DNA from: Chloroflexota bacterium
GTDB taxonomy: Bacteria; Chloroflexota; Anaerolineae; DUEN01
Direction of reading: 5' to 3'
Length of the DNA: 45,594 bases
Assembly (NCBI GenBank): GCA_013152435.1
Contig: JAADGJ010000058.1
Span: 1 to 45,594, forward strand
Shown here: positions 1 to 45,594 of the stretch, one piece after another
Layout of the letters: each line of letters opens with the position of its first letter
Numbering within the stretch: position 1 is the first letter of the stretch
Notes under the pieces: model-generated
What the model saw: only the letters and a program-made list of their open reading frames with translations
What the model was told of the DNA's origin: nothing
Database searches by the model: none
Program-made: the position numbers and the translations under genes

Positions 1-142
1 GGCGTTGCGTACCCTCATTCTAGCCTGAAGGGGGAAACCTGACGAGCGTCGTTAAGCGTAACCAGGTTGGAAGGTGGTTACGCTCATGAGGCAGATCGGC
101 AGGGCCGATTACGACCTGGTTACGAGGCGATTACGCTCAGCG
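1..142 (+). promoter_or_regulatory. putative CRISPR leader-side region with repeated GGTTACGCT-type motif
   Basis: This gene-free stretch lies on the 5' side of the array, where the leader is expected because the repeats end in ATTGAAAC on the plus strand. The motif AGCGTAACC and its complement GGTTACGCT recur: 55-63 (plus), 76-84 (complement), a shorter GGTTACG at 118-124, and a palindromic TTACGC-TCA-GCGTAA at 131-145. Positions 57-67 and 114-124 form an 11-bp inverted repeat. A protein-binding role is inference, and no clear promoter is seen. Confidence 0.4.
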
Positions 143-2121
143 TAACCGCTGTCCGACCCTCCGATTGAGGGATTGAAACCCGCTGGAACAGCCACGACTG
201 CGATCTCCGACACAATCGGTGTGAACGTACAGAATCCCGATTGAGGGATTGAAACTAGAATCTACCGGGCATAGGCACGCGCCGCAATGGGGAGTGTGAA
301 CGTACAGAATCCCGATTGAGGGATTGAAACCGAGACCCGGGGGAGCGGATTAGGCCCGGACCCTCAAGCGGGTGTGAACGTACAGAATCCCGATTGAGGG
401 ATTGAAACCAGAACATCCTACAACTTGGCGCAGAGCAGTGCTGGTGGGTGTGAACGTACAGAATCCCGATTGAGGGATTGAAACTCATATCCCCTCCTGT
501 ATGTACCCTAATTCCTTCATGTGTGAACGTACAGAATCCCGATTGAGGGATTGAAACCTGTGACGATCACAGTCACACCGGGCGGAACGAGGACTGTGTG
601 AACGTACAGAATCCCGATTGAGGGATTGAAACGCATTCAGGACGGCCTGTAACCCAGTCACTGTCCCGGTGTGAACGTACAGAATCCCGATTGAGGGATT
701 GAAACCGTGCGAATCATCTGCAAAAGCAAGCTAGTTTTCCCGGGTGTGAACGTACAGAATCCCGATTGAGGGATTGAAACCACACGATCTCTGTCGTCGT
801 GACCGTTTTTCCGAAAGTGTGAACGTACAGAATCCCGATTGAGGGATTGAAACCTGGGCCGTGCACAATGCAGCTGCACACCATGCCGATTGTGTGAACG
901 TACAGAATCCCGATTGAGGGATTGAAACCATGCTCTCCATCCTCATCGCATTCGGCACATTCATTGGTGTGAACGTACAGAATCCCGATTGAGGGATTGA
1001 AACTATTCGACCACCTATCCATACATCGCCGGCACCCTGGTGTGAACGTACAGAATCCCGATTGAGGGATTGAAACGCCAGATGCGCCGCACCCACCCAG
1101 CCGCCTCCCTGCGTGTGAACGTACAGAATCCCGATTGAGGGATTGAAACCTCGTTGCCCGCCCTTCTGTCGCTGGGACAGCAGCAGTGTGAACGTACAGA
1201 ATCCCGATTGAGGGATTGAAACGGATCGCTATCGGAAAGCCATCAGGGAGAAGCGCGCAGGTGTGAACGTACAGAATCCCGATTGAGGGATTGAAACAGG
1301 TACGGTTCCTGGCTAGGCTTACGACGGAGAAGAATGGTGTGAACGTACAGAATCCCGATTGAGGGATTGAAACTGGGGATGTTGTCGGGAGCGATTCGAG
1401 TACCGGCAATAGTGCGAACGTACAGAATCCCGATTGAGGGATTGAAACACCGAAATCCACCACTCGAATGCGCCGCCAATCACTTGGTGTGAACGTACAG
1501 AATCCCGATTGAGGGATTGAAACCCTGCGGGATGTCCAGGGCCTCGTGTTCGCCCTGAAAGTGTGAACGCTCAGAATCCCGATTGAGGGATTGAAACACG
1601 AGGATGTAACGACGGTACAGTCTCGTTGTAACGAGGTGTGAACGCTCAGAATCCCGATTGAGGGATTGAAACACATACGTCGGAGCCCCCACAAGTGTTG
1701 GAAAGACTTCTTTTAGTGTGAACGCTCAGAATCCCGATTGAGGGATTGAAACTCTAGAAGCAACGGCACGATCTCCTTGTGCACTCGATATGTGTGAACG
1801 CTCAGAATCCCGATTGAGGGATTGAAACCTTGTTGTAGTCTACCCACCAGATGTACCCATCGGCAGTGTGAACGTTCAGAATCCCGATTGAGGGATTGAA
1901 ACACTAGGAGGATGGCATGGCATTCAGTCATGGCAAGAGGTGGAACGTTCAGAATCCCGATTGAGGGATTGAAACATGGCCCCCACATCCTGGAAGCCCT
2001 GCTGCCCCCGCGTGTGAACGTTCAGAATCCCGATTGAGGGATTGAAACCCCATAGTCGAACCCGAACCCCGAATAGTTCGCCATGTGTGAACGTTCAGAG
2101 TCCCGATTGGGGGATTCACTA
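143..2121 (+). CRISPR. CRISPR array, 27 repeats and 26 spacers, cas genes not in window
   Basis: Repeats are 37 bp, beginning GTGTGAACGTAC and ending GATTGAGGGATTGAAAC, with spacers of 36-43 bp. Full repeats start at 219, 294, 372, 448, 521, 596, 669, 744, 817, 892, 967, 1040, 1113, 1186, 1261, 1337, 1412, 1487, 1561, 1636, 1716, 1792, 1866, 1939 and 2012. The first repeat (143-179) matches only in its last 19 bases. The last (2085-2121) is eroded at its 3' end, as expected for the trailer end. Bases 9-12 of the repeat change in blocks: GTAC from 219 to 1523, GCTC from 1561 to 1828, GTTC from 1866 onward. The repeat at 1412 has GTGCGAAC and the one at 1939 has an altered start. Apparent ORFs inside the array are artefacts of the repeat. 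The ATTGAAAC end is typical of type I and III repeats, but the subtype cannot be assigned without cas genes. Confidence 0.98.
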
Positions 2122-2164
2122 CCGTACAGGGTGCTGATCCCCAGAAAATTGGATTTGAAGGTAC

Positions 2165-2357
2165 TGTGAAGGGTTGACTTCTTGAGTTTGAGCCTGGACA
2201 TGTTCCGGGTTTGTTGGGGATCGCACGGATGGAGCGGGAACTATCGGAGATATTGGGTGGGCGCAAGGTGGATCTGCACACGTCATAGGATTTGAGCCGG
2301 TATTTCCGCCAGGATGTGATGGCGGAGGCAGAGGTTCGGTATGAGCAAGGAGGGTGA
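2165..2357 (+). pseudogene. remnant of a MntA/NTP-transferase-family nucleotidyltransferase (C-terminal part)
   Basis: In one plus-strand frame the stretch from about 2192 reads [13 protein letters not shown], then [16 protein letters not shown], an in-frame TAG at about 2287, then DLSRYFRQDVMAEAEVRYEQ and a normal TGA. This resembles the C-terminal half of small MNT-fold nucleotidyltransferases, which are often antitoxins paired with HEPN toxins: an FEPGHVPG-like strand, a GRKVDL motif, then a DLSRYFR helix. The upstream VDFL-like sequence is in another frame, so a frameshift as well as the nonsense codon has inactivated it. No N-terminal GSxARG motif and no HEPN partner were found. It sits directly after the trailer end of the CRISPR array. 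The assignment is from remembered family motifs. Confidence 0.6.
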
Positions 2358-2390
2358 TGTCCGGCCGCAGTAGCATCGAGGAGGAGGGCC

Positions 2391-3212
2391 ATGCTTTGCA
2401 GAGCGGTGATGATTTTAATCATCCTGGCTTTTTCTTCGTGGGGTGTGGCCTGGGCCGATGATGAACCGACGCCCCTCATTGTATACCCAGACTTGCCCCT
2501 CCAGGCGGGCTGGACATGGTTCGGAGGGTGGGTCAGCTTCAGTTGCCAATGGGCCACGTTTTACGTGTATTCTGGGGATCCCGTGGAAGGAGAGCTCTTG
2601 GGCAGTAACTATGCATATCTCCCACCGAAGTCGAATGGGGCTCCCACCCTTCGTCTGCCGCGAAACCCGATTGGCCTTGTGCTCGCTCTTAATCGTCCCC
2701 TCCGGGAGGGCGAGACCACCACCGTTTACGCCGAATGTGGGAATGGAGAGATCGTTCAAGACACATTTATCGTCGAGCCCTTCGTCTCATGGCCCAAGCC
2801 GCTTTGGATATCCCCACCGTTCTATTACGTGCCTCCAGATCTTTGGTTCACCGCTCCACCAACGGCGGGAAGCACGGCTGTGAGCGGGCGGCTTTCTGAC
2901 GATGCTTGTATTGATCGACCCATCTACGTATATTCGGGTCTCGGACCTGAAGACGAGCTTCTGGGAAGTGGCATTGTGCAATCCGATGGCAGCTTTCGCG
3001 TGTCCTTGAAACGTCCCGTGCAAGGCGAGAACATCACCTTTTACGCCGATTGCACCGTTAACGTGCCATACGGGATCGTTGTTCAGGAGACCTTCATGGT
3101 CCCACCCATAGTCCCAGAACCTGCCACCCTCTTGCTTGTGGGAGGAGGGATGGCCGTCCTGGCGGGTTATGCGAACCTGCGCCGGCGAACTTCGCCCGGC
3201 GCAAGGCGGTGA
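2391..3212 (+). CDS. secreted two-repeat protein with PEP-CTERM-like sorting signal
   Basis: The 273-residue product begins with a signal peptide (hydrophobic residues 6-20, cleavage probable near AWA-DDE). Two tandem beta-rich modules follow. Each holds a YVYSG segment followed by ELLGS, and both end with a YA(E/D)C motif and a V(Q)(D/E)TF(I/M)V strand (about residues 50-130 and 165-240). The C-terminus has VPEPATLLLVGGG, a transmembrane stretch and a basic NLRRR tail. That is the architecture of PEP-CTERM signals processed by exosortases and anchored to or released at the cell surface. The start follows a strong GAGGAGG site; a second ATG lies 18 bases in. Function of the modules is unknown. 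Each module has paired cysteines that could form disulfides. No exosortase gene lies in the window. Confidence 0.8.
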   Translation: MLCRAVMILIILAFSSWGVAWADDEPTPLIVYPDLPLQAGWTWFGGWVSFSCQWATFYVYSGDPVEGELLGSNYAYLPPKSNGAPTLRLPRNPIGLVLALNRPLREGETTTVYAECGNGEIVQDTFIVEPFVSWPKPLWISPPFYYVPPDLWFTAPPTAGSTAVSGRLSDDACIDRPIYVYSGLGPEDELLGSGIVQSDGSFRVSLKRPVQGENITFYADCTVNVPYGIVVQETFMVPPIVPEPATLLLVGGGMAVLAGYANLRRRTSPGARR

Positions 3213-3262
3213 GATGTCAAGTGATAACCGCTGAGCGAATTGCACCATTTCGCACATCGAGT

Positions 3263-3777
3263 GAAGACTACGATCTAACCGAACGTCTCAAAGCCCACTT
3301 CGCCCGACTGCGCCGGGAGCGTTAGCCCTTCTGCTTAACGGGAGCGGAATTCGACGAGATCCTGAGATGGAAGCTGGGAGGGCAGTACGGACGTCAACAA
3401 GCCAGGAGAGCGGCCAACACGGAAGAGGTCATCAGGGCCGTTACCGGCGTTGCGTTGATGATCACGCATCCTGACGAGGGCTATAAGCTTGAGCTTTGGG
3501 TCAATCTATTGTGCGCGCTGCGCGATGTGGGAGTTCGGTTGCGTCGGCCGTGCTTGCTTTTGTCTATCCCGAGCGGTATGCCGTGATCGATTTTCGAGGA
3601 TGGCAATATGTCTTTGGAGAGGAAAAAGCCGGCTGTTCGATCGCCGACTACAAGCGGTACTTGGGAAAGGTCCGTAGCCTGGCTGATCGGCTGGAGTGGC
3701 TCCCGCAGGAGGTTGGCCTCGCGATATGGGCGTATGACAAGAGGCACGGGTGGTGCTCACAGCACCAAGCGGGCTAA
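3263..3777 (+). pseudogene. disrupted hypothetical gene (TAG plus frameshift)
   Basis: Joining two frames gives one continuous protein of about 170 residues. The first part contains TGAEFDEILRWKLGGQYGRQ and THPDEGYKLELWVNLLCALR. A one-base frame change near 3535 leads into ASAVLAFVYPERYAVIDFRG and ends DKRHGWC. A TAG at 3323-3325 also interrupts the first part. The longest intact piece (from 3496) would lack the N-terminal half. I believe intact relatives are uncharacterised bacterial proteins with a conserved AVIDFRGW motif, but I cannot name a function. Two independent lesions make sequencing error alone unlikely. It lies in the same decayed accessory stretch as the nucleotidyltransferase remnant. 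Confidence 0.6.
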
Positions 3778-3788
3778 GGGGTGATGTG

Positions 3789-4904
3789 ATGACGAGAGCT
3801 AGGAGTAGCGGCAAAGCGTTGTCGTGCTTATTAGGACTCTTTGTCTTGTTGGGGTGTTCTCGGGGCCAACCGACACCAACGATTGACGTATCGTCCATAG
3901 AAGCAACGGTTGCTGGTCGTATCTTTGCGACACTAACGGCCCAAGCCGTTTTGGCGCATCCTGAGACACCTGCAGAGGCGAGGGAAGACATAGAGGCCAC
4001 GGTCGTGAGTCGTGTCCTGGCTACACTAACGGCTGACGCGGTGTCTGTACAGAGCCGGACTCCTGAGGCGAAAGAGACACCAACACCGACGAACACGCCA
4101 GCGCCTCCGACTCCGACTGTCATACCCTCGCCTGTGCCTTCACCAACATCCCCCGAGCTAATGGCAATTGTCCAGGCAGAGGTCTTAAATGTGCGTTCCG
4201 GCCCTGGTACCAACTATCCAGTGATTGCGTCTGTAAAGCAGGGGGACAGCTTGCAAGTGATGGCTCGCAACCAGGATGCCAATTGGATCGAGATCATGCT
4301 CTCCAGTGGGCGACGTGGTTGGGTTGCTGTTTGGCTTGTTCAGCATGGCTTCGCAATTGAAGCTGTGCCGCTTGCCAGCGTAATCCCGACACCTCCTCCC
4401 ACGCCGAGTCCGACACCGACGGAAGTGCACAAAGAATTACAGGTGACGTTCATCAACATGCACTACGAGTGTCAAAGGCGAATATGGGAATTTGAGGCAA
4501 AAAAAGGCATCGTCGAGCGCGTATGGGGTTACCGCAGCTTCCAGGTGGATATGTATATCACGAACAATAGTGACAAACCGGTAGAGCCTCCGTGGAGGCC
4601 AAGACGTTGGATCATTACGGATGGTCGTCAGGAATACATCTCGGACTTAATGTGGCAATGGGTTCATAAACGTACGGGGGCTTACAAGCAACCCCCTATT
4701 TACCCTGGACAAACCGCTGGCTGGACCTTCATGGCTTTTCCATTGGACGCGGGTCAGTGGGTTAAAGCGGCAGAGTTTGAGTGGAATGGGCAAGTTTACC
4801 GGCAGGAATTCGATCTAGGCCCAGTCGGCAACTCATATAACTACATCGATTGCGGGGACGTACTAGATCACCCCTATTATCCGACGCCAACACCGAGGCC
4901 TTAA
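3789..4904 (+). CDS. SH3-domain lipoprotein
   Basis: The product (371 residues from this start) has a lipoprotein signal with lipobox LLGC near residue 23. Two imperfect tandem units of the form IEATV-R-ATLTA-AV follow, then a Thr/Pro-rich linker. A bacterial SH3 domain comes next with VLNVRSGPGTNYPVI and a GWVAVW strand. The last 140 residues are a beta-rich domain of unknown family, ending in a TPTPRP tail. The chosen ATG follows AAGGGGTGATGTG; an in-frame ATG 39 bases upstream would put 13 non-signal-like residues before the basic N-terminus. The SH3 domain is closely similar to one in the PD40 protein at 6981, so the two are paralogous modules. A surface-binding role at the cell wall or an exopolymer is inference. 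Confidence 0.85.
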   Translation: MTRARSSGKALSCLLGLFVLLGCSRGQPTPTIDVSSIEATVAGRIFATLTAQAVLAHPETPAEAREDIEATVVSRVLATLTADAVSVQSRTPEAKETPTPTNTPAPPTPTVIPSPVPSPTSPELMAIVQAEVLNVRSGPGTNYPVIASVKQGDSLQVMARNQDANWIEIMLSSGRRGWVAVWLVQHGFAIEAVPLASVIPTPPPTPSPTPTEVHKELQVTFINMHYECQRRIWEFEAKKGIVERVWGYRSFQVDMYITNNSDKPVEPPWRPRRWIITDGRQEYISDLMWQWVHKRTGAYKQPPIYPGQTAGWTFMAFPLDAGQWVKAAEFEWNGQVYRQEFDLGPVGNSYNYIDCGDVLDHPYYPTPTPRP

Positions 4905-4987
4905 TTTGCGTCCGAGCAAAGGGATTGGAATCGGCGACATCAACCCCTCATGTTCACGCCCCTGTCACGTGACATTGAGAGCGAGCG

Positions 4988-5587
4988 ATGAAAATGCCAG
5001 ACATTGTTATAAATGCGTTAATCGGTATAGTGAGTATAGGCATTGGCTACCTTGTGTCGCGACACCAAAACATAGAACTCATAAAGGCAGCCAAGCAGCT
5101 TTTGCGAGCGTCTGTACCAATCTCGTTGCGAGATGAATTTCACATGACGCATATTCTCGCCGATTACATTCAGAAAGACTCATTTCGCCCTGATTTGATT
5201 GTAGCCGTTGCTCCTGGCGGGGCCATGATCGGTGAATGGCTCTCGCGGCGCTTCATAGGTAACAAAGCATCTCCTATTCCCATATGCGTTCTGTGGATGC
5301 ATGTAAAGCGAGATTCAATGGGACGACATCTCTCGGCACCGAGAGCAAGTGCTCCTCTAGGACATCCTTCAGTCAAAGCCAAGCGCGTACTGATCGTCAA
5401 TGATATTTCCAGAACTGGGCGAACGCTCGAGGCAGCGGTTAAGGCGGTGAAGGAGATGCTCCCAGACTCTTTGATTAAGGTAGCTGTGTTGTTCCTCTCG
5501 GAGGATGCAGGGCCTCCTTACCCCGATTATTGGGTGGATAAGCCGTCCCGTCGGGTCGTTTTCGAGTGGAAACAGGGGAGGGCATGA
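4988..5587 (+). CDS. membrane-anchored phosphoribosyltransferase-fold protein
   Basis: The 199-residue protein has an N-terminal hydrophobic segment (residues about 7-23) followed by a type I phosphoribosyltransferase fold. The sequence VLIVNDISRTGRTLEAAV (about 139-156) is the PRPP-binding loop, and PDLIVAVAPGGAMIGEWLS (about 70-88) is the early Rossmann strand and loop with the second G-rich turn. The family loop normally has two acidic residues (VDD or VED); here the first is Asn, so true PRPP catalysis is uncertain. Such membrane-tethered PRTase-like proteins are not the usual purine or pyrimidine salvage enzymes. Substrate is unknown. Its stop overlaps a possible small ORF that begins ATGATG. 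Confidence 0.75.
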   Translation: MKMPDIVINALIGIVSIGIGYLVSRHQNIELIKAAKQLLRASVPISLRDEFHMTHILADYIQKDSFRPDLIVAVAPGGAMIGEWLSRRFIGNKASPIPICVLWMHVKRDSMGRHLSAPRASAPLGHPSVKAKRVLIVNDISRTGRTLEAAVKAVKEMLPDSLIKVAVLFLSEDAGPPYPDYWVDKPSRRVVFEWKQGRA

Positions 5588-5814
5588 TGCAGCTGAAAGA
5601 GTGTACGAACTTGACTTATCTGCATGTCCACTCTTTTGGGGAAGGTCGTCTCTTTCCCGACGGCACCAATAGCGACGACAATGGAGGAACGTGCGAGGGC
5701 ACTTGGTCCCGTGATCGCCCCTCGTGCCTCGCAGGGACTCAGGTTTTCTGTGCGCAATGCAGTAGTTCAACAAAGCTGAAGTTGAGCCCGTTTCTCTACT
5801 TTCCACCTCTATAA
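5584..5814 (+). CDS. possible small Cys-rich protein, translationally coupled
   Basis: A 76-codon frame starts ATGATG, overlapping the preceding gene's TGA by the classic four-base ATGA arrangement, and is preceded by a good GGGGAGGG site. The product has five cysteines, including a CAQC pair near the C-terminus. It has no signal peptide, resembles no family I recognise, and its composition is unremarkable. It may simply be non-coding sequence ahead of the adaptor gene. The coupling and ribosome-binding site are the only positive evidence. Confidence 0.25.
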   Translation: MMQLKECTNLTYLHVHSFGEGRLFPDGTNSDDNGGTCEGTWSRDRPSCLAGTQVFCAQCSSSTKLKLSPFLYFPPL

Positions 5815-5836
5815 AAGTGCAGCGGGAGACCCACTT

Positions 5837-6976
5837 ATGGATAAGCTAAAGGTTATCGCTCTCTGCCTCGCTCTACTGGCCGCGGCGGTTTACCCGTGGG
5901 CATACGGATATCAAGACGTTGTCGCTCAGGGGACGGCGCCAATTGAAGCAACGAAACCCTCGACTTCGGAACAGCACGTGCTGACCAAGGCCCGGGTGGT
6001 GCCCATACGAAGCGCAACGTTGAGCTTCCCGATCGAGGGGATCGTGGCAGAAGTGCTCGTCTCGGAAGGGGACCAGGTGAAGGCTGGCCAGGTGCTCATC
6101 CGGCTGGACTCTGGCCGACAACAAGCGGCTGTCTTGCAGGCTAAGGCCGAGCTCCGACGCGCTCGAGCTCAGCTGGCCGAGCTGAAGGCTGGACCTCGCC
6201 CAGAGGAGATCGCGATAGCAGAGGCCGCCGTGATGAATGCCCAGGCGAGGCTGCAAAAGGTTCTGGAGGGGCCCAGCGAAGCCGAACTCACCGCCGCCCG
6301 CATCGACCTCGCTAACGCCGAGGCCGCCCTTCGTACAGCACAGAGTAACTATGACGCGATAAGCTGGCGCAACGACCTTGCGGCGACGGCTCAGTCCTTT
6401 GCGCTGGATAAGGCGACCAAGACCTATACGGCGATCAAGGCTCGCCTGGATGAACTTCTCAGGGGTCCCAGTGAAGCCGATATGGCAATCGCTCGTTCAG
6501 AAGTGCGCGAGGCTCAGGCGAACCTGGAACTACTGCGTGCTGGGGCGCGCCCGGAGACCATCGCTGTAGCCGAAGCCGAAGTCGCAGCAACCGAAGCAGC
6601 GCTAGAACAGGCAGTGGCGACGTTGGCCGAGACAGAGTTGCGGGCTCCTTTCACCGGCACGATAGCCGCGCTCAATGTGAGCGTAGGAGAGTACGTAGCA
6701 CCGGGCATGCCCGTCGCGGTTCTGGGCGACCTTTCCGCCTGGCTCATCGAAACCAGGGACGTGACGGAGCAGGACGTGGTACGGGTCCAACCGGGTGCAC
6801 CAGTCACTATCACATTTGATGCTATCCCTGATCTGACACTAACGGGACGAGTAAGCACCATCAGCTTGGTTGGTGAAGAGACAGCAGACGGCGTCGTCTA
6901 CACAGTCACGATCATACCTGACCTGCAAGATAGCCGCTTGCGCTGGAACATGAGTGCCTTGGTCTCCATCGAGTAG
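5837..6976 (+). CDS. HlyD/RND-type periplasmic adaptor (membrane fusion) protein
   Basis: A 379-residue exported protein with an N-terminal hydrophobic signal or anchor (residues 5-24). The split biotinyl-lipoyl domain is visible as IEGIVAEVLVSEGDQVKAGQ with VLIRLDSG at about 67-93, and returns as APFTGTIAALNVSVGEYV near 270. Between them is a long Ala/Glu-rich alpha-helical hairpin (about 95-265) with three RPEE/PSEAE-like heptad blocks. A C-terminal beta-barrel follows. Such adaptors link an inner-membrane ABC or RND pump to the envelope, but no transporter gene adjoins it, so its partner is unknown. A purine-rich GGGAGA site precedes the ATG. It is followed immediately by the SH3/PD40 gene, probably in one operon. 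Confidence 0.85.
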   Translation: MDKLKVIALCLALLAAAVYPWAYGYQDVVAQGTAPIEATKPSTSEQHVLTKARVVPIRSATLSFPIEGIVAEVLVSEGDQVKAGQVLIRLDSGRQQAAVLQAKAELRRARAQLAELKAGPRPEEIAIAEAAVMNAQARLQKVLEGPSEAELTAARIDLANAEAALRTAQSNYDAISWRNDLAATAQSFALDKATKTYTAIKARLDELLRGPSEADMAIARSEVREAQANLELLRAGARPETIAVAEAEVAATEAALEQAVATLAETELRAPFTGTIAALNVSVGEYVAPGMPVAVLGDLSAWLIETRDVTEQDVVRVQPGAPVTITFDAIPDLTLTGRVSTISLVGEETADGVVYTVTIIPDLQDSRLRWNMSALVSIE

Positions 6977-6980
6977 GAGC

Positions 6981-8651
6981 ATGATGATGAGGGGTACCGC
7001 TCTGATCAGGCTCATCATCGCTATCATCCTCATGTGCATACTGGCTCGCGGTGAATTTTCGCCGGCGTCGGCCAGTTTGATGGCGAGAGCGGCGGAGACG
7101 TTGCGCCCCGTATTGCCACAGACTCCCGTCGCGCAGCCTATTCTCAGCGATATGGTGTCGACTCCTGCGTCCAGATCCCTTCTGTCCAATGCTTTCGTCG
7201 CTGACCGACAAGCGGTTATTAAAGCCGCTCCTCGATCGAGTGCAAAGGTAGTGGCTCAGGTGCGCGAGGGGCAGGTACTGGAGATGGTGGGGCGGACCGA
7301 TCCCCCTACCTGGGTGTTGGTGATCTACCCACCTGATAGCGAGGGGCGCGCCTGGACCGCGGCGGATCAACTGCGGGTTTATACCGCTGTAAGTCTACTG
7401 CCTGTCGTTGGGGAGGCGGCCATGGTGCAGATCACGGAGACACCAGCTGTCTCGACAGCCACGATGACGCCCGCGGCGGAGCAACCTGTGGCGACGACGC
7501 TGCGTTCTGGGCTGGTTGCCCGCATCACCGCGGACGTGCTGAATGTGCGCGCTGGCCCTGGCACCAACTATGCTATCATCAGCAAGCTACGCGACGGTGA
7601 TCAGGTGCAGATCACCGGACGGAACGAGGATGGCACCTGGCTTCAGATCATCTACGATGGAAAAGCTGAGGCCCAAGGCTGGGTGTATGCTCAGTATGCC
7701 GAGGTCAGCGGCGACGTGATGGAGGCGCCACTGGCAACGACTACGGTGCAACCCGTGTCCAGACAGGCCCGTCGTGCTCGCTTCACCGGCAAGCTAGCCA
7801 TCCTGACTCGAAGCGGCGGGGACCTGTACATCGTCAACGCGGATGGCAGCGGGCTGCGCCGCGTTACCACAGGCGTCCTGGACCCGGACCTCTCGCCCGA
7901 TGGGAAACGCTTGGCTTATGCCCGGTGGCCAGGCGGCCCCGACCCAGAGGGGGTCTATGTGCGTGATTTGATCAACGACAATGAATGGCGGCAATGGGGC
8001 ACGCATCTGCCGCGTGCGCCCGATTGGTCGCCAGATGGGCGTTATCTGGTCTTCTCATTCCAGAAGGGCGGGAGAGAAGGGTATTTGGAGCTCAGGTTTG
8101 GCCCGTGGGCATTCACGTTGCCGCCGGATCCACACTTTCAGTTGGGCTATGTGGACACCTGGACGAGGGAGTATCGCGATGTCCCTTCGCAGCGTTACAG
8201 TCACAATCCGAGTTGGGCTCCGGACGGTCTTCGGATTGTCTACCGAGGGGACCGAGGAACTGAAATCACCACGCTTTTAGGTCCCACTAAGCCTTTGACG
8301 AAGGATATAAGGCACCTGGGTCCGGTCTGGTCGCCTGCGGGAGGGCTTATTGCCTTCGAGAAGAAATACCCTAATCATACCGACATTTTCGTGGTAAATG
8401 AGGATGGGAGCGAGATTCGGCCGTTGACTTCGTCGGGCCTATGGACCGAGCGCCCGGCCAACAGCGTCTCGCCGACGTGGTCGCCCGACGGGCAATGGAT
8501 CGCTTTCCTGACGGATCGCAACGGCAAGTGGGAAGTGTATGTGATGCGGCCCGATGGGAGCGAGCAGCAGCCTCTGTTCCCCAATGGCCTGCCGAGGGTG
8601 ACGATCCAACACCAGAGCGTGGGCGAGCGCTTGTTGAGTTGGTCCTGGTAG
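6981..8651 (+). CDS. secreted protein with two SH3 domains and a PD40/TolB-like beta-propeller
   Basis: The 556-residue product starts with a signal peptide (LIRLIIAIILMCILA). The first SH3-like domain spans about residues 60-120. The second, about 178-240, contains VLNVRAGPGTNYAII. From about 265 to the end there are WD40-like/PD40 repeats with the motifs SPDGKRLAYAR, SPDGRYLVFSF, APDGLRIVYRG, SPAGGLIAFEK and SPDGQWIAFLT, forming a TolB-type propeller. I chose the ATG that follows TAGGAG just after the adaptor stop. A longer frame starting inside the adaptor gene adds nine residues without a better ribosome-binding site. This SH3-plus-propeller combination is common in Chloroflexota-like genomes and suggests an extracellular binding role. 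Confidence 0.85.
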   Translation: MMMRGTALIRLIIAIILMCILARGEFSPASASLMARAAETLRPVLPQTPVAQPILSDMVSTPASRSLLSNAFVADRQAVIKAAPRSSAKVVAQVREGQVLEMVGRTDPPTWVLVIYPPDSEGRAWTAADQLRVYTAVSLLPVVGEAAMVQITETPAVSTATMTPAAEQPVATTLRSGLVARITADVLNVRAGPGTNYAIISKLRDGDQVQITGRNEDGTWLQIIYDGKAEAQGWVYAQYAEVSGDVMEAPLATTTVQPVSRQARRARFTGKLAILTRSGGDLYIVNADGSGLRRVTTGVLDPDLSPDGKRLAYARWPGGPDPEGVYVRDLINDNEWRQWGTHLPRAPDWSPDGRYLVFSFQKGGREGYLELRFGPWAFTLPPDPHFQLGYVDTWTREYRDVPSQRYSHNPSWAPDGLRIVYRGDRGTEITTLLGPTKPLTKDIRHLGPVWSPAGGLIAFEKKYPNHTDIFVVNEDGSEIRPLTSSGLWTERPANSVSPTWSPDGQWIAFLTDRNGKWEVYVMRPDGSEQQPLFPNGLPRVTIQHQSVGERLLSWSW

Positions 8652-8654
8652 CAG

Positions 8655-8675
8655 CCCGGCACACTGTGTGCCGGG
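8655..8675 (+). terminator. hairpin after the SH3/PD40 gene
   Basis: CCCGGCACAC pairs with GTGTGCCGGG three bases after the stop codon. The following sequence is pyrimidine-rich (CTCTCTTT) but lacks a true T-tract, so it is a weak intrinsic terminator or an mRNA 3' stem. From here to about 8960 I see no gene. Confidence 0.5.
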
Positions 8676-8965
8676 TCGATAGACCTCTCTTTGAAGGCAC
8701 TCTGATCGCCTGCACTTGCCGCGGAGACAGCACATATGCGCACTGATGGTGTGGTATTATTTTGACGTCCTCTTGTCGCCTGGCTTGCGGCTTTGCTCGG
8801 GAATCGACGTTGCTCCACACAGTGAGAGCCAGTTCAGGGCTCTTGGGGGCCGTTCTGCACCGCGGGCCGCGTGACAGGGGGACGTCAGTGATGAACGGGT
8901 TACAGCCCTTCTTTTGTGTGCTGTTTGCAGTCCGTCGCAGCCCTCGCGTAAATCTATGGGGGCTG

Positions 8966-9051
8966 TGCCCAAAATGGTGGTCTTCAGCCGCGATTCAGGA
9001 TGCAGCCCTCTCAAGGCTGAGACACGGGTTCGAGTCCCGTATGGGCCACCA
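8966..9051 (+). tRNA. tRNA-Glu (CTC)-like gene with atypical 5' half
   Basis: The 3' two-thirds is a convincing tRNA. Anticodon stem CAGCC/GGCTG closes the loop CTCTCAA (anticodon CTC, Glu). The T-arm is ACGGG-TTCGAGT-CCCGT, followed by ATGGGCC, discriminator A and an encoded CCA. The 5' side is abnormal. The best acceptor partner, TGCCCAA, pairs at only five of seven positions. About five extra bases lie between it and the D-stem (GTCT/GGAT), and the D-loop lacks the usual GG. A strong intrinsic terminator follows four bases later. It may be a functional divergent tRNA or a decaying copy. Confidence 0.5.
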
Positions 9052-9054
9052 CAT

Positions 9055-9093
9055 GTTACCGCCTTCTGTTTCTCAGAGGGCGGTAACTTTTTT
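9055..9093 (+). terminator. strong intrinsic terminator downstream of the tRNA
   Basis: GTTACCGCC and GGCGGTAAC form a perfect nine-base-pair stem, extended by partial pairing of TTCTG with CAGAG, and the stem is followed directly by TTTTTT. Orientation and position fit termination of the tRNA transcript. Confidence 0.9.
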
Positions 9094-9113
9094 ACGCTCG
9101 CGGGTTCCAGCTC

Positions 9114-10349
9114 TCAAAGGTCGTCTCTTCCCCGATCCAGCTGGATACTCCCGCACGGGAACACGGCTACAGTCGCCTCATTGCCATATCGTGCCGCCAG
9201 GTGCGCGCTCAGATCACCCCAGCGGCGAAACACCACATCGCCCCCGACATCAGCCGCCGTCAGCCGGGGCGAGAAGAAAACGACGTGCGCATCCCACAGC
9301 GTCGGTGACGCCCTCCTTCCCGTACTCCCACGGCGCAGATCGTAACGCATGCCCGGGCCGAACAGCCCGTGATAACCCCGCCCCTCCGGGCTGGCAGTGA
9401 CGATGACGATCATGCCCCCCTCCTTGACCACCAGCCTGGGCGATGACCTCAGCACGTTGAGGGCCATCCCGCTTTGCAGGAAGTCCGTGTCCTTGGGATA
9501 GGCATTGCAGATGGCGATGTCCACCGGCTCAGCGGGCATCTCGGTAGCGTATACCTGTCGGGCTAACCGGATGCCCACCCGATGCGCGCTCACCATGTCC
9601 CCCACGAACAGCCCGGCGATCTCCCGATGCGAATTGACCACCACGTTGATGATGTAATCCAGCCCCACTCTATCCCGTGCGATATGCTCGATCTCCGCCC
9701 GGAACTCGTTATGCTCCACCTCGATCAAGCCCCCCCGTAAGCGGCCCGGTTGGTGGATGGAGGCGATCGTATCGATGCCCGCGACGCCCGGGATCACCAC
9801 TTTGGCCCCGCCCCCGAACCCCGGACTCCCATGCGGCGTGATCGAGCCAACGCCGATCTTCAGATCGGCCTCGGCGAAGAAACGGCAGACGTGAACCGGC
9901 GTCCCTCGATCCGACACTCCCAGATCCACCACATTACCATAGGGATGGTTGTTGTACACATCCAGCCGATCGGCCGCGGCCCGCCCGATCTTCTTGATGA
10001 TGTCCTCCTTGACCATGGGACGATGCGTACCTGTCCCTAACACGACGCGCACCCGATCCAGGTCCACGCCAGCCCGCTCCAGCCGACGCATGAGGGAGGG
10101 CATGATCCGTGCGGCCGGCGCCGGCCGAGAGATATCGTCCACCGCGATGGAAACCCAGCGTTTCCCGCGCGCCACATCCTCGATGGGCGGGGCATCGATG
10201 GGCGCGTCGAACGAGCGCTCGATTCCCGCCAGCCCGATGTCCGGTGCATCGGCTGGCCAATAGGCCCGCACACACCAGGAGGAGGGAAAGCGCAACTCCA
10301 CTTCCTCATCGCCATACCACGCACGCCAGGGGATACGGATGGTGGTCAT
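9114..10349 (-). CDS. larA: LarA-family nickel-dependent (lactate) racemase homologue
   Basis: The 411-residue protein belongs to the LarA/DUF2088 family, which uses a nickel-pincer nucleotide to racemise lactate or related 2-hydroxy acids. The active-site residues known from Lactiplantibacillus LarA appear at nearly the same numbers: D72 and R75 in DDISRP, H109 in GTGTHRP, H173 in TPHGSPGFGGGAK, K183 (cofactor-linking lysine) in the same motif, H199 in SIHQ, and K286 in NAYPKDTDF. The active site therefore looks intact. The true substrate cannot be read from sequence, since many LarA homologues act on other 2-hydroxy acids. GAGGAGGATC precedes the ATG. The cofactor genes larE, larB and larC lie about 20 kb away in this window. 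It follows a DUF362 gene on the same strand, separated by a hairpin. Confidence 0.88.
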   Translation of the reverse strand: MTTIRIPWRAWYGDEEVELRFPSSWCVRAYWPADAPDIGLAGIERSFDAPIDAPPIEDVARGKRWVSIAVDDISRPAPAARIMPSLMRRLERAGVDLDRVRVVLGTGTHRPMVKEDIIKKIGRAAADRLDVYNNHPYGNVVDLGVSDRGTPVHVCRFFAEADLKIGVGSITPHGSPGFGGGAKVVIPGVAGIDTIASIHQPGRLRGGLIEVEHNEFRAEIEHIARDRVGLDYIINVVVNSHREIAGLFVGDMVSAHRVGIRLARQVYATEMPAEPVDIAICNAYPKDTDFLQSGMALNVLRSSPRLVVKEGGMIVIVTASPEGRGYHGLFGPGMRYDLRRGSTGRRASPTLWDAHVVFFSPRLTAADVGGDVVFRRWGDLSAHLAARYGNEATVAVFPCGSIQLDRGRDDL

Positions 10350-10368
10350 GATCCTCCTCGCAAACGAA

Positions 10369-10396
10369 GCCCTCGGCCTATCCTACAGCCGAGGGC
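10369..10396 (-). terminator. hairpin between the DUF362 gene and the LarA homologue
   Basis: GCCCTCGGC pairs with GCCGAGGGC. On the minus strand the stem is followed by TTCGTTTG, a weak U-rich tract, and sits after the DUF362 stop codon, so partial termination before the LarA gene is plausible. Confidence 0.5.
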
Positions 10397-10432
10397 CTTG
10401 ATCTCGCCGTCAAAGGACACGATGCACGGCGA

Positions 10433-11575
10433 TCACGTCCAACAGGGCTCGAATTCATAACGCAGGTCCTCGATGGAGGCTCCGACCACCTCGATCTCCT
10501 CCAGGAGATTGGTGCCCAGGCCCAGCTCACGCGCCAAGTTCAGATGATTGTCGCTGCGCAGGAAGGGCGGGGTCGGCTGTTCAACGGTCGAGTCAAAGCC
10601 CATCGTCGCGGTGGCGACGGCATCCGTGGCCACCGGGTCAACGCCGGCGACCAGGATGCCGGGCTCCACAGGAGAGATCGTCTTGATCCAGGGGCCCTCC
10701 CCGGCCTCCGTGGTCTTCACGCCATCGATGAGCGCGAAGTGGATCGGGCGCGCCCGGTTGAGGTCCATGATCACCTTGGGCAATCGGGTCTTAAACTCAT
10801 CCCCCTTCCCATGGAATGCCGAACGATATTTATGGTCGGGGCTCAGTCGATAGTGAGTATATGGCACCAGGCCGATCAGATTCTTCATGGCCAGGGTGAC
10901 GCCACAACTCCAATGGCATTTCAGCTTGGCGATGGAGATGAAGACGTCGATGTCCTCCAAGATGGGATTGAAGACGAAGTTCTCGTAGATGAACCAGCCG
11001 TCGCCGACCGGGGTGGAGGCGAAGTCCTCGTAAGGCTCAGGCGTGTTCAGGTCGATCAGAGTGGCATCCAGATCCCGCGCCACATCCTCGTATCCCCAGG
11101 CCCGGTATGTCCTAGCATCGACCGACTCGACGATGAAGAGCTCCCGCGCGCCGGCCTCCCGCACGGCTTCGCCCAGCGCGCGCACGACCTCCGGGTGTGT
11201 CACATAACTCTCGATGGGCGAGACGCCGGGCAGCGGCTGCACATCCACGCCAGCCGTCAGGTTCACCTTCAACGCCACCCGATCACCGGTGTGGATGACG
11301 CCCTTCAGTCCGCCCAATCCATCGAGAAGCGAGCGAACCTGCCGCCGGATGAGCGCGCGGTCATAATCAGCGGCATAAGCCAACGCCACTCGCGGCCGTG
11401 ACGACGTCGCCGCCTCGGTCGTAGGGAGGGGTTGCGGGGTTTGCAAAAGCACACCAGGCTGGCACCCGACGGTCAACACCCCCGCCGTGAGGGCACTCGC
11501 GGTGCGCAGAAAGTGACGTCGGGAGATCACATACCGTGACGGCGAGCGACTCCCTTGCAAGACATCGTCAGACAC
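10433..11575 (-). CDS. Tat-exported DUF362-domain lipoprotein
   Basis: The 380-residue protein begins with a twin-arginine signal (SRRHFLRTASAL) followed by a lipobox-like TVGC, so it is probably folded in the cytoplasm, exported by Tat and lipid-anchored. The rest is a DUF362 domain: GDRVALKVNLTAG, THPEVVRALGEAVREAGA, the core IAKLKCHWSCGVTLAMKNLIG near the middle, and a C-terminal GVDPVATDAVA segment. DUF362 proteins are often linked to iron-sulfur proteins, and two cysteines in KCHWSC are conserved-looking. The reaction is unknown. Start is GTG, overlapping the stop of the upstream Opp ATPase fragment by one base (TAGTG) and preceded by AGGAGG, which suggests it was once translationally coupled to that transporter gene. 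Confidence 0.85.
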   Translation of the reverse strand: MSDDVLQGSRSPSRYVISRRHFLRTASALTAGVLTVGCQPGVLLQTPQPLPTTEAATSSRPRVALAYAADYDRALIRRQVRSLLDGLGGLKGVIHTGDRVALKVNLTAGVDVQPLPGVSPIESYVTHPEVVRALGEAVREAGARELFIVESVDARTYRAWGYEDVARDLDATLIDLNTPEPYEDFASTPVGDGWFIYENFVFNPILEDIDVFISIAKLKCHWSCGVTLAMKNLIGLVPYTHYRLSPDHKYRSAFHGKGDEFKTRLPKVIMDLNRARPIHFALIDGVKTTEAGEGPWIKTISPVEPGILVAGVDPVATDAVATATMGFDSTVEQPTPPFLRSDNHLNLARELGLGTNLLEEIEVVGASIEDLRYEFEPCWT

Positions 11576-11769
11576 TATCCAACCTCCTGTGCTACGAACA
11601 GCTCTCCCAAAGCCTCTTTGGGGATGGTAGGGACGCCCTCTTGTAGATAGCAGGCGACGGCCCGGGACTCACCGATGCGGTAAAGCGGCGATCGGTCCTC
11701 ATAGCACATCGGCTTCACGAAGGGGCACCGCGCGGCGAACTTACATCCGCGATCCTCTTCTGCAGCCGA
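11575..11769 (-). pseudogene. C-terminal fragment of an oligopeptide-type ABC transporter ATPase (OppD/OppF-like)
   Basis: The frame reads GCKFAARCPFVKPMC, then SRAVACYLQEG and a stop. This is the C-terminal oligo_HPY cysteine-containing region of peptide/nickel ABC ATPases, which follows the nucleotide-binding domain. Only 64 codons remain, and Walker A and B are missing. The fragment opens immediately after the TGA of the upstream membrane protein gene and is in the same frame, so a deletion or rearrangement probably joined the two. The surviving stop still overlaps the DUF362 start. No other transporter components are nearby. Confidence 0.75.
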
Positions 11770-12273
11770 TCAGGCCACCTTCGCAGGGCGCAGGAGGCCC
11801 AGCTCGGCAAGCTGCAACTCCTCGCGCAGAACGTCTCGCGCCCTACCCATCGGCCCCTCGAGTTTGGCGATGAAAGCCACATACTCCTCATAAGAGGCGA
11901 GCTTGGCGGACTCCAGCTCCCCGAAGAATTCGTTCACCGCATTGCGCACCTCCATCAACCGCAGAAAGCTCCGGCGACTGAGGAACGGCTCCGCCCGGAT
12001 GATAGCCACATTGAGCATCCTGATATGCCTGCCAAGCCCCTCCACATCCACCTTGTCCGCCGAATAGCCGCCCGAGAAGAACAGATATTGATACGTGTCG
12101 GAGAGCGTCTTCCAGAGGGCAAGACACTGCTGATTCTTCACGTCGATGGCCTTCTTCCTGATCTCCGTCCTCTCCTGTTGTCGATGGAGAAGATACTGCG
12201 TCAGGAAGGCCAACAGGCCCCCTATCACGACGCCGAGCAAAGGGAATATCGCGGACAAGACACCACTCCCCAT
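11770..12273 (-). CDS. small membrane-anchored protein with cytoplasmic helical domain, unknown function
   Basis: The protein has 167 residues from the ATG that follows AGAAGGGGG. An N-terminal transmembrane helix (about residues 5-25, IFPLLGVVIGGLLAFLTQYLL) is followed by a charged, mostly helical domain. Residues RQQERTEIRKKAI directly after the membrane span suggest a positive-inside orientation with the helical part in the cytoplasm. I do not recognise a family with confidence; many bacterial proteins share this anchor-plus-helix plan. An upstream in-frame start would add nine unconvincing residues. Its TGA directly abuts, in frame, the ABC ATPase fragment. Confidence 0.65.
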   Translation of the reverse strand: MGSGVLSAIFPLLGVVIGGLLAFLTQYLLHRQQERTEIRKKAIDVKNQQCLALWKTLSDTYQYLFFSGGYSADKVDVEGLGRHIRMLNVAIIRAEPFLSRRSFLRLMEVRNAVNEFFGELESAKLASYEEYVAFIAKLEGPMGRARDVLREELQLAELGLLRPAKVA

Positions 12274-12376
12274 GGTGCACCCCCTTCTGGCCCCTCCCAA
12301 CAGCGCCCCCGGCCGCCCTTGAGCTCCAAAGCCCCAGGCCGCAAAATCGAAATACTCCTCACAGGGCGATAGGCCC

Positions 12377-13000
12377 TCATCTCAGATAAGTCAACGTGAC
12401 AGACCACGCCAGGAGAGCTGCCACAGCCGTGATGGGGATCGCCCTCCACATCGAGATGCGTTGCACTCGGCTCACCGCTATCGTGAGGGTCACGACGATC
12501 CACAAGAGGCCAATGCCCTGACGAGCGCTGTCAGCCCACACAGGCAGGTACCCGAGCCCGCCCAATTCCGTGCGACGCCACTGGGGAAAGAACACCAGGA
12601 CGGGCATCTCAAAGGCCCACATGGTGAGAAAGACGGGCAGAAAGAATGTGAGCGCGACTACCACGAAGGTGTCCTCAAAGCTCCCCTGCCCGCGCACGAT
12701 CTTGGCCAGAAGCTGAAGCGAGCCGGCGAGGAGCAAGAAATTCACCAGATAGATAAGAGGGGTGAAAGGCCCCATCCACAAGTAATACCGCTCAGCAGGG
12801 ATGGGCAACCACGGCCTGACGACCGCCCCCAGCCCGTTCATCCCGCCGATCCAGGCGACGAGGCCATAGGCGATGCTGATGATCAGCCAGGCGCAAATGC
12901 CATATCGCAGGCGCCCTCGATCGACAAGCAACCGGCCCGTCGTGCGACCAGGCCGGACAGCCATCCAAGCGGCATATCGCAATGTCTGGAGGAGGGGCAT
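12377..13000 (-). CDS. Yip1-like integral membrane protein
   Basis: About 207 residues from the ATG beginning MPLLQTLRYAAWMAVRPGRT, with five hydrophobic segments and the RPGRT start typical of Yip1-domain membrane proteins of bacteria. The function of these proteins is not known. The open frame continues upstream to a GTG at 13144, adding 48 residues rich in His, Pro and Arg that do not resemble the family; this extension starts only 26 bases downstream of the predicted transcription start, so it cannot be excluded. A near-consensus minus-strand promoter lies at 13177-13206. Confidence 0.65.
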   Translation of the reverse strand: MPLLQTLRYAAWMAVRPGRTTGRLLVDRGRLRYGICAWLIISIAYGLVAWIGGMNGLGAVVRPWLPIPAERYYLWMGPFTPLIYLVNFLLLAGSLQLLAKIVRGQGSFEDTFVVVALTFFLPVFLTMWAFEMPVLVFFPQWRRTELGGLGYLPVWADSARQGIGLLWIVVTLTIAVSRVQRISMWRAIPITAVAALLAWSVTLTYLR

Positions 13001-13176
13001 ATGACACCATGAACGGTGGGTACCGACGCTTGCACGCGGATGCAAAGGATGAAGCAACCCTGCAGGGCGCAGACGGCCCATCGCGGAAACACATCCGGGC
13101 GATGCCTCAGACTCCTGGCGGGCGACCATGGGGACCCTGATCACGAAGAGGCAACGAGCACCCCCTATCGTCCAAC

Positions 13177-13206
13177 ATTATAGCAAGGAAACACAGAATA
13201 CGTCAA
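13177..13206 (-). promoter_or_regulatory. sigma-70-type promoter for the Yip1-like gene
   Basis: On the minus strand, TTGACG (13206-13201) is followed after 18 bases by a perfect TATAAT (13182-13177). The expected start of transcription is near 13170. The 310-bp gap between this gene and rlmN holds this promoter and the rlmN promoter, arranged divergently. Confidence 0.8.
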
Positions 13207-13270
13207 TCCTTCTTTTTAACACGGGCTCCAGGGGGCGGAGGTGGCGAGGGGCCGGAGAGGACAAAACCCC

Positions 13271-13300
13271 TTGACCATCGCCCTGGCGATAGGGTATACT
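13271..13300 (+). promoter_or_regulatory. sigma-70-type promoter for rlmN (near-leaderless)
   Basis: TTGACC, 18 bases, then TATACT. Transcription should start near 13307, only a few bases before the rlmN ATG at 13310. There is no room for a ribosome-binding site, so rlmN is probably translated from a leaderless or near-leaderless mRNA. Confidence 0.75.
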
Positions 13301-13309
13301 GCCTTCACG

Positions 13310-14404
13310 ATGCCCGAACGCAAGCTTTTGCTCGATCTGACCAGGGAAGAACTGGCTGCCCACCTGGCCGCCTGGGGGGAGCCGCGCTACCGCGTCGATC
13401 AGATCTGGCGCTGGGTCTATCAGCGCGGCGTCACCGAGTTCGCCGGGATGACCGATCTTCCCATCGCGCTGCGAGCCCGCCTCGAGGAATCCTTCATCAT
13501 CGATCCACTGCGGGAGCTGGAATCCGTCACCTCACGCGATCGGCTGACCCGGAAGGTGCTCTTCGCCCTGCCCGACGACCAGACCATCGAAGCGGTGCTC
13601 ATGCTCTACAAGCGACGACGCACGCTGTGCCTCTCCACCCAGGCGGGGTGCGGCATGGGCTGTCCCTTCTGCGCCACCGGCCTCAGCGGGTTGGCCCGCA
13701 ACCTGACCGCGGGCGAGATCGTGGCCCAGGCGCTCTTCTTCGCCCGCTTCCTGGGCGATCCCCAAGCGGGCGGCTATGACGCCATCGCCGTCCCACGCCC
13801 CACCCGCGTGACCAACATCGTCCTCATGGGAATGGGCGAACCGCTGGCCAACTATTCGGCCACATGGAGAGCCCTGCGGCTCCTGACCGACCCCGCGGCG
13901 TTCGGGCTGGGCGCCCGCCACATCACACTGTCCACCGTCGGCCTGGTCCCCATGATCGACCGCATGGCCCAGGAGCCGCTACAGATCGGCCTGGCCATCT
14001 CGCTGCACGCGCCCAACGATGCCCTGCGCGACAAGCTGGTGCCCATCAACCGGCGCTACCCTCTGAAGGAGTTGATGGCTGCCTGTCGGCGTTATGTAGA
14101 GCGCACGCGACGACGGGTCACTTTCGAGTACGCGCTGATGGCGGGCATCAACGACCGCCTGGAACACGCGGAGGAGCTGGCCTCTCTGATCCGGGGGCTC
14201 CTCTGTCATGTCAACCTGATCCCGCTAAACCCGGTGGAGGGATCGCCCTACCAGCCCTCCCCGGATCGAGACGCGGCCGCGTTTCTCCAACGGCTGCAGG
14301 ACCGCGGCGTTTCGGTCACGATGCGGCTGCGGCGCGGCGTCGAGATCGACGCCGGCTGCGGGCAGTTGCGCCGGCGCGTGGCCGCATCATCGGCGATCGG
14401 GTGA
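13310..14404 (+). CDS. rlmN: 23S rRNA (and tRNA) adenine C2 methyltransferase RlmN
   Basis: The 364-residue radical-SAM enzyme methylates C2 of A2503 in 23S rRNA and A37 in some tRNAs. The iron-sulfur motif is C114-x3-C118-x2-C121 (CGMGCPFC). The SAM-binding GMGEPLANY and the [10 protein letters not shown] segment follow, and C350 in [10 protein letters not shown] is the methyl-carrying cysteine. The ATG chosen gives the usual family start ([11 protein letters not shown]); an upstream frame would overlap the promoter. The mRNA seems to begin only a few bases before this ATG. It is followed by the rpe gene, which has its own promoter. Confidence 0.95.
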
Positions 14405-14455
14405 GCGCTCGCACGCGCACCCTTTGCGGGAAGGCGAGATTCTCGTCTGAATTGT

Positions 14456-14484
14456 TTGCTTTTTCAAGCGATGACGTGTATCAT
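14456..14484 (+). promoter_or_regulatory. candidate promoter for rpe
   Basis: TTGCTT, 17 bases, TATCAT in a locally AT-rich patch between rlmN and rpe. The predicted start near 14491 falls just ahead of the GGAGGT ribosome-binding site. Confidence 0.5.
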
Positions 14485-14505
14485 GGTGGTTTGTGGAGGT
14501 GACTG

Positions 14506-15183
14506 GTGATCAAGATCGCACCGTCCATACTGGCCTCCGACTTCGCCCGGCTGGGAGAGGAGATCCGTCGGGCAGAGGAGGCCGGGGCGGATTGGATTCA
14601 CGTGGACGTGATGGACGGCCACTTCGTGCCGAACATAACCATAGGGCCGCCGGTGCTGGCCAGCCTTCGTCGCGTCACGGATCTGCACCTGGACGTGCAT
14701 CTGATGATCGAGGAGCCGGAGCGCTATCTGGAGGCGTTCCAGCGCGCGGGGGCGGACGGCCTGACCGTGCATGTGGAAGCGACGCCCCATCTGCATCGGG
14801 TGATACAGCAGATCCGCGAGCTGGGGGTCATGCCGGGCGTGTCCCTGAATCCGGCCACCCCCCTGGTCACACTGGAGGAGATCCTGCCCGACGTGGATCT
14901 GGTGCTGTGCATGACGGTCAACCCGGGATTCGGCGGGCAGGCGTTCATCCCGGGCACACTGGACAAGATACGTCGGCTACGACGGATGGTGCAGGATCGC
15001 GGATTGGATATCCTCATCGAGGTGGATGGGGGAGTAGACGAGAGGACGGCTCCCAGGCTGGTAGAGGCCGGGGCTCGCGTGTTGGTGGCCGGCACCTCGA
15101 TCTTCCGATCGCCGGACGGGGTACGCAACGCGATCGCCCGGCTGAGAGCGGCCGCAGGCGAGCCGGTGCAACTCGATGCCTAA
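14506..15183 (+). CDS. rpe: ribulose-phosphate 3-epimerase
   Basis: The 225-residue TIM-barrel enzyme interconverts ribulose 5-phosphate and xylulose 5-phosphate in the pentose phosphate pathway. Clear motifs are IAPSILASDFARLGEE at the N-terminus, HVDVMDGHFVPNI (metal and base residues), the HLMIEEP strand, VNPGFGGQAF and the phosphate-binding EVDGGV and GTSIF. Start is GTG, placed six bases after GGAGGT. Length is normal for the family. It converges on rpmB, with a strong shared hairpin between them. Confidence 0.95.
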   Translation: MIKIAPSILASDFARLGEEIRRAEEAGADWIHVDVMDGHFVPNITIGPPVLASLRRVTDLHLDVHLMIEEPERYLEAFQRAGADGLTVHVEATPHLHRVIQQIRELGVMPGVSLNPATPLVTLEEILPDVDLVLCMTVNPGFGGQAFIPGTLDKIRRLRRMVQDRGLDILIEVDGGVDERTAPRLVEAGARVLVAGTSIFRSPDGVRNAIARLRAAAGEPVQLDA

Positions 15184-15216
15184 CGGCCCTCACCGCTCCC
15201 GTACCCGGAAAGCCCT

Positions 15217-15260
15217 CGCACGAGAAAGCCAGCCCCCTTTCGAGCGCTGGCTTCCGTGCG
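15217..15260. terminator. bidirectional hairpin between rpe and rpmB
   Basis: CGCACG-(AGA)-AAGCCAGC pairs with GCTGGCTTCCGTGCG, giving about 13 base pairs between two convergent genes. There is no T-tract on either side, so termination may rely on the stem alone or on Rho. Confidence 0.55.
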
Positions 15261-15292
15261 AAGATGGCCAGTTTACAAGGCGCAAAAGCGCA

Positions 15293-15475
15293 TCAGACGG
15301 TCTTCTGAAGTGTTCTAATGCATTGCGTGCAGAGATACATCCGCCTGGTCCGGCCGTTTTCGATCACGGTCGTGCGCTGAATGTTTGGCTTCCATTGCCG
15401 CTTCGTGCGGTGTTTGGAATGGCTGACGTTATGTCCAAAGCGTAAGCTTTTACCACAGCGTTCGCACTTAGCCAT
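15293..15475 (-). CDS. rpmB: 50S ribosomal protein bL28 (zinc-binding form)
   Basis: The 60-residue protein starts MAKCERCGKSLRFGHNVSHS and contains KRQWKPNIQ, diagnostic of bL28. Two cysteine pairs (CERC near the N-terminus and CTQC near the C-terminus) make it the zinc-binding, Cys4 form. The ATG is preceded by AGAGGTGATCC; a GTG nine bases further upstream is part of that site. The leader carries a perfect hairpin near the predicted transcription start. Confidence 0.95.
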   Translation of the reverse strand: MAKCERCGKSLRFGHNVSHSKHRTKRQWKPNIQRTTVIENGRTRRMYLCTQCIRTLQKTV

Positions 15476-15540
15476 CCGGATCACCTCTTTCCTTATATTG
15501 GATCATGCGGAACACGCGAGACGAACGACGCCCATGATGA

Positions 15541-15563
15541 TAGCCGGGATGCATTCCCGGCTA
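15541..15563 (-). promoter_or_regulatory. hairpin in the rpmB mRNA leader
   Basis: TAGCCGGGA and TCCCGGCTA form a perfect nine-base-pair stem with the loop TGCAT. It lies within a few bases of the predicted rpmB transcription start and about 65 bases ahead of the start codon. A role in autoregulation or mRNA protection is inference. Confidence 0.45.
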
Positions 15564-15574
15564 GAGCGGGCGAT

Positions 15575-15603
15575 ATCTTACCATAGGCGGGGTGAAAGGG
15601 CAA
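15575..15603 (-). promoter_or_regulatory. candidate promoter for rpmB
   Basis: On the minus strand TTGCCC, 17 bases, TAAGAT. The same TAAGAT -10 sequence with 17-base spacing appears in the promoter proposed for the histidine kinase at 41531. Confidence 0.45.
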
Positions 15604-15605
15604 AC

Positions 15606-15627
15606 CGTGTGCCAAGCCGGGCACACG
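15606..15627 (+). other. hairpin upstream of the first Asp23 gene
   Basis: CGTGTGCC pairs with GGCACACG across the loop AAGCCG. It lies 34 bases before the Asp23 start codon and overlaps the upstream part of the rpmB promoter region. Purpose unknown. Confidence 0.35.
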
Positions 15628-15661
15628 TGGCCTCAGAGGGCATCAGAACTCGAGGATGTGG

Positions 15662-16018
15662 ATGACGGAAGAGACTTCTCTGGGTCAAATCGATATCTCC
15701 CCCGATGCCATCGCCGCCATCGCCAGCGAAGCGGTGCTGGAGAGCTACGGCGTGGTGGGCATGGCCAGCAAGAATGTGCTCGATGGGCTGATTGGCTGGC
15801 TACGCCGGGACCGCCCCCGCCGCAGCGTCGAGGTGCGCATCTCCGAGGGCAAGGTCATCATCGACCTGTACGTCATCGTCGAGTACGGGACGCGCATCTC
15901 GGAGGTGGCCTATGGCGTCATGAACCGGGTGAAGTTCAGCCTGGAGCGGACATTGGGCGTGCCGGTATCTGAGATCAACGTCCATGTGCAAGGGCTGCGC
16001 ATCAGCGACCGGGACTAA
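15662..16018 (+). CDS. Asp23/Gls24-family protein (first copy)
   Basis: A 118-residue cytoplasmic protein with the Asp23 fold: QIDISPDAIAAIASEAVLES, GVVGMA, then VEVRISEGKVIIDLYVIVEY and a C-terminal INVHVQGLRI. Asp23 proteins are linked to envelope stress and to the FakA/DegV fatty-acid kinase neighbourhood in many Gram-positive-like genomes. The ATG at 15662 is placed six bases after GAGG; another ATG six bases earlier would add two residues. It directly precedes fakA, the usual genomic order. Confidence 0.9.
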   Translation: MTEETSLGQIDISPDAIAAIASEAVLESYGVVGMASKNVLDGLIGWLRRDRPRRSVEVRISEGKVIIDLYVIVEYGTRISEVAYGVMNRVKFSLERTLGVPVSEINVHVQGLRISDRD

Positions 16019-16118
16019 CCCATCGCATCGGCCAGGCGCGCTCCGAGCCAGGATCCCGGCGCGTGGCCAGCCCGGCGGGCATTCCGGGCATCCTGTCGAT
16101 CTGGGAGGATTCAGGATA

Positions 16119-17861
16119 TTGAGCGGCGAGACGAGAACGGAAGGCGCTTCGTCGGCCTTTCAGGATGATACCACCACCAAGTTGACAGCCAAATACCCCC
16201 CGGGGGTCCCCGTAAAGGCGCTAAACGGCGAGGATATGCGAGCCATGCTGTACGCGGCCTCCGCCAACCTGGAGAAGCATCGGGACGCTATCAACGCGTT
16301 GAACGTGTTCCCCGTCCCCGACGGCGACACGGGCACGAACATGCTTCTCACCATGCAGGCCGCGTGCAATGAGATCGCCGACCTGGTCCATCCGCCCATC
16401 GGGGGCGTCCTACAGCGCGCCGCTCACGGCGCACTGATGGGAGCCCGAGGCAACTCCGGCGTGATCCTGTCCCAGATCCTGCGCGGCATGGCCCGCTCGC
16501 TGGACGATAAGGAGCTGTGCACGACCTCCGACCTCGTCGACGCGCTGGAGGAGGGGGCCGACACGGCCTACAAGGGCGTGTCCAAGCCCGTGGAGGGCAC
16601 CATCCTCACCGTGATCCGGCGGGTTAGCGAGGCGGCCCGCAAAGCCGCCTCAATGGACCAGGACATGCGCTTCGTCTTCGAGCGCATCGTGCACGAGGCC
16701 GCGGAGGCCGTCGCGGAGACCCCTCACCTGCTGCCAGTCCTGGCGCAGGCGGGCGTGGTCGACTCCGGCGGGCAGGGCCTATACGTCATCCTGGAGGGCA
16801 TGTTCCGCTGCCTGCAGGGCGAACAGATCGTGATCAGCGCCCCGCCCAGCGAGGAGGAGGCGGAGCTTTCGGGGCTCGCCGAGGAATGGGGATACGATAT
16901 CCAGTACCTGATCCTCTCCCACGAGGCCGATGAGGACATGGTCCGTCAGCGTCTGATCGAGATGGGCGGACAGAGCGTGATCGTCGTCGGGGGGGAAGGG
17001 GTGATTAAGGTCCATGTGCACAGCGAGGACCCGGGCCCCATGCTCTCCTTCGGCGCCTCGTTAGGGCACCTGGACGACATCGTCGTGGAGAACATGACCT
17101 TGCAGACGTTGCGCCGGCGAGGCGAGCAGCCCGTGCCCCAGGCCGCCCCTGTGGCCGCGACCGTTCGAGAGCCCGCGCCCGCAGCCACCCCGGATGTCCC
17201 GTGCGGCCAGGTGGGCGTCGTCGCCGTCGTGCCCGGGGTCGGACTCCGGCGCGTGTTCGAGAGCCTGGGGGTGAACGCCATCGTGGAGGGCGGGCAATCC
17301 ATGAACCCCAGCACGCAGGAGCTGCTGGAGGCCATCGAAGCCCTGCCCTGCGACGATGTGCTTGTGCTGCCCAACAACAGCAATATCATCCTGGCGGCTC
17401 AACAGGCCCAGGCCCTGAGCCGAAAGAACGTATATGTGGTTCCCTCCCGCACCATCCCGCAGGGGATCAGCGCCCTGCTGGCCTTGAACCCGCAGGCCAG
17501 CCCGGAGGAGAATCAGCGCAATATGACCGCCGCACTGCAGGACATCGAGACGGGCGAGATCACCGTCGCCGTACGAGCCGCCCAATTCGACGGCATCCAG
17601 GTGGAGGTGGGCGACGTGATCGGGCTCCACAACGGGGTGCTGTGTGCGCGCGGCCGGGACACGTACGAGGTGATGGACCAGCTCCTATCGAGGATGCACG
17701 CCTCAGAAGCGGAGGTCATTACCATATATTATGGTGAGCCGGTCTCCAGGGAGGAGGCTCAGGCCATGGCGGATCGGGTGCAGGAAGCCTATCCGGACCA
17801 GGAAGTCGAGCTGGTCGACGGGGGGCAGCCACACTACCATTACATCATCTCCGTCGAATAG
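16119..17861 (+). CDS. fakA: fatty acid kinase catalytic subunit FakA (DAK/YloV family)
   Basis: About 580 residues. FakA phosphorylates fatty acids bound to a FakB/DegV partner. The N-terminal DAK-like kinase domain has LNVFPVPDGDTGTNM and GARGNSGVILSQILRG, which bind nucleotide and metal. A middle domain (about 210-370) carries AGVVDSGGQGLYVILEG. The C-terminal domain includes VVAVVPGVGLRRVFESLG and LPNNSNIILAAQQA, as in the YloV/FakA family. I propose a TTG start ten bases after GGGAGG; ATG at 16236 is too deep in the conserved domain. An upstream frame overlapping the Asp23 gene has no conserved sequence. A DegV partner follows. Confidence 0.92.
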   Translation: MSGETRTEGASSAFQDDTTTKLTAKYPPGVPVKALNGEDMRAMLYAASANLEKHRDAINALNVFPVPDGDTGTNMLLTMQAACNEIADLVHPPIGGVLQRAAHGALMGARGNSGVILSQILRGMARSLDDKELCTTSDLVDALEEGADTAYKGVSKPVEGTILTVIRRVSEAARKAASMDQDMRFVFERIVHEAAEAVAETPHLLPVLAQAGVVDSGGQGLYVILEGMFRCLQGEQIVISAPPSEEEAELSGLAEEWGYDIQYLILSHEADEDMVRQRLIEMGGQSVIVVGGEGVIKVHVHSEDPGPMLSFGASLGHLDDIVVENMTLQTLRRRGEQPVPQAAPVAATVREPAPAATPDVPCGQVGVVAVVPGVGLRRVFESLGVNAIVEGGQSMNPSTQELLEAIEALPCDDVLVLPNNSNIILAAQQAQALSRKNVYVVPSRTIPQGISALLALNPQASPEENQRNMTAALQDIETGEITVAVRAAQFDGIQVEVGDVIGLHNGVLCARGRDTYEVMDQLLSRMHASEAEVITIYYGEPVSREEAQAMADRVQEAYPDQEVELVDGGQPHYHYIISVE

Positions 17862-17928
17862 GAGCGGCCGGCGTGCAGCCTCGCTGGTACAGGCGATATC
17901 TCATCATCCTCAACGTGGAGTGAAGGAA

Positions 17929-18774
17929 TTGTCAGAGATCAAGATCGTCACGGATAGTAACGCACACCTGGATCCCAAAGTACGTGAAGAGCTGGGGATA
18001 GAGGTCGTCCCGCTATCGATCCACGTCAACGGCCGCACCTATCAGGAGGGCGTGAACCTGACCACGGAACAGTTCTTTCGCCAGCTGGAGCGCTCGGACG
18101 CGCTTCCTATCGCGATGGCGCCCTCCGTGCAGACCTTCGCCAACGTGTATCGACGGCTATCCCGCTCCACCGATCGGATCCTGTCCATCCACATGTCCAG
18201 CAAGATGAGCGAGACGTATGCCAACGCCCGGGCGGCCGCGCAGGGCCTCCTCGGCCGTTGCCAGATCGAGGTCGTCGACTCGCTTTCCACATCGGTCGGG
18301 CTGGGCATCCTGGTGGAGGCGGCGGCTCGCGAGGCGAGGACCGGCAAGTCGCTGGACGCCATCGTGCGCCTGGTACGCGGGATGATCCCGCACATTTACG
18401 CCTTCTTCTTCGTGGAGACCCTGGAATATCTGGAGCGCGCCCGGCGCATCGGACAGGCCCAGGCGATCCTGGGCACCATGTTGGGGATCAAGCCGCTGCT
18501 GATGATCGAGGAAGGCGAGGTGATCCCGCTGGAGAAGGTGCGGACGCGCACTCAGGCGGTGGACAAGCTGTTCGAGTTCATCACCGAGTTCACCCGCATC
18601 GAGCAGATGGTCATCCTCCAGCACGGGTTCAGCGATGAGACCGCGATGCTGTTGGAGCGATTGGAGCTCACCTACCCGGATCGGGAGTTCCCCGTATACA
18701 CGTACAGCCCCTCGCTGGCGACCCATCTGGGCCCCACGGCGATGGGGGCCATCGTCTACGAGGGCGTGTGGTGA
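17929..18774 (+). CDS. DegV/FakB-family fatty-acid-binding protein
   Basis: A 281-residue protein, the typical length of the family. It starts with IKIVTDSNAHLDP (first strand and phosphate-side loop), has ILSIHMSSKMSETYANA (the serine-containing fatty-acid carboxylate loop) and later GTMLGIKPLLMIEEGEV. DegV proteins bind a fatty acid and present it to FakA for phosphorylation. Proposed start is TTG, eight bases after GGAG; a GTG nine bases upstream is in frame but lies on the ribosome-binding site. Position straight after fakA makes a FakB role likely, although which fatty acid it binds is not readable. Confidence 0.9.
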   Translation: MSEIKIVTDSNAHLDPKVREELGIEVVPLSIHVNGRTYQEGVNLTTEQFFRQLERSDALPIAMAPSVQTFANVYRRLSRSTDRILSIHMSSKMSETYANARAAAQGLLGRCQIEVVDSLSTSVGLGILVEAAAREARTGKSLDAIVRLVRGMIPHIYAFFFVETLEYLERARRIGQAQAILGTMLGIKPLLMIEEGEVIPLEKVRTRTQAVDKLFEFITEFTRIEQMVILQHGFSDETAMLLERLELTYPDREFPVYTYSPSLATHLGPTAMGAIVYEGVW

Positions 18775-18900
18775 TGACGCGAGCGGATATCGCCCGTAGA
18801 TGGACGTCTCGCCGACGGGACATCGGAACACCTGGATCCGCACATGAGAAGCGCATAGGAGCGAACGGAACTTGTCCTTTCGAACAGTGAGTAGCCAGGA

Positions 18901-21351
18901 ATGAGCGACGCTTTCGATCGACTGAAAAAGGTCTTGGCCCTGGAAAGACGTCAGGGCTTTCGCAATCGAGCCGTCATCGGCGGGCTGGATAAGTTCGCCG
19001 CGCGGTGGGAAGCCGATGTGTTGGCCGAGGTGAAGACGCCGGAACAGCGCGAGCAGGTTCAAGCCATCGTGGCCCTGCTGATGGGGTATCCGACCCTGGA
19101 AAGCCCCGTGGCCCGGGAGCGGGTGATCGACGATATCCTGGCCCGGGCGCAGCGCGTGATGGAGGCGGAGGCACGCCCCTCCGCCGAGCCCGTGCCGGCG
19201 GCCGCCCCCCAGCCCACGGCGCCACCGCCGCCCAAGGCTCCAGCGGAGAGGCCCGCGCGACCGCCACGGAAGCGGCCCTCCGAGCCCGCCGCAGGCCTGG
19301 ACGCTCCCGTCACCCGCCTGCCCGGCGTGGGCCCTCGACATGCCCAGCGCCTGGCCAAATTGGGCATCCGGACGGTGCGGGACCTGCTCTGGCATTTCCC
19401 CAGGCGGTACGAGGACTACAGCACCCTAAAGACCATCGACCACCTACAGGTCGGGGAGGAATGCACCATCATCGGCAACGTCTGGGACGTGCAGAGCCGC
19501 CGGTCCCGCAGCGGACGAGAGATCGTGCAGGCCATCATCGGCGACAGCACGGGCACCATCCAGGCGACCTGGTTCAACCCCTACATGATCCGGCAGCTCA
19601 AGCCCGGGCGCGCCATCGTCCTCAGCGGCAAGATCGACACCTATCTGGGACGCCTGGTGCTGACCAACCCGGAGTGGGAGCCACTGGATCGCCAGTTCAT
19701 CCACACAGGCCGTCTGGTCCCCATCTACCCCATGACGCAGGGGGTGAGCGCCCGCTGGCTCCGCCGGCTGATCAAGCAGACGGTGGACGCCTGGACGCCG
19801 AATATCGAGGACTATCTGCCGGATGGGGTCCGGGAGCGACAGGACCTGATGCCTCTGGGACAGGCGCTGGCTCAGATCCACTTCCCTGACAACTGGGATC
19901 TGCTGGAGCAGGCACGGCGCCGTCTGAGCTTCGACGAGTTCTTCTTCATTCAGCTGGGGATGCTGCGCCAGCGACATCGCTGGCAACATCAGCCCGGCCG
20001 CCCGCTGCCGGCCAACGCCGAGGTGATGGAGCGGTTCCGGGAGGCGTTGCCCTTCCAGCTCACCCGGGCGCAGGAGCGCGCCCTGCGCGAGATCCTGGAG
20101 GACATGGCGCAATCACGCCCCATGAGCCGCCTCCTGCAAGGGGATGTGGGCTCGGGCAAGACCGCCGTCGCCGCCGCGGCCATGTGGGCTGCAATCTGCA
20201 ACGGCGCCCAGGCGGTGCTGATGGCCCCGACGGAGATCCTGGCCGAGCAGCACTACCGAGGCCTCAGCCGCCTGTTCGAGCGCCTGCAGCACCCGGAGGG
20301 CCGCCCGGTGCGCCTGGCCCTGCTGACCGGCAGCCTGCCCGAGGGGGAGAAGCGCCAACTGCACGAGGCCATCGCCGCGGGCGAGGTGGACATCGTGATC
20401 GGCACCCACGCGCTGATCCAGGAGACGGTGCAATTCGCCAGCCTGGGACTGGCCGTCATCGACGAGCAACATCGCTTCGGCGTGGCACAGCGTGCCCGTC
20501 TGCGCCAGAAGGGGTACAACCCCCATGTCCTGGTGATGAGCGCGACGCCCATCCCGCGCACGCTGGCGCTGACCCTCTACGGCGATCTGGACATCTCCGT
20601 GCTGGACGAGCTGCCGCCCGGGCGGCAGCCCATCCGCACCCGCTGGCTACGACCGCTGGAGCGCGAGCGCGCCTACGCCTTCATACGTCGTCAGATCGAA
20701 GCGGGCCGCCAGGCGTTCATCATCTGCCCGCTGGTAGAGGAATCGGAGAGCAGCGACGCGAAGGCCGCCATCGAGGAGCATCGCCGGCTGCAGGAGGAGG
20801 TGTTCCCCGACCTGAAGCTGGGCCTGCTGCACGGCCGCATGAAGGGGGAGGAGAAGGATGCGGTGATGCAGGCGTTCAGCCGGGGGGAGCTGGACATCCT
20901 GGTGGCCACCTCGGTCGTCGAGGTCGGGATCGACGTACCCAACGCGACGGTGATCCTGATCGAGGGGGCGGAGCGCTTTGGCCTGGCCCAGCTGCACCAG
21001 TTCCGCGGCCGGGTGGGCCGCGGCGAGCATCCCTCCTACTGCATCCTGCTCTCCGACGCCGACTCGGGGGACAGCGAGGAGCGGCTCAAGGCGATGGAGC
21101 AGACCCAGGACGGGTTCATCCTGGCGCAGAAGGATCTGGAGCTCAGAGGGCCGGGGGACTTCTTCGGCACCCGACAATCCGGGCTGCCGCCGCTCCACCT
21201 GGCCCAGCTGGGGGATGTGCGCACGCTGGAGGCCGCCCGCGAGGAAGCCAAACGTCTGTTCGCCGTGGACCCGGAATTGTCCCTGCCTGAGCATCAGCTC
21301 CTGCGCGCCCAGGTAGCCCAATTCTGGCACGGACATGGAGATCTGAGCTGA
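18901..21351 (+). CDS. recG: ATP-dependent DNA helicase RecG
   Basis: An 816-residue helicase that remodels stalled replication forks and branched DNA. The N-terminal 90 residues are a helical extension, then a Pro/Ala-rich linker (about 90-135) leads to the wedge/OB domain ([33 protein letters not shown]). Walker A is [17 protein letters not shown], the DEAH-like box is [14 protein letters not shown], motif III is [17 protein letters not shown]. The second helicase domain has [30 protein letters not shown] and [16 protein letters not shown]. The N-terminal extension and linker are longer than in E. coli RecG. coaD follows 17 bases after its stop. Confidence 0.97.
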
Positions 21352-21368
21352 CGAGAAGAGATGAGACC

Positions 21369-21944
21369 ATGCCTACAGCTCTATACCCGGGCACCTTTGA
21401 CCCGGTACACTATGGACATATCGATATCGCTACCCGAGCCTCTTCCCTGTTCGAGCGTCTCGTCATCGCGATCTACGAGAGCCCCGCGAACAAGCAGGTG
21501 CTCTTCCCCATTCAAGAGCGCGTGAGCCTGATGAAGGAGGCGGTCCGGCATCTACCCAATGTGGAAGTTATGTCGTATAATGGATTAACGGTTCATTTCG
21601 CGCGACAGGTGGGAGCCCAAGTGATCGTGCGAGGGCTGCGCACATTGGCCGATTTCGAGTTCGAGTTCCAGGTCGCGATGACCAACCAAAGGCTGGCCCC
21701 GGAAATCGACATGGTGACCTTGATCACCCAGTCGGAGTACGCCTACTTGAGCGCCTCTATCCTGAAGGAGGTCGCGGGACTGGGCGGGGATATCACGCAG
21801 ATGACGCCGCCTCACGTGCAGGAGGCGCTGTATCGCCGCTTCCAGGAGTTAGGCAGACCGCCCAGCCGCCAGGTTCCCAAGGCCCGACTGCGGGATCAGC
21901 GGAAGCCCGGCCTGGAATTGCCGCATTCTTCCGGGGGGAGGTGA
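21369..21944 (+). CDS. coaD: phosphopantetheine adenylyltransferase
   Basis: CoaD transfers AMP from ATP to 4'-phosphopantetheine in coenzyme A synthesis. The 191-residue protein has the nucleotidyltransferase start [19 protein letters not shown] with the T/HxGH motif, [19 protein letters not shown], and the [17 protein letters not shown] loop that corresponds to the family ISSSxVR-type motif. About 30 basic and proline-rich residues beyond the usual end ([16 protein letters not shown]...) are an extension. It ends by overlapping the next gene by four bases (GTGA). Confidence 0.95.
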
Positions 21945-22462
21945 TCATCATCGAAATCCTACAGCTCGTCGATCAATTGGAGGCCGTCCTGAATCGCGGC
22001 TGGCGCGTGCCGTTCACATCCAGCCTCCTGGTCAATGAGGAGGAGTGCCTGCGCCTGATCGACCAGATGCGCATGTCCGTGCCGGACGAGGTGCGCCAGG
22101 CCCAGCGCATCCTGCAACAGCGCGATTACATCCTCCTGCAGGCGGAACAAGAGGCCAAACGGATCGTGAGCGAGGCGATGCAGAACCCGGAGGCGATCTC
22201 CGGGCAAAGCGTGCAGGACGTGGTCGCGTCCGCCCAGCAGCGCGCCGCCTCGATCATCGCTGAGGCACGCCAGCGCAGCGAGGAGATGCAACGGGAGGCG
22301 GACGACTACGTCCTCGACGTGCTGCGCGAGCTTTCCCGCCATCTGGAGAGCCTGTTGGCCCAGGTGCAGAACGGCATCGAGGTCCTGGCCAACAAACAAC
22401 GCCCCAACCCTTCATCATCGGCGGCCGCCGGTGGTGATGTCGAAGAGGACGAGGAGATCTGA
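21941..22462 (+). CDS. coiled-coil protein related to DivIVA/ATP-synthase-b-like helices
   Basis: A 173-residue cytoplasmic protein, almost wholly alpha-helical from about residue 60 to 140, with Ala/Gln/Arg/Glu heptads ([33 protein letters not shown]). The tail is acidic and Ser/Ala-rich ([16 protein letters not shown]). Start is GTG, overlapping the coaD stop, with GGGGGGAG ahead of it. Similar helical proteins downstream of coaD are common in Chloroflexota-like genomes (recollection), but no precise function is established. Confidence 0.75.
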
Positions 22463-22600
22463 TCGCCGCAAGGGTGCGCACCCAGGCGCCCCGACCCGCC
22501 CCACCGATGCGGTGGCAGGGGGCTCCCATGTCAGCGTCGCCGAGTGAGCGAGGCGCAGGGATTCGCCGCGAGGCGGAGGCGCGTCCTGGCGCTCGCGTTC

Positions 22601-22629
22601 TTGACAGCGACTATCCTCTGCCCTATAAT
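22601..22629 (+). promoter_or_regulatory. perfect-consensus sigma-70 promoter for yceD-rpmF
   Basis: TTGACA, a 17-base spacer and TATAAT, all exact. Transcription should start near 22636, 32 bases before the yceD ATG. It probably drives yceD, rpmF and the fatty-acid genes that follow. Confidence 0.92.
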
Positions 22630-22667
22630 GCCACGACGCATGTTCGAGACATGCGTGAGGATGGCTT

Positions 22668-23189
22668 ATGCGTTACAACGTCGCGCAACTACTGAAAGCA
22701 TCGGCGGGGGCGACCCGCCATTACCAATTCGATGAGGATGTGACGGGCCTGGATCCCCTTCTCGTGCCGATCAAGCGATTGCAAGGCGAGATCACCATGT
22801 TGCGCACGGGGAACGGGGTCCTGGTCACAGGGCGCCTCGCGATGGTGGTCGAGATGACCTGCAGCCGCTGCCTGGAGCCGCTGGAGGTCCCGCTGACCAT
22901 CGACCTGGAGGAGGAGTTCCGGCCGACCGTCGACGTCATGACCGGTCGGCGGCTGCTCATGGAGGAGGAGGATCAGGCCCTGTGGATCGACGCCCAGCAT
23001 ATCCTGAACCTGGAGGAGGTGATCCGTCAGGATCTGCTCCTGGCGTTGCCCCTGCACCCGCTCTGTCGGGAGGATTGTGCGGGGATTTGCCCGCAATGCG
23101 GGCAGAACCTGAACGAAGGACCTTGTGCGTGCATTATCCATGACGTGGACCCACGTTGGTCTGCGCTGTTGGACCTGAAGCTAGAGTGA
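22668..23189 (+). CDS. yceD: YceD/DUF177 family protein (23S rRNA accumulation protein)
   Basis: A 173-residue protein of the DUF177 family, which in other bacteria is needed for normal 23S rRNA accumulation and is almost always encoded next to rpmF, as here. The family core is VEMTCSRCLEPLEVP and LCREDCAGICPQCGQNLNEG, where the spaced cysteines can bind zinc. The ATG follows GTGAGGATGGC at a usual distance. The perfect-consensus promoter ahead of it suggests high expression, as for a ribosome-related operon. Confidence 0.9.
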   Translation: MRYNVAQLLKASAGATRHYQFDEDVTGLDPLLVPIKRLQGEITMLRTGNGVLVTGRLAMVVEMTCSRCLEPLEVPLTIDLEEEFRPTVDVMTGRRLLMEEEDQALWIDAQHILNLEEVIRQDLLLALPLHPLCREDCAGICPQCGQNLNEGPCACIIHDVDPRWSALLDLKLE

Positions 23190-23250
23190 CAGGAACTCAC
23201 CGCCGGTGCATAGCCTGCGGTGATATGCTGTTAAAGGGAGGGATGAAACC

Positions 23251-23436
23251 GTGCCACCGTTGCCGAAGAGAAAGTTATCACCGGGAAGACGAGATCGTCG
23301 CCGGGCGCACCATGCGCTGAAGCCGCCCCACCTCGTTGAGTGCCCCCAGTGCCATGAGATGCGGCTGCCTCATCGCGTCTGCCCGCATTGTGGGTACTAC
23401 AAGGGCCGTGAAGTGATCTCTGTGGAAGAGGAGTAG
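23251..23436 (+). CDS. rpmF: 50S ribosomal protein bL32 (zinc-binding form)
   Basis: The 61-residue protein begins MPPLPKRKLSPGRRDRRRAH and contains CPQCHEMRLPHRVCPHCG, the Cys4 zinc-binding form of bL32. Start is GTG, preceded by AGGGAGGG. The gene lies directly after yceD and ahead of fabD, a conserved order. Confidence 0.95.
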   Translation: MPPLPKRKLSPGRRDRRRAHHALKPPHLVECPQCHEMRLPHRVCPHCGYYKGREVISVEEE

Positions 23437-23490
23437 GCATCGCCGGGGACCGACCAGCGCTCATAGCGAGGCGTCTTTTGTGCGGGGGAG

Positions 23491-23529
23491 AAACGGGGGA
23501 TTGAGGGCCTGCCCTGATTTCCCTCGTTT
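23491..23529 (+). terminator. imperfect hairpin between rpmF and fabD
   Basis: AAACGGGGGATTGAGGG can pair imperfectly with CCCTGATTTCCCTCGTTT. There is no clean T-tract, so it may only attenuate transcription into fabD. Confidence 0.35.
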
Positions 23530-23577
23530 GTCGCTCTAGGGTTTCCTCGAGGGATGGTTTCGCCAGAGGAGGGCTCG

Positions 23578-24522
23578 ATGTCACGATTCGCCCTTGTGTT
23601 TCCGGGGCAGGGCTCTCAAGCTGTAGGGATGGCTCGGGCTTTGGTGGAGGCGTTCCCCTCCGCCCGTGAGGCGATGGCGGAAGCCGACGATATCCTGCAT
23701 TTCCACCTGAGCCGGCTCTGCTTTGAGGGACCTGCGGACAAGCTGACGGATACGGTGAACGCCCAGCCGGCCATCCTGGCCGCCAGCGTCGCCACGCTGC
23801 GTGCCATCCGCTCGGCCTTCCCCAAGCTGGGAAAGCCGGTCGCGGTGGCGGGGCACAGCCTGGGGGAGTACACGGCCCTGGTGGCCGCGGACGCCCTCTC
23901 CTACACGGATGCCCTACGCCTGGTGCGTGAGCGGGGACGCCTGATGAAGCGGGCGGGTGAGGAGCGACCGGGCGGCATGGCCGCCATCATCAGCCTGGAG
24001 GAGGAACAGGTCGCCCAGGTCTGCCAGCAGGCCAGCCAGGAGACCGGCGGCGTGGTGCAGGTGGCCAACATCAACTCGCCCGGCCAGATCGTCATCTCCG
24101 GCGAGCACTCCGCCCTCGAGCGGGCCATGGAGCTGGCCCGGACGATGGGGGCACGTCGGGTGATCCGCCTGGCCGTGAGCATCGCCGCCCACTCGCCCTT
24201 GATGGCTCCGGCGGCCGAGGCGCTGCAGCACGTCGTGCGCATCGTGGAGATGCGTCCCGCCGTGCCCGAGCTCATCGCGAACGTCTCCGCCGCGCCCATC
24301 TCGGCCGTGGAAGCCGTCCGAGACGAGCTGGTCAGCCAACTCACGGGTCCCGTGCGCTGGACGGCCTCCGTTCAGAACATGATCCGACAGGGGATCGACA
24401 CCTTCATCGAGGTCGGGCCGGGCAACGTGCTCTCCGGCCTTATCCGACGCATCGACCGCAACGTCCGGACGCTCAGCATCAACGAGCCCAAGGACATCGA
24501 AGCGCTGGAGTCTCTCGCCTAG
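23578..24522 (+). CDS. fabD: malonyl-CoA:ACP transacylase FabD
   Basis: The 314-residue enzyme transfers malonyl groups to acyl carrier protein in fatty-acid synthesis. Start FALVFPGQGSQAVGM, the nucleophile S94 in GHSLGEY, R119 in the following helix and H205 in AAHSPLM form the known active site. Late motif is FIEVGPGNVLSGLIRR. The ATG follows AGAGGAGGGC; an upstream in-frame ATG adds eight residues not typical of the family. fabG follows after nine bases. Confidence 0.96.
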   Translation: MSRFALVFPGQGSQAVGMARALVEAFPSAREAMAEADDILHFHLSRLCFEGPADKLTDTVNAQPAILAASVATLRAIRSAFPKLGKPVAVAGHSLGEYTALVAADALSYTDALRLVRERGRLMKRAGEERPGGMAAIISLEEEQVAQVCQQASQETGGVVQVANINSPGQIVISGEHSALERAMELARTMGARRVIRLAVSIAAHSPLMAPAAEALQHVVRIVEMRPAVPELIANVSAAPISAVEAVRDELVSQLTGPVRWTASVQNMIRQGIDTFIEVGPGNVLSGLIRRIDRNVRTLSINEPKDIEALESLA

Positions 24523-24531
24523 GAGCCAAAG

Positions 24532-25278
24532 ATGCGCCTATCCGGAAAAGTCGCCGTCGTCACGGGAAGCTCGCGAGGGATCGGCGCCGCCATCGCCCGG
24601 CGGCTGGCCGCGGAGGGTGCCAAGGTGGTGCTGAACTGCCACGCCAGCGCCGAGGCAGCGGAGTCCGTCGCCCAGGAGATCCGCCAGAACGGCGGGGAGG
24701 CCACGGTGGTGGTCGCCGATGTGAGTCGCTTCGAGGAGGCCCAGCGCCTGATCAAGCAGGCGGTGGATACCTACGGTCGGGTCGACATCCTGGTCAACAA
24801 CGCCGGCACCACCCGGGACACCCTGTTGATGATGATGAAGGAAGCGGATTGGGACCGGGTGATCGATACCAACCTCAAGAGCGTCTTCAATTGCTGCAAG
24901 GCGGTCGCTCGCGGGATGGTTCGCCAGCGGAGCGGGCGCATCATCAACATCACCTCGGTGGTCGGGCTGGTCGGGCAGGCCGGGCAGACCAACTACGCCG
25001 CCTCCAAGGCGGGGATCATCGGCTTCAGCAAGAGCCTGGCCCGGGAGCTGGGCTCACGCGGCATCACCGTCAACTGCGTGGCACCCGGCTATATCCCCAC
25101 GGCGCTGACGGAGGTGCTGCCGGATGAACTCAAGCAAGCCATCCTAGATCAGACGCCACTCAAGCGGATGGGGCAGCCGGAGGAGGTCGCCGCGGCCGTG
25201 GCGTTCCTGGCCTCCGAGGATGCCGCCTTCATCACAGGACACGTGCTGAGCGTGGACGGCGGGCTGGCCATGTGCTAG
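24532..25278 (+). CDS. fabG: 3-oxoacyl-ACP reductase FabG
   Basis: A 248-residue short-chain dehydrogenase that reduces 3-oxoacyl-ACP with NADPH. The cofactor motif is TGSSRGIGAAIA (residues 11-22), then NNAGTTRDTLLM, and the catalytic S142, Y155 and K159 (NYAASKAG). The C-terminus ends ITGHVLSVDGGLAM, as in FabG. The ATG follows TAGGAGCC. Placement after fabD supports a fatty-acid rather than a general SDR role. Confidence 0.95.
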   Translation: MRLSGKVAVVTGSSRGIGAAIARRLAAEGAKVVLNCHASAEAAESVAQEIRQNGGEATVVVADVSRFEEAQRLIKQAVDTYGRVDILVNNAGTTRDTLLMMMKEADWDRVIDTNLKSVFNCCKAVARGMVRQRSGRIINITSVVGLVGQAGQTNYAASKAGIIGFSKSLARELGSRGITVNCVAPGYIPTALTEVLPDELKQAILDQTPLKRMGQPEEVAAAVAFLASEDAAFITGHVLSVDGGLAMC

Positions 25279-25389
25279 CCTCCGTTCGAGATCTTCCATC
25301 ACCCTTTCCATCACGATCGAATCATCGGGGGCGGATCGGTGGAGCGGCCGGAGAAGGCTCCACCGGGTAGTCGTGCTGAGGCGAGGCCG

Positions 25390-25812
25390 ATGCAGGACAC
25401 ATCTCCTAAGGAAGCGAAGTTGGGCAAAGTGATCATCGCTCCCGCGGTGCTGACGACCATCGTACGGCTGACGGCATTGTCACAGCCGGGCGTGCGTCGT
25501 ATGGCGCCGTTCCCGACGTTCCTGGAGCGCCTGCTCGGCGGGGGGAACCTCAGCGAGGGCGTCCGCATTCACGTGGATGGGGACAGCGTCACCGTCGATC
25601 TGTACGTGATCGCGGATGCCGGGGTGAACATGCGGGAGCTGGGTGAGACGCTGCAACGCGAGGTCGCCCGTGCGCTCCACGATATGGTGGGGATGTCCGT
25701 CCGACAGGTACACGTCCACATCGACAGCGTCGAGTTCACCTCCACGGCCGAGCCACCCGCCCGTTCCGATGATATCTCTCGTCGTCCATCATCCGCCCGC
25801 TCGGATGAGTAG
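25390..25812 (+). CDS. Asp23/Gls24-family protein (second copy)
   Basis: About 140 residues from this ATG. The Asp23 core runs from KVIIAPAVLTTIVRLTALSQ and GVRRMA through RIHVDGDSVTVDLYVIADAG to VHVHIDSVEF. The last 25 residues are Ser/Arg/Asp-rich and probably flexible. A GTG 51 bases upstream would extend the N-terminus without conserved sequence. It differs clearly from the copy at 15662, so it is an old paralogue and not a recent duplicate. It precedes nusB, a common arrangement. Confidence 0.85.
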   Translation: MQDTSPKEAKLGKVIIAPAVLTTIVRLTALSQPGVRRMAPFPTFLERLLGGGNLSEGVRIHVDGDSVTVDLYVIADAGVNMRELGETLQREVARALHDMVGMSVRQVHVHIDSVEFTSTAEPPARSDDISRRPSSARSDE

Positions 25813-25821
25813 GAGGTGAGT

Positions 25822-26295
25822 GTGAAGGTCAGGCGGCGGGCACGGATGGCTGTACTCCAGGCCCTGTTCGAGATCGACCTGGCAGGGCACGATCCGGAAT
25901 CCGTGCTGGCAGAGCGGCTCCATCACATGAATCTGCCCCCTGCCGGTCAACAATTCGCCCGTCATCTGCTCCACGGCGTGCTGACCCACCAGGACGCGCT
26001 GGATCGCATCATCGCCCGTTACGCTCCGGAATGGCCGGTGGAACAGATCGCAGCCATCGACCGGAACATCCTGCGCATGGCGCTGTATGAGCTCGCCGAT
26101 AAGAACGATGTCCCCGTCAAGGTCGCCATCAACGAGGCGATCGAGCTGGCGAAGATCTTCGGAAGCGATGCCAGCCCGCGATTCATCAACGGCGTCCTGG
26201 GCTCCGTGGTAGCCCATGAGCGGGAGCTCACGCTCCCTCGCTCAGAAGAGGACGGGGAGTCGCCTGAGGCGATGGAGAAGTCCTCCTCGAGTTGA
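25822..26295 (+). CDS. nusB: transcription antitermination factor NusB
   Basis: NusB binds boxA RNA with S10 and prevents early termination in rRNA operons. The 157-residue all-helical protein has [17 protein letters not shown] at the start, then the core [34 protein letters not shown] and [15 protein letters not shown] is used as start with AGGAGGTGA directly ahead. Length is slightly above the family mean because of an acidic C-terminal tail. Confidence 0.95.
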
Positions 26296-26312
26296 GAGGG
26301 AAATGGGATAAG

Positions 26313-27200
26313 ATGAATATATTCGGCGTTGGACCTTGGGAATTGATCCTGGTGGCGGTTCTGGCCCTGATCTTCATCGGGCCCGAAAAGCTACCCGAAG
26401 TGATGCGCCAGATCGGGCGTGTGGCCGGTGAGCTGCGTCGCATGTCGGCGGAGTTCACGGCCGAGTTCCAAGAGGAGCTGGCCCCATTCCAGGAACTGCG
26501 CGACGAATTGACCCTGGCCCCTCAGACTCAGAACAAGCGCAACGGCCAGGAGGCGAAGGAGACGCAAGAGGAGTCGAAAGAGGCCCCTGAGGAGACCTCC
26601 GCGTCAGCCAGTGAGGCGGAGAAGGTAGCCGCCCAATCCCTGGCCACCGAGAAGGAGCCCACCGAAGAGGAGCCTCAGACAACATCCCCGGAGGAAGAGG
26701 AGGGCACCGCCGCGTCGGCCGAGGAGCCCGCCCAGGCGGCCCCATCCGAGGAGCCGACGGAGCCATCCGCGCCGGCCGAGGCGGCCGTCGAGGAGGAGGC
26801 GCCGTCGGCCGATGCAGGGGAGACGCCGACCGGGGAGGGAGAGCAAGCGGAGGAGGCGACATCCGCTCCGGACGAGCCCGAACAGCCCGCCGAAGCCCTC
26901 CCTCAGGATGAGCCCATTGCCGAATCCGCTCCCCCCGCCGAAGCCGAAGGGGAACCGGCCGAAGAGGCGAGGGACGAGGGCGCCGAACCCGCCGGTCACG
27001 TAGCTTCGGCGGAGGACGCACCCGAGGCAGAGGAGGAAGCGACGCCGACCGAGGAACACCCCGTGACCCCGCCCCAGGAGGAGGAGGTTTCCTCGACCGG
27101 GCCTGACGCGTCGAAGGGGGAGGACGCCTCCTTCGAACAGGCTTCCGCGGAGGAGCCGCAGGAAGCAGTAGAACCGACTTCTTCTGAGGTGACGGAGTAG
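26313..27200 (+). CDS. tatA: Tat translocase subunit TatA/TatB with very long acidic tail
   Basis: Residues 1-60 are a normal TatA/B: NIFGVGPWELILVAVLALIF membrane helix, the conserved FIGPEKLPEV hinge, then an amphipathic helix (QIGRVAGELRRMSAEFTAEF). The remaining 200 or so residues are low-complexity and acidic, built from Glu, Ala, Pro and Ser with no recognisable domain. Typical TatA is 60-100 residues and TatB 120-180, so the tail is unusual. I chose the ATG seven codons into the open frame because it gives a family-like N-terminus. tatC follows with only three bases between. The Tat-signal DUF362 protein in this window is a plausible substrate. Confidence 0.88.
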   Translation: MNIFGVGPWELILVAVLALIFIGPEKLPEVMRQIGRVAGELRRMSAEFTAEFQEELAPFQELRDELTLAPQTQNKRNGQEAKETQEESKEAPEETSASASEAEKVAAQSLATEKEPTEEEPQTTSPEEEEGTAASAEEPAQAAPSEEPTEPSAPAEAAVEEEAPSADAGETPTGEGEQAEEATSAPDEPEQPAEALPQDEPIAESAPPAEAEGEPAEEARDEGAEPAGHVASAEDAPEAEEEATPTEEHPVTPPQEEEVSSTGPDASKGEDASFEQASAEEPQEAVEPTSSEVTE

Positions 27201-27203
27201 TCC

Positions 27204-27971
27204 ATGTCCGCTAATGACGAACTCCAGATGACCGTCCTTGAACATTTGATGGAGCTGCGCGAGCGCATCGTCAAGGCCGGTCTAGCGCTGATCGGAGGGA
27301 TGTTCGTCGGCGTCTTCTTCGCCCGCCGATTCCTGGAGCTGCTGGTCTCTCCACTCGGGCAGCAGGGAACCATCCAATCGCTGAAGCCCGCAGAGAACAT
27401 CATCGTCTTCTTCAAGGTCGCCCTGATCCTGGGCACCGTGATCGCCATGCCGGTGATCTTCTACCAGTTCATGGCGTTCATCATGCCCGGCCTCACCAAG
27501 GAGGAGAAGCGGGCGCTGCTGCGCATCATCCCGGCGGCCACGTTGCTCTTCGCCCTGGGCGTGGGCTTTGGCGCGTTCGTCATTCTGCCCTTCACGCTCG
27601 GCTACCTGCAGACGTTCCTCAGCGACATCATCAAGCCCAATTATTCCGTCGAGTATTACATCGCCTTCGTCACCAACTTCACGCTGGCCATCGGTGGCGC
27701 GTTCGAGACGCCGCTGGTCATCGCCTTTCTGGCCCGGCTGGGGTTCGTGAGCCCAGATGGCCTGCGCAAGGGACGGCGATACGCCATCGTGGTGATCGCC
27801 ATCCTGGCAGCCGTCATCACCCCCACGCCGGATCCCTTCAACATGATGCTGGTGATGGCCCCGCTGCTGCTGCTGTATGAGTTCGGCATCATCCTGGCGC
27901 GCTTCAGCTACAAGCCTCGCCCCGGGTTCACCAGCGACGAGGCGGAAACAGGAGGACAGACGAGCCATTGA
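27204..27971 (+). CDS. tatC: Sec-independent protein translocase TatC
   Basis: TatC is the receptor for twin-arginine signals. The 255-residue protein has six membrane segments. The family motif TVLEHLMELRERIVKAGLA opens the sequence, LTKEEKRALLRIIPAATLLFALGVGFGAF lies in the second and third helices, and FETPLVIAFLARLGFVSPDGLRKGRRYAIV is the conserved helix 4-5 region. Its TGA overlaps the next gene's TTG start by four bases. Confidence 0.96.
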   Translation: MSANDELQMTVLEHLMELRERIVKAGLALIGGMFVGVFFARRFLELLVSPLGQQGTIQSLKPAENIIVFFKVALILGTVIAMPVIFYQFMAFIMPGLTKEEKRALLRIIPAATLLFALGVGFGAFVILPFTLGYLQTFLSDIIKPNYSVEYYIAFVTNFTLAIGGAFETPLVIAFLARLGFVSPDGLRKGRRYAIVVIAILAAVITPTPDPFNMMLVMAPLLLLYEFGIILARFSYKPRPGFTSDEAETGGQTSH

Positions 27972-28666
27972 AGTGGTGGCGTCACGTTGTAGATCTCAGC
28001 CATCCCATATCTCCTGAGATACCCGTCTGGCCGGGCGACCCTCGCCCGGCCTTTACCACTCTGGCGACCATCGCCGGGCACGGATACGCGCTGCGTGAGA
28101 TCCACATCGGCGAGCACACCGGGACTCACGTGGGCACGGCCGCGCACCTACAGCCCGGCGGGATCACGGTGGATCAGCTGGAGCCGGAGGACCTGATCGC
28201 CCCGGCCGCGGTCCTGGATGTGCGCGAGCAGGTTCTCTCTGACCCCGATTTCACCCTCTCCGTGGAGGATGTGCGCGCCTGGGAGACGCGACACGGCCGC
28301 GTGCCTCCCGACTCCCTCGTCCTCATGGCGACGGGCTGGGACGCCCGCTGGCCGGATCCCACGGCGTACCTGAACGCAGACGACCAGGGCGTCATGCATT
28401 TCCCCGGCTTCGCGCCGCAGACGGTCACCTGGCTCGTCGAGGAGCGTCACGTGCGCGGTCTGGGGATCGACACGCCCGGGATCGACCCCGGGCGCGACGC
28501 GGGCCTGCAGAGCAACCGCCGCCTGCTGCGAGGGCGACACATCCACCTGGAGAACCTGACCCGGCTCACGGGGCTTCCCCCGCTCGGCGCGTGGGTGGTC
28601 ATCGGCGCCCTGCCCTGGGTGGGAGGGACGGGCAGCCCTGCCCGCGTGCTGGCTCTGATCCCATAA
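27968..28666 (+). CDS. cyclase-family metal-dependent hydrolase (kynurenine formamidase-like fold)
   Basis: A 232-residue member of the cyclase family (PF04199). It begins VVDLSHPISPEIPVWPGDP and has the metal-site region HIGEHTGTHVGTAAHL. The family signature is HxGTHxDxPxH; here the aspartate is replaced by glycine (GTHVGTAAH), so one metal ligand of the usual site is missing. GLGIDTPGIDPGR is the late conserved segment. Start is TTG, overlapping the tatC stop. The natural substrate is unknown; many members hydrolyse amides or cyclic esters. Confidence 0.85.
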   Translation: MKWWRHVVDLSHPISPEIPVWPGDPRPAFTTLATIAGHGYALREIHIGEHTGTHVGTAAHLQPGGITVDQLEPEDLIAPAAVLDVREQVLSDPDFTLSVEDVRAWETRHGRVPPDSLVLMATGWDARWPDPTAYLNADDQGVMHFPGFAPQTVTWLVEERHVRGLGIDTPGIDPGRDAGLQSNRRLLRGRHIHLENLTRLTGLPPLGAWVVIGALPWVGGTGSPARVLALIP

Positions 28667-28693
28667 CGCAGACATTACGACAAGGAGGTTCCC

Positions 28694-30031
28694 ATGGCAA
28701 AGGCGCCTGAACATCCCATTCATGTGTTGATCATGGGCGCGGCGGGCCGCGACTTCCACAACTTCAACGTCTACTTCCGGGACAATCCACGCTATCGCGT
28801 GGTCGCCTTTACGGCCGCGCAGATCCCGAACATCGAGGGGCGACGCTATCCTCCCGAGCTGGCGGGGGCGCTCTACCCACAGGGCATCCCGATCTACCCC
28901 GAGGACGAGCTGGAGCGCCTGATCCGGGATCTGGACGTGCATCAGGTCGTCTTCGCCTACAGCGACGTCTCCCATGAGTACGTGATGCATCGGGCATCGG
29001 AGGCGCTGGCGATGGGGGCCGACTTCCGGCTCATGGGGCCAGATGCGACGATGCTCCCGGCCCAAAAGCCGGTGGTGGCCGTTTGCGCCGCCCGCACAGG
29101 CAGCGGGAAGTCCCAGACGACGCGTCGCGTATGCGAGATCCTGCGCGCCCACGGCCGGAGCGTTGTGGTCGTGCGCCACCCCATGCCCTATGGCGACCTG
29201 GCCGCGCAGGCGTGCCAGCGATTCGCCACATACGAGGATCTGGACCGTTACCAGTGCACCATCGAGGAGCGGGAGGAGTACGAGCCCCACCTGGACCGGG
29301 GGATCGTCGTCTACGCCGGCGTGGACTACGCCCGCATCCTGCGAGAGGCGGAGCAAGAGGCCGACATCGTCGTGTGGGACGGCGGGAACAACGACCTTCC
29401 GTTCTTCCGGCCCGACCTGCACATCGTGGTCGTGGACCCCCACCGCGCGGGCCATGAGGTGCGCTACTACCCGGGCGAGACCAATGTCCGCATGGCGGAT
29501 GTGATCGTCATCAACAAGATCGACACAGCCGCCCCGGAGGGGATCGATCAGGTGCGGCGAAACGTTCGGCAGGTGAACCCCGAGGCGACGATCGTGGAGG
29601 CGGCATCCCCGATCTTCGTGGAGGACCCGGCCGCGATCCAGGGCAAGCGCGTGCTGGTCATCGAGGATGGCCCGACCCTGACCCATGGGGAGATGGCCTA
29701 TGGCGCCGGCTTCCTCGCCGCCCGTCGATTCGGCGCGGCGGAGATCATCGATCCCAGACCCTATGCGGTGGGCTCCATCGTGGAGACTTATGAACGGTAC
29801 CCGACGACCGGCCCCGTGCTGCCCGCCATGGGGTACGGCCGGGAGCAGATCGCCGAGCTGGAGGCCACCATCGAGCGCGTTCCCTGCGATCTGGTGATCG
29901 TGGCCACCCCCATCGACCTGAGCCGGGTCGCCCGTATCCATCATCCGACGCAGCGGGTCCGCTATGAGCTGCAGGAGATCGGGCAGCCCACCCTGGAATC
30001 GATCCTCTCCGCCTGGCTGGAGCGGGTATAA
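28694..30031 (+). CDS. GTPase-like protein related to cyclic 2,3-diphosphoglycerate synthetase
   Basis: A 445-residue cytoplasmic protein. The N-terminal 120 residues are a Rossmann-like domain (HVLIMGAAGRDFHNFNVYFR). A P-loop domain follows with the Walker A CAARTGSGKSQTT (about 131-143), the DGGNNDLPFFRPD region, and VINKIDTAAPE, a G4-like NKID motif. The arrangement matches the COG2403 family, annotated as cyclic 2,3-diphosphoglycerate synthetase or predicted GTPase. True cDPG synthesis is known mainly in archaeal thermophiles, so the reaction here is uncertain. AAGGAGG precedes the ATG. It sits between a cyclase-family gene and the lar maturation genes. Confidence 0.85.
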   Translation: MAKAPEHPIHVLIMGAAGRDFHNFNVYFRDNPRYRVVAFTAAQIPNIEGRRYPPELAGALYPQGIPIYPEDELERLIRDLDVHQVVFAYSDVSHEYVMHRASEALAMGADFRLMGPDATMLPAQKPVVAVCAARTGSGKSQTTRRVCEILRAHGRSVVVVRHPMPYGDLAAQACQRFATYEDLDRYQCTIEEREEYEPHLDRGIVVYAGVDYARILREAEQEADIVVWDGGNNDLPFFRPDLHIVVVDPHRAGHEVRYYPGETNVRMADVIVINKIDTAAPEGIDQVRRNVRQVNPEATIVEAASPIFVEDPAAIQGKRVLVIEDGPTLTHGEMAYGAGFLAARRFGAAEIIDPRPYAVGSIVETYERYPTTGPVLPAMGYGREQIAELEATIERVPCDLVIVATPIDLSRVARIHHPTQRVRYELQEIGQPTLESILSAWLERV

Positions 30032-30098
30032 CCAGCTCCCCCCGGGAGCAAAAGAGGCCCTGGCGGTCGCTGGATCTCCTCCCCCAGAGGTGGATCGT

Positions 30099-30127
30099 TT
30101 GAGACAAATGAGCGATTATGATAGAAT
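30099..30127 (+). promoter_or_regulatory. promoter for larE-larB-larC
   Basis: TTGAGA, 17 bases, TAGAAT. Predicted start near 30134 leaves a leader of about 135 bases before larE. A small open frame through this leader has no ribosome-binding site and was not called. Confidence 0.6.
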
Positions 30128-30270
30128 CCGCCTGGCGCACAGGACCGGGCAGCACCGCATCGAGAGGTAAGTTGGGAAGGAGGCAGCACCATCGTCGTAT
30201 CGCTTGGAGGAAACGGAATCGGTGTAGCGGGACCTGGAACGAAAACGAGACAGCAGAGTCGGAGGAATTC

Positions 30271-31143
30271 ATGCAGAACACAGCTTCCTTGGTGAGTGAG
30301 CGGGTGATGAGTGGCGAGATGAGCCGACCGGCCGATCTGGATGAGCGGCGGGCGGAGTTGGAGCGCATCATCGACGAGATGGGACGGGTGATCGTCGCGT
30401 TCTCGGCCGGCGTGGACAGCACGCTGGTGCTGAAGGTGGCCCATGATCGTCTGGGCGACAACGCGTTGGGAGTGACGGCGGTCTCCCCCAGCCTGCCCCA
30501 GGCGGAGCTGGAGGAGGCCATCGAGCTCGCCCGGCTGATCGGCGCGCGCCATCGGCTGTTGGAGACCGACGAGATGAGCGATCCGAACTACGCGGCCAAC
30601 CCCTTCAACCGCTGCTACTTCTGTAAGACGGAGCTGTACGAGGAGCTCCTGGAGCTGGCGGAGCGCGAGGGATACCGGTATATCCTCAACGGCGCCAACC
30701 TGGACGACGTGGGGGACTATCGGCCGGGCGAGGAGGCCGCCCGCGAGCACAACGTGCGCAGCCCCCTGCGCGAGGCGGGGCTGACGAAGGCTCATGTGCG
30801 AGCGCTGGCCCGCGAGCTGGGCCTGCCCAACTGGAACAAGCCGGCCATGGCCTGCCTCAGCTCCCGGCTGCCGTACGGCACGCGCATCACGCGAGAGGTC
30901 CTGAGCCAGGTGGAGCAGGCCGAGCAGTACCTGCGCAGCCTGGGCTTTCGCCAGCTGCGGGTCCGCCATCACGGCGATCTCGCCCGCATCGAGGTGGAGC
31001 GCCCGGATCTGCCGCGCCTGATCGAGCTGGGGGAGGAGATCGGCCGAGAGCTGAAGCGCATCGGGTACACGTACGTCACGGCCGACCTGATCGGGTTCCG
31101 CTCGGGAAGCATGAACGAGTCGATGAAAAAGAACGGAAGATGA
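30271..31143 (+). CDS. larE: LarE, sulfur transferase for nickel-pincer cofactor synthesis
   Basis: LarE, a PP-loop ATPase, adenylates the dicarboxylated nicotinate precursor and inserts sulfur for the nickel-pincer nucleotide of lactate racemase. The 290-residue protein has [14 protein letters not shown] (PP-loop, residues 44-57). C115 and C118 lie in [11 protein letters not shown] and C195 in [12 protein letters not shown]. The last aligns with the cysteine sacrificed in single-cysteine LarE, while the three-cysteine set matches the subgroup that binds an iron-sulfur cluster. CGGAGGAATTC precedes the ATG. Its stop overlaps the larB start (ATGA). Confidence 0.93.
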
Positions 31144-31940
31144 GCCACGCGTTGGACACCGATGGGAAGGCCGCCGGCCTCCACAGCCGTGACGGCCTCT
31201 ACGAGCTGTTGGAGCGCGTGCGCGCCGGGGAGATCAGCCTGGAAAAGGCGGCCGATCTGTTGGCAGGCTGGCCCACAGATGATCTGGGATTCGCCCGCGT
31301 GGACCACGCGCGCAGCCTGCGGCAGGGCATGCCCGAGGTCGTGTTCGCCGAGGGGAAGACGCCGGAGCAGGTGGCCAGCATCATGCGCCGCATCGCGGAG
31401 GGAGCGGGGGCGGCCCTGGCCACCCGGGCCAGCCGCGAGGCGTTCGAGGCCACACAGGCGCTCGTGCCCGCCGCCCAATATCATCCCCTGTCCCGCGTCA
31501 TCACCGTGGGCGGGCCGTTGCGCCAGCCGGACGAGGACGCCGGGCTCGCCCTCATCGTCAGCGCGGGCACGTCCGATCTCCCGGTCGCCGAGGAGGCGGC
31601 GCTGACGGCCTGGTTTCTGGGCGCTCGCGTGGAGCGGGTACACGATGTGGGCGTATCCGGCTTGCACCGATTGCTGGCCGCTCGGGATCAACTCCTGAGC
31701 GCCCGGGTGATCGTCGTGGTGGCCGGGATGGAGGGAGCGCTGCCCAGCGTGGTCGGCGGCCTGGTCTCCTGTCCGGTCATCGCCGTGCCCACCAGCGTGG
31801 GCTACGGGGCCAGCTTCGGCGGTCTGGCCGCCCTGCTGGCCATGCTGAACTCCTGCGCGCCCGGCGTAGCCGTCGTGAACATCGACAACGGCTTCGGAGC
31901 GGGGGTGTTGGCCTATCGGATCGCGTCGGGAGGAAATTGA
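31140..31940 (+). CDS. larB: LarB, carboxylase/hydrolase for pincer precursor synthesis
   Basis: LarB carboxylates and hydrolyses nicotinic acid adenine dinucleotide to the dicarboxylated mononucleotide used by LarE. The 266-residue protein has an N-terminal helical region ([17 protein letters not shown]) and a C-terminal AIR-carboxylase-like domain: [38 protein letters not shown], and [20 protein letters not shown]. Both ends overlap neighbouring genes by a few bases, which shows tight coupling in larE-larB-larC. Confidence 0.93.
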
Positions 31941-31942
31941 GC

Positions 31943-33151
31943 ATGCGCATCGCCTACTTCGATGTCTTCGTGGGAGCCAGCGGCGATATGATCCTGGGAG
32001 CCCTGGTGGATGCAGGGCTCCCTTTGGCGTTTCTTCAGGACGTTGTGGAGCGGCTGCACCTGCCGGAGCCAGTCCACATCGAGGCCCGCCCCGCCACACA
32101 CCACAGCCTGCGCGGCACTCAGGTCGTCGTGCGCACGGCGGAATCCCACCACCACCGGGGGCTGTCAGACATCGCCGGGATCCTGGAGGCGGCCGATCTG
32201 GACCCCGCGATTCGCGAACGGGCTCTGGCCGTCTTTCAGCGACTGGCCGAGGCGGAGTCACGCGCGCACGGGACCCCCGTGGAAGAGGTGCATTTCCATG
32301 AGGTGGGCGCGCTGGATGCCATCGCGGACATCGTGGGAAGCGTCGCCGGCCTCCACGCCCTGGGGGTGAAGCAGGTGGTGTGCTCGCCGCTGCCCCTGTC
32401 CCATGGCCTGGGGCGCGGGTCGCACGGCCCACTGCCACTGCCCGCCCCGGGCACGCTGGCGCTGCTGGAGGGGGTGCCGGTGCGCGGGGTGGACATCGAG
32501 GGGGAGACGCTCACGCCGACGGGGGCGGCGCTACTGACCACGCTGGCCGACGCGTTCGGGCCCTGCCCGGACATGCAACTGGAACGGGTGGCCTACGGCG
32601 CGGGGCAGAAGACGTTCCCGGAGGCGCCGAACCTGCTCCGTCTCATGCTGGGCGAGGCGGAGACGCGCCCGGTAGCGTTCCAGGCGGAACATCTGCGGGA
32701 GCTGGAGGCCAACCTCGACGACATGAACCCGGAGTGGTTCGGGCCGCTGATCCAGACGCTCCTGGAGGAAGGAGCTTTGGACGTCTGGCTGACGCCTATC
32801 CAGATGAAGAAGGGCAGGCCGGGGACGCTACTGTCCGTCCTGGCCCGGCCGGAGGACGCCTCCCGACTGCGCGCCCGGATCTTCGCTGAGACGACCACCC
32901 TGGGCATCCGGGAGGCGGTTGTCGAGCGCTGGCCACTGCCACGGCGGATGGAGGTGGTGCAGACACCTTTCGGGGAGATCCGGGTGAAGCTGGCGGAGTT
33001 CGCCTCGGGCCGGTGGAAGGCATCCCCGGAGCACGACGATTGCCTGCGAGCCGCCCGAAAGGCCGGGGTCCCCGTGCGGGAGGTCTATCAGGCGGCCCTG
33101 GCGGCCGCGCTGGCACAGGATCTCATACAGCGTCGGGATTCCATGACGTAA
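31943..33151 (+). CDS. larC: LarC, nickel-pincer cofactor nickel insertase
   Basis: LarC is a CTP-dependent cyclometallase that inserts nickel into the pincer nucleotide. The 402-residue protein begins RIAYFDVFVGASGDMILGALVDAG, has the His-rich SHHHRGL stretch and VEEVHFHEVGALDAIADIVG, and a C-terminal part with ANLDDMNPEWFGPLI and KKGRPGTLLSVL. In L. plantarum the gene is split by a programmed frameshift; here it is one continuous frame. ATG six bases into the open frame was chosen because GGGAGGAAATTG lies before it. Confidence 0.93.
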   Translation: MRIAYFDVFVGASGDMILGALVDAGLPLAFLQDVVERLHLPEPVHIEARPATHHSLRGTQVVVRTAESHHHRGLSDIAGILEAADLDPAIRERALAVFQRLAEAESRAHGTPVEEVHFHEVGALDAIADIVGSVAGLHALGVKQVVCSPLPLSHGLGRGSHGPLPLPAPGTLALLEGVPVRGVDIEGETLTPTGAALLTTLADAFGPCPDMQLERVAYGAGQKTFPEAPNLLRLMLGEAETRPVAFQAEHLRELEANLDDMNPEWFGPLIQTLLEEGALDVWLTPIQMKKGRPGTLLSVLARPEDASRLRARIFAETTTLGIREAVVERWPLPRRMEVVQTPFGEIRVKLAEFASGRWKASPEHDDCLRAARKAGVPVREVYQAALAAALAQDLIQRRDSMT

Positions 33152-33186
33152 TCCGTTCGACACACGGTTGCGGAAGGCGTTCCCAC

Positions 33187-35082
33187 ATGAAACCCCTTGG
33201 TATGCTCATCGCCTGGTTGATGCTGTTCGGGCTGCTGACGGCGGGGGCTTCCCCCTCCCGGGCCTCCAACGGGGACCTGCCCGATCTCCGGCTCCCCCAT
33301 GCCCCAGGAGAGCTGCTGGTCGGGCTACGGAATGTCCCCCTCCGGGCATCACCGGAGGCCCAGGTCACGGCTCTGGCCGCCGATCTGGACGCCGACGTGA
33401 TGGAGCGAATCGACGCCCTGGGGATCGCCCGGCTGCGAGTGCCCGAGTCGCGGCTTGCCCTCGCGCTGTCCCGTCTGCGATCCGACCCTCGTGTGGACTG
33501 GGCCGAGCCCAACTACCTGTTCCGCCTCGACTTCACCCCCAACGATCCCCTGTATTCCTCGCATCAGGTGGCCTATCTGGGCCGGCTCAAGGTGGAGGAT
33601 GCCTGGGACGTGACGACCGGACGATCCGACGTGATCATCGCCGTGCTGGACACCGGCGTGGACATGACCCATCCGGATCTGAAAGAGAGCATCTGGACCA
33701 ATCCCGGCGAGGTGCCGGACAACGGGCTGGACGATGACGGCAATGGATTCGTGGATGATGTGCACGGATGGGACTTCGCCGATGAGGACAACGATCCATC
33801 CGACGATTATGGGCACGGGACCCACGTATCCGGCATCGCCGCCGCCCGGATCAACAACGCGGTGGGGATCGCCGGCATGGCCGGCGGGGCTACCATCATG
33901 CCGGTGGACGTATTCGGCGGCGGCATCGGCACTTACGCCGATCTGATCCAGGCCATCGTGTACGCCACCGACAACGGGGCGGACATCATTAATATGAGCC
34001 TGGGGGCGCTCTCGTACTCTCGGGGGGAGGAGGCCGCCGTGGAGTATGCCTGGCAGCGTGGGGTGATCCTGGTAGGCGCGGCCGGCAACTACGGCAACGG
34101 AGCGTGGCACTACCCCGCGGCACATGAGCACGTCATCGGCGTCGCCGCCACGGACGGAACCGATCGACGGGCCGGATTCTCCAGCTACGGGCCGTTCGTC
34201 TCGGTCAGCGCGCCCGGGCTGTCGATCATGTCGACGTATCGAGGCGGGCAGTACAACTATATGAGCGGCACCTCTATGGCCACGCCGCACGTCTCAGGGC
34301 TGGCCGCGCTGATCCTCTCCCGCAATCCCACGCTGAGCAACGCCCAGGTACGCTCGATCATCGAGTCCACCGCCGACGACCTGGGAGACCCGGGCTGGGA
34401 TCCATACTACGGCCACGGTCGCATCAACGCAGGACGGGCCCTGGCCGCCGTCCCTGCGCCGCCGGATCCGCTGCCCACACCGGAGCCGAGGCCCACGCCG
34501 GAGCCGATCTGGCCCGCGGGCTGCGAGGATCTATTGCAGGAGGGGAGCTTTGAGACCTCGCCGTCAGCCGTGTGGCACCTGGAGGGCGAGGCCGACATCC
34601 GGGCGAGCGTGGCATACACCGGGACGCAGGCCCTCCACCTGGCGGGCGTGAGCGGGGCGAGCGGCGTGGCGTGGCAGGAGGTGCGCGTGCCGTTCACGAT
34701 CACAGCGGCCACCCTGGCGTTCGCCTTCCGCATCGACAACCGAGACTTTCGCATCGGCCCGGATCCCAAGGACCCCTCGCGAGACCACCTGCGGGTGGAA
34801 TTCCGAGATGCCGCGGGGGGATCCCTGATCTCACTGCTGCGCACGGGGAACGCCGCAGACACCGTGGCCGATGGGCTGCCATGGGATCAATACCTCTACA
34901 TGCTGACCACCAGCGACCTGGCCGTGTTGCGTCAGGCCGGCCGGGTACGCCTGTCCTTCTACGGGGACAACGGGACGGACGATCTGCCCACCGATTTCTA
35001 CATCGATAACGTCCGGTTCTGCGTGCAGACCACGCCATCGTCGCAGTGGCCTTATCATCTCTGGTTTGCCACAGTGGAATAG
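33187..35082 (+). CDS. secreted subtilisin-like (S8) serine protease
   Basis: A 631-residue exported protease. The signal peptide covers about residues 1-26. Residues 40-115 look like an inhibitor-I9-type propeptide. The catalytic triad is D155 (AVLDTGVDM), H210 (GHGTHVSG) and S363 (GTSMATPH), with oxyanion N301 in GAAGN. An Asp-rich loop (DDDGNGFVDDVHGWDF) resembles the calcium-binding insert of the family. A Pro-rich hinge (PTPEPRPTPEP) leads to a C-terminal jelly-roll-like domain of about 170 residues that probably binds substrate or the surface. GGAAGG precedes the ATG; an upstream frame overlaps larC. Confidence 0.93.
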   Translation: MKPLGMLIAWLMLFGLLTAGASPSRASNGDLPDLRLPHAPGELLVGLRNVPLRASPEAQVTALAADLDADVMERIDALGIARLRVPESRLALALSRLRSDPRVDWAEPNYLFRLDFTPNDPLYSSHQVAYLGRLKVEDAWDVTTGRSDVIIAVLDTGVDMTHPDLKESIWTNPGEVPDNGLDDDGNGFVDDVHGWDFADEDNDPSDDYGHGTHVSGIAAARINNAVGIAGMAGGATIMPVDVFGGGIGTYADLIQAIVYATDNGADIINMSLGALSYSRGEEAAVEYAWQRGVILVGAAGNYGNGAWHYPAAHEHVIGVAATDGTDRRAGFSSYGPFVSVSAPGLSIMSTYRGGQYNYMSGTSMATPHVSGLAALILSRNPTLSNAQVRSIIESTADDLGDPGWDPYYGHGRINAGRALAAVPAPPDPLPTPEPRPTPEPIWPAGCEDLLQEGSFETSPSAVWHLEGEADIRASVAYTGTQALHLAGVSGASGVAWQEVRVPFTITAATLAFAFRIDNRDFRIGPDPKDPSRDHLRVEFRDAAGGSLISLLRTGNAADTVADGLPWDQYLYMLTTSDLAVLRQAGRVRLSFYGDNGTDDLPTDFYIDNVRFCVQTTPSSQWPYHLWFATVE

Positions 35083-35096
35083 GCGGAGGCGATACG

Positions 35097-35975
35097 ATGA
35101 CATGGGCAGAGTTAGGGGATGTGCGACTCTGGTATGAGACGACAGGACAGGGTCCCCCGCTGGTGCTCCTGCACGGGTTGGGATCCAGCGGGGAGGACTG
35201 GTATCTGCAGAGATCCGACTTCTCGCCGTATTACCGGGTCATCACCCCGGATCTGCGTGGGCACGGCCGCACGGGATGGGACGGCCCAGCGCTCTCTCTG
35301 ACCGTTGAGAACATGGCCGCCGATGTCGCCCGGCTCCTCGATCAGCTGGAGGCCTCGCCCGCACATGTCGTGGGGCTCTCCATGGGAGGCCTCGTCGCCC
35401 TGAGCCTGGCGTTGGACCACCCCGACTACGTGCGGAGCCTGGTGTTGGTGAACACCGGCGCCCGAATCCGGCCGCGTGGCCGGCGCCTTCTGCGCGGCCT
35501 CCAGCGCCTCGTCGCGCTCCTCCTCCACGGCCCTCAGGCGATGGCCCGGGTGATCGCTCAGGGCCTGTTCCCGGAGCCTCACCAGGTCTGGCTCCGCCAG
35601 GAGGCGGTCGCCCGCCTGGGACAGGTCCGCCCTCGCGCCTACCTGGCGGCCTTGTGGGCCGTGCTGCGCTTCGACGCGCGCCACCGGCTATCCGAGATCC
35701 GCTGCCCGACCCTGGTGGTGGCCGGTGCCCAGGACGACACCATCGGGCCGGAACCGCCACGGCAGCTGGCCGCGGGCATCCGCGGCGCCCGCCTTGAGGT
35801 CATCCCGCGCTCCCGACACGCGACGCCCGTGGACCAACCCGACGTGTTCAACCAGTTGGTGCTCGCGTTCCTGCGGGAGGTATCCGACGGCGCGAGCAGG
35901 GAACGAAAGGGCGCACCCTCCGCCCCGCGCGCAAGGGGCAGAATCTACACTCCGTCGAGGAGGATGGCGGGGTGA
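35097..35975 (+). CDS. alpha/beta-hydrolase
   Basis: A 292-residue cytoplasmic hydrolase of the alpha/beta fold. VLLHGLGSSGEDW supplies the HG oxyanion motif, and DLRGHGRT follows. The nucleophile elbow is GLSMGGLVAL. Acid and His are probably D in GAQDDTI and H in RSRHATPVDQP. Function is not specific: esterase, haloperoxidase-like and ring-hydrolase relatives share it. GGAGG stands ahead of the ATG; a longer frame adds 17 residues that overlap the protease gene. About 35 residues beyond the usual C-terminus are Arg/Pro-rich. Confidence 0.88.
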   Translation: MTWAELGDVRLWYETTGQGPPLVLLHGLGSSGEDWYLQRSDFSPYYRVITPDLRGHGRTGWDGPALSLTVENMAADVARLLDQLEASPAHVVGLSMGGLVALSLALDHPDYVRSLVLVNTGARIRPRGRRLLRGLQRLVALLLHGPQAMARVIAQGLFPEPHQVWLRQEAVARLGQVRPRAYLAALWAVLRFDARHRLSEIRCPTLVVAGAQDDTIGPEPPRQLAAGIRGARLEVIPRSRHATPVDQPDVFNQLVLAFLREVSDGASRERKGAPSAPRARGRIYTPSRRMAG

Positions 35976-35982
35976 AACGAAA

Positions 35983-36011
35983 ACGGGGCGACGCTTGCCG
36001 CGTCGCCCCGT
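35983..36011 (-). terminator. intrinsic terminator of the peroxiredoxin gene
   Basis: ACGGGGCGACGC and GCGTCGCCCCGT form a perfect 12-base-pair stem. On the minus strand it is followed by TTTTCGTTTC, so it fits termination of the peroxiredoxin transcript; on the plus strand it may also stop the hydrolase transcript. Confidence 0.85.
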
Positions 36012-36041
36012 GAGAGGGTCCACCAGACGGTCACCCTAGAT

Positions 36042-36644
36042 TCACGTCTCGGGCTTCCATTCCTTCCAGACCTTGCCTACCAGGTCCGGCCCTGGCTTGA
36101 GGGTCGCCGCGCCAGGCTTCCATCCCGCAGGCGTGGCTTCCGTTCCCTCTGTCTCACGCACAAGCTGGAAAGCCTTGATCTGGCGGATCGTCTCGTCCAG
36201 GTTACGCCCCACAGCCGGGGTCAGGATCTCAATCGCCTGGATCACGCCATCGGGATCGATCAAGAACCGCCCACGCATCTCCACGCCAAGTTCTTCATCG
36301 TACACGCCATAGACCTCTCCGACGGTGCCCCCCGTATCCGAGGCCATCGGCCAGGGGATGCCGCCATCCACCATCAAAGAAAGCTCTTGCTCTTCCCATA
36401 CCTTATGCACGTAAACACTGTCCACACTGACAGAGATGACTTGCACGCCGAGTTCTTCCAACTCCTTATGCCGGGCGGCAACTGCCGCCAATTCCGTCGC
36501 TCAGACGAATGTGAAATCGCCTGGATAGAAGCAAAGCAGAACCCACTTGCCCAAATGATCGGAGAGCTTCACCGTGGTGAACTCGCCCTGATAATAGGCT
36601 GGCGCCTCGAAATCGGGAGCTGGCCTACCTATACGCGCTTGCAT
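36042..36644 (-). CDS. prxU: selenocysteine-containing peroxiredoxin (PrxU-like), TGA at the peroxidatic position
   Basis: Two apparent ORFs are one gene of 200 codons if the TGA at 36503-36501 is read as selenocysteine. The sequence is [12 protein letters not shown], then U48, then [11 protein letters not shown]. In AhpC/Prx1 peroxiredoxins the same place holds the peroxidatic cysteine (FTFVCPTE). The rest is a complete thioredoxin-fold peroxiredoxin: [30 protein letters not shown] and [10 protein letters not shown]. The C-terminal resolving cysteine of VCPAGW is T171 (ATPAGW), so it would act without that Cys. AAGGAGGG precedes this ATG. A second in-frame ATG at 36743 also has AAAGGAG and would add 33 residues. 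Known PrxU (Eubacterium acidaminophilum) uses Sec at this site. A simple nonsense mutation is the alternative, but no other lesion is present. SelA, SelB and tRNA-Sec are not in the window. Confidence 0.82.
36474..36503 (-). promoter_or_regulatory. candidate bacterial SECIS element with its UGA codon
   Basis: On the minus strand the UGA is followed after 11 bases by GGCGGC-AGUU-GCCGCC, a perfect six-base-pair stem with a GU-containing tetraloop. Bacterial SECIS elements lie within the coding region just after UGA and carry a short loop with a G early in it and often GU. Spacing and loop fit that description. The stem also encodes conserved peroxiredoxin residues, so its presence could be partly chance. 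Confidence 0.65.
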
Positions 36645-36781
36645 CTTGATTCCCTCCTTGCTCGAAGACGTGGTCTCTTCTTCCGTCTTCCTCGGTTGAC
36701 CGGTGACAAAAGCTCCTGTTGGTCTGGCACATCCTAATGCCATATACGTACTCCTTTCCAGGCGGCACCCTCTCGCCGAAC

Positions 36782-36810
36782 ATTATAAACGAAAATATTG
36801 ATATTAACAA
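36782..36810 (-). promoter_or_regulatory. promoter of the peroxiredoxin gene with a small palindrome
   Basis: On the minus strand TTGTTA, 17 bases, perfect TATAAT. The surroundings are unusually AT-rich for this window. The spacer holds the inverted repeat AATAT-TG-ATATT (36794-36805), a possible operator for a redox or metal regulator, which is inference. Predicted start near 36775 lies 32 bases ahead of the upstream ATG and 131 ahead of the other. Confidence 0.75.
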
Positions 36811-36922
36811 ATGGAACAACTCATATCGGCAGCGTCGCGGCGCGACTATGGGGAAAGGCTCTCCGCTCCGGAGGCCGGGAAGACGCGAGGATACTCTTTC
36901 CACGATCGAGAGGAATGCGAAC

Positions 36923-36944
36923 GGGGCAACGCGTGCGTTGCCCC
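36923..36944. terminator. hairpin upstream of the peroxiredoxin promoter
   Basis: GGGGCAACGC pairs with GCGTTGCCCC around GT. The sequence resembles the terminator at 35983-36011 (ACGGGGC-A/G-ACGC core), so both may belong to one hairpin family. There is no T-tract on either side. No gene lies between the peroxiredoxin promoter and 37199. Confidence 0.4.
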
Positions 36945-36989
36945 ATTGGTATCAAGGTAAGCGATACGGAAGCGTGGCCCCGTATCTCT

Positions 36990-37175
36990 GGGGTGGCTCG
37001 GAGGGGCTACCGCCCCCCCGAAGAAATCTATTTTCAGCCCCTCACCTGCCCCGTGGGGCCGGAGGCCACCGGCCAAAGCCCCAACCGGGCAGGGAAAAGG
37101 CGAGAAAAAGCGTTTTCCTGCGGAGGGGCTTCCCCTCCGCACCTCCCCTTTCAGGTGCGGCCGCCTGTGGAGGGA
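36990..37175 (+). repeat. diverged relative of the interspersed repeat
   Basis: This gene-free stretch has the same order of elements as the two well-matched copies elsewhere in the window: a C/G-rich start near GGAGGGGCTACCGCCCCCC, a purine-rich AAGAAAT patch, CACCTGCCCC, GGGCAGGGAAAAGG and a GCGTTTTCCTGCGGAGGGGC end leading to CACCTCCCC. Base identity is low, so kinship is inferred from layout. Confidence 0.4.
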
Positions 37176-37199
37176 AAAAGCGCCCCACTCAAAAGGGGC
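37175..37199 (-). terminator. intrinsic terminator of the PLP enzyme gene
   Basis: On the minus strand GCCCC-TTTTGAGT-GGGGC is followed by GCTTTTT. The stem overlaps the stop codon of the gene at 37199, an economical but plausible arrangement. Confidence 0.75.
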
Positions 37200-38413
37200 T
37201 AACCGATCCGGGAGAGCGCCTGCTCCAGATCCGCCAGCAGATCATCCAGCGCCTCGACGCCCACGGAAAGACGCACCAGCTGGTCGGTGATGCCCAACGC
37301 CTCCCGGTCCTCGGGGGCCATCTCGTAGTAGCTCATCAGCGCGGGCTGCTCCACCAGGCTCTCCACGCCGCCGAAGCTGGGGGCGATACGGGGGATGCGC
37401 AGCGCGTCCACGAAACGCCGGGCGTCCTCGGCGCTGCCATCGATCTCGAACGAGATGAGGCCGCTAAAGCCGCGCATCTGGCGCGCGGCGATGGGATGAT
37501 CCGGGTGCGACTCCAGCCCCGGATACCAGACCCGGCGCACCCGCGGGTGCTCCTCCAGGAACCGGGCGATGGCCATGGCGCTCGTGTTCTGACGCTCGAT
37601 CCGCAGCTCCAGGGTCTTGAGCCCACGCAGGATCAGGTAAGCCACCGTCGGATCCACAACGGCCCCGAACATGGCCTGTGCCTCCCGCAGCGGCACGGTC
37701 AACCCGTCGCGCCCTATGACCACCCCGGCCAACAGGTCGTTGTGCCCGGCCAGGTACTTGGTCACGCTGTGGATGACCAGATCCGCTCCATAGCTCAGCG
37801 GCCTCAGATTGTAGGGGGTGGCGATGGTGCTGTCGATGATCGTGCCCACTCCATGGGCGCGGGCCAGGGAGACCACGCGCTCCAGGTCCAGCACCCGTAG
37901 GAACGGATTGGTGGGGGTTTCGGAGAAGATGTACCGGGTCTCCGGCCGGATGGCCTCCTCGATCGCCTGGTAGTCTCCCGAGGGGACCACGGTCACCTGC
38001 ACCCCCCAACGTCGGAGATACAGGCGACAAAACGCTCGCGTGCGCCGATAGGCATCCGCCGTGACGATCAGATGATCCCCCGGTCGCAACAGGATCAGCA
38101 ACGCCGTGGTGATGGCTGCCATGCCGGAGGAGACGAGGATCGCGTCCTCCCCCTCCTCCAGAGCGGCCAGCTTGGCCTCTGCGGCGCGCACGGTGGGATT
38201 GCCATATCGGCCATACTCCTGCCCCTGAGGCTTGTCCCAGAACATGCGCTCTTCCATGAATCGTTCCAACGCCTCGGAATCAGGGAAGGTGTAGGCCGAC
38301 GTCTGAACGATCGGAGTCGTCACGCTGCTGTAGGGATTCCCGCGTGGCTCGCCAGCCTGCACGGCCCGCGTGCCAAAGCGCTCTCCAGTGCCGTCCTTCT
38401 CTTCCCAAGACAT
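37199..38413 (-). CDS. Cys/Met-metabolism PLP-dependent enzyme (cystathionine gamma-synthase family)
   Basis: The 404-residue fold-type I PLP enzyme has the family layout: [20 protein letters not shown], the [12 protein letters not shown] helix that holds phosphate, [15 protein letters not shown], and the lysine in [16 protein letters not shown] that binds PLP. Late motifs are [14 protein letters not shown] and [13 protein letters not shown]. Members make cystathionine or homocysteine, or cleave C-S bonds; MetB, MetZ, MetC and methionine gamma-lyase cannot be separated by eye. GAGAGGACTC stands before the ATG. No riboswitch was recognised in its leader. Confidence 0.9.
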
Positions 38414-38562
38414 GAGTCCTCTCCATCCATGATCGGCTGACCGGTTATCGGACGCTTTCGCTCAACGCCCCCCACCCGGGGCTTCACCTCCCAGATCGGC
38501 GGCTTAAGCGTGTGCCTGAAAATTTACCAGCGAGGTGTCTGAGGGTCTCCCTCAACGATCAG

Positions 38563-38747
38563 CTCCACAGGGGGAGGTGTGGAGGCCCCCCCTCCACGGA
38601 AAACCCGCTTTTCCGGCCTGCACCTGCCTTTCTCGGCCCTTCCCGAAGGCCCCAGGCCGAGGCCGGGCAGGTCGAAGGCAGAAGAAGGACTTTTTCCGGA
38701 GGGGGCCCCACAGCAGAAGCAACGGCAATTCTCAGACACGCTCTCAG
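38563..38747 (-). repeat. interspersed structured repeat, copy A (inverted relative to copy B)
   Basis: About 185 bp, very similar to the reverse complement of 45385-45589. Shared blocks include GTCTGAGAA(A/T)TGCCGTTGCT, the GGAAAAAG and CTTCTTCTGCCTTCGACCTG segments, GAAAGGCAGGTGCAGGCCGG, GCGGGTTTTCCGTGGA and the end CACACCTCCCCCTGTGGAG. Inside, CGACCTGCC and GGCCTCGGCC pair with GGCCGAG and GGCAGGT to form a long hairpin. No transposase is encoded, so it is a MITE- or REP-like element. It fills most of the gap between the PLP gene and the response regulator. Confidence 0.85.
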
Positions 38748-38818
38748 CGCGCCCAAAGGATACCCTCTCGGCCTCCTCTCCGATTCGGAAGGCCCCAACC
38801 CGACCCGGGATGACAGAC

Positions 38819-38876
38819 AAAGGGCACCGGAGCCAGCGTCCTCCTCCGGACCCTGACCTAGGCTCCGATGCCCTTT
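38819..38876 (-). terminator. hairpin terminator of the kinase/regulator operon
   Basis: AAAGGGCACCGGAGCC pairs with GGCTCCGATGCCCTTT over 16 positions (one G-U) with a 26-base loop, ten bases beyond the response-regulator stop on the minus strand. The T-tract is short. Confidence 0.65.
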
Positions 38877-38886
38877 CGCCATCCCG

Positions 38887-39489
38887 TTACATCATCTTGT
38901 CGGCTAGGATGATCGCCTCTGCCACCTCGCTGAGCTTTTTATTCAGATCCTGGCTACGACGCTGCATGCGCCGAAACGCCTCCTCCTCCGTCAGGTTCAA
39001 ACGGCGCATCAGGATCCCTTTGGCCCGCTCGACCAGTTTGCGCGCCTCCAGCGCCTCGCGCAGGCTCTCCACCTCCTGGCGCAGCGCCTGGAACTGACGG
39101 AAACGCGTCATGGCCAGCGTGATCGCCGGCAGCAGGTCATCCTCCGACACCGGCTTCATGAGATAGGCGGAGATGTTCGTCTCGGCCGCACGCTGGGCCA
39201 GCTCCGCCTCGCTATAAGCGGTGAGCAGGATGATGGGAATGGGCCTCTCCCGCGTGATGACCTCCGCCGCCTCAATCCCATCCATCACCGGCATCTTGAT
39301 GTCCATGATGACCAAGTCCGGCTGTAGACGGCGCGCCAGCTCCACCGCCTCGCGGCCGTTGGCCGCCTCCCCGACGACCTGATAGCCCAGGTTCTGCAAT
39401 TGCACTCGCAGACTGAGCACGCGAATGCTCTCGTCGTCGGCGATCAGTATGCGCAATGGCTCAACCGCGTGTCCGTCTTCACCCATCAT
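38887..39489 (-). CDS. ANTAR-domain response regulator
   Basis: A 200-residue response regulator. The receiver domain (about 12-128) has the acidic pair in IADDESIRVL, phospho-acceptor D63 in VIMDIKMPVMDG, T in LLTAY and K in LMKPV. A coiled linker (about 130-150) leads to the ANTAR RNA-binding domain with ARKLVERAKGILMRRLNLTEEEAFRRMQ. Such regulators prevent transcription termination by binding RNA hairpins in target leaders, as in AmiR, NasR or EutV. ATG overlaps the kinase stop (ATGA), so the two are translationally coupled. Confidence 0.95.
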   Translation of the reverse strand: MMGEDGHAVEPLRILIADDESIRVLSLRVQLQNLGYQVVGEAANGREAVELARRLQPDLVIMDIKMPVMDGIEAAEVITRERPIPIILLTAYSEAELAQRAAETNISAYLMKPVSEDDLLPAITLAMTRFRQFQALRQEVESLREALEARKLVERAKGILMRRLNLTEEEAFRRMQRRSQDLNKKLSEVAEAIILADKMM

Positions 39490-41252
39490 TTGTAGAACAC
39501 CAACTGCACCTCTGTTCCACGTCCATTCGCGCTTCCAAAACGCAACATGCCGTTCAGGTCCTTCTCCACCAGCGTGTGGGCGATCTGCAACCCCAGCCCC
39601 TTGCTGTGCTGCACATCAAAGCCGGGCGACAGCCCATGGCCATCGTCTCGGATGGTCACACGCACCTCGTTCCCGTCCTGCGCCAGCTCCACCAAGAGAG
39701 CGCCCCGGTCCAACCCCACGAACGCGTGCTCCAGGGCGTTGCTGATCAGCTCGTTCATGACCAACGCCAGCGCCGTGGCCTGCTTCGAGGGCAGATAGAT
39801 GCTGGGGCCGCGCACCTCGGCGGTAATGCGCTGTCCGGGATGTACCAGGTGCTGGATGGAGATCTCGCACACCTGGCGCGCCAGCTCGGTGATATCCGTC
39901 AGCCGCAGCTGCTCCAGGGAAAGGAGCTGGTGCACCGCGGCGATGGATTTGATGCGAGTGATGCTATCACGCAGGCTCTGCCGGGCGTCAGGGCTGGCGC
40001 TCTGCGACATCTCCAGGGAAAGCAAATCCGCCACCGTCTGCAGGTTGTTCTTGATGCGATGATGCATCTCCTGGATGAGCGTCGAAAGGGCGGCGGCACG
40101 ACGCGCCTCCTCCCGCAGCCGCATGTTCTCCAGGGCCACCCCCATCTGCCTGCCCAGGGAGCTCAACATGGTGAAATCGTCAGGCCGCAGCGCGCCCGGC
40201 TTCACCGCCCCCAGGTGCATCACCCCGATCAACTGGTCCGTCCCCCGCAACGGCACGGAGGCACAGGACTGGAATCCCAGCATCTGGCAGTTCGAGCGGC
40301 TCACCCGGGGGTCATCCTGCAGGTTGTCCACGACCATCGTCTCATCCCGGACGACGGCCAGGCCACACAGGCACTCCCCCGGCTTGACGACGCGCTCCAA
40401 CACCGGACGTTCGGCCACCATGCCATGCGAGACCCGCAGGACCATCTCCTCCTTATCCGCGTCCCACAGGTACACCCGGCCCCCGTCCAGGTCCAGCACC
40501 TCCAGCAATCGGTCCAGCGCCCGCTTCAGGGCCTCATCGACGTCGAACGCCTGATTGATGGCCGCCGAGACGGCGTACAGCGCCATCAGCTCGCGGTTGC
40601 GCCGCTGAAGCTGACGTTGCATGGCACGGCGCCGGCTGATATCCCGCATCACGGCGGAGCTGCCGATCACCCGGCCGTCGGTGTCCCGAACCAGCGTATA
40701 CGTCAAGTCGACGTGGATATGCCGGCCATCCTTCGCCACCCGCACCGTCTCATAATTGCGGATGTACCCCTCCTGATCGACGGCCGATCGGACCTGATCC
40801 CACTCCTCCGCGGCCTCGTCCGTGGGGGGAAGGAGGATGGTGAACGGCTGTCCCAACACCTCCTCCGGCGTGTAGCCGAAAATGGCCTGCGCCCCCCGGT
40901 TCCAACTCCGGATGATGTCTTGAGCGTCCAACCCGACGATGGCATCCGCGGAGTCGTTCGCGACCGTGGCCAGGAAGTGGACCCGTTCATACAGCTCGGA
41001 CAGGCGCCGCTCCGCCTGGGTACGCAGATCCAAATCCCGGCGCAGGCGTCGCAACAACCACCAGGCGATGGCCGGCCCGACCACGCCGAAGGCCAGCGTC
41101 TCCGCCAGGAACCACGCCAGGCTGGTCGGACGCCCGCCCAACGCCCGACTGATGAATTGGTAAGCGATGACGAGCAAGCCCAGGGTGATCGGCCCGATCC
41201 ACTGCAGCCGCCTCAAACGAGCCACCCAACGGGTCTCCTGCTGTAACGGCAT
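39486..41252 (-). CDS. membrane-bound PAS-GAF histidine kinase (HisKA_2 type)
   Basis: A 588-residue sensor kinase. Two membrane helices (about 17-38 and 45-68) are followed by a PAS domain (about 90-210: VANDSADAIVGLDAQDIIRSWNRG), then a GAF domain (about 225-365: VYLWDADKEEM, CLCGLAVVRDETMVV). The dimerisation helix holds the phosphorylated His in EMHHRIKNNLQTVADLL, typical of HisKA_2 kinases that pair with ANTAR regulators (EutW/PdtaS-like). The ATPase domain has NELISNALEHAF, DDGHGL and KGLGLQIAHTLV. GAGGGG stands close before the ATG. The signal is unknown; GAF cysteines (ECLCG, NCQML) might bind a ligand or metal. Confidence 0.94.
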   Translation of the reverse strand: MPLQQETRWVARLRRLQWIGPITLGLLVIAYQFISRALGGRPTSLAWFLAETLAFGVVGPAIAWWLLRRLRRDLDLRTQAERRLSELYERVHFLATVANDSADAIVGLDAQDIIRSWNRGAQAIFGYTPEEVLGQPFTILLPPTDEAAEEWDQVRSAVDQEGYIRNYETVRVAKDGRHIHVDLTYTLVRDTDGRVIGSSAVMRDISRRRAMQRQLQRRNRELMALYAVSAAINQAFDVDEALKRALDRLLEVLDLDGGRVYLWDADKEEMVLRVSHGMVAERPVLERVVKPGECLCGLAVVRDETMVVDNLQDDPRVSRSNCQMLGFQSCASVPLRGTDQLIGVMHLGAVKPGALRPDDFTMLSSLGRQMGVALENMRLREEARRAAALSTLIQEMHHRIKNNLQTVADLLSLEMSQSASPDARQSLRDSITRIKSIAAVHQLLSLEQLRLTDITELARQVCEISIQHLVHPGQRITAEVRGPSIYLPSKQATALALVMNELISNALEHAFVGLDRGALLVELAQDGNEVRVTIRDDGHGLSPGFDVQHSKGLGLQIAHTLVEKDLNGMLRFGSANGRGTEVQLVFYK

Positions 41253-41360
41253 ATCCCCTCACACGCGCTCACGCCGACCAACCCACGCAGAGGTAAAGGC
41301 GTTCCGCCACTTCCCTTCACGGCGAGGAGGGCAACGGACGGTCCATCGTTCTCCTCAGAA

Positions 41361-41389
41361 CCTCGCGCTCGACACATCTGAGCGCGAGG
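41361..41389. other. strong hairpin in the leader of the kinase operon
   Basis: CCTCGCGCTC and GAGCGCGAGG pair perfectly around a nine-base loop. It lies in the roughly 270-base leader predicted for the kinase mRNA. The 480-bp gap from 41253 to 41734 contains no gene that I can support; it holds this hairpin, two divergent promoters and the LacI operator. Confidence 0.55.
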
Positions 41390-41530
41390 CCAGGGCGCTT
41401 TTCGATCCCACAACGGTTACGTCGACGCGTGGCCACATCGGGGAAGACGGCGCGGAGGAAACCGATACTCACCCACATCATCGCCATCCCGACCATCCCC
41501 AAGCCCTCTCTCCATGAATATCCCGAATTT

Positions 41531-41559
41531 ATCTTACATGAACCATACTACTATGTCAA
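41531..41559 (-). promoter_or_regulatory. candidate promoter of the kinase/ANTAR operon
   Basis: On the minus strand TTGACA, 17 bases, TAAGAT in an AT-rich patch. Predicted start near 41524 gives a long leader of about 270 bases. Confidence 0.55.
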
Positions 41560-41648
41560 CTATTCCCACGCGGGTGACCGGGCTTTTCAAAACTCCAACC
41601 TCCAGATAGCGGACGGTCTTCCCCCATGTGAACGGCGCCTGATTCCAT

Positions 41649-41677
41649 TTGACCCTTTTCCCCCTTTCGCTTATAAT
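41649..41677 (+). promoter_or_regulatory. promoter of lacI-rbsD-rbsC-rbsB
   Basis: TTGACC, 17 bases, perfect TATAAT. Predicted start near 41684 falls inside the operator described next, about 50 bases ahead of the LacI-family start codon. Confidence 0.85.
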
Positions 41678-41682
41678 GATAA

Positions 41683-41704
41683 AAACGTTTGCGCAATCGA
41701 TTGC
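41683..41704 (+). promoter_or_regulatory. operator for the LacI-family regulator
   Basis: Two adjoining palindromes, AAACGTTT and GCAATCGATTGC, lie directly after the -10 box. The central CG and A/T-flanked palindromes are typical of LacI-family operators. Binding here would block the start site, so autorepression relieved by sugar is likely (inference). Confidence 0.65.
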
Positions 41705-41734
41705 TTCCCGAGAGAAACCCGGAGTTCCCCACTC

Positions 41735-42724
41735 ATGGCGACCATCAAAGACGTTGCGAAACGCGCTGGCGTCTCCGTCACCACCGTATCCCACGTCCTG
41801 AACGAGACGCGCTACGTCAGCCCGGAACTTGTAGCCCGGGTGTGGGAGGCCGTCGAAGCCCTGAACTACCAGCCCAATGCGGTTGCGCGCAGCCTGCGCC
41901 GTAAGCGCACCCACACCCTCGGCATGATTATCCCGGACAACTCCAACCCCTTCTTCGCCGAGGTGGCCCGGGGGATCGAAGACGTGTGCTTCGACCTGGG
42001 CTATAACGTGATCCTTTGCAACTCAGATCAGGATCCTCAAAAGGAGCGACGATACATCGATCTGCTCACGGAAAAGCGGGTAGATGGGATCGTCTTCGTC
42101 GCGGCCGGTGACCGGGCGGAGCATCTGGAGGCCGTCCTCACCCGACGCGTCCCGGTGGTGGTGATCGATCGAGAGCTACAGGATGTCCAATGCGACCGTG
42201 TGCTCACGGACAACCGAACCGGGGGGCGACAGGCCACGGAACATCTCATCCAGCGGGGTCGCACACGCATCGCCTGCATCGCCGGCCCCTCCGACGTGAC
42301 GCCCAGTTGGGAGCGGGTCTGGGGCTACCAGGACGCCCTGACGGAGGCCGGCCTTCCCTTCGACGAGCAGTTGATCCGCCGAGGGAACTTCCAGGCCGCC
42401 AGTGGGTACAGGGCCATGCGTGAGCTCCTGGCGCTATCCGATCCACCCACGGGCGTCTTCGCCTGCAACGACATGATGGCGATCGGCGCCATCTGCGCCA
42501 TCAGCGAGGCGGGATTGAGGATCCCGGAAGACATCGCCGTCGTCGGCTTCGACGACATCGCGCTGGCCTCCTACACCAATCCGCCCCTGACGACCGTCGC
42601 CCAGCCGCGTCAGGAGATCGGTCGGCTGGCCGCGGAGATGCTCATTGAACGCATCTCGAACCGGAGTCGCCCTCCTCAGCGGCACCTCCTGGAGACCTGG
42701 CTGGTCGTCCGTCAGTCCACATGA
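41735..42724 (+). CDS. LacI-family transcriptional regulator (RbsR-like)
   Basis: A 329-residue repressor. The helix-turn-helix TIKDVAKRAGVSVTTVSHVLN is at the N-terminus, the hinge helix is PNAVARSLRRKRT, and the periplasmic-binding-like sensor starts HTLGMIIPDNSNPFF. Further motifs are VDGIVFVAAG, VTDNRTGG-like DNRTGGRQATEHL, and GFDDIALASYTNPPLTTVAQP. I chose ATG before ATIKDVAKRAG, as in the family; a long upstream frame overlaps promoter and operator. It heads the rbs operon, so its ligand is probably ribose or a related sugar. Confidence 0.93.
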   Translation: MATIKDVAKRAGVSVTTVSHVLNETRYVSPELVARVWEAVEALNYQPNAVARSLRRKRTHTLGMIIPDNSNPFFAEVARGIEDVCFDLGYNVILCNSDQDPQKERRYIDLLTEKRVDGIVFVAAGDRAEHLEAVLTRRVPVVVIDRELQDVQCDRVLTDNRTGGRQATEHLIQRGRTRIACIAGPSDVTPSWERVWGYQDALTEAGLPFDEQLIRRGNFQAASGYRAMRELLALSDPPTGVFACNDMMAIGAICAISEAGLRIPEDIAVVGFDDIALASYTNPPLTTVAQPRQEIGRLAAEMLIERISNRSRPPQRHLLETWLVVRQST

Positions 42725-42806
42725 GGAGATATCCCCGACACCAGGCATATCGGCCAAGGCTACGCACCTATCAGCCCAGGCCGCCAGCTCAATGGAGAGG
42801 CTATCG

Positions 42807-43202
42807 ATGAAAAAGCGAGGTCTGCTTCACCCGGAACTGAATCGCATCATCGCCGAACTGGGTCACACGGACACCATCGTCATCGCCGACGCGGGCCTGC
42901 CCATCCCACAGGGACCAACCCGGATCGACCTGGCCCTCATCGAGGGGGTTCCACCGTTTCTCACGGTGCTCGAGGCGATCTTGAAGGAGGTCCAGATTGA
43001 GGGGGCGACCATCGCCGAGGAGATGGAGGAGATCAGCCCGATCCTCTACGATCAGGTGGTGACGCTGATGGGTTCGACCCCGCTCCGCCGGGTGCCGCAT
43101 GTCGTCTTTAAGGACCAGACGCGCCTCGCCCGCGCGGTGATCCGAACCGGAGAGTTCACCCCGTACGCGAACATCATTCTAGAGGCTGGTGTGATATTTT
43201 AG
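42807..43202 (+). CDS. rbsD: D-ribose pyranase RbsD
   Basis: RbsD converts the pyranose and furanose forms of D-ribose so the kinase can use it. The 131-residue protein shows the family pattern: MKKRGLLHPELNRIIAELGH with the active-site His in the following helix, IVIADAGLPIP, IDLALIEGVPPFL, and the C-terminal TGEFTPYANIILEAGVIF. GGAGAGG precedes the ATG. Close relatives act on fucose (FucU), but the full TPYANIIL end fits RbsD best. Confidence 0.93.
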   Translation: MKKRGLLHPELNRIIAELGHTDTIVIADAGLPIPQGPTRIDLALIEGVPPFLTVLEAILKEVQIEGATIAEEMEEISPILYDQVVTLMGSTPLRRVPHVVFKDQTRLARAVIRTGEFTPYANIILEAGVIF

Positions 43203-43210
43203 GTGAGACG

Positions 43211-44236
43211 ATGCCATCAACCAACGGCGGAAAATCCTCCCAACTCGCGGCCGAAGTGGCCCAGCCCACCGACTCACCGACAGCCGGGGCCCAGGCCTCA
43301 CGGGGGTGGCAGCAGCGCCTGCACGACTTCTTGAGCCGCTTCGGGCTGGTGCTATCCTTCGGCCTGCTGGTCTTCGTCCTGACGCTGCTGTCGGATCGCT
43401 TCCTCACCGTCTCCAACACGGTGAACATCCTCCGACAGGCAGCCATCAACGGCATCATCTCCGTCGGGATGACGTATGTCATCCTCACGGCCGGCATCGA
43501 CCTGTCCGTCGGCGCCGTGCTGGCCCTGGCCAACGTCATCGTCGCCGATTTCCTGGTGCAGGGCGGTCATCCGGGCCTGGCCATCCTCCTGGGCCTGGCG
43601 ATCGGATCCGGGTTCGGGCTGGTCAACGGGCTCTTCACCACCCGTTTCGGGGTGCCCCCCTTCATCGTCACCCTGGGCACCATGACCATCGCCCGCGGCC
43701 TGGCCCTGACCTATACCCAGGGTCAACCCATCACCGGGCTGCCGGAGGGCTTCCGTTTCATGGGCACCGGCTCCCTGGGCCCCCTCCCGATGCCCATCGT
43801 GCTCATGATCCTGACGTTCGCCGTAGGCTATTTCGTCCTGAACCGCACCACCCTTGGCGCCTACATCTATGCGCTGGGGAATAATCCCACCGCCGCCCGC
43901 TTCGCCGGCATCCCGGTGAATCGCTACACATCCCTGGTGTACATCATCAGCGGTGGGCTCTCCGCCCTGGCCGGGATGATCCTGATCGCCCGCCTGAACT
44001 CGGCACAGCCAACCGCAGGGCTCGGCTATGAATTCGACGCCATCGCGGCGGTGGTCGTGGGCGGCACCAGCCTGGCCGGGGGGCAGGGAGGATTGGGGGG
44101 CACGCTGCTCGGCGTGCTGATCATCCAGGTCCTGAACAACGGCCTGAACCTCCTCAACGTCTCCTCGTTTTACCAACAGGTCGTCCAGGGCGTGGTGATC
44201 GCCCTGGCGCTGCTGTGGCATCGCGCGTTCCGCTGA
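43211..44236 (+). CDS. rbsC: ribose/sugar ABC transporter permease RbsC
   Basis: A 341-residue inner-membrane permease with about ten hydrophobic segments. Family motifs are GMTYVILTAGIDLSVGAVLAL, GLVNGLFTTRFGVPPFIVTLGTM and the coupling-loop region YALGNNPTAARFAGIPVNRY, then AVVVGGTSLAGGQGG. The first 45 residues are polar and not conserved. TTAGGTGAG precedes the ATG. No RbsA ATPase lies between rbsD and rbsC, where many operons place it. Confidence 0.94.
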   Translation: MPSTNGGKSSQLAAEVAQPTDSPTAGAQASRGWQQRLHDFLSRFGLVLSFGLLVFVLTLLSDRFLTVSNTVNILRQAAINGIISVGMTYVILTAGIDLSVGAVLALANVIVADFLVQGGHPGLAILLGLAIGSGFGLVNGLFTTRFGVPPFIVTLGTMTIARGLALTYTQGQPITGLPEGFRFMGTGSLGPLPMPIVLMILTFAVGYFVLNRTTLGAYIYALGNNPTAARFAGIPVNRYTSLVYIISGGLSALAGMILIARLNSAQPTAGLGYEFDAIAAVVVGGTSLAGGQGGLGGTLLGVLIIQVLNNGLNLLNVSSFYQQVVQGVVIALALLWHRAFR

Positions 44237-44326
44237 TACCACGAGCGATCACACAGAAAGGAGGATCACGGGAAGATTCACTCAATCAGAGACCGTCGAT
44301 ACGCCATCGGGCCGAATGGCCCTGAC

Positions 44327-44365
44327 ATGAAAAACCCAGTATCGAAAAAGGAGGTAGCACCATGA
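44327..44365 (+). other. possible 12-codon upstream ORF overlapping the rbsB start
   Basis: ATG AAA AAC ... CCA TGA encodes MKNPVSKKEVAP and ends within the rbsB ATGA. It contains the rbsB ribosome-binding site. It has no ribosome-binding site of its own, and only a small GGGCC-GAAT-GGCCC hairpin precedes it, so translation is doubtful. Confidence 0.15.
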
Positions 44366-45321
44366 ATCGCCGATGGTCATTTACGCTGGTCGCTCTAACG
44401 CTTATCGTAGGGCTCCTGGTCGCTTGTGCGCCGCCCACAGCGGCACCGGCACCGCAGGAGAAGCCGGCCGAGCAGCCGAAGCCCGAAAAGATCACGCTGG
44501 GGCTCTCCCTCTCCACGCTGAACAACCCGTTCTTCGTCACGCTGCAGGAGGGAGCTCAGAAGGCGGCCGATGAGTTGGGCGTGGAGCTCATCGTGGTGGA
44601 CGCCCAGGATGATCCGGCCAAGGAGGCCACCAATCTGGAGGACCTGATCCAGCGCGGTGTCGACGCCCTGCTGATCAACCCCACCGATGCGGACGCCGTG
44701 GTCCCCAGCGTGCAGAAGGCTAACGAGGCAGGCATCCCCGTTCTGACGGTGGACCGCTCGGCCAGCGGCGGTGAGGTCGTGTCCCACATCGCCTCAGACA
44801 ATGTGGCGGGCGGCCGCATGGCGGCAGAGTTCCTCTGCAACGCCCTGAACGGCAAGGGCAAGGTCGTCGAGCTGGAGGGCATCCCCGGCACCTCGGCCGC
44901 ACGCGATCGAGGTAAGGGCTTCAATGACTACATGAAGGAGAAGTGCCCCGATATCGAGATCGTGGCGCGCCAGACGGCGAACTTCAACCGGGCCGAGGGA
45001 CTCTCCGTCTTCGAGAACATCCTCCAGGCCCAGCCGGAGATCGACGGCGTCTTCGCCCACAACGATGAGATGATCCTCGGCGCCATCCAGGCGGCCCAGG
45101 CCGCAGGTCGCGCCGATGAGATCATCTTCGTCGGCTTCGACGCCATCGACGACGCGGTACAGGCGGTGAAGGACGGCACGCTGGCCGCGACCATCGCCCA
45201 GCAGCCGGCGGAGATGGGCCGGTTGGCCGTGGAGACCGCCGTCAAGTACCTGAACGGCGAGCAGGTGCCCGACTTCATCCCGGTGCCCCTGCAGCTCGTG
45301 ACGGCTGAGACGGTGAAGTAA
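44362..45321 (+). CDS. rbsB: ribose/sugar ABC transporter substrate-binding lipoprotein RbsB
   Basis: A 319-residue lipoprotein: signal peptide with LLVAC lipobox (Cys about 22), a Pro/Ala/Glu linker, then a periplasmic-binding fold starting ITLGLSLSTLNNPFFVTLQEG. Further family motifs are DAQDDPAKEATNLEDLIQRG, LLINPTDADAVVP, VLTVDRSA, FAHNDEMILGAIQA and FVGFDAIDDAVQAV. The NPFF and DR positions contact sugar in RbsB. AAAGGAGGTAGCACC precedes the ATG. Ligand type (ribose or relative) follows from rbsD and the binding-site motifs and is not proven. Confidence 0.94.
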   Translation: MNRRWSFTLVALTLIVGLLVACAPPTAAPAPQEKPAEQPKPEKITLGLSLSTLNNPFFVTLQEGAQKAADELGVELIVVDAQDDPAKEATNLEDLIQRGVDALLINPTDADAVVPSVQKANEAGIPVLTVDRSASGGEVVSHIASDNVAGGRMAAEFLCNALNGKGKVVELEGIPGTSAARDRGKGFNDYMKEKCPDIEIVARQTANFNRAEGLSVFENILQAQPEIDGVFAHNDEMILGAIQAAQAAGRADEIIFVGFDAIDDAVQAVKDGTLAATIAQQPAEMGRLAVETAVKYLNGEQVPDFIPVPLQLVTAETVK

Positions 45322-45338
45322 CCTTCGACGCGATAGAT

Positions 45339-45371
45339 GGCTGGGCGGTCGGATCGGTCGGCCGCCCAGCC
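45339..45371 (+). terminator. hairpin after rbsB
   Basis: GGCTGGGCGG pairs with CCGCCCAGCC over ten bases, 18 bases after the stop codon. There is no T-tract. If it stops transcription, an ATPase gene further downstream would need its own promoter. Confidence 0.55.
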
Positions 45372-45384
45372 CATCCTCTGCGGT

Positions 45385-45589
45385 CTCAGAGTGTGTCTGA
45401 GAAATGCCGTTGCTTCTGCTGTGGGGAAGCCCGGGGGGGCTCCGCCCCTCCGGAAAAAGCCCTTCTTCTGCCTTCGACCTGCCTGGCCTCGGCCTAGGTC
45501 CTTTGGGAAGGGCCGAGAAAGGCAGGTGCAGGCCGGAGAAGCGGGTTTTCCGTGGATGGGTCCTCCCCTCCACACCTCCCCCTGTGGAG
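45385..45589 (+). repeat. interspersed structured repeat, copy B
   Basis: About 205 bp, matching copy A (38563-38747) in reverse orientation. It has a 20-base or so extra G/C-rich block (GGGGGGGCTCCGCCCC) that copy A lacks. The internal hairpin formed by CGACCTGCC...GGCCTCGGCC with GGCCGAG...GGCAGGT is preserved despite substitutions such as CCTAGGTCCTTT versus CCTGGGGCCTTC. No coding potential was found from the rbsB stop to the window end. Confidence 0.85.
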
Positions 45590-45594
45590 TTAGT

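Follow-up and report, generated by a model that had tools for sequence, protein, structure and literature searches.

The prxU locus

The window analysed here is the whole stretch of 45,594 nucleotides of one contig (JAADGJ010000058.1), taken from a draft genome of a Chloroflexota bacterium that comprises 149 contigs and is 95.8% complete. On the minus strand, a peroxiredoxin open reading frame running from 36743 to 36042 contains a single in-frame TGA. Translation confirmed what a first, sequence-only reading of this DNA had claimed: the TGA falls exactly at the position of the peroxidatic cysteine, as codon 81 of a read-through product of 233 amino acids, and is the only interruption of the frame, which itself closes with a TGA stop (36044-36042). 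Pfam assigns the read-through protein to AhpC-TSA (1.1e-37), with 1-cysPrx_C in addition. The NCBIfam model NF040737 (peroxi_PrxU) matches positions 2-232 of the 233, N-terminal tail included, with 394 bits against a cut-off of 270, while the AhpC model TIGR03137 scores 183 bits, below its cut-off of 272. The motif of the family, PxxxTxxU, with U at the peroxidatic position (PMC13188914), is present as P74-G-D-F-T78-F-V-U81. By its sequence, the protein is a PrxU-type selenocysteine peroxiredoxin, a member of a family already known and ordinary in kind, and the earlier comparison with PrxU of Eubacterium acidaminophilum was apt. PrxU was described in that organism (Soehling et al. 2001, as cited in PMC13188914); sulfate reducers have been listed among its bearers (PMC4046663, PMC5109826), and it was reported to be up-regulated in Sulfobacillus (PMC7409299).

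The features of the gene are collected in Table 1. The promoter and terminator attributed to it previously are both recovered as promoter-like and terminator-like sites by consensus scans. The expectation that automated callers would report two fragments holds in part: some pipelines may miss the gene, but the NCBI PrxU model recognises the read-through protein.

Table 1. Features of the prxU locus (positions in the window).
Feature	Position	Strand	Evidence
prxU, predicted long form, 233 aa, Sec81	36042..36743	-	translation; Pfam AhpC-TSA; NCBIfam NF040737
Predicted Sec codon TGA, peroxidatic position, P-G-D-F-T-F-V-U	36501..36503	-	sequence; same codon TGA in 45 + 80 homologues
SECIS-like hairpin GGCGGC-AGUU-GCCGCC	36474..36489	-	fold; family synonymous-null test; compensatory pair types; bSECIS rules
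Shine-Dalgarno AAAGGAG of the upstream (long-form) start, ATG 36743	36751..36757	-	sequence; arrangement common to family
N-terminal tail, 33 codons, motif GCARPTG	36645..36743	-	tail Cys in 123/123 tail-bearing genes; PrxU HMM covers tail
Codon of invariant tail Cys, residue 5	36729..36731	-	family comparison
Internal Shine-Dalgarno AAGGAGG within tail coding sequence	36653..36659	-	sequence; family statistics
Internal start ATG (Met34), predicted short form 200 aa, Sec48	36642..36644	-	ATG 120/125, GTG 4/125 genes
Codon of conserved Cys71 (LCFYP)	36531..36533	-	Cys kept in 44/45 and 80/80 homologues
Promoter-like site TTGTTA-17-TATAAT	36782..36810	-	consensus scan only
Terminator-like hairpin downstream of prxU	35983..36011	-	consensus scan only

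A gene for a PLP-dependent enzyme of cysteine/methionine metabolism lies upstream on the same strand (37202-38413). Elsewhere, the window encodes a LarC-like nickel insertion protein (PF01969; 31937-33148), an ANTAR-domain response regulator adjoining a PAS/GAF histidine kinase of the HisKA_2 type (38890-41252) and a LacI-type regulator followed by genes for the permease and the periplasmic binding protein of an ABC transporter of the sugar type (41429-45318). A search around the prxU loci brought up no conserved gene partner; flavodiiron protein, rubrerythrin, KatG-like, cytochrome bd and Hcp-like genes, families named by reading of the sequences, recur at only a few loci each.

Conservation of the selenocysteine codon

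Homologues were collected at two depths. Within the class, 150 genomes were searched; 43 of them (the host included) have a total of 45 loci with at least 54% identity, and all 45 carry TGA at the same codon. The same is true of all 80 wider relatives examined, which are the best 80 of 563 by score and not a random sample; their labels include Chloroflexota, Desulfobacterota, Nitrospirota, Acidobacteriota, KSB1, Zixibacteria, Krumholzibacteriota, Calditrichota, Spirochaetes, Planctomycetes and others. The statement that all known relatives have cysteine at this spot is wrong: TGA is present in all close relatives, and Cys is confined to distant ones (35-39%), among them four class loci that were translated (35-37% identity over the match).

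A sample of 400 genomes of the phylum yielded 16 loci above the PrxU cut-off, 15 of them with an internal TGA. The remaining one (L194, in genome G230) is free of stops, and cysteine occupies the active site in the form translated there. This PrxU-like protein, with Cys in place of Sec, has neither the tail cysteine nor the LCFYP cysteine described below, and the same genome also has a Sec form. A peroxiredoxin on contig C73 was considered as a second TGA-containing case and set aside, as the aligned part of its local translation contains Cys instead of TGA and the frame closes with TAG.

The hairpin behind the UGA

A hairpin of six base pairs (-12.5 kcal/mol) begins 11 nt after the UGA. Its apical loop, AGUU, lies 17 nt after the UGA and has a G in the second position, in agreement with the published constraints on bacterial SECIS elements (a loop of 3-9 nt with G among its first two positions, a stem of 4-16 bp, a distance of 16-37 nt to the UGA, MFE <= -7.5; PMC13188914). 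On its own, the hairpin of the window is no more stable than dinucleotide-shuffled sequences (z -0.4 to -1.2). Because the single-sequence fold is not significant by this measure, a family-wide synonymous test was used instead, in which codons were resampled synonymously within each of 122 distinct genes. Across these genes, 5.75 of the 6 pairs are formed against 4.27 expected, and the mean energy is -9.9 kcal/mol against -5.0 under the synonymous null; the sequences are related by descent, so that p-values overstate their independence. The pairs also covary: three of them vary among G-C, U-A and A-U, including both pairs that join third codon positions, and at the third-position pairs the exchange extends over G-C, U-A, A-U and C-G. 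The G/C hairpin noticed at first sight is real by folding and kept far beyond the synonymous null, which supports its being a selected RNA structure.

Selenocysteine machinery of the genome

The three protein genes that had been named as worth searching for are all present in the rest of the genome: selA (572 bits, cut-off 268), selB (323 bits with its neighbours in the frame included, cut-off 242) and selD (379 bits). The selD gene, too, carries a UGA in frame, at the active site AACAGUASK (locus L017, 1501-2430, corresponding to C61:15736-16665, and just upstream). The selA gene is cut by the end of contig C147 and resumes on C96, the two contig ends overlapping by 383 bp at 97% (L022 1-383, L023 5427-5809), which suggests an assembly break or a strain mixture. 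Across the class, selA occurs in 41 of the 43 genomes bearing the UGA form; the two exceptions are incomplete, at 73% and 87%.

The TCA-anticodon tRNA-Sec expected alongside these genes was not found in the 149-contig draft, whether by a covariance model, by a pattern search, by running ARAGORN over candidate loci or by way of the flanks of the congener's gene. The top hits of the covariance model were ordinary Leu and Ser tRNAs, and the genes flanking the tRNA-Sec of the congener lie here on two different, unbroken stretches. ARAGORN calls a tRNA-Sec (UCA) in the congener (G001) and in another member of the family (G003), and the missing gene would most simply be a gap in the draft assembly.

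Is the TGA a selenocysteine codon at all? A pseudogene or a sequencing error, the TGA being a damaged cysteine codon, would also leave one in-frame stop in a draft genome. This reading is refuted by conservation, since 124 of the 124 homologues examined have TGA at the same codon; the Sec machinery in the genome and the conserved hairpin speak against it as well, and its probability is negligible. A genome-wide reassignment of UGA, for example to Trp or Gly, would be compatible with a draft that yields no tRNA-Sec, but it would have to accommodate a prxU gene that itself uses TGA as its terminal stop, the presence of selA, selB and selD, and the tRNA-Sec(UCA) of the congener; it is equally far-fetched. 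Insertion of selenocysteine at UGA codon 81 is, on this evidence, almost certain.

A second start signal in front of the core

The gene shows two ribosome-binding sites, one before the ATG at 36743 and another that belongs to an internal start. In the window gene the tail coding sequence ends in AAGGAGG, 8 nt before an in-frame ATG that immediately precedes the peroxiredoxin core. This arrangement, a Shine-Dalgarno sequence and a start codon at the end of the tail, is found in 124 of 125 genes (ATG in 120, GTG in 4), a count that includes L100, a tail-less paralogue that begins exactly at the family's internal start. The mean anti-Shine-Dalgarno pairing is -10.8 kcal/mol, against -5.8 for a null in which the preceding codons were resampled synonymously within each gene (Wilcoxon 4e-22). 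The internal start was taken to be whichever start codon, at most nine codons from the core, had the best site upstream of it, a choice that slightly favours the observed value. The internal site is stronger than the null mean of its own gene in 123 of 124 genes; the excess per gene is often moderate (median p 0.145), and the strength of the result lies in the agreement of many genes. Pairing at 608 other internal ATGs averages -3.3 kcal/mol, and the site of the upstream start is equally strong (-11.1). In 75 of 117 reading frames the internal site is the strongest Shine-Dalgarno-like site of the whole ORF. The gene thus has a second in-frame start with its own Shine-Dalgarno sequence, conserved beyond synonymous chance.

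Since both start signals are conserved and each is preceded by a Shine-Dalgarno sequence of its own, two products are the most likely outcome. It is possible, however, that the long form alone is made and that the internal site is a by-product of a linker end rich in lysine and glutamate, residues that are common there and whose codons naturally spell AAGGAG. Yet the synonymous choice within genes favours the Shine-Dalgarno sequence, with GAG:GAA at 139:35 in the last six tail codons against 957:1285 elsewhere. The site also occurs in all three codon frames (79/34/7) and persists where the amino acids have changed (ERR in L058, TGV in L182, EGE in L127), and where the methionine is replaced the codon is GTG. 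The by-product reading is unlikely on these grounds, though it keeps some weight. Alternatively, the short form alone could be made, with the upstream ATG and the tail as an untranslated leader. The short form is as long as ordinary peroxiredoxins, and L100 consists of it alone, but a leader would not account for a tail frame that is open and has its own strong Shine-Dalgarno sequence, or for an invariant cysteine and the motif C-A-R-P-T-G-G-P-V-G-E kept across phyla; this reading is highly improbable. As judged from the sequences, production of both isoforms, a long one with the tail cysteine and a short one without it, is likely.

The tail cysteine and the missing resolving cysteine

The N-terminal tail, which is not found in ordinary AhpC/Prx1, is 31-41 codons long (about 37) and has a cysteine in 123 of 123 tail-bearing genes. 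Around this invariant residue the consensus G-C-A-R-P-T-G-G-P-V-G-E is kept across phyla. A second cysteine, that of LCFYP (Cys71 here), is conserved in 44 of the 45 class homologues and in all 80 wider ones (the best 80 of 563); the best-matching ordinary peroxiredoxins, PDB relatives, have Phe at this site (FFYP). The typical C-terminal resolving cysteine (VCPAGW), on the other hand, is absent from the window protein, which reads EATPAGW, and similarly from most of the family. The substitution of ATPAGW for VCPAGW had been noted from the sequence as a sign of shifted redox chemistry; it is present, but this gene has it in common with most of the family. The classical C-terminal cysteine is retained alongside that of the tail in 7 of the 80 wider homologues (the best 80 of 563), and for this reason the tail cysteine is not simply a replacement for it.

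The tail-less paralogue L100 (324-923), the second Sec-PrxU of genome G011, has Met at the position of the LCFYP cysteine and Cys in TPACW. The other tail-less locus, L194, with Cys for Sec, likewise has Cys in TPACW and has lost that of LCFYP. The joint loss of the tail and the LCFYP cysteine, in two cases only, fits a redox role for the tail.

An AlphaFold2 model of the protein (mean pLDDT 86, pTM 0.84) predicts a peroxiredoxin core whose best structural matches are typical 2-Cys peroxiredoxins. The tail is modelled with low to moderate confidence, with a short strand predicted at residues 7-12. A search of the PDB with the tail and the start of the core matched the core alone, and no solved structure matched the tail by sequence.

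A proposed model for PrxU with two start signals

Taken together, the gene very probably encodes a selenoprotein PrxU that carries a conserved second start signal. The hairpin behind the UGA would guide SelB in bringing the Sec-tRNA, so that this codon is decoded as selenocysteine in the peroxidatic position, where the selenol, to judge from the family, would reduce peroxides. The two starts, each with its own Shine-Dalgarno sequence, would give a long form with a flexible tail bearing the invariant cysteine and a short form that starts at the core. How, then, might the oxidised selenocysteine be recycled in a peroxiredoxin whose usual C-terminal resolving cysteine is gone? It can be speculated that the tail cysteine, possibly together with Cys71, helps to resolve or relay it, an idea that we hold tentatively and with less than even confidence, while the short form would depend on an external thiol. 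In human Prx4, Cys51 of the tail bridges adjacent dimers, and catalysis survives its mutation (PMC3824332), which discourages certainty about the role of the tail cysteine. On balance it is also probable, if a shade less so than the two isoforms themselves, that PrxU genes across many phyla are conserved two-product genes in which the mix of subunits in the ring sets how the oxidised selenocysteine is resolved or relayed.

The sequence-only reading was right in both observation and interpretation; what it missed were the conserved tail cysteine and the internal start. As a selenoprotein the finding is routine, adding to PrxU one more draft genome, whose closest named relatives are Chloroflexota. 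If the internal start is used, current annotation shows just one of the two products of a widespread antioxidant gene, and the tail cysteine would offer a concrete and testable answer to the problem of selenium recycling in a peroxiredoxin without a resolving cysteine. The literature searched, mostly outside subscription journals, contains no description of the second conserved start or the invariant tail cysteine, and both look unreported.

Comparison with known systems

In family membership, nothing separates the window protein from PrxU as defined by NF040737: it has selenocysteine at the peroxidatic position in PxxxTxxU, and the N-terminal tail lies inside the model. With the typical 2-Cys peroxiredoxins of the AhpC/Prx1 group (TIGR03137; Prx1, Prx2 and AhpC in the PDB), it shares the fold and active site, and these are its best structural matches; it differs from them in having Sec for Cys and no C-terminal resolving cysteine, and falls below the TIGR03137 cut-off.

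Tandem in-frame starts are known to give some bacterial proteins, for example IF2 alpha/beta, in two lengths. The likeness lies in one gene with two Shine-Dalgarno sequences, whose isoforms differ at the N-terminus. To our knowledge there is no such case among peroxiredoxins or selenoproteins, and the literature searched held no relevant paper on one. Human peroxiredoxin 4 offers a different parallel, as it combines a Prx1-type core with a flexible N-terminal extension bearing a cysteine (PMC3824332). Differently from the window protein, Prx4 retains the C-terminal resolving cysteine and has neither selenocysteine nor an internal bacterial start.
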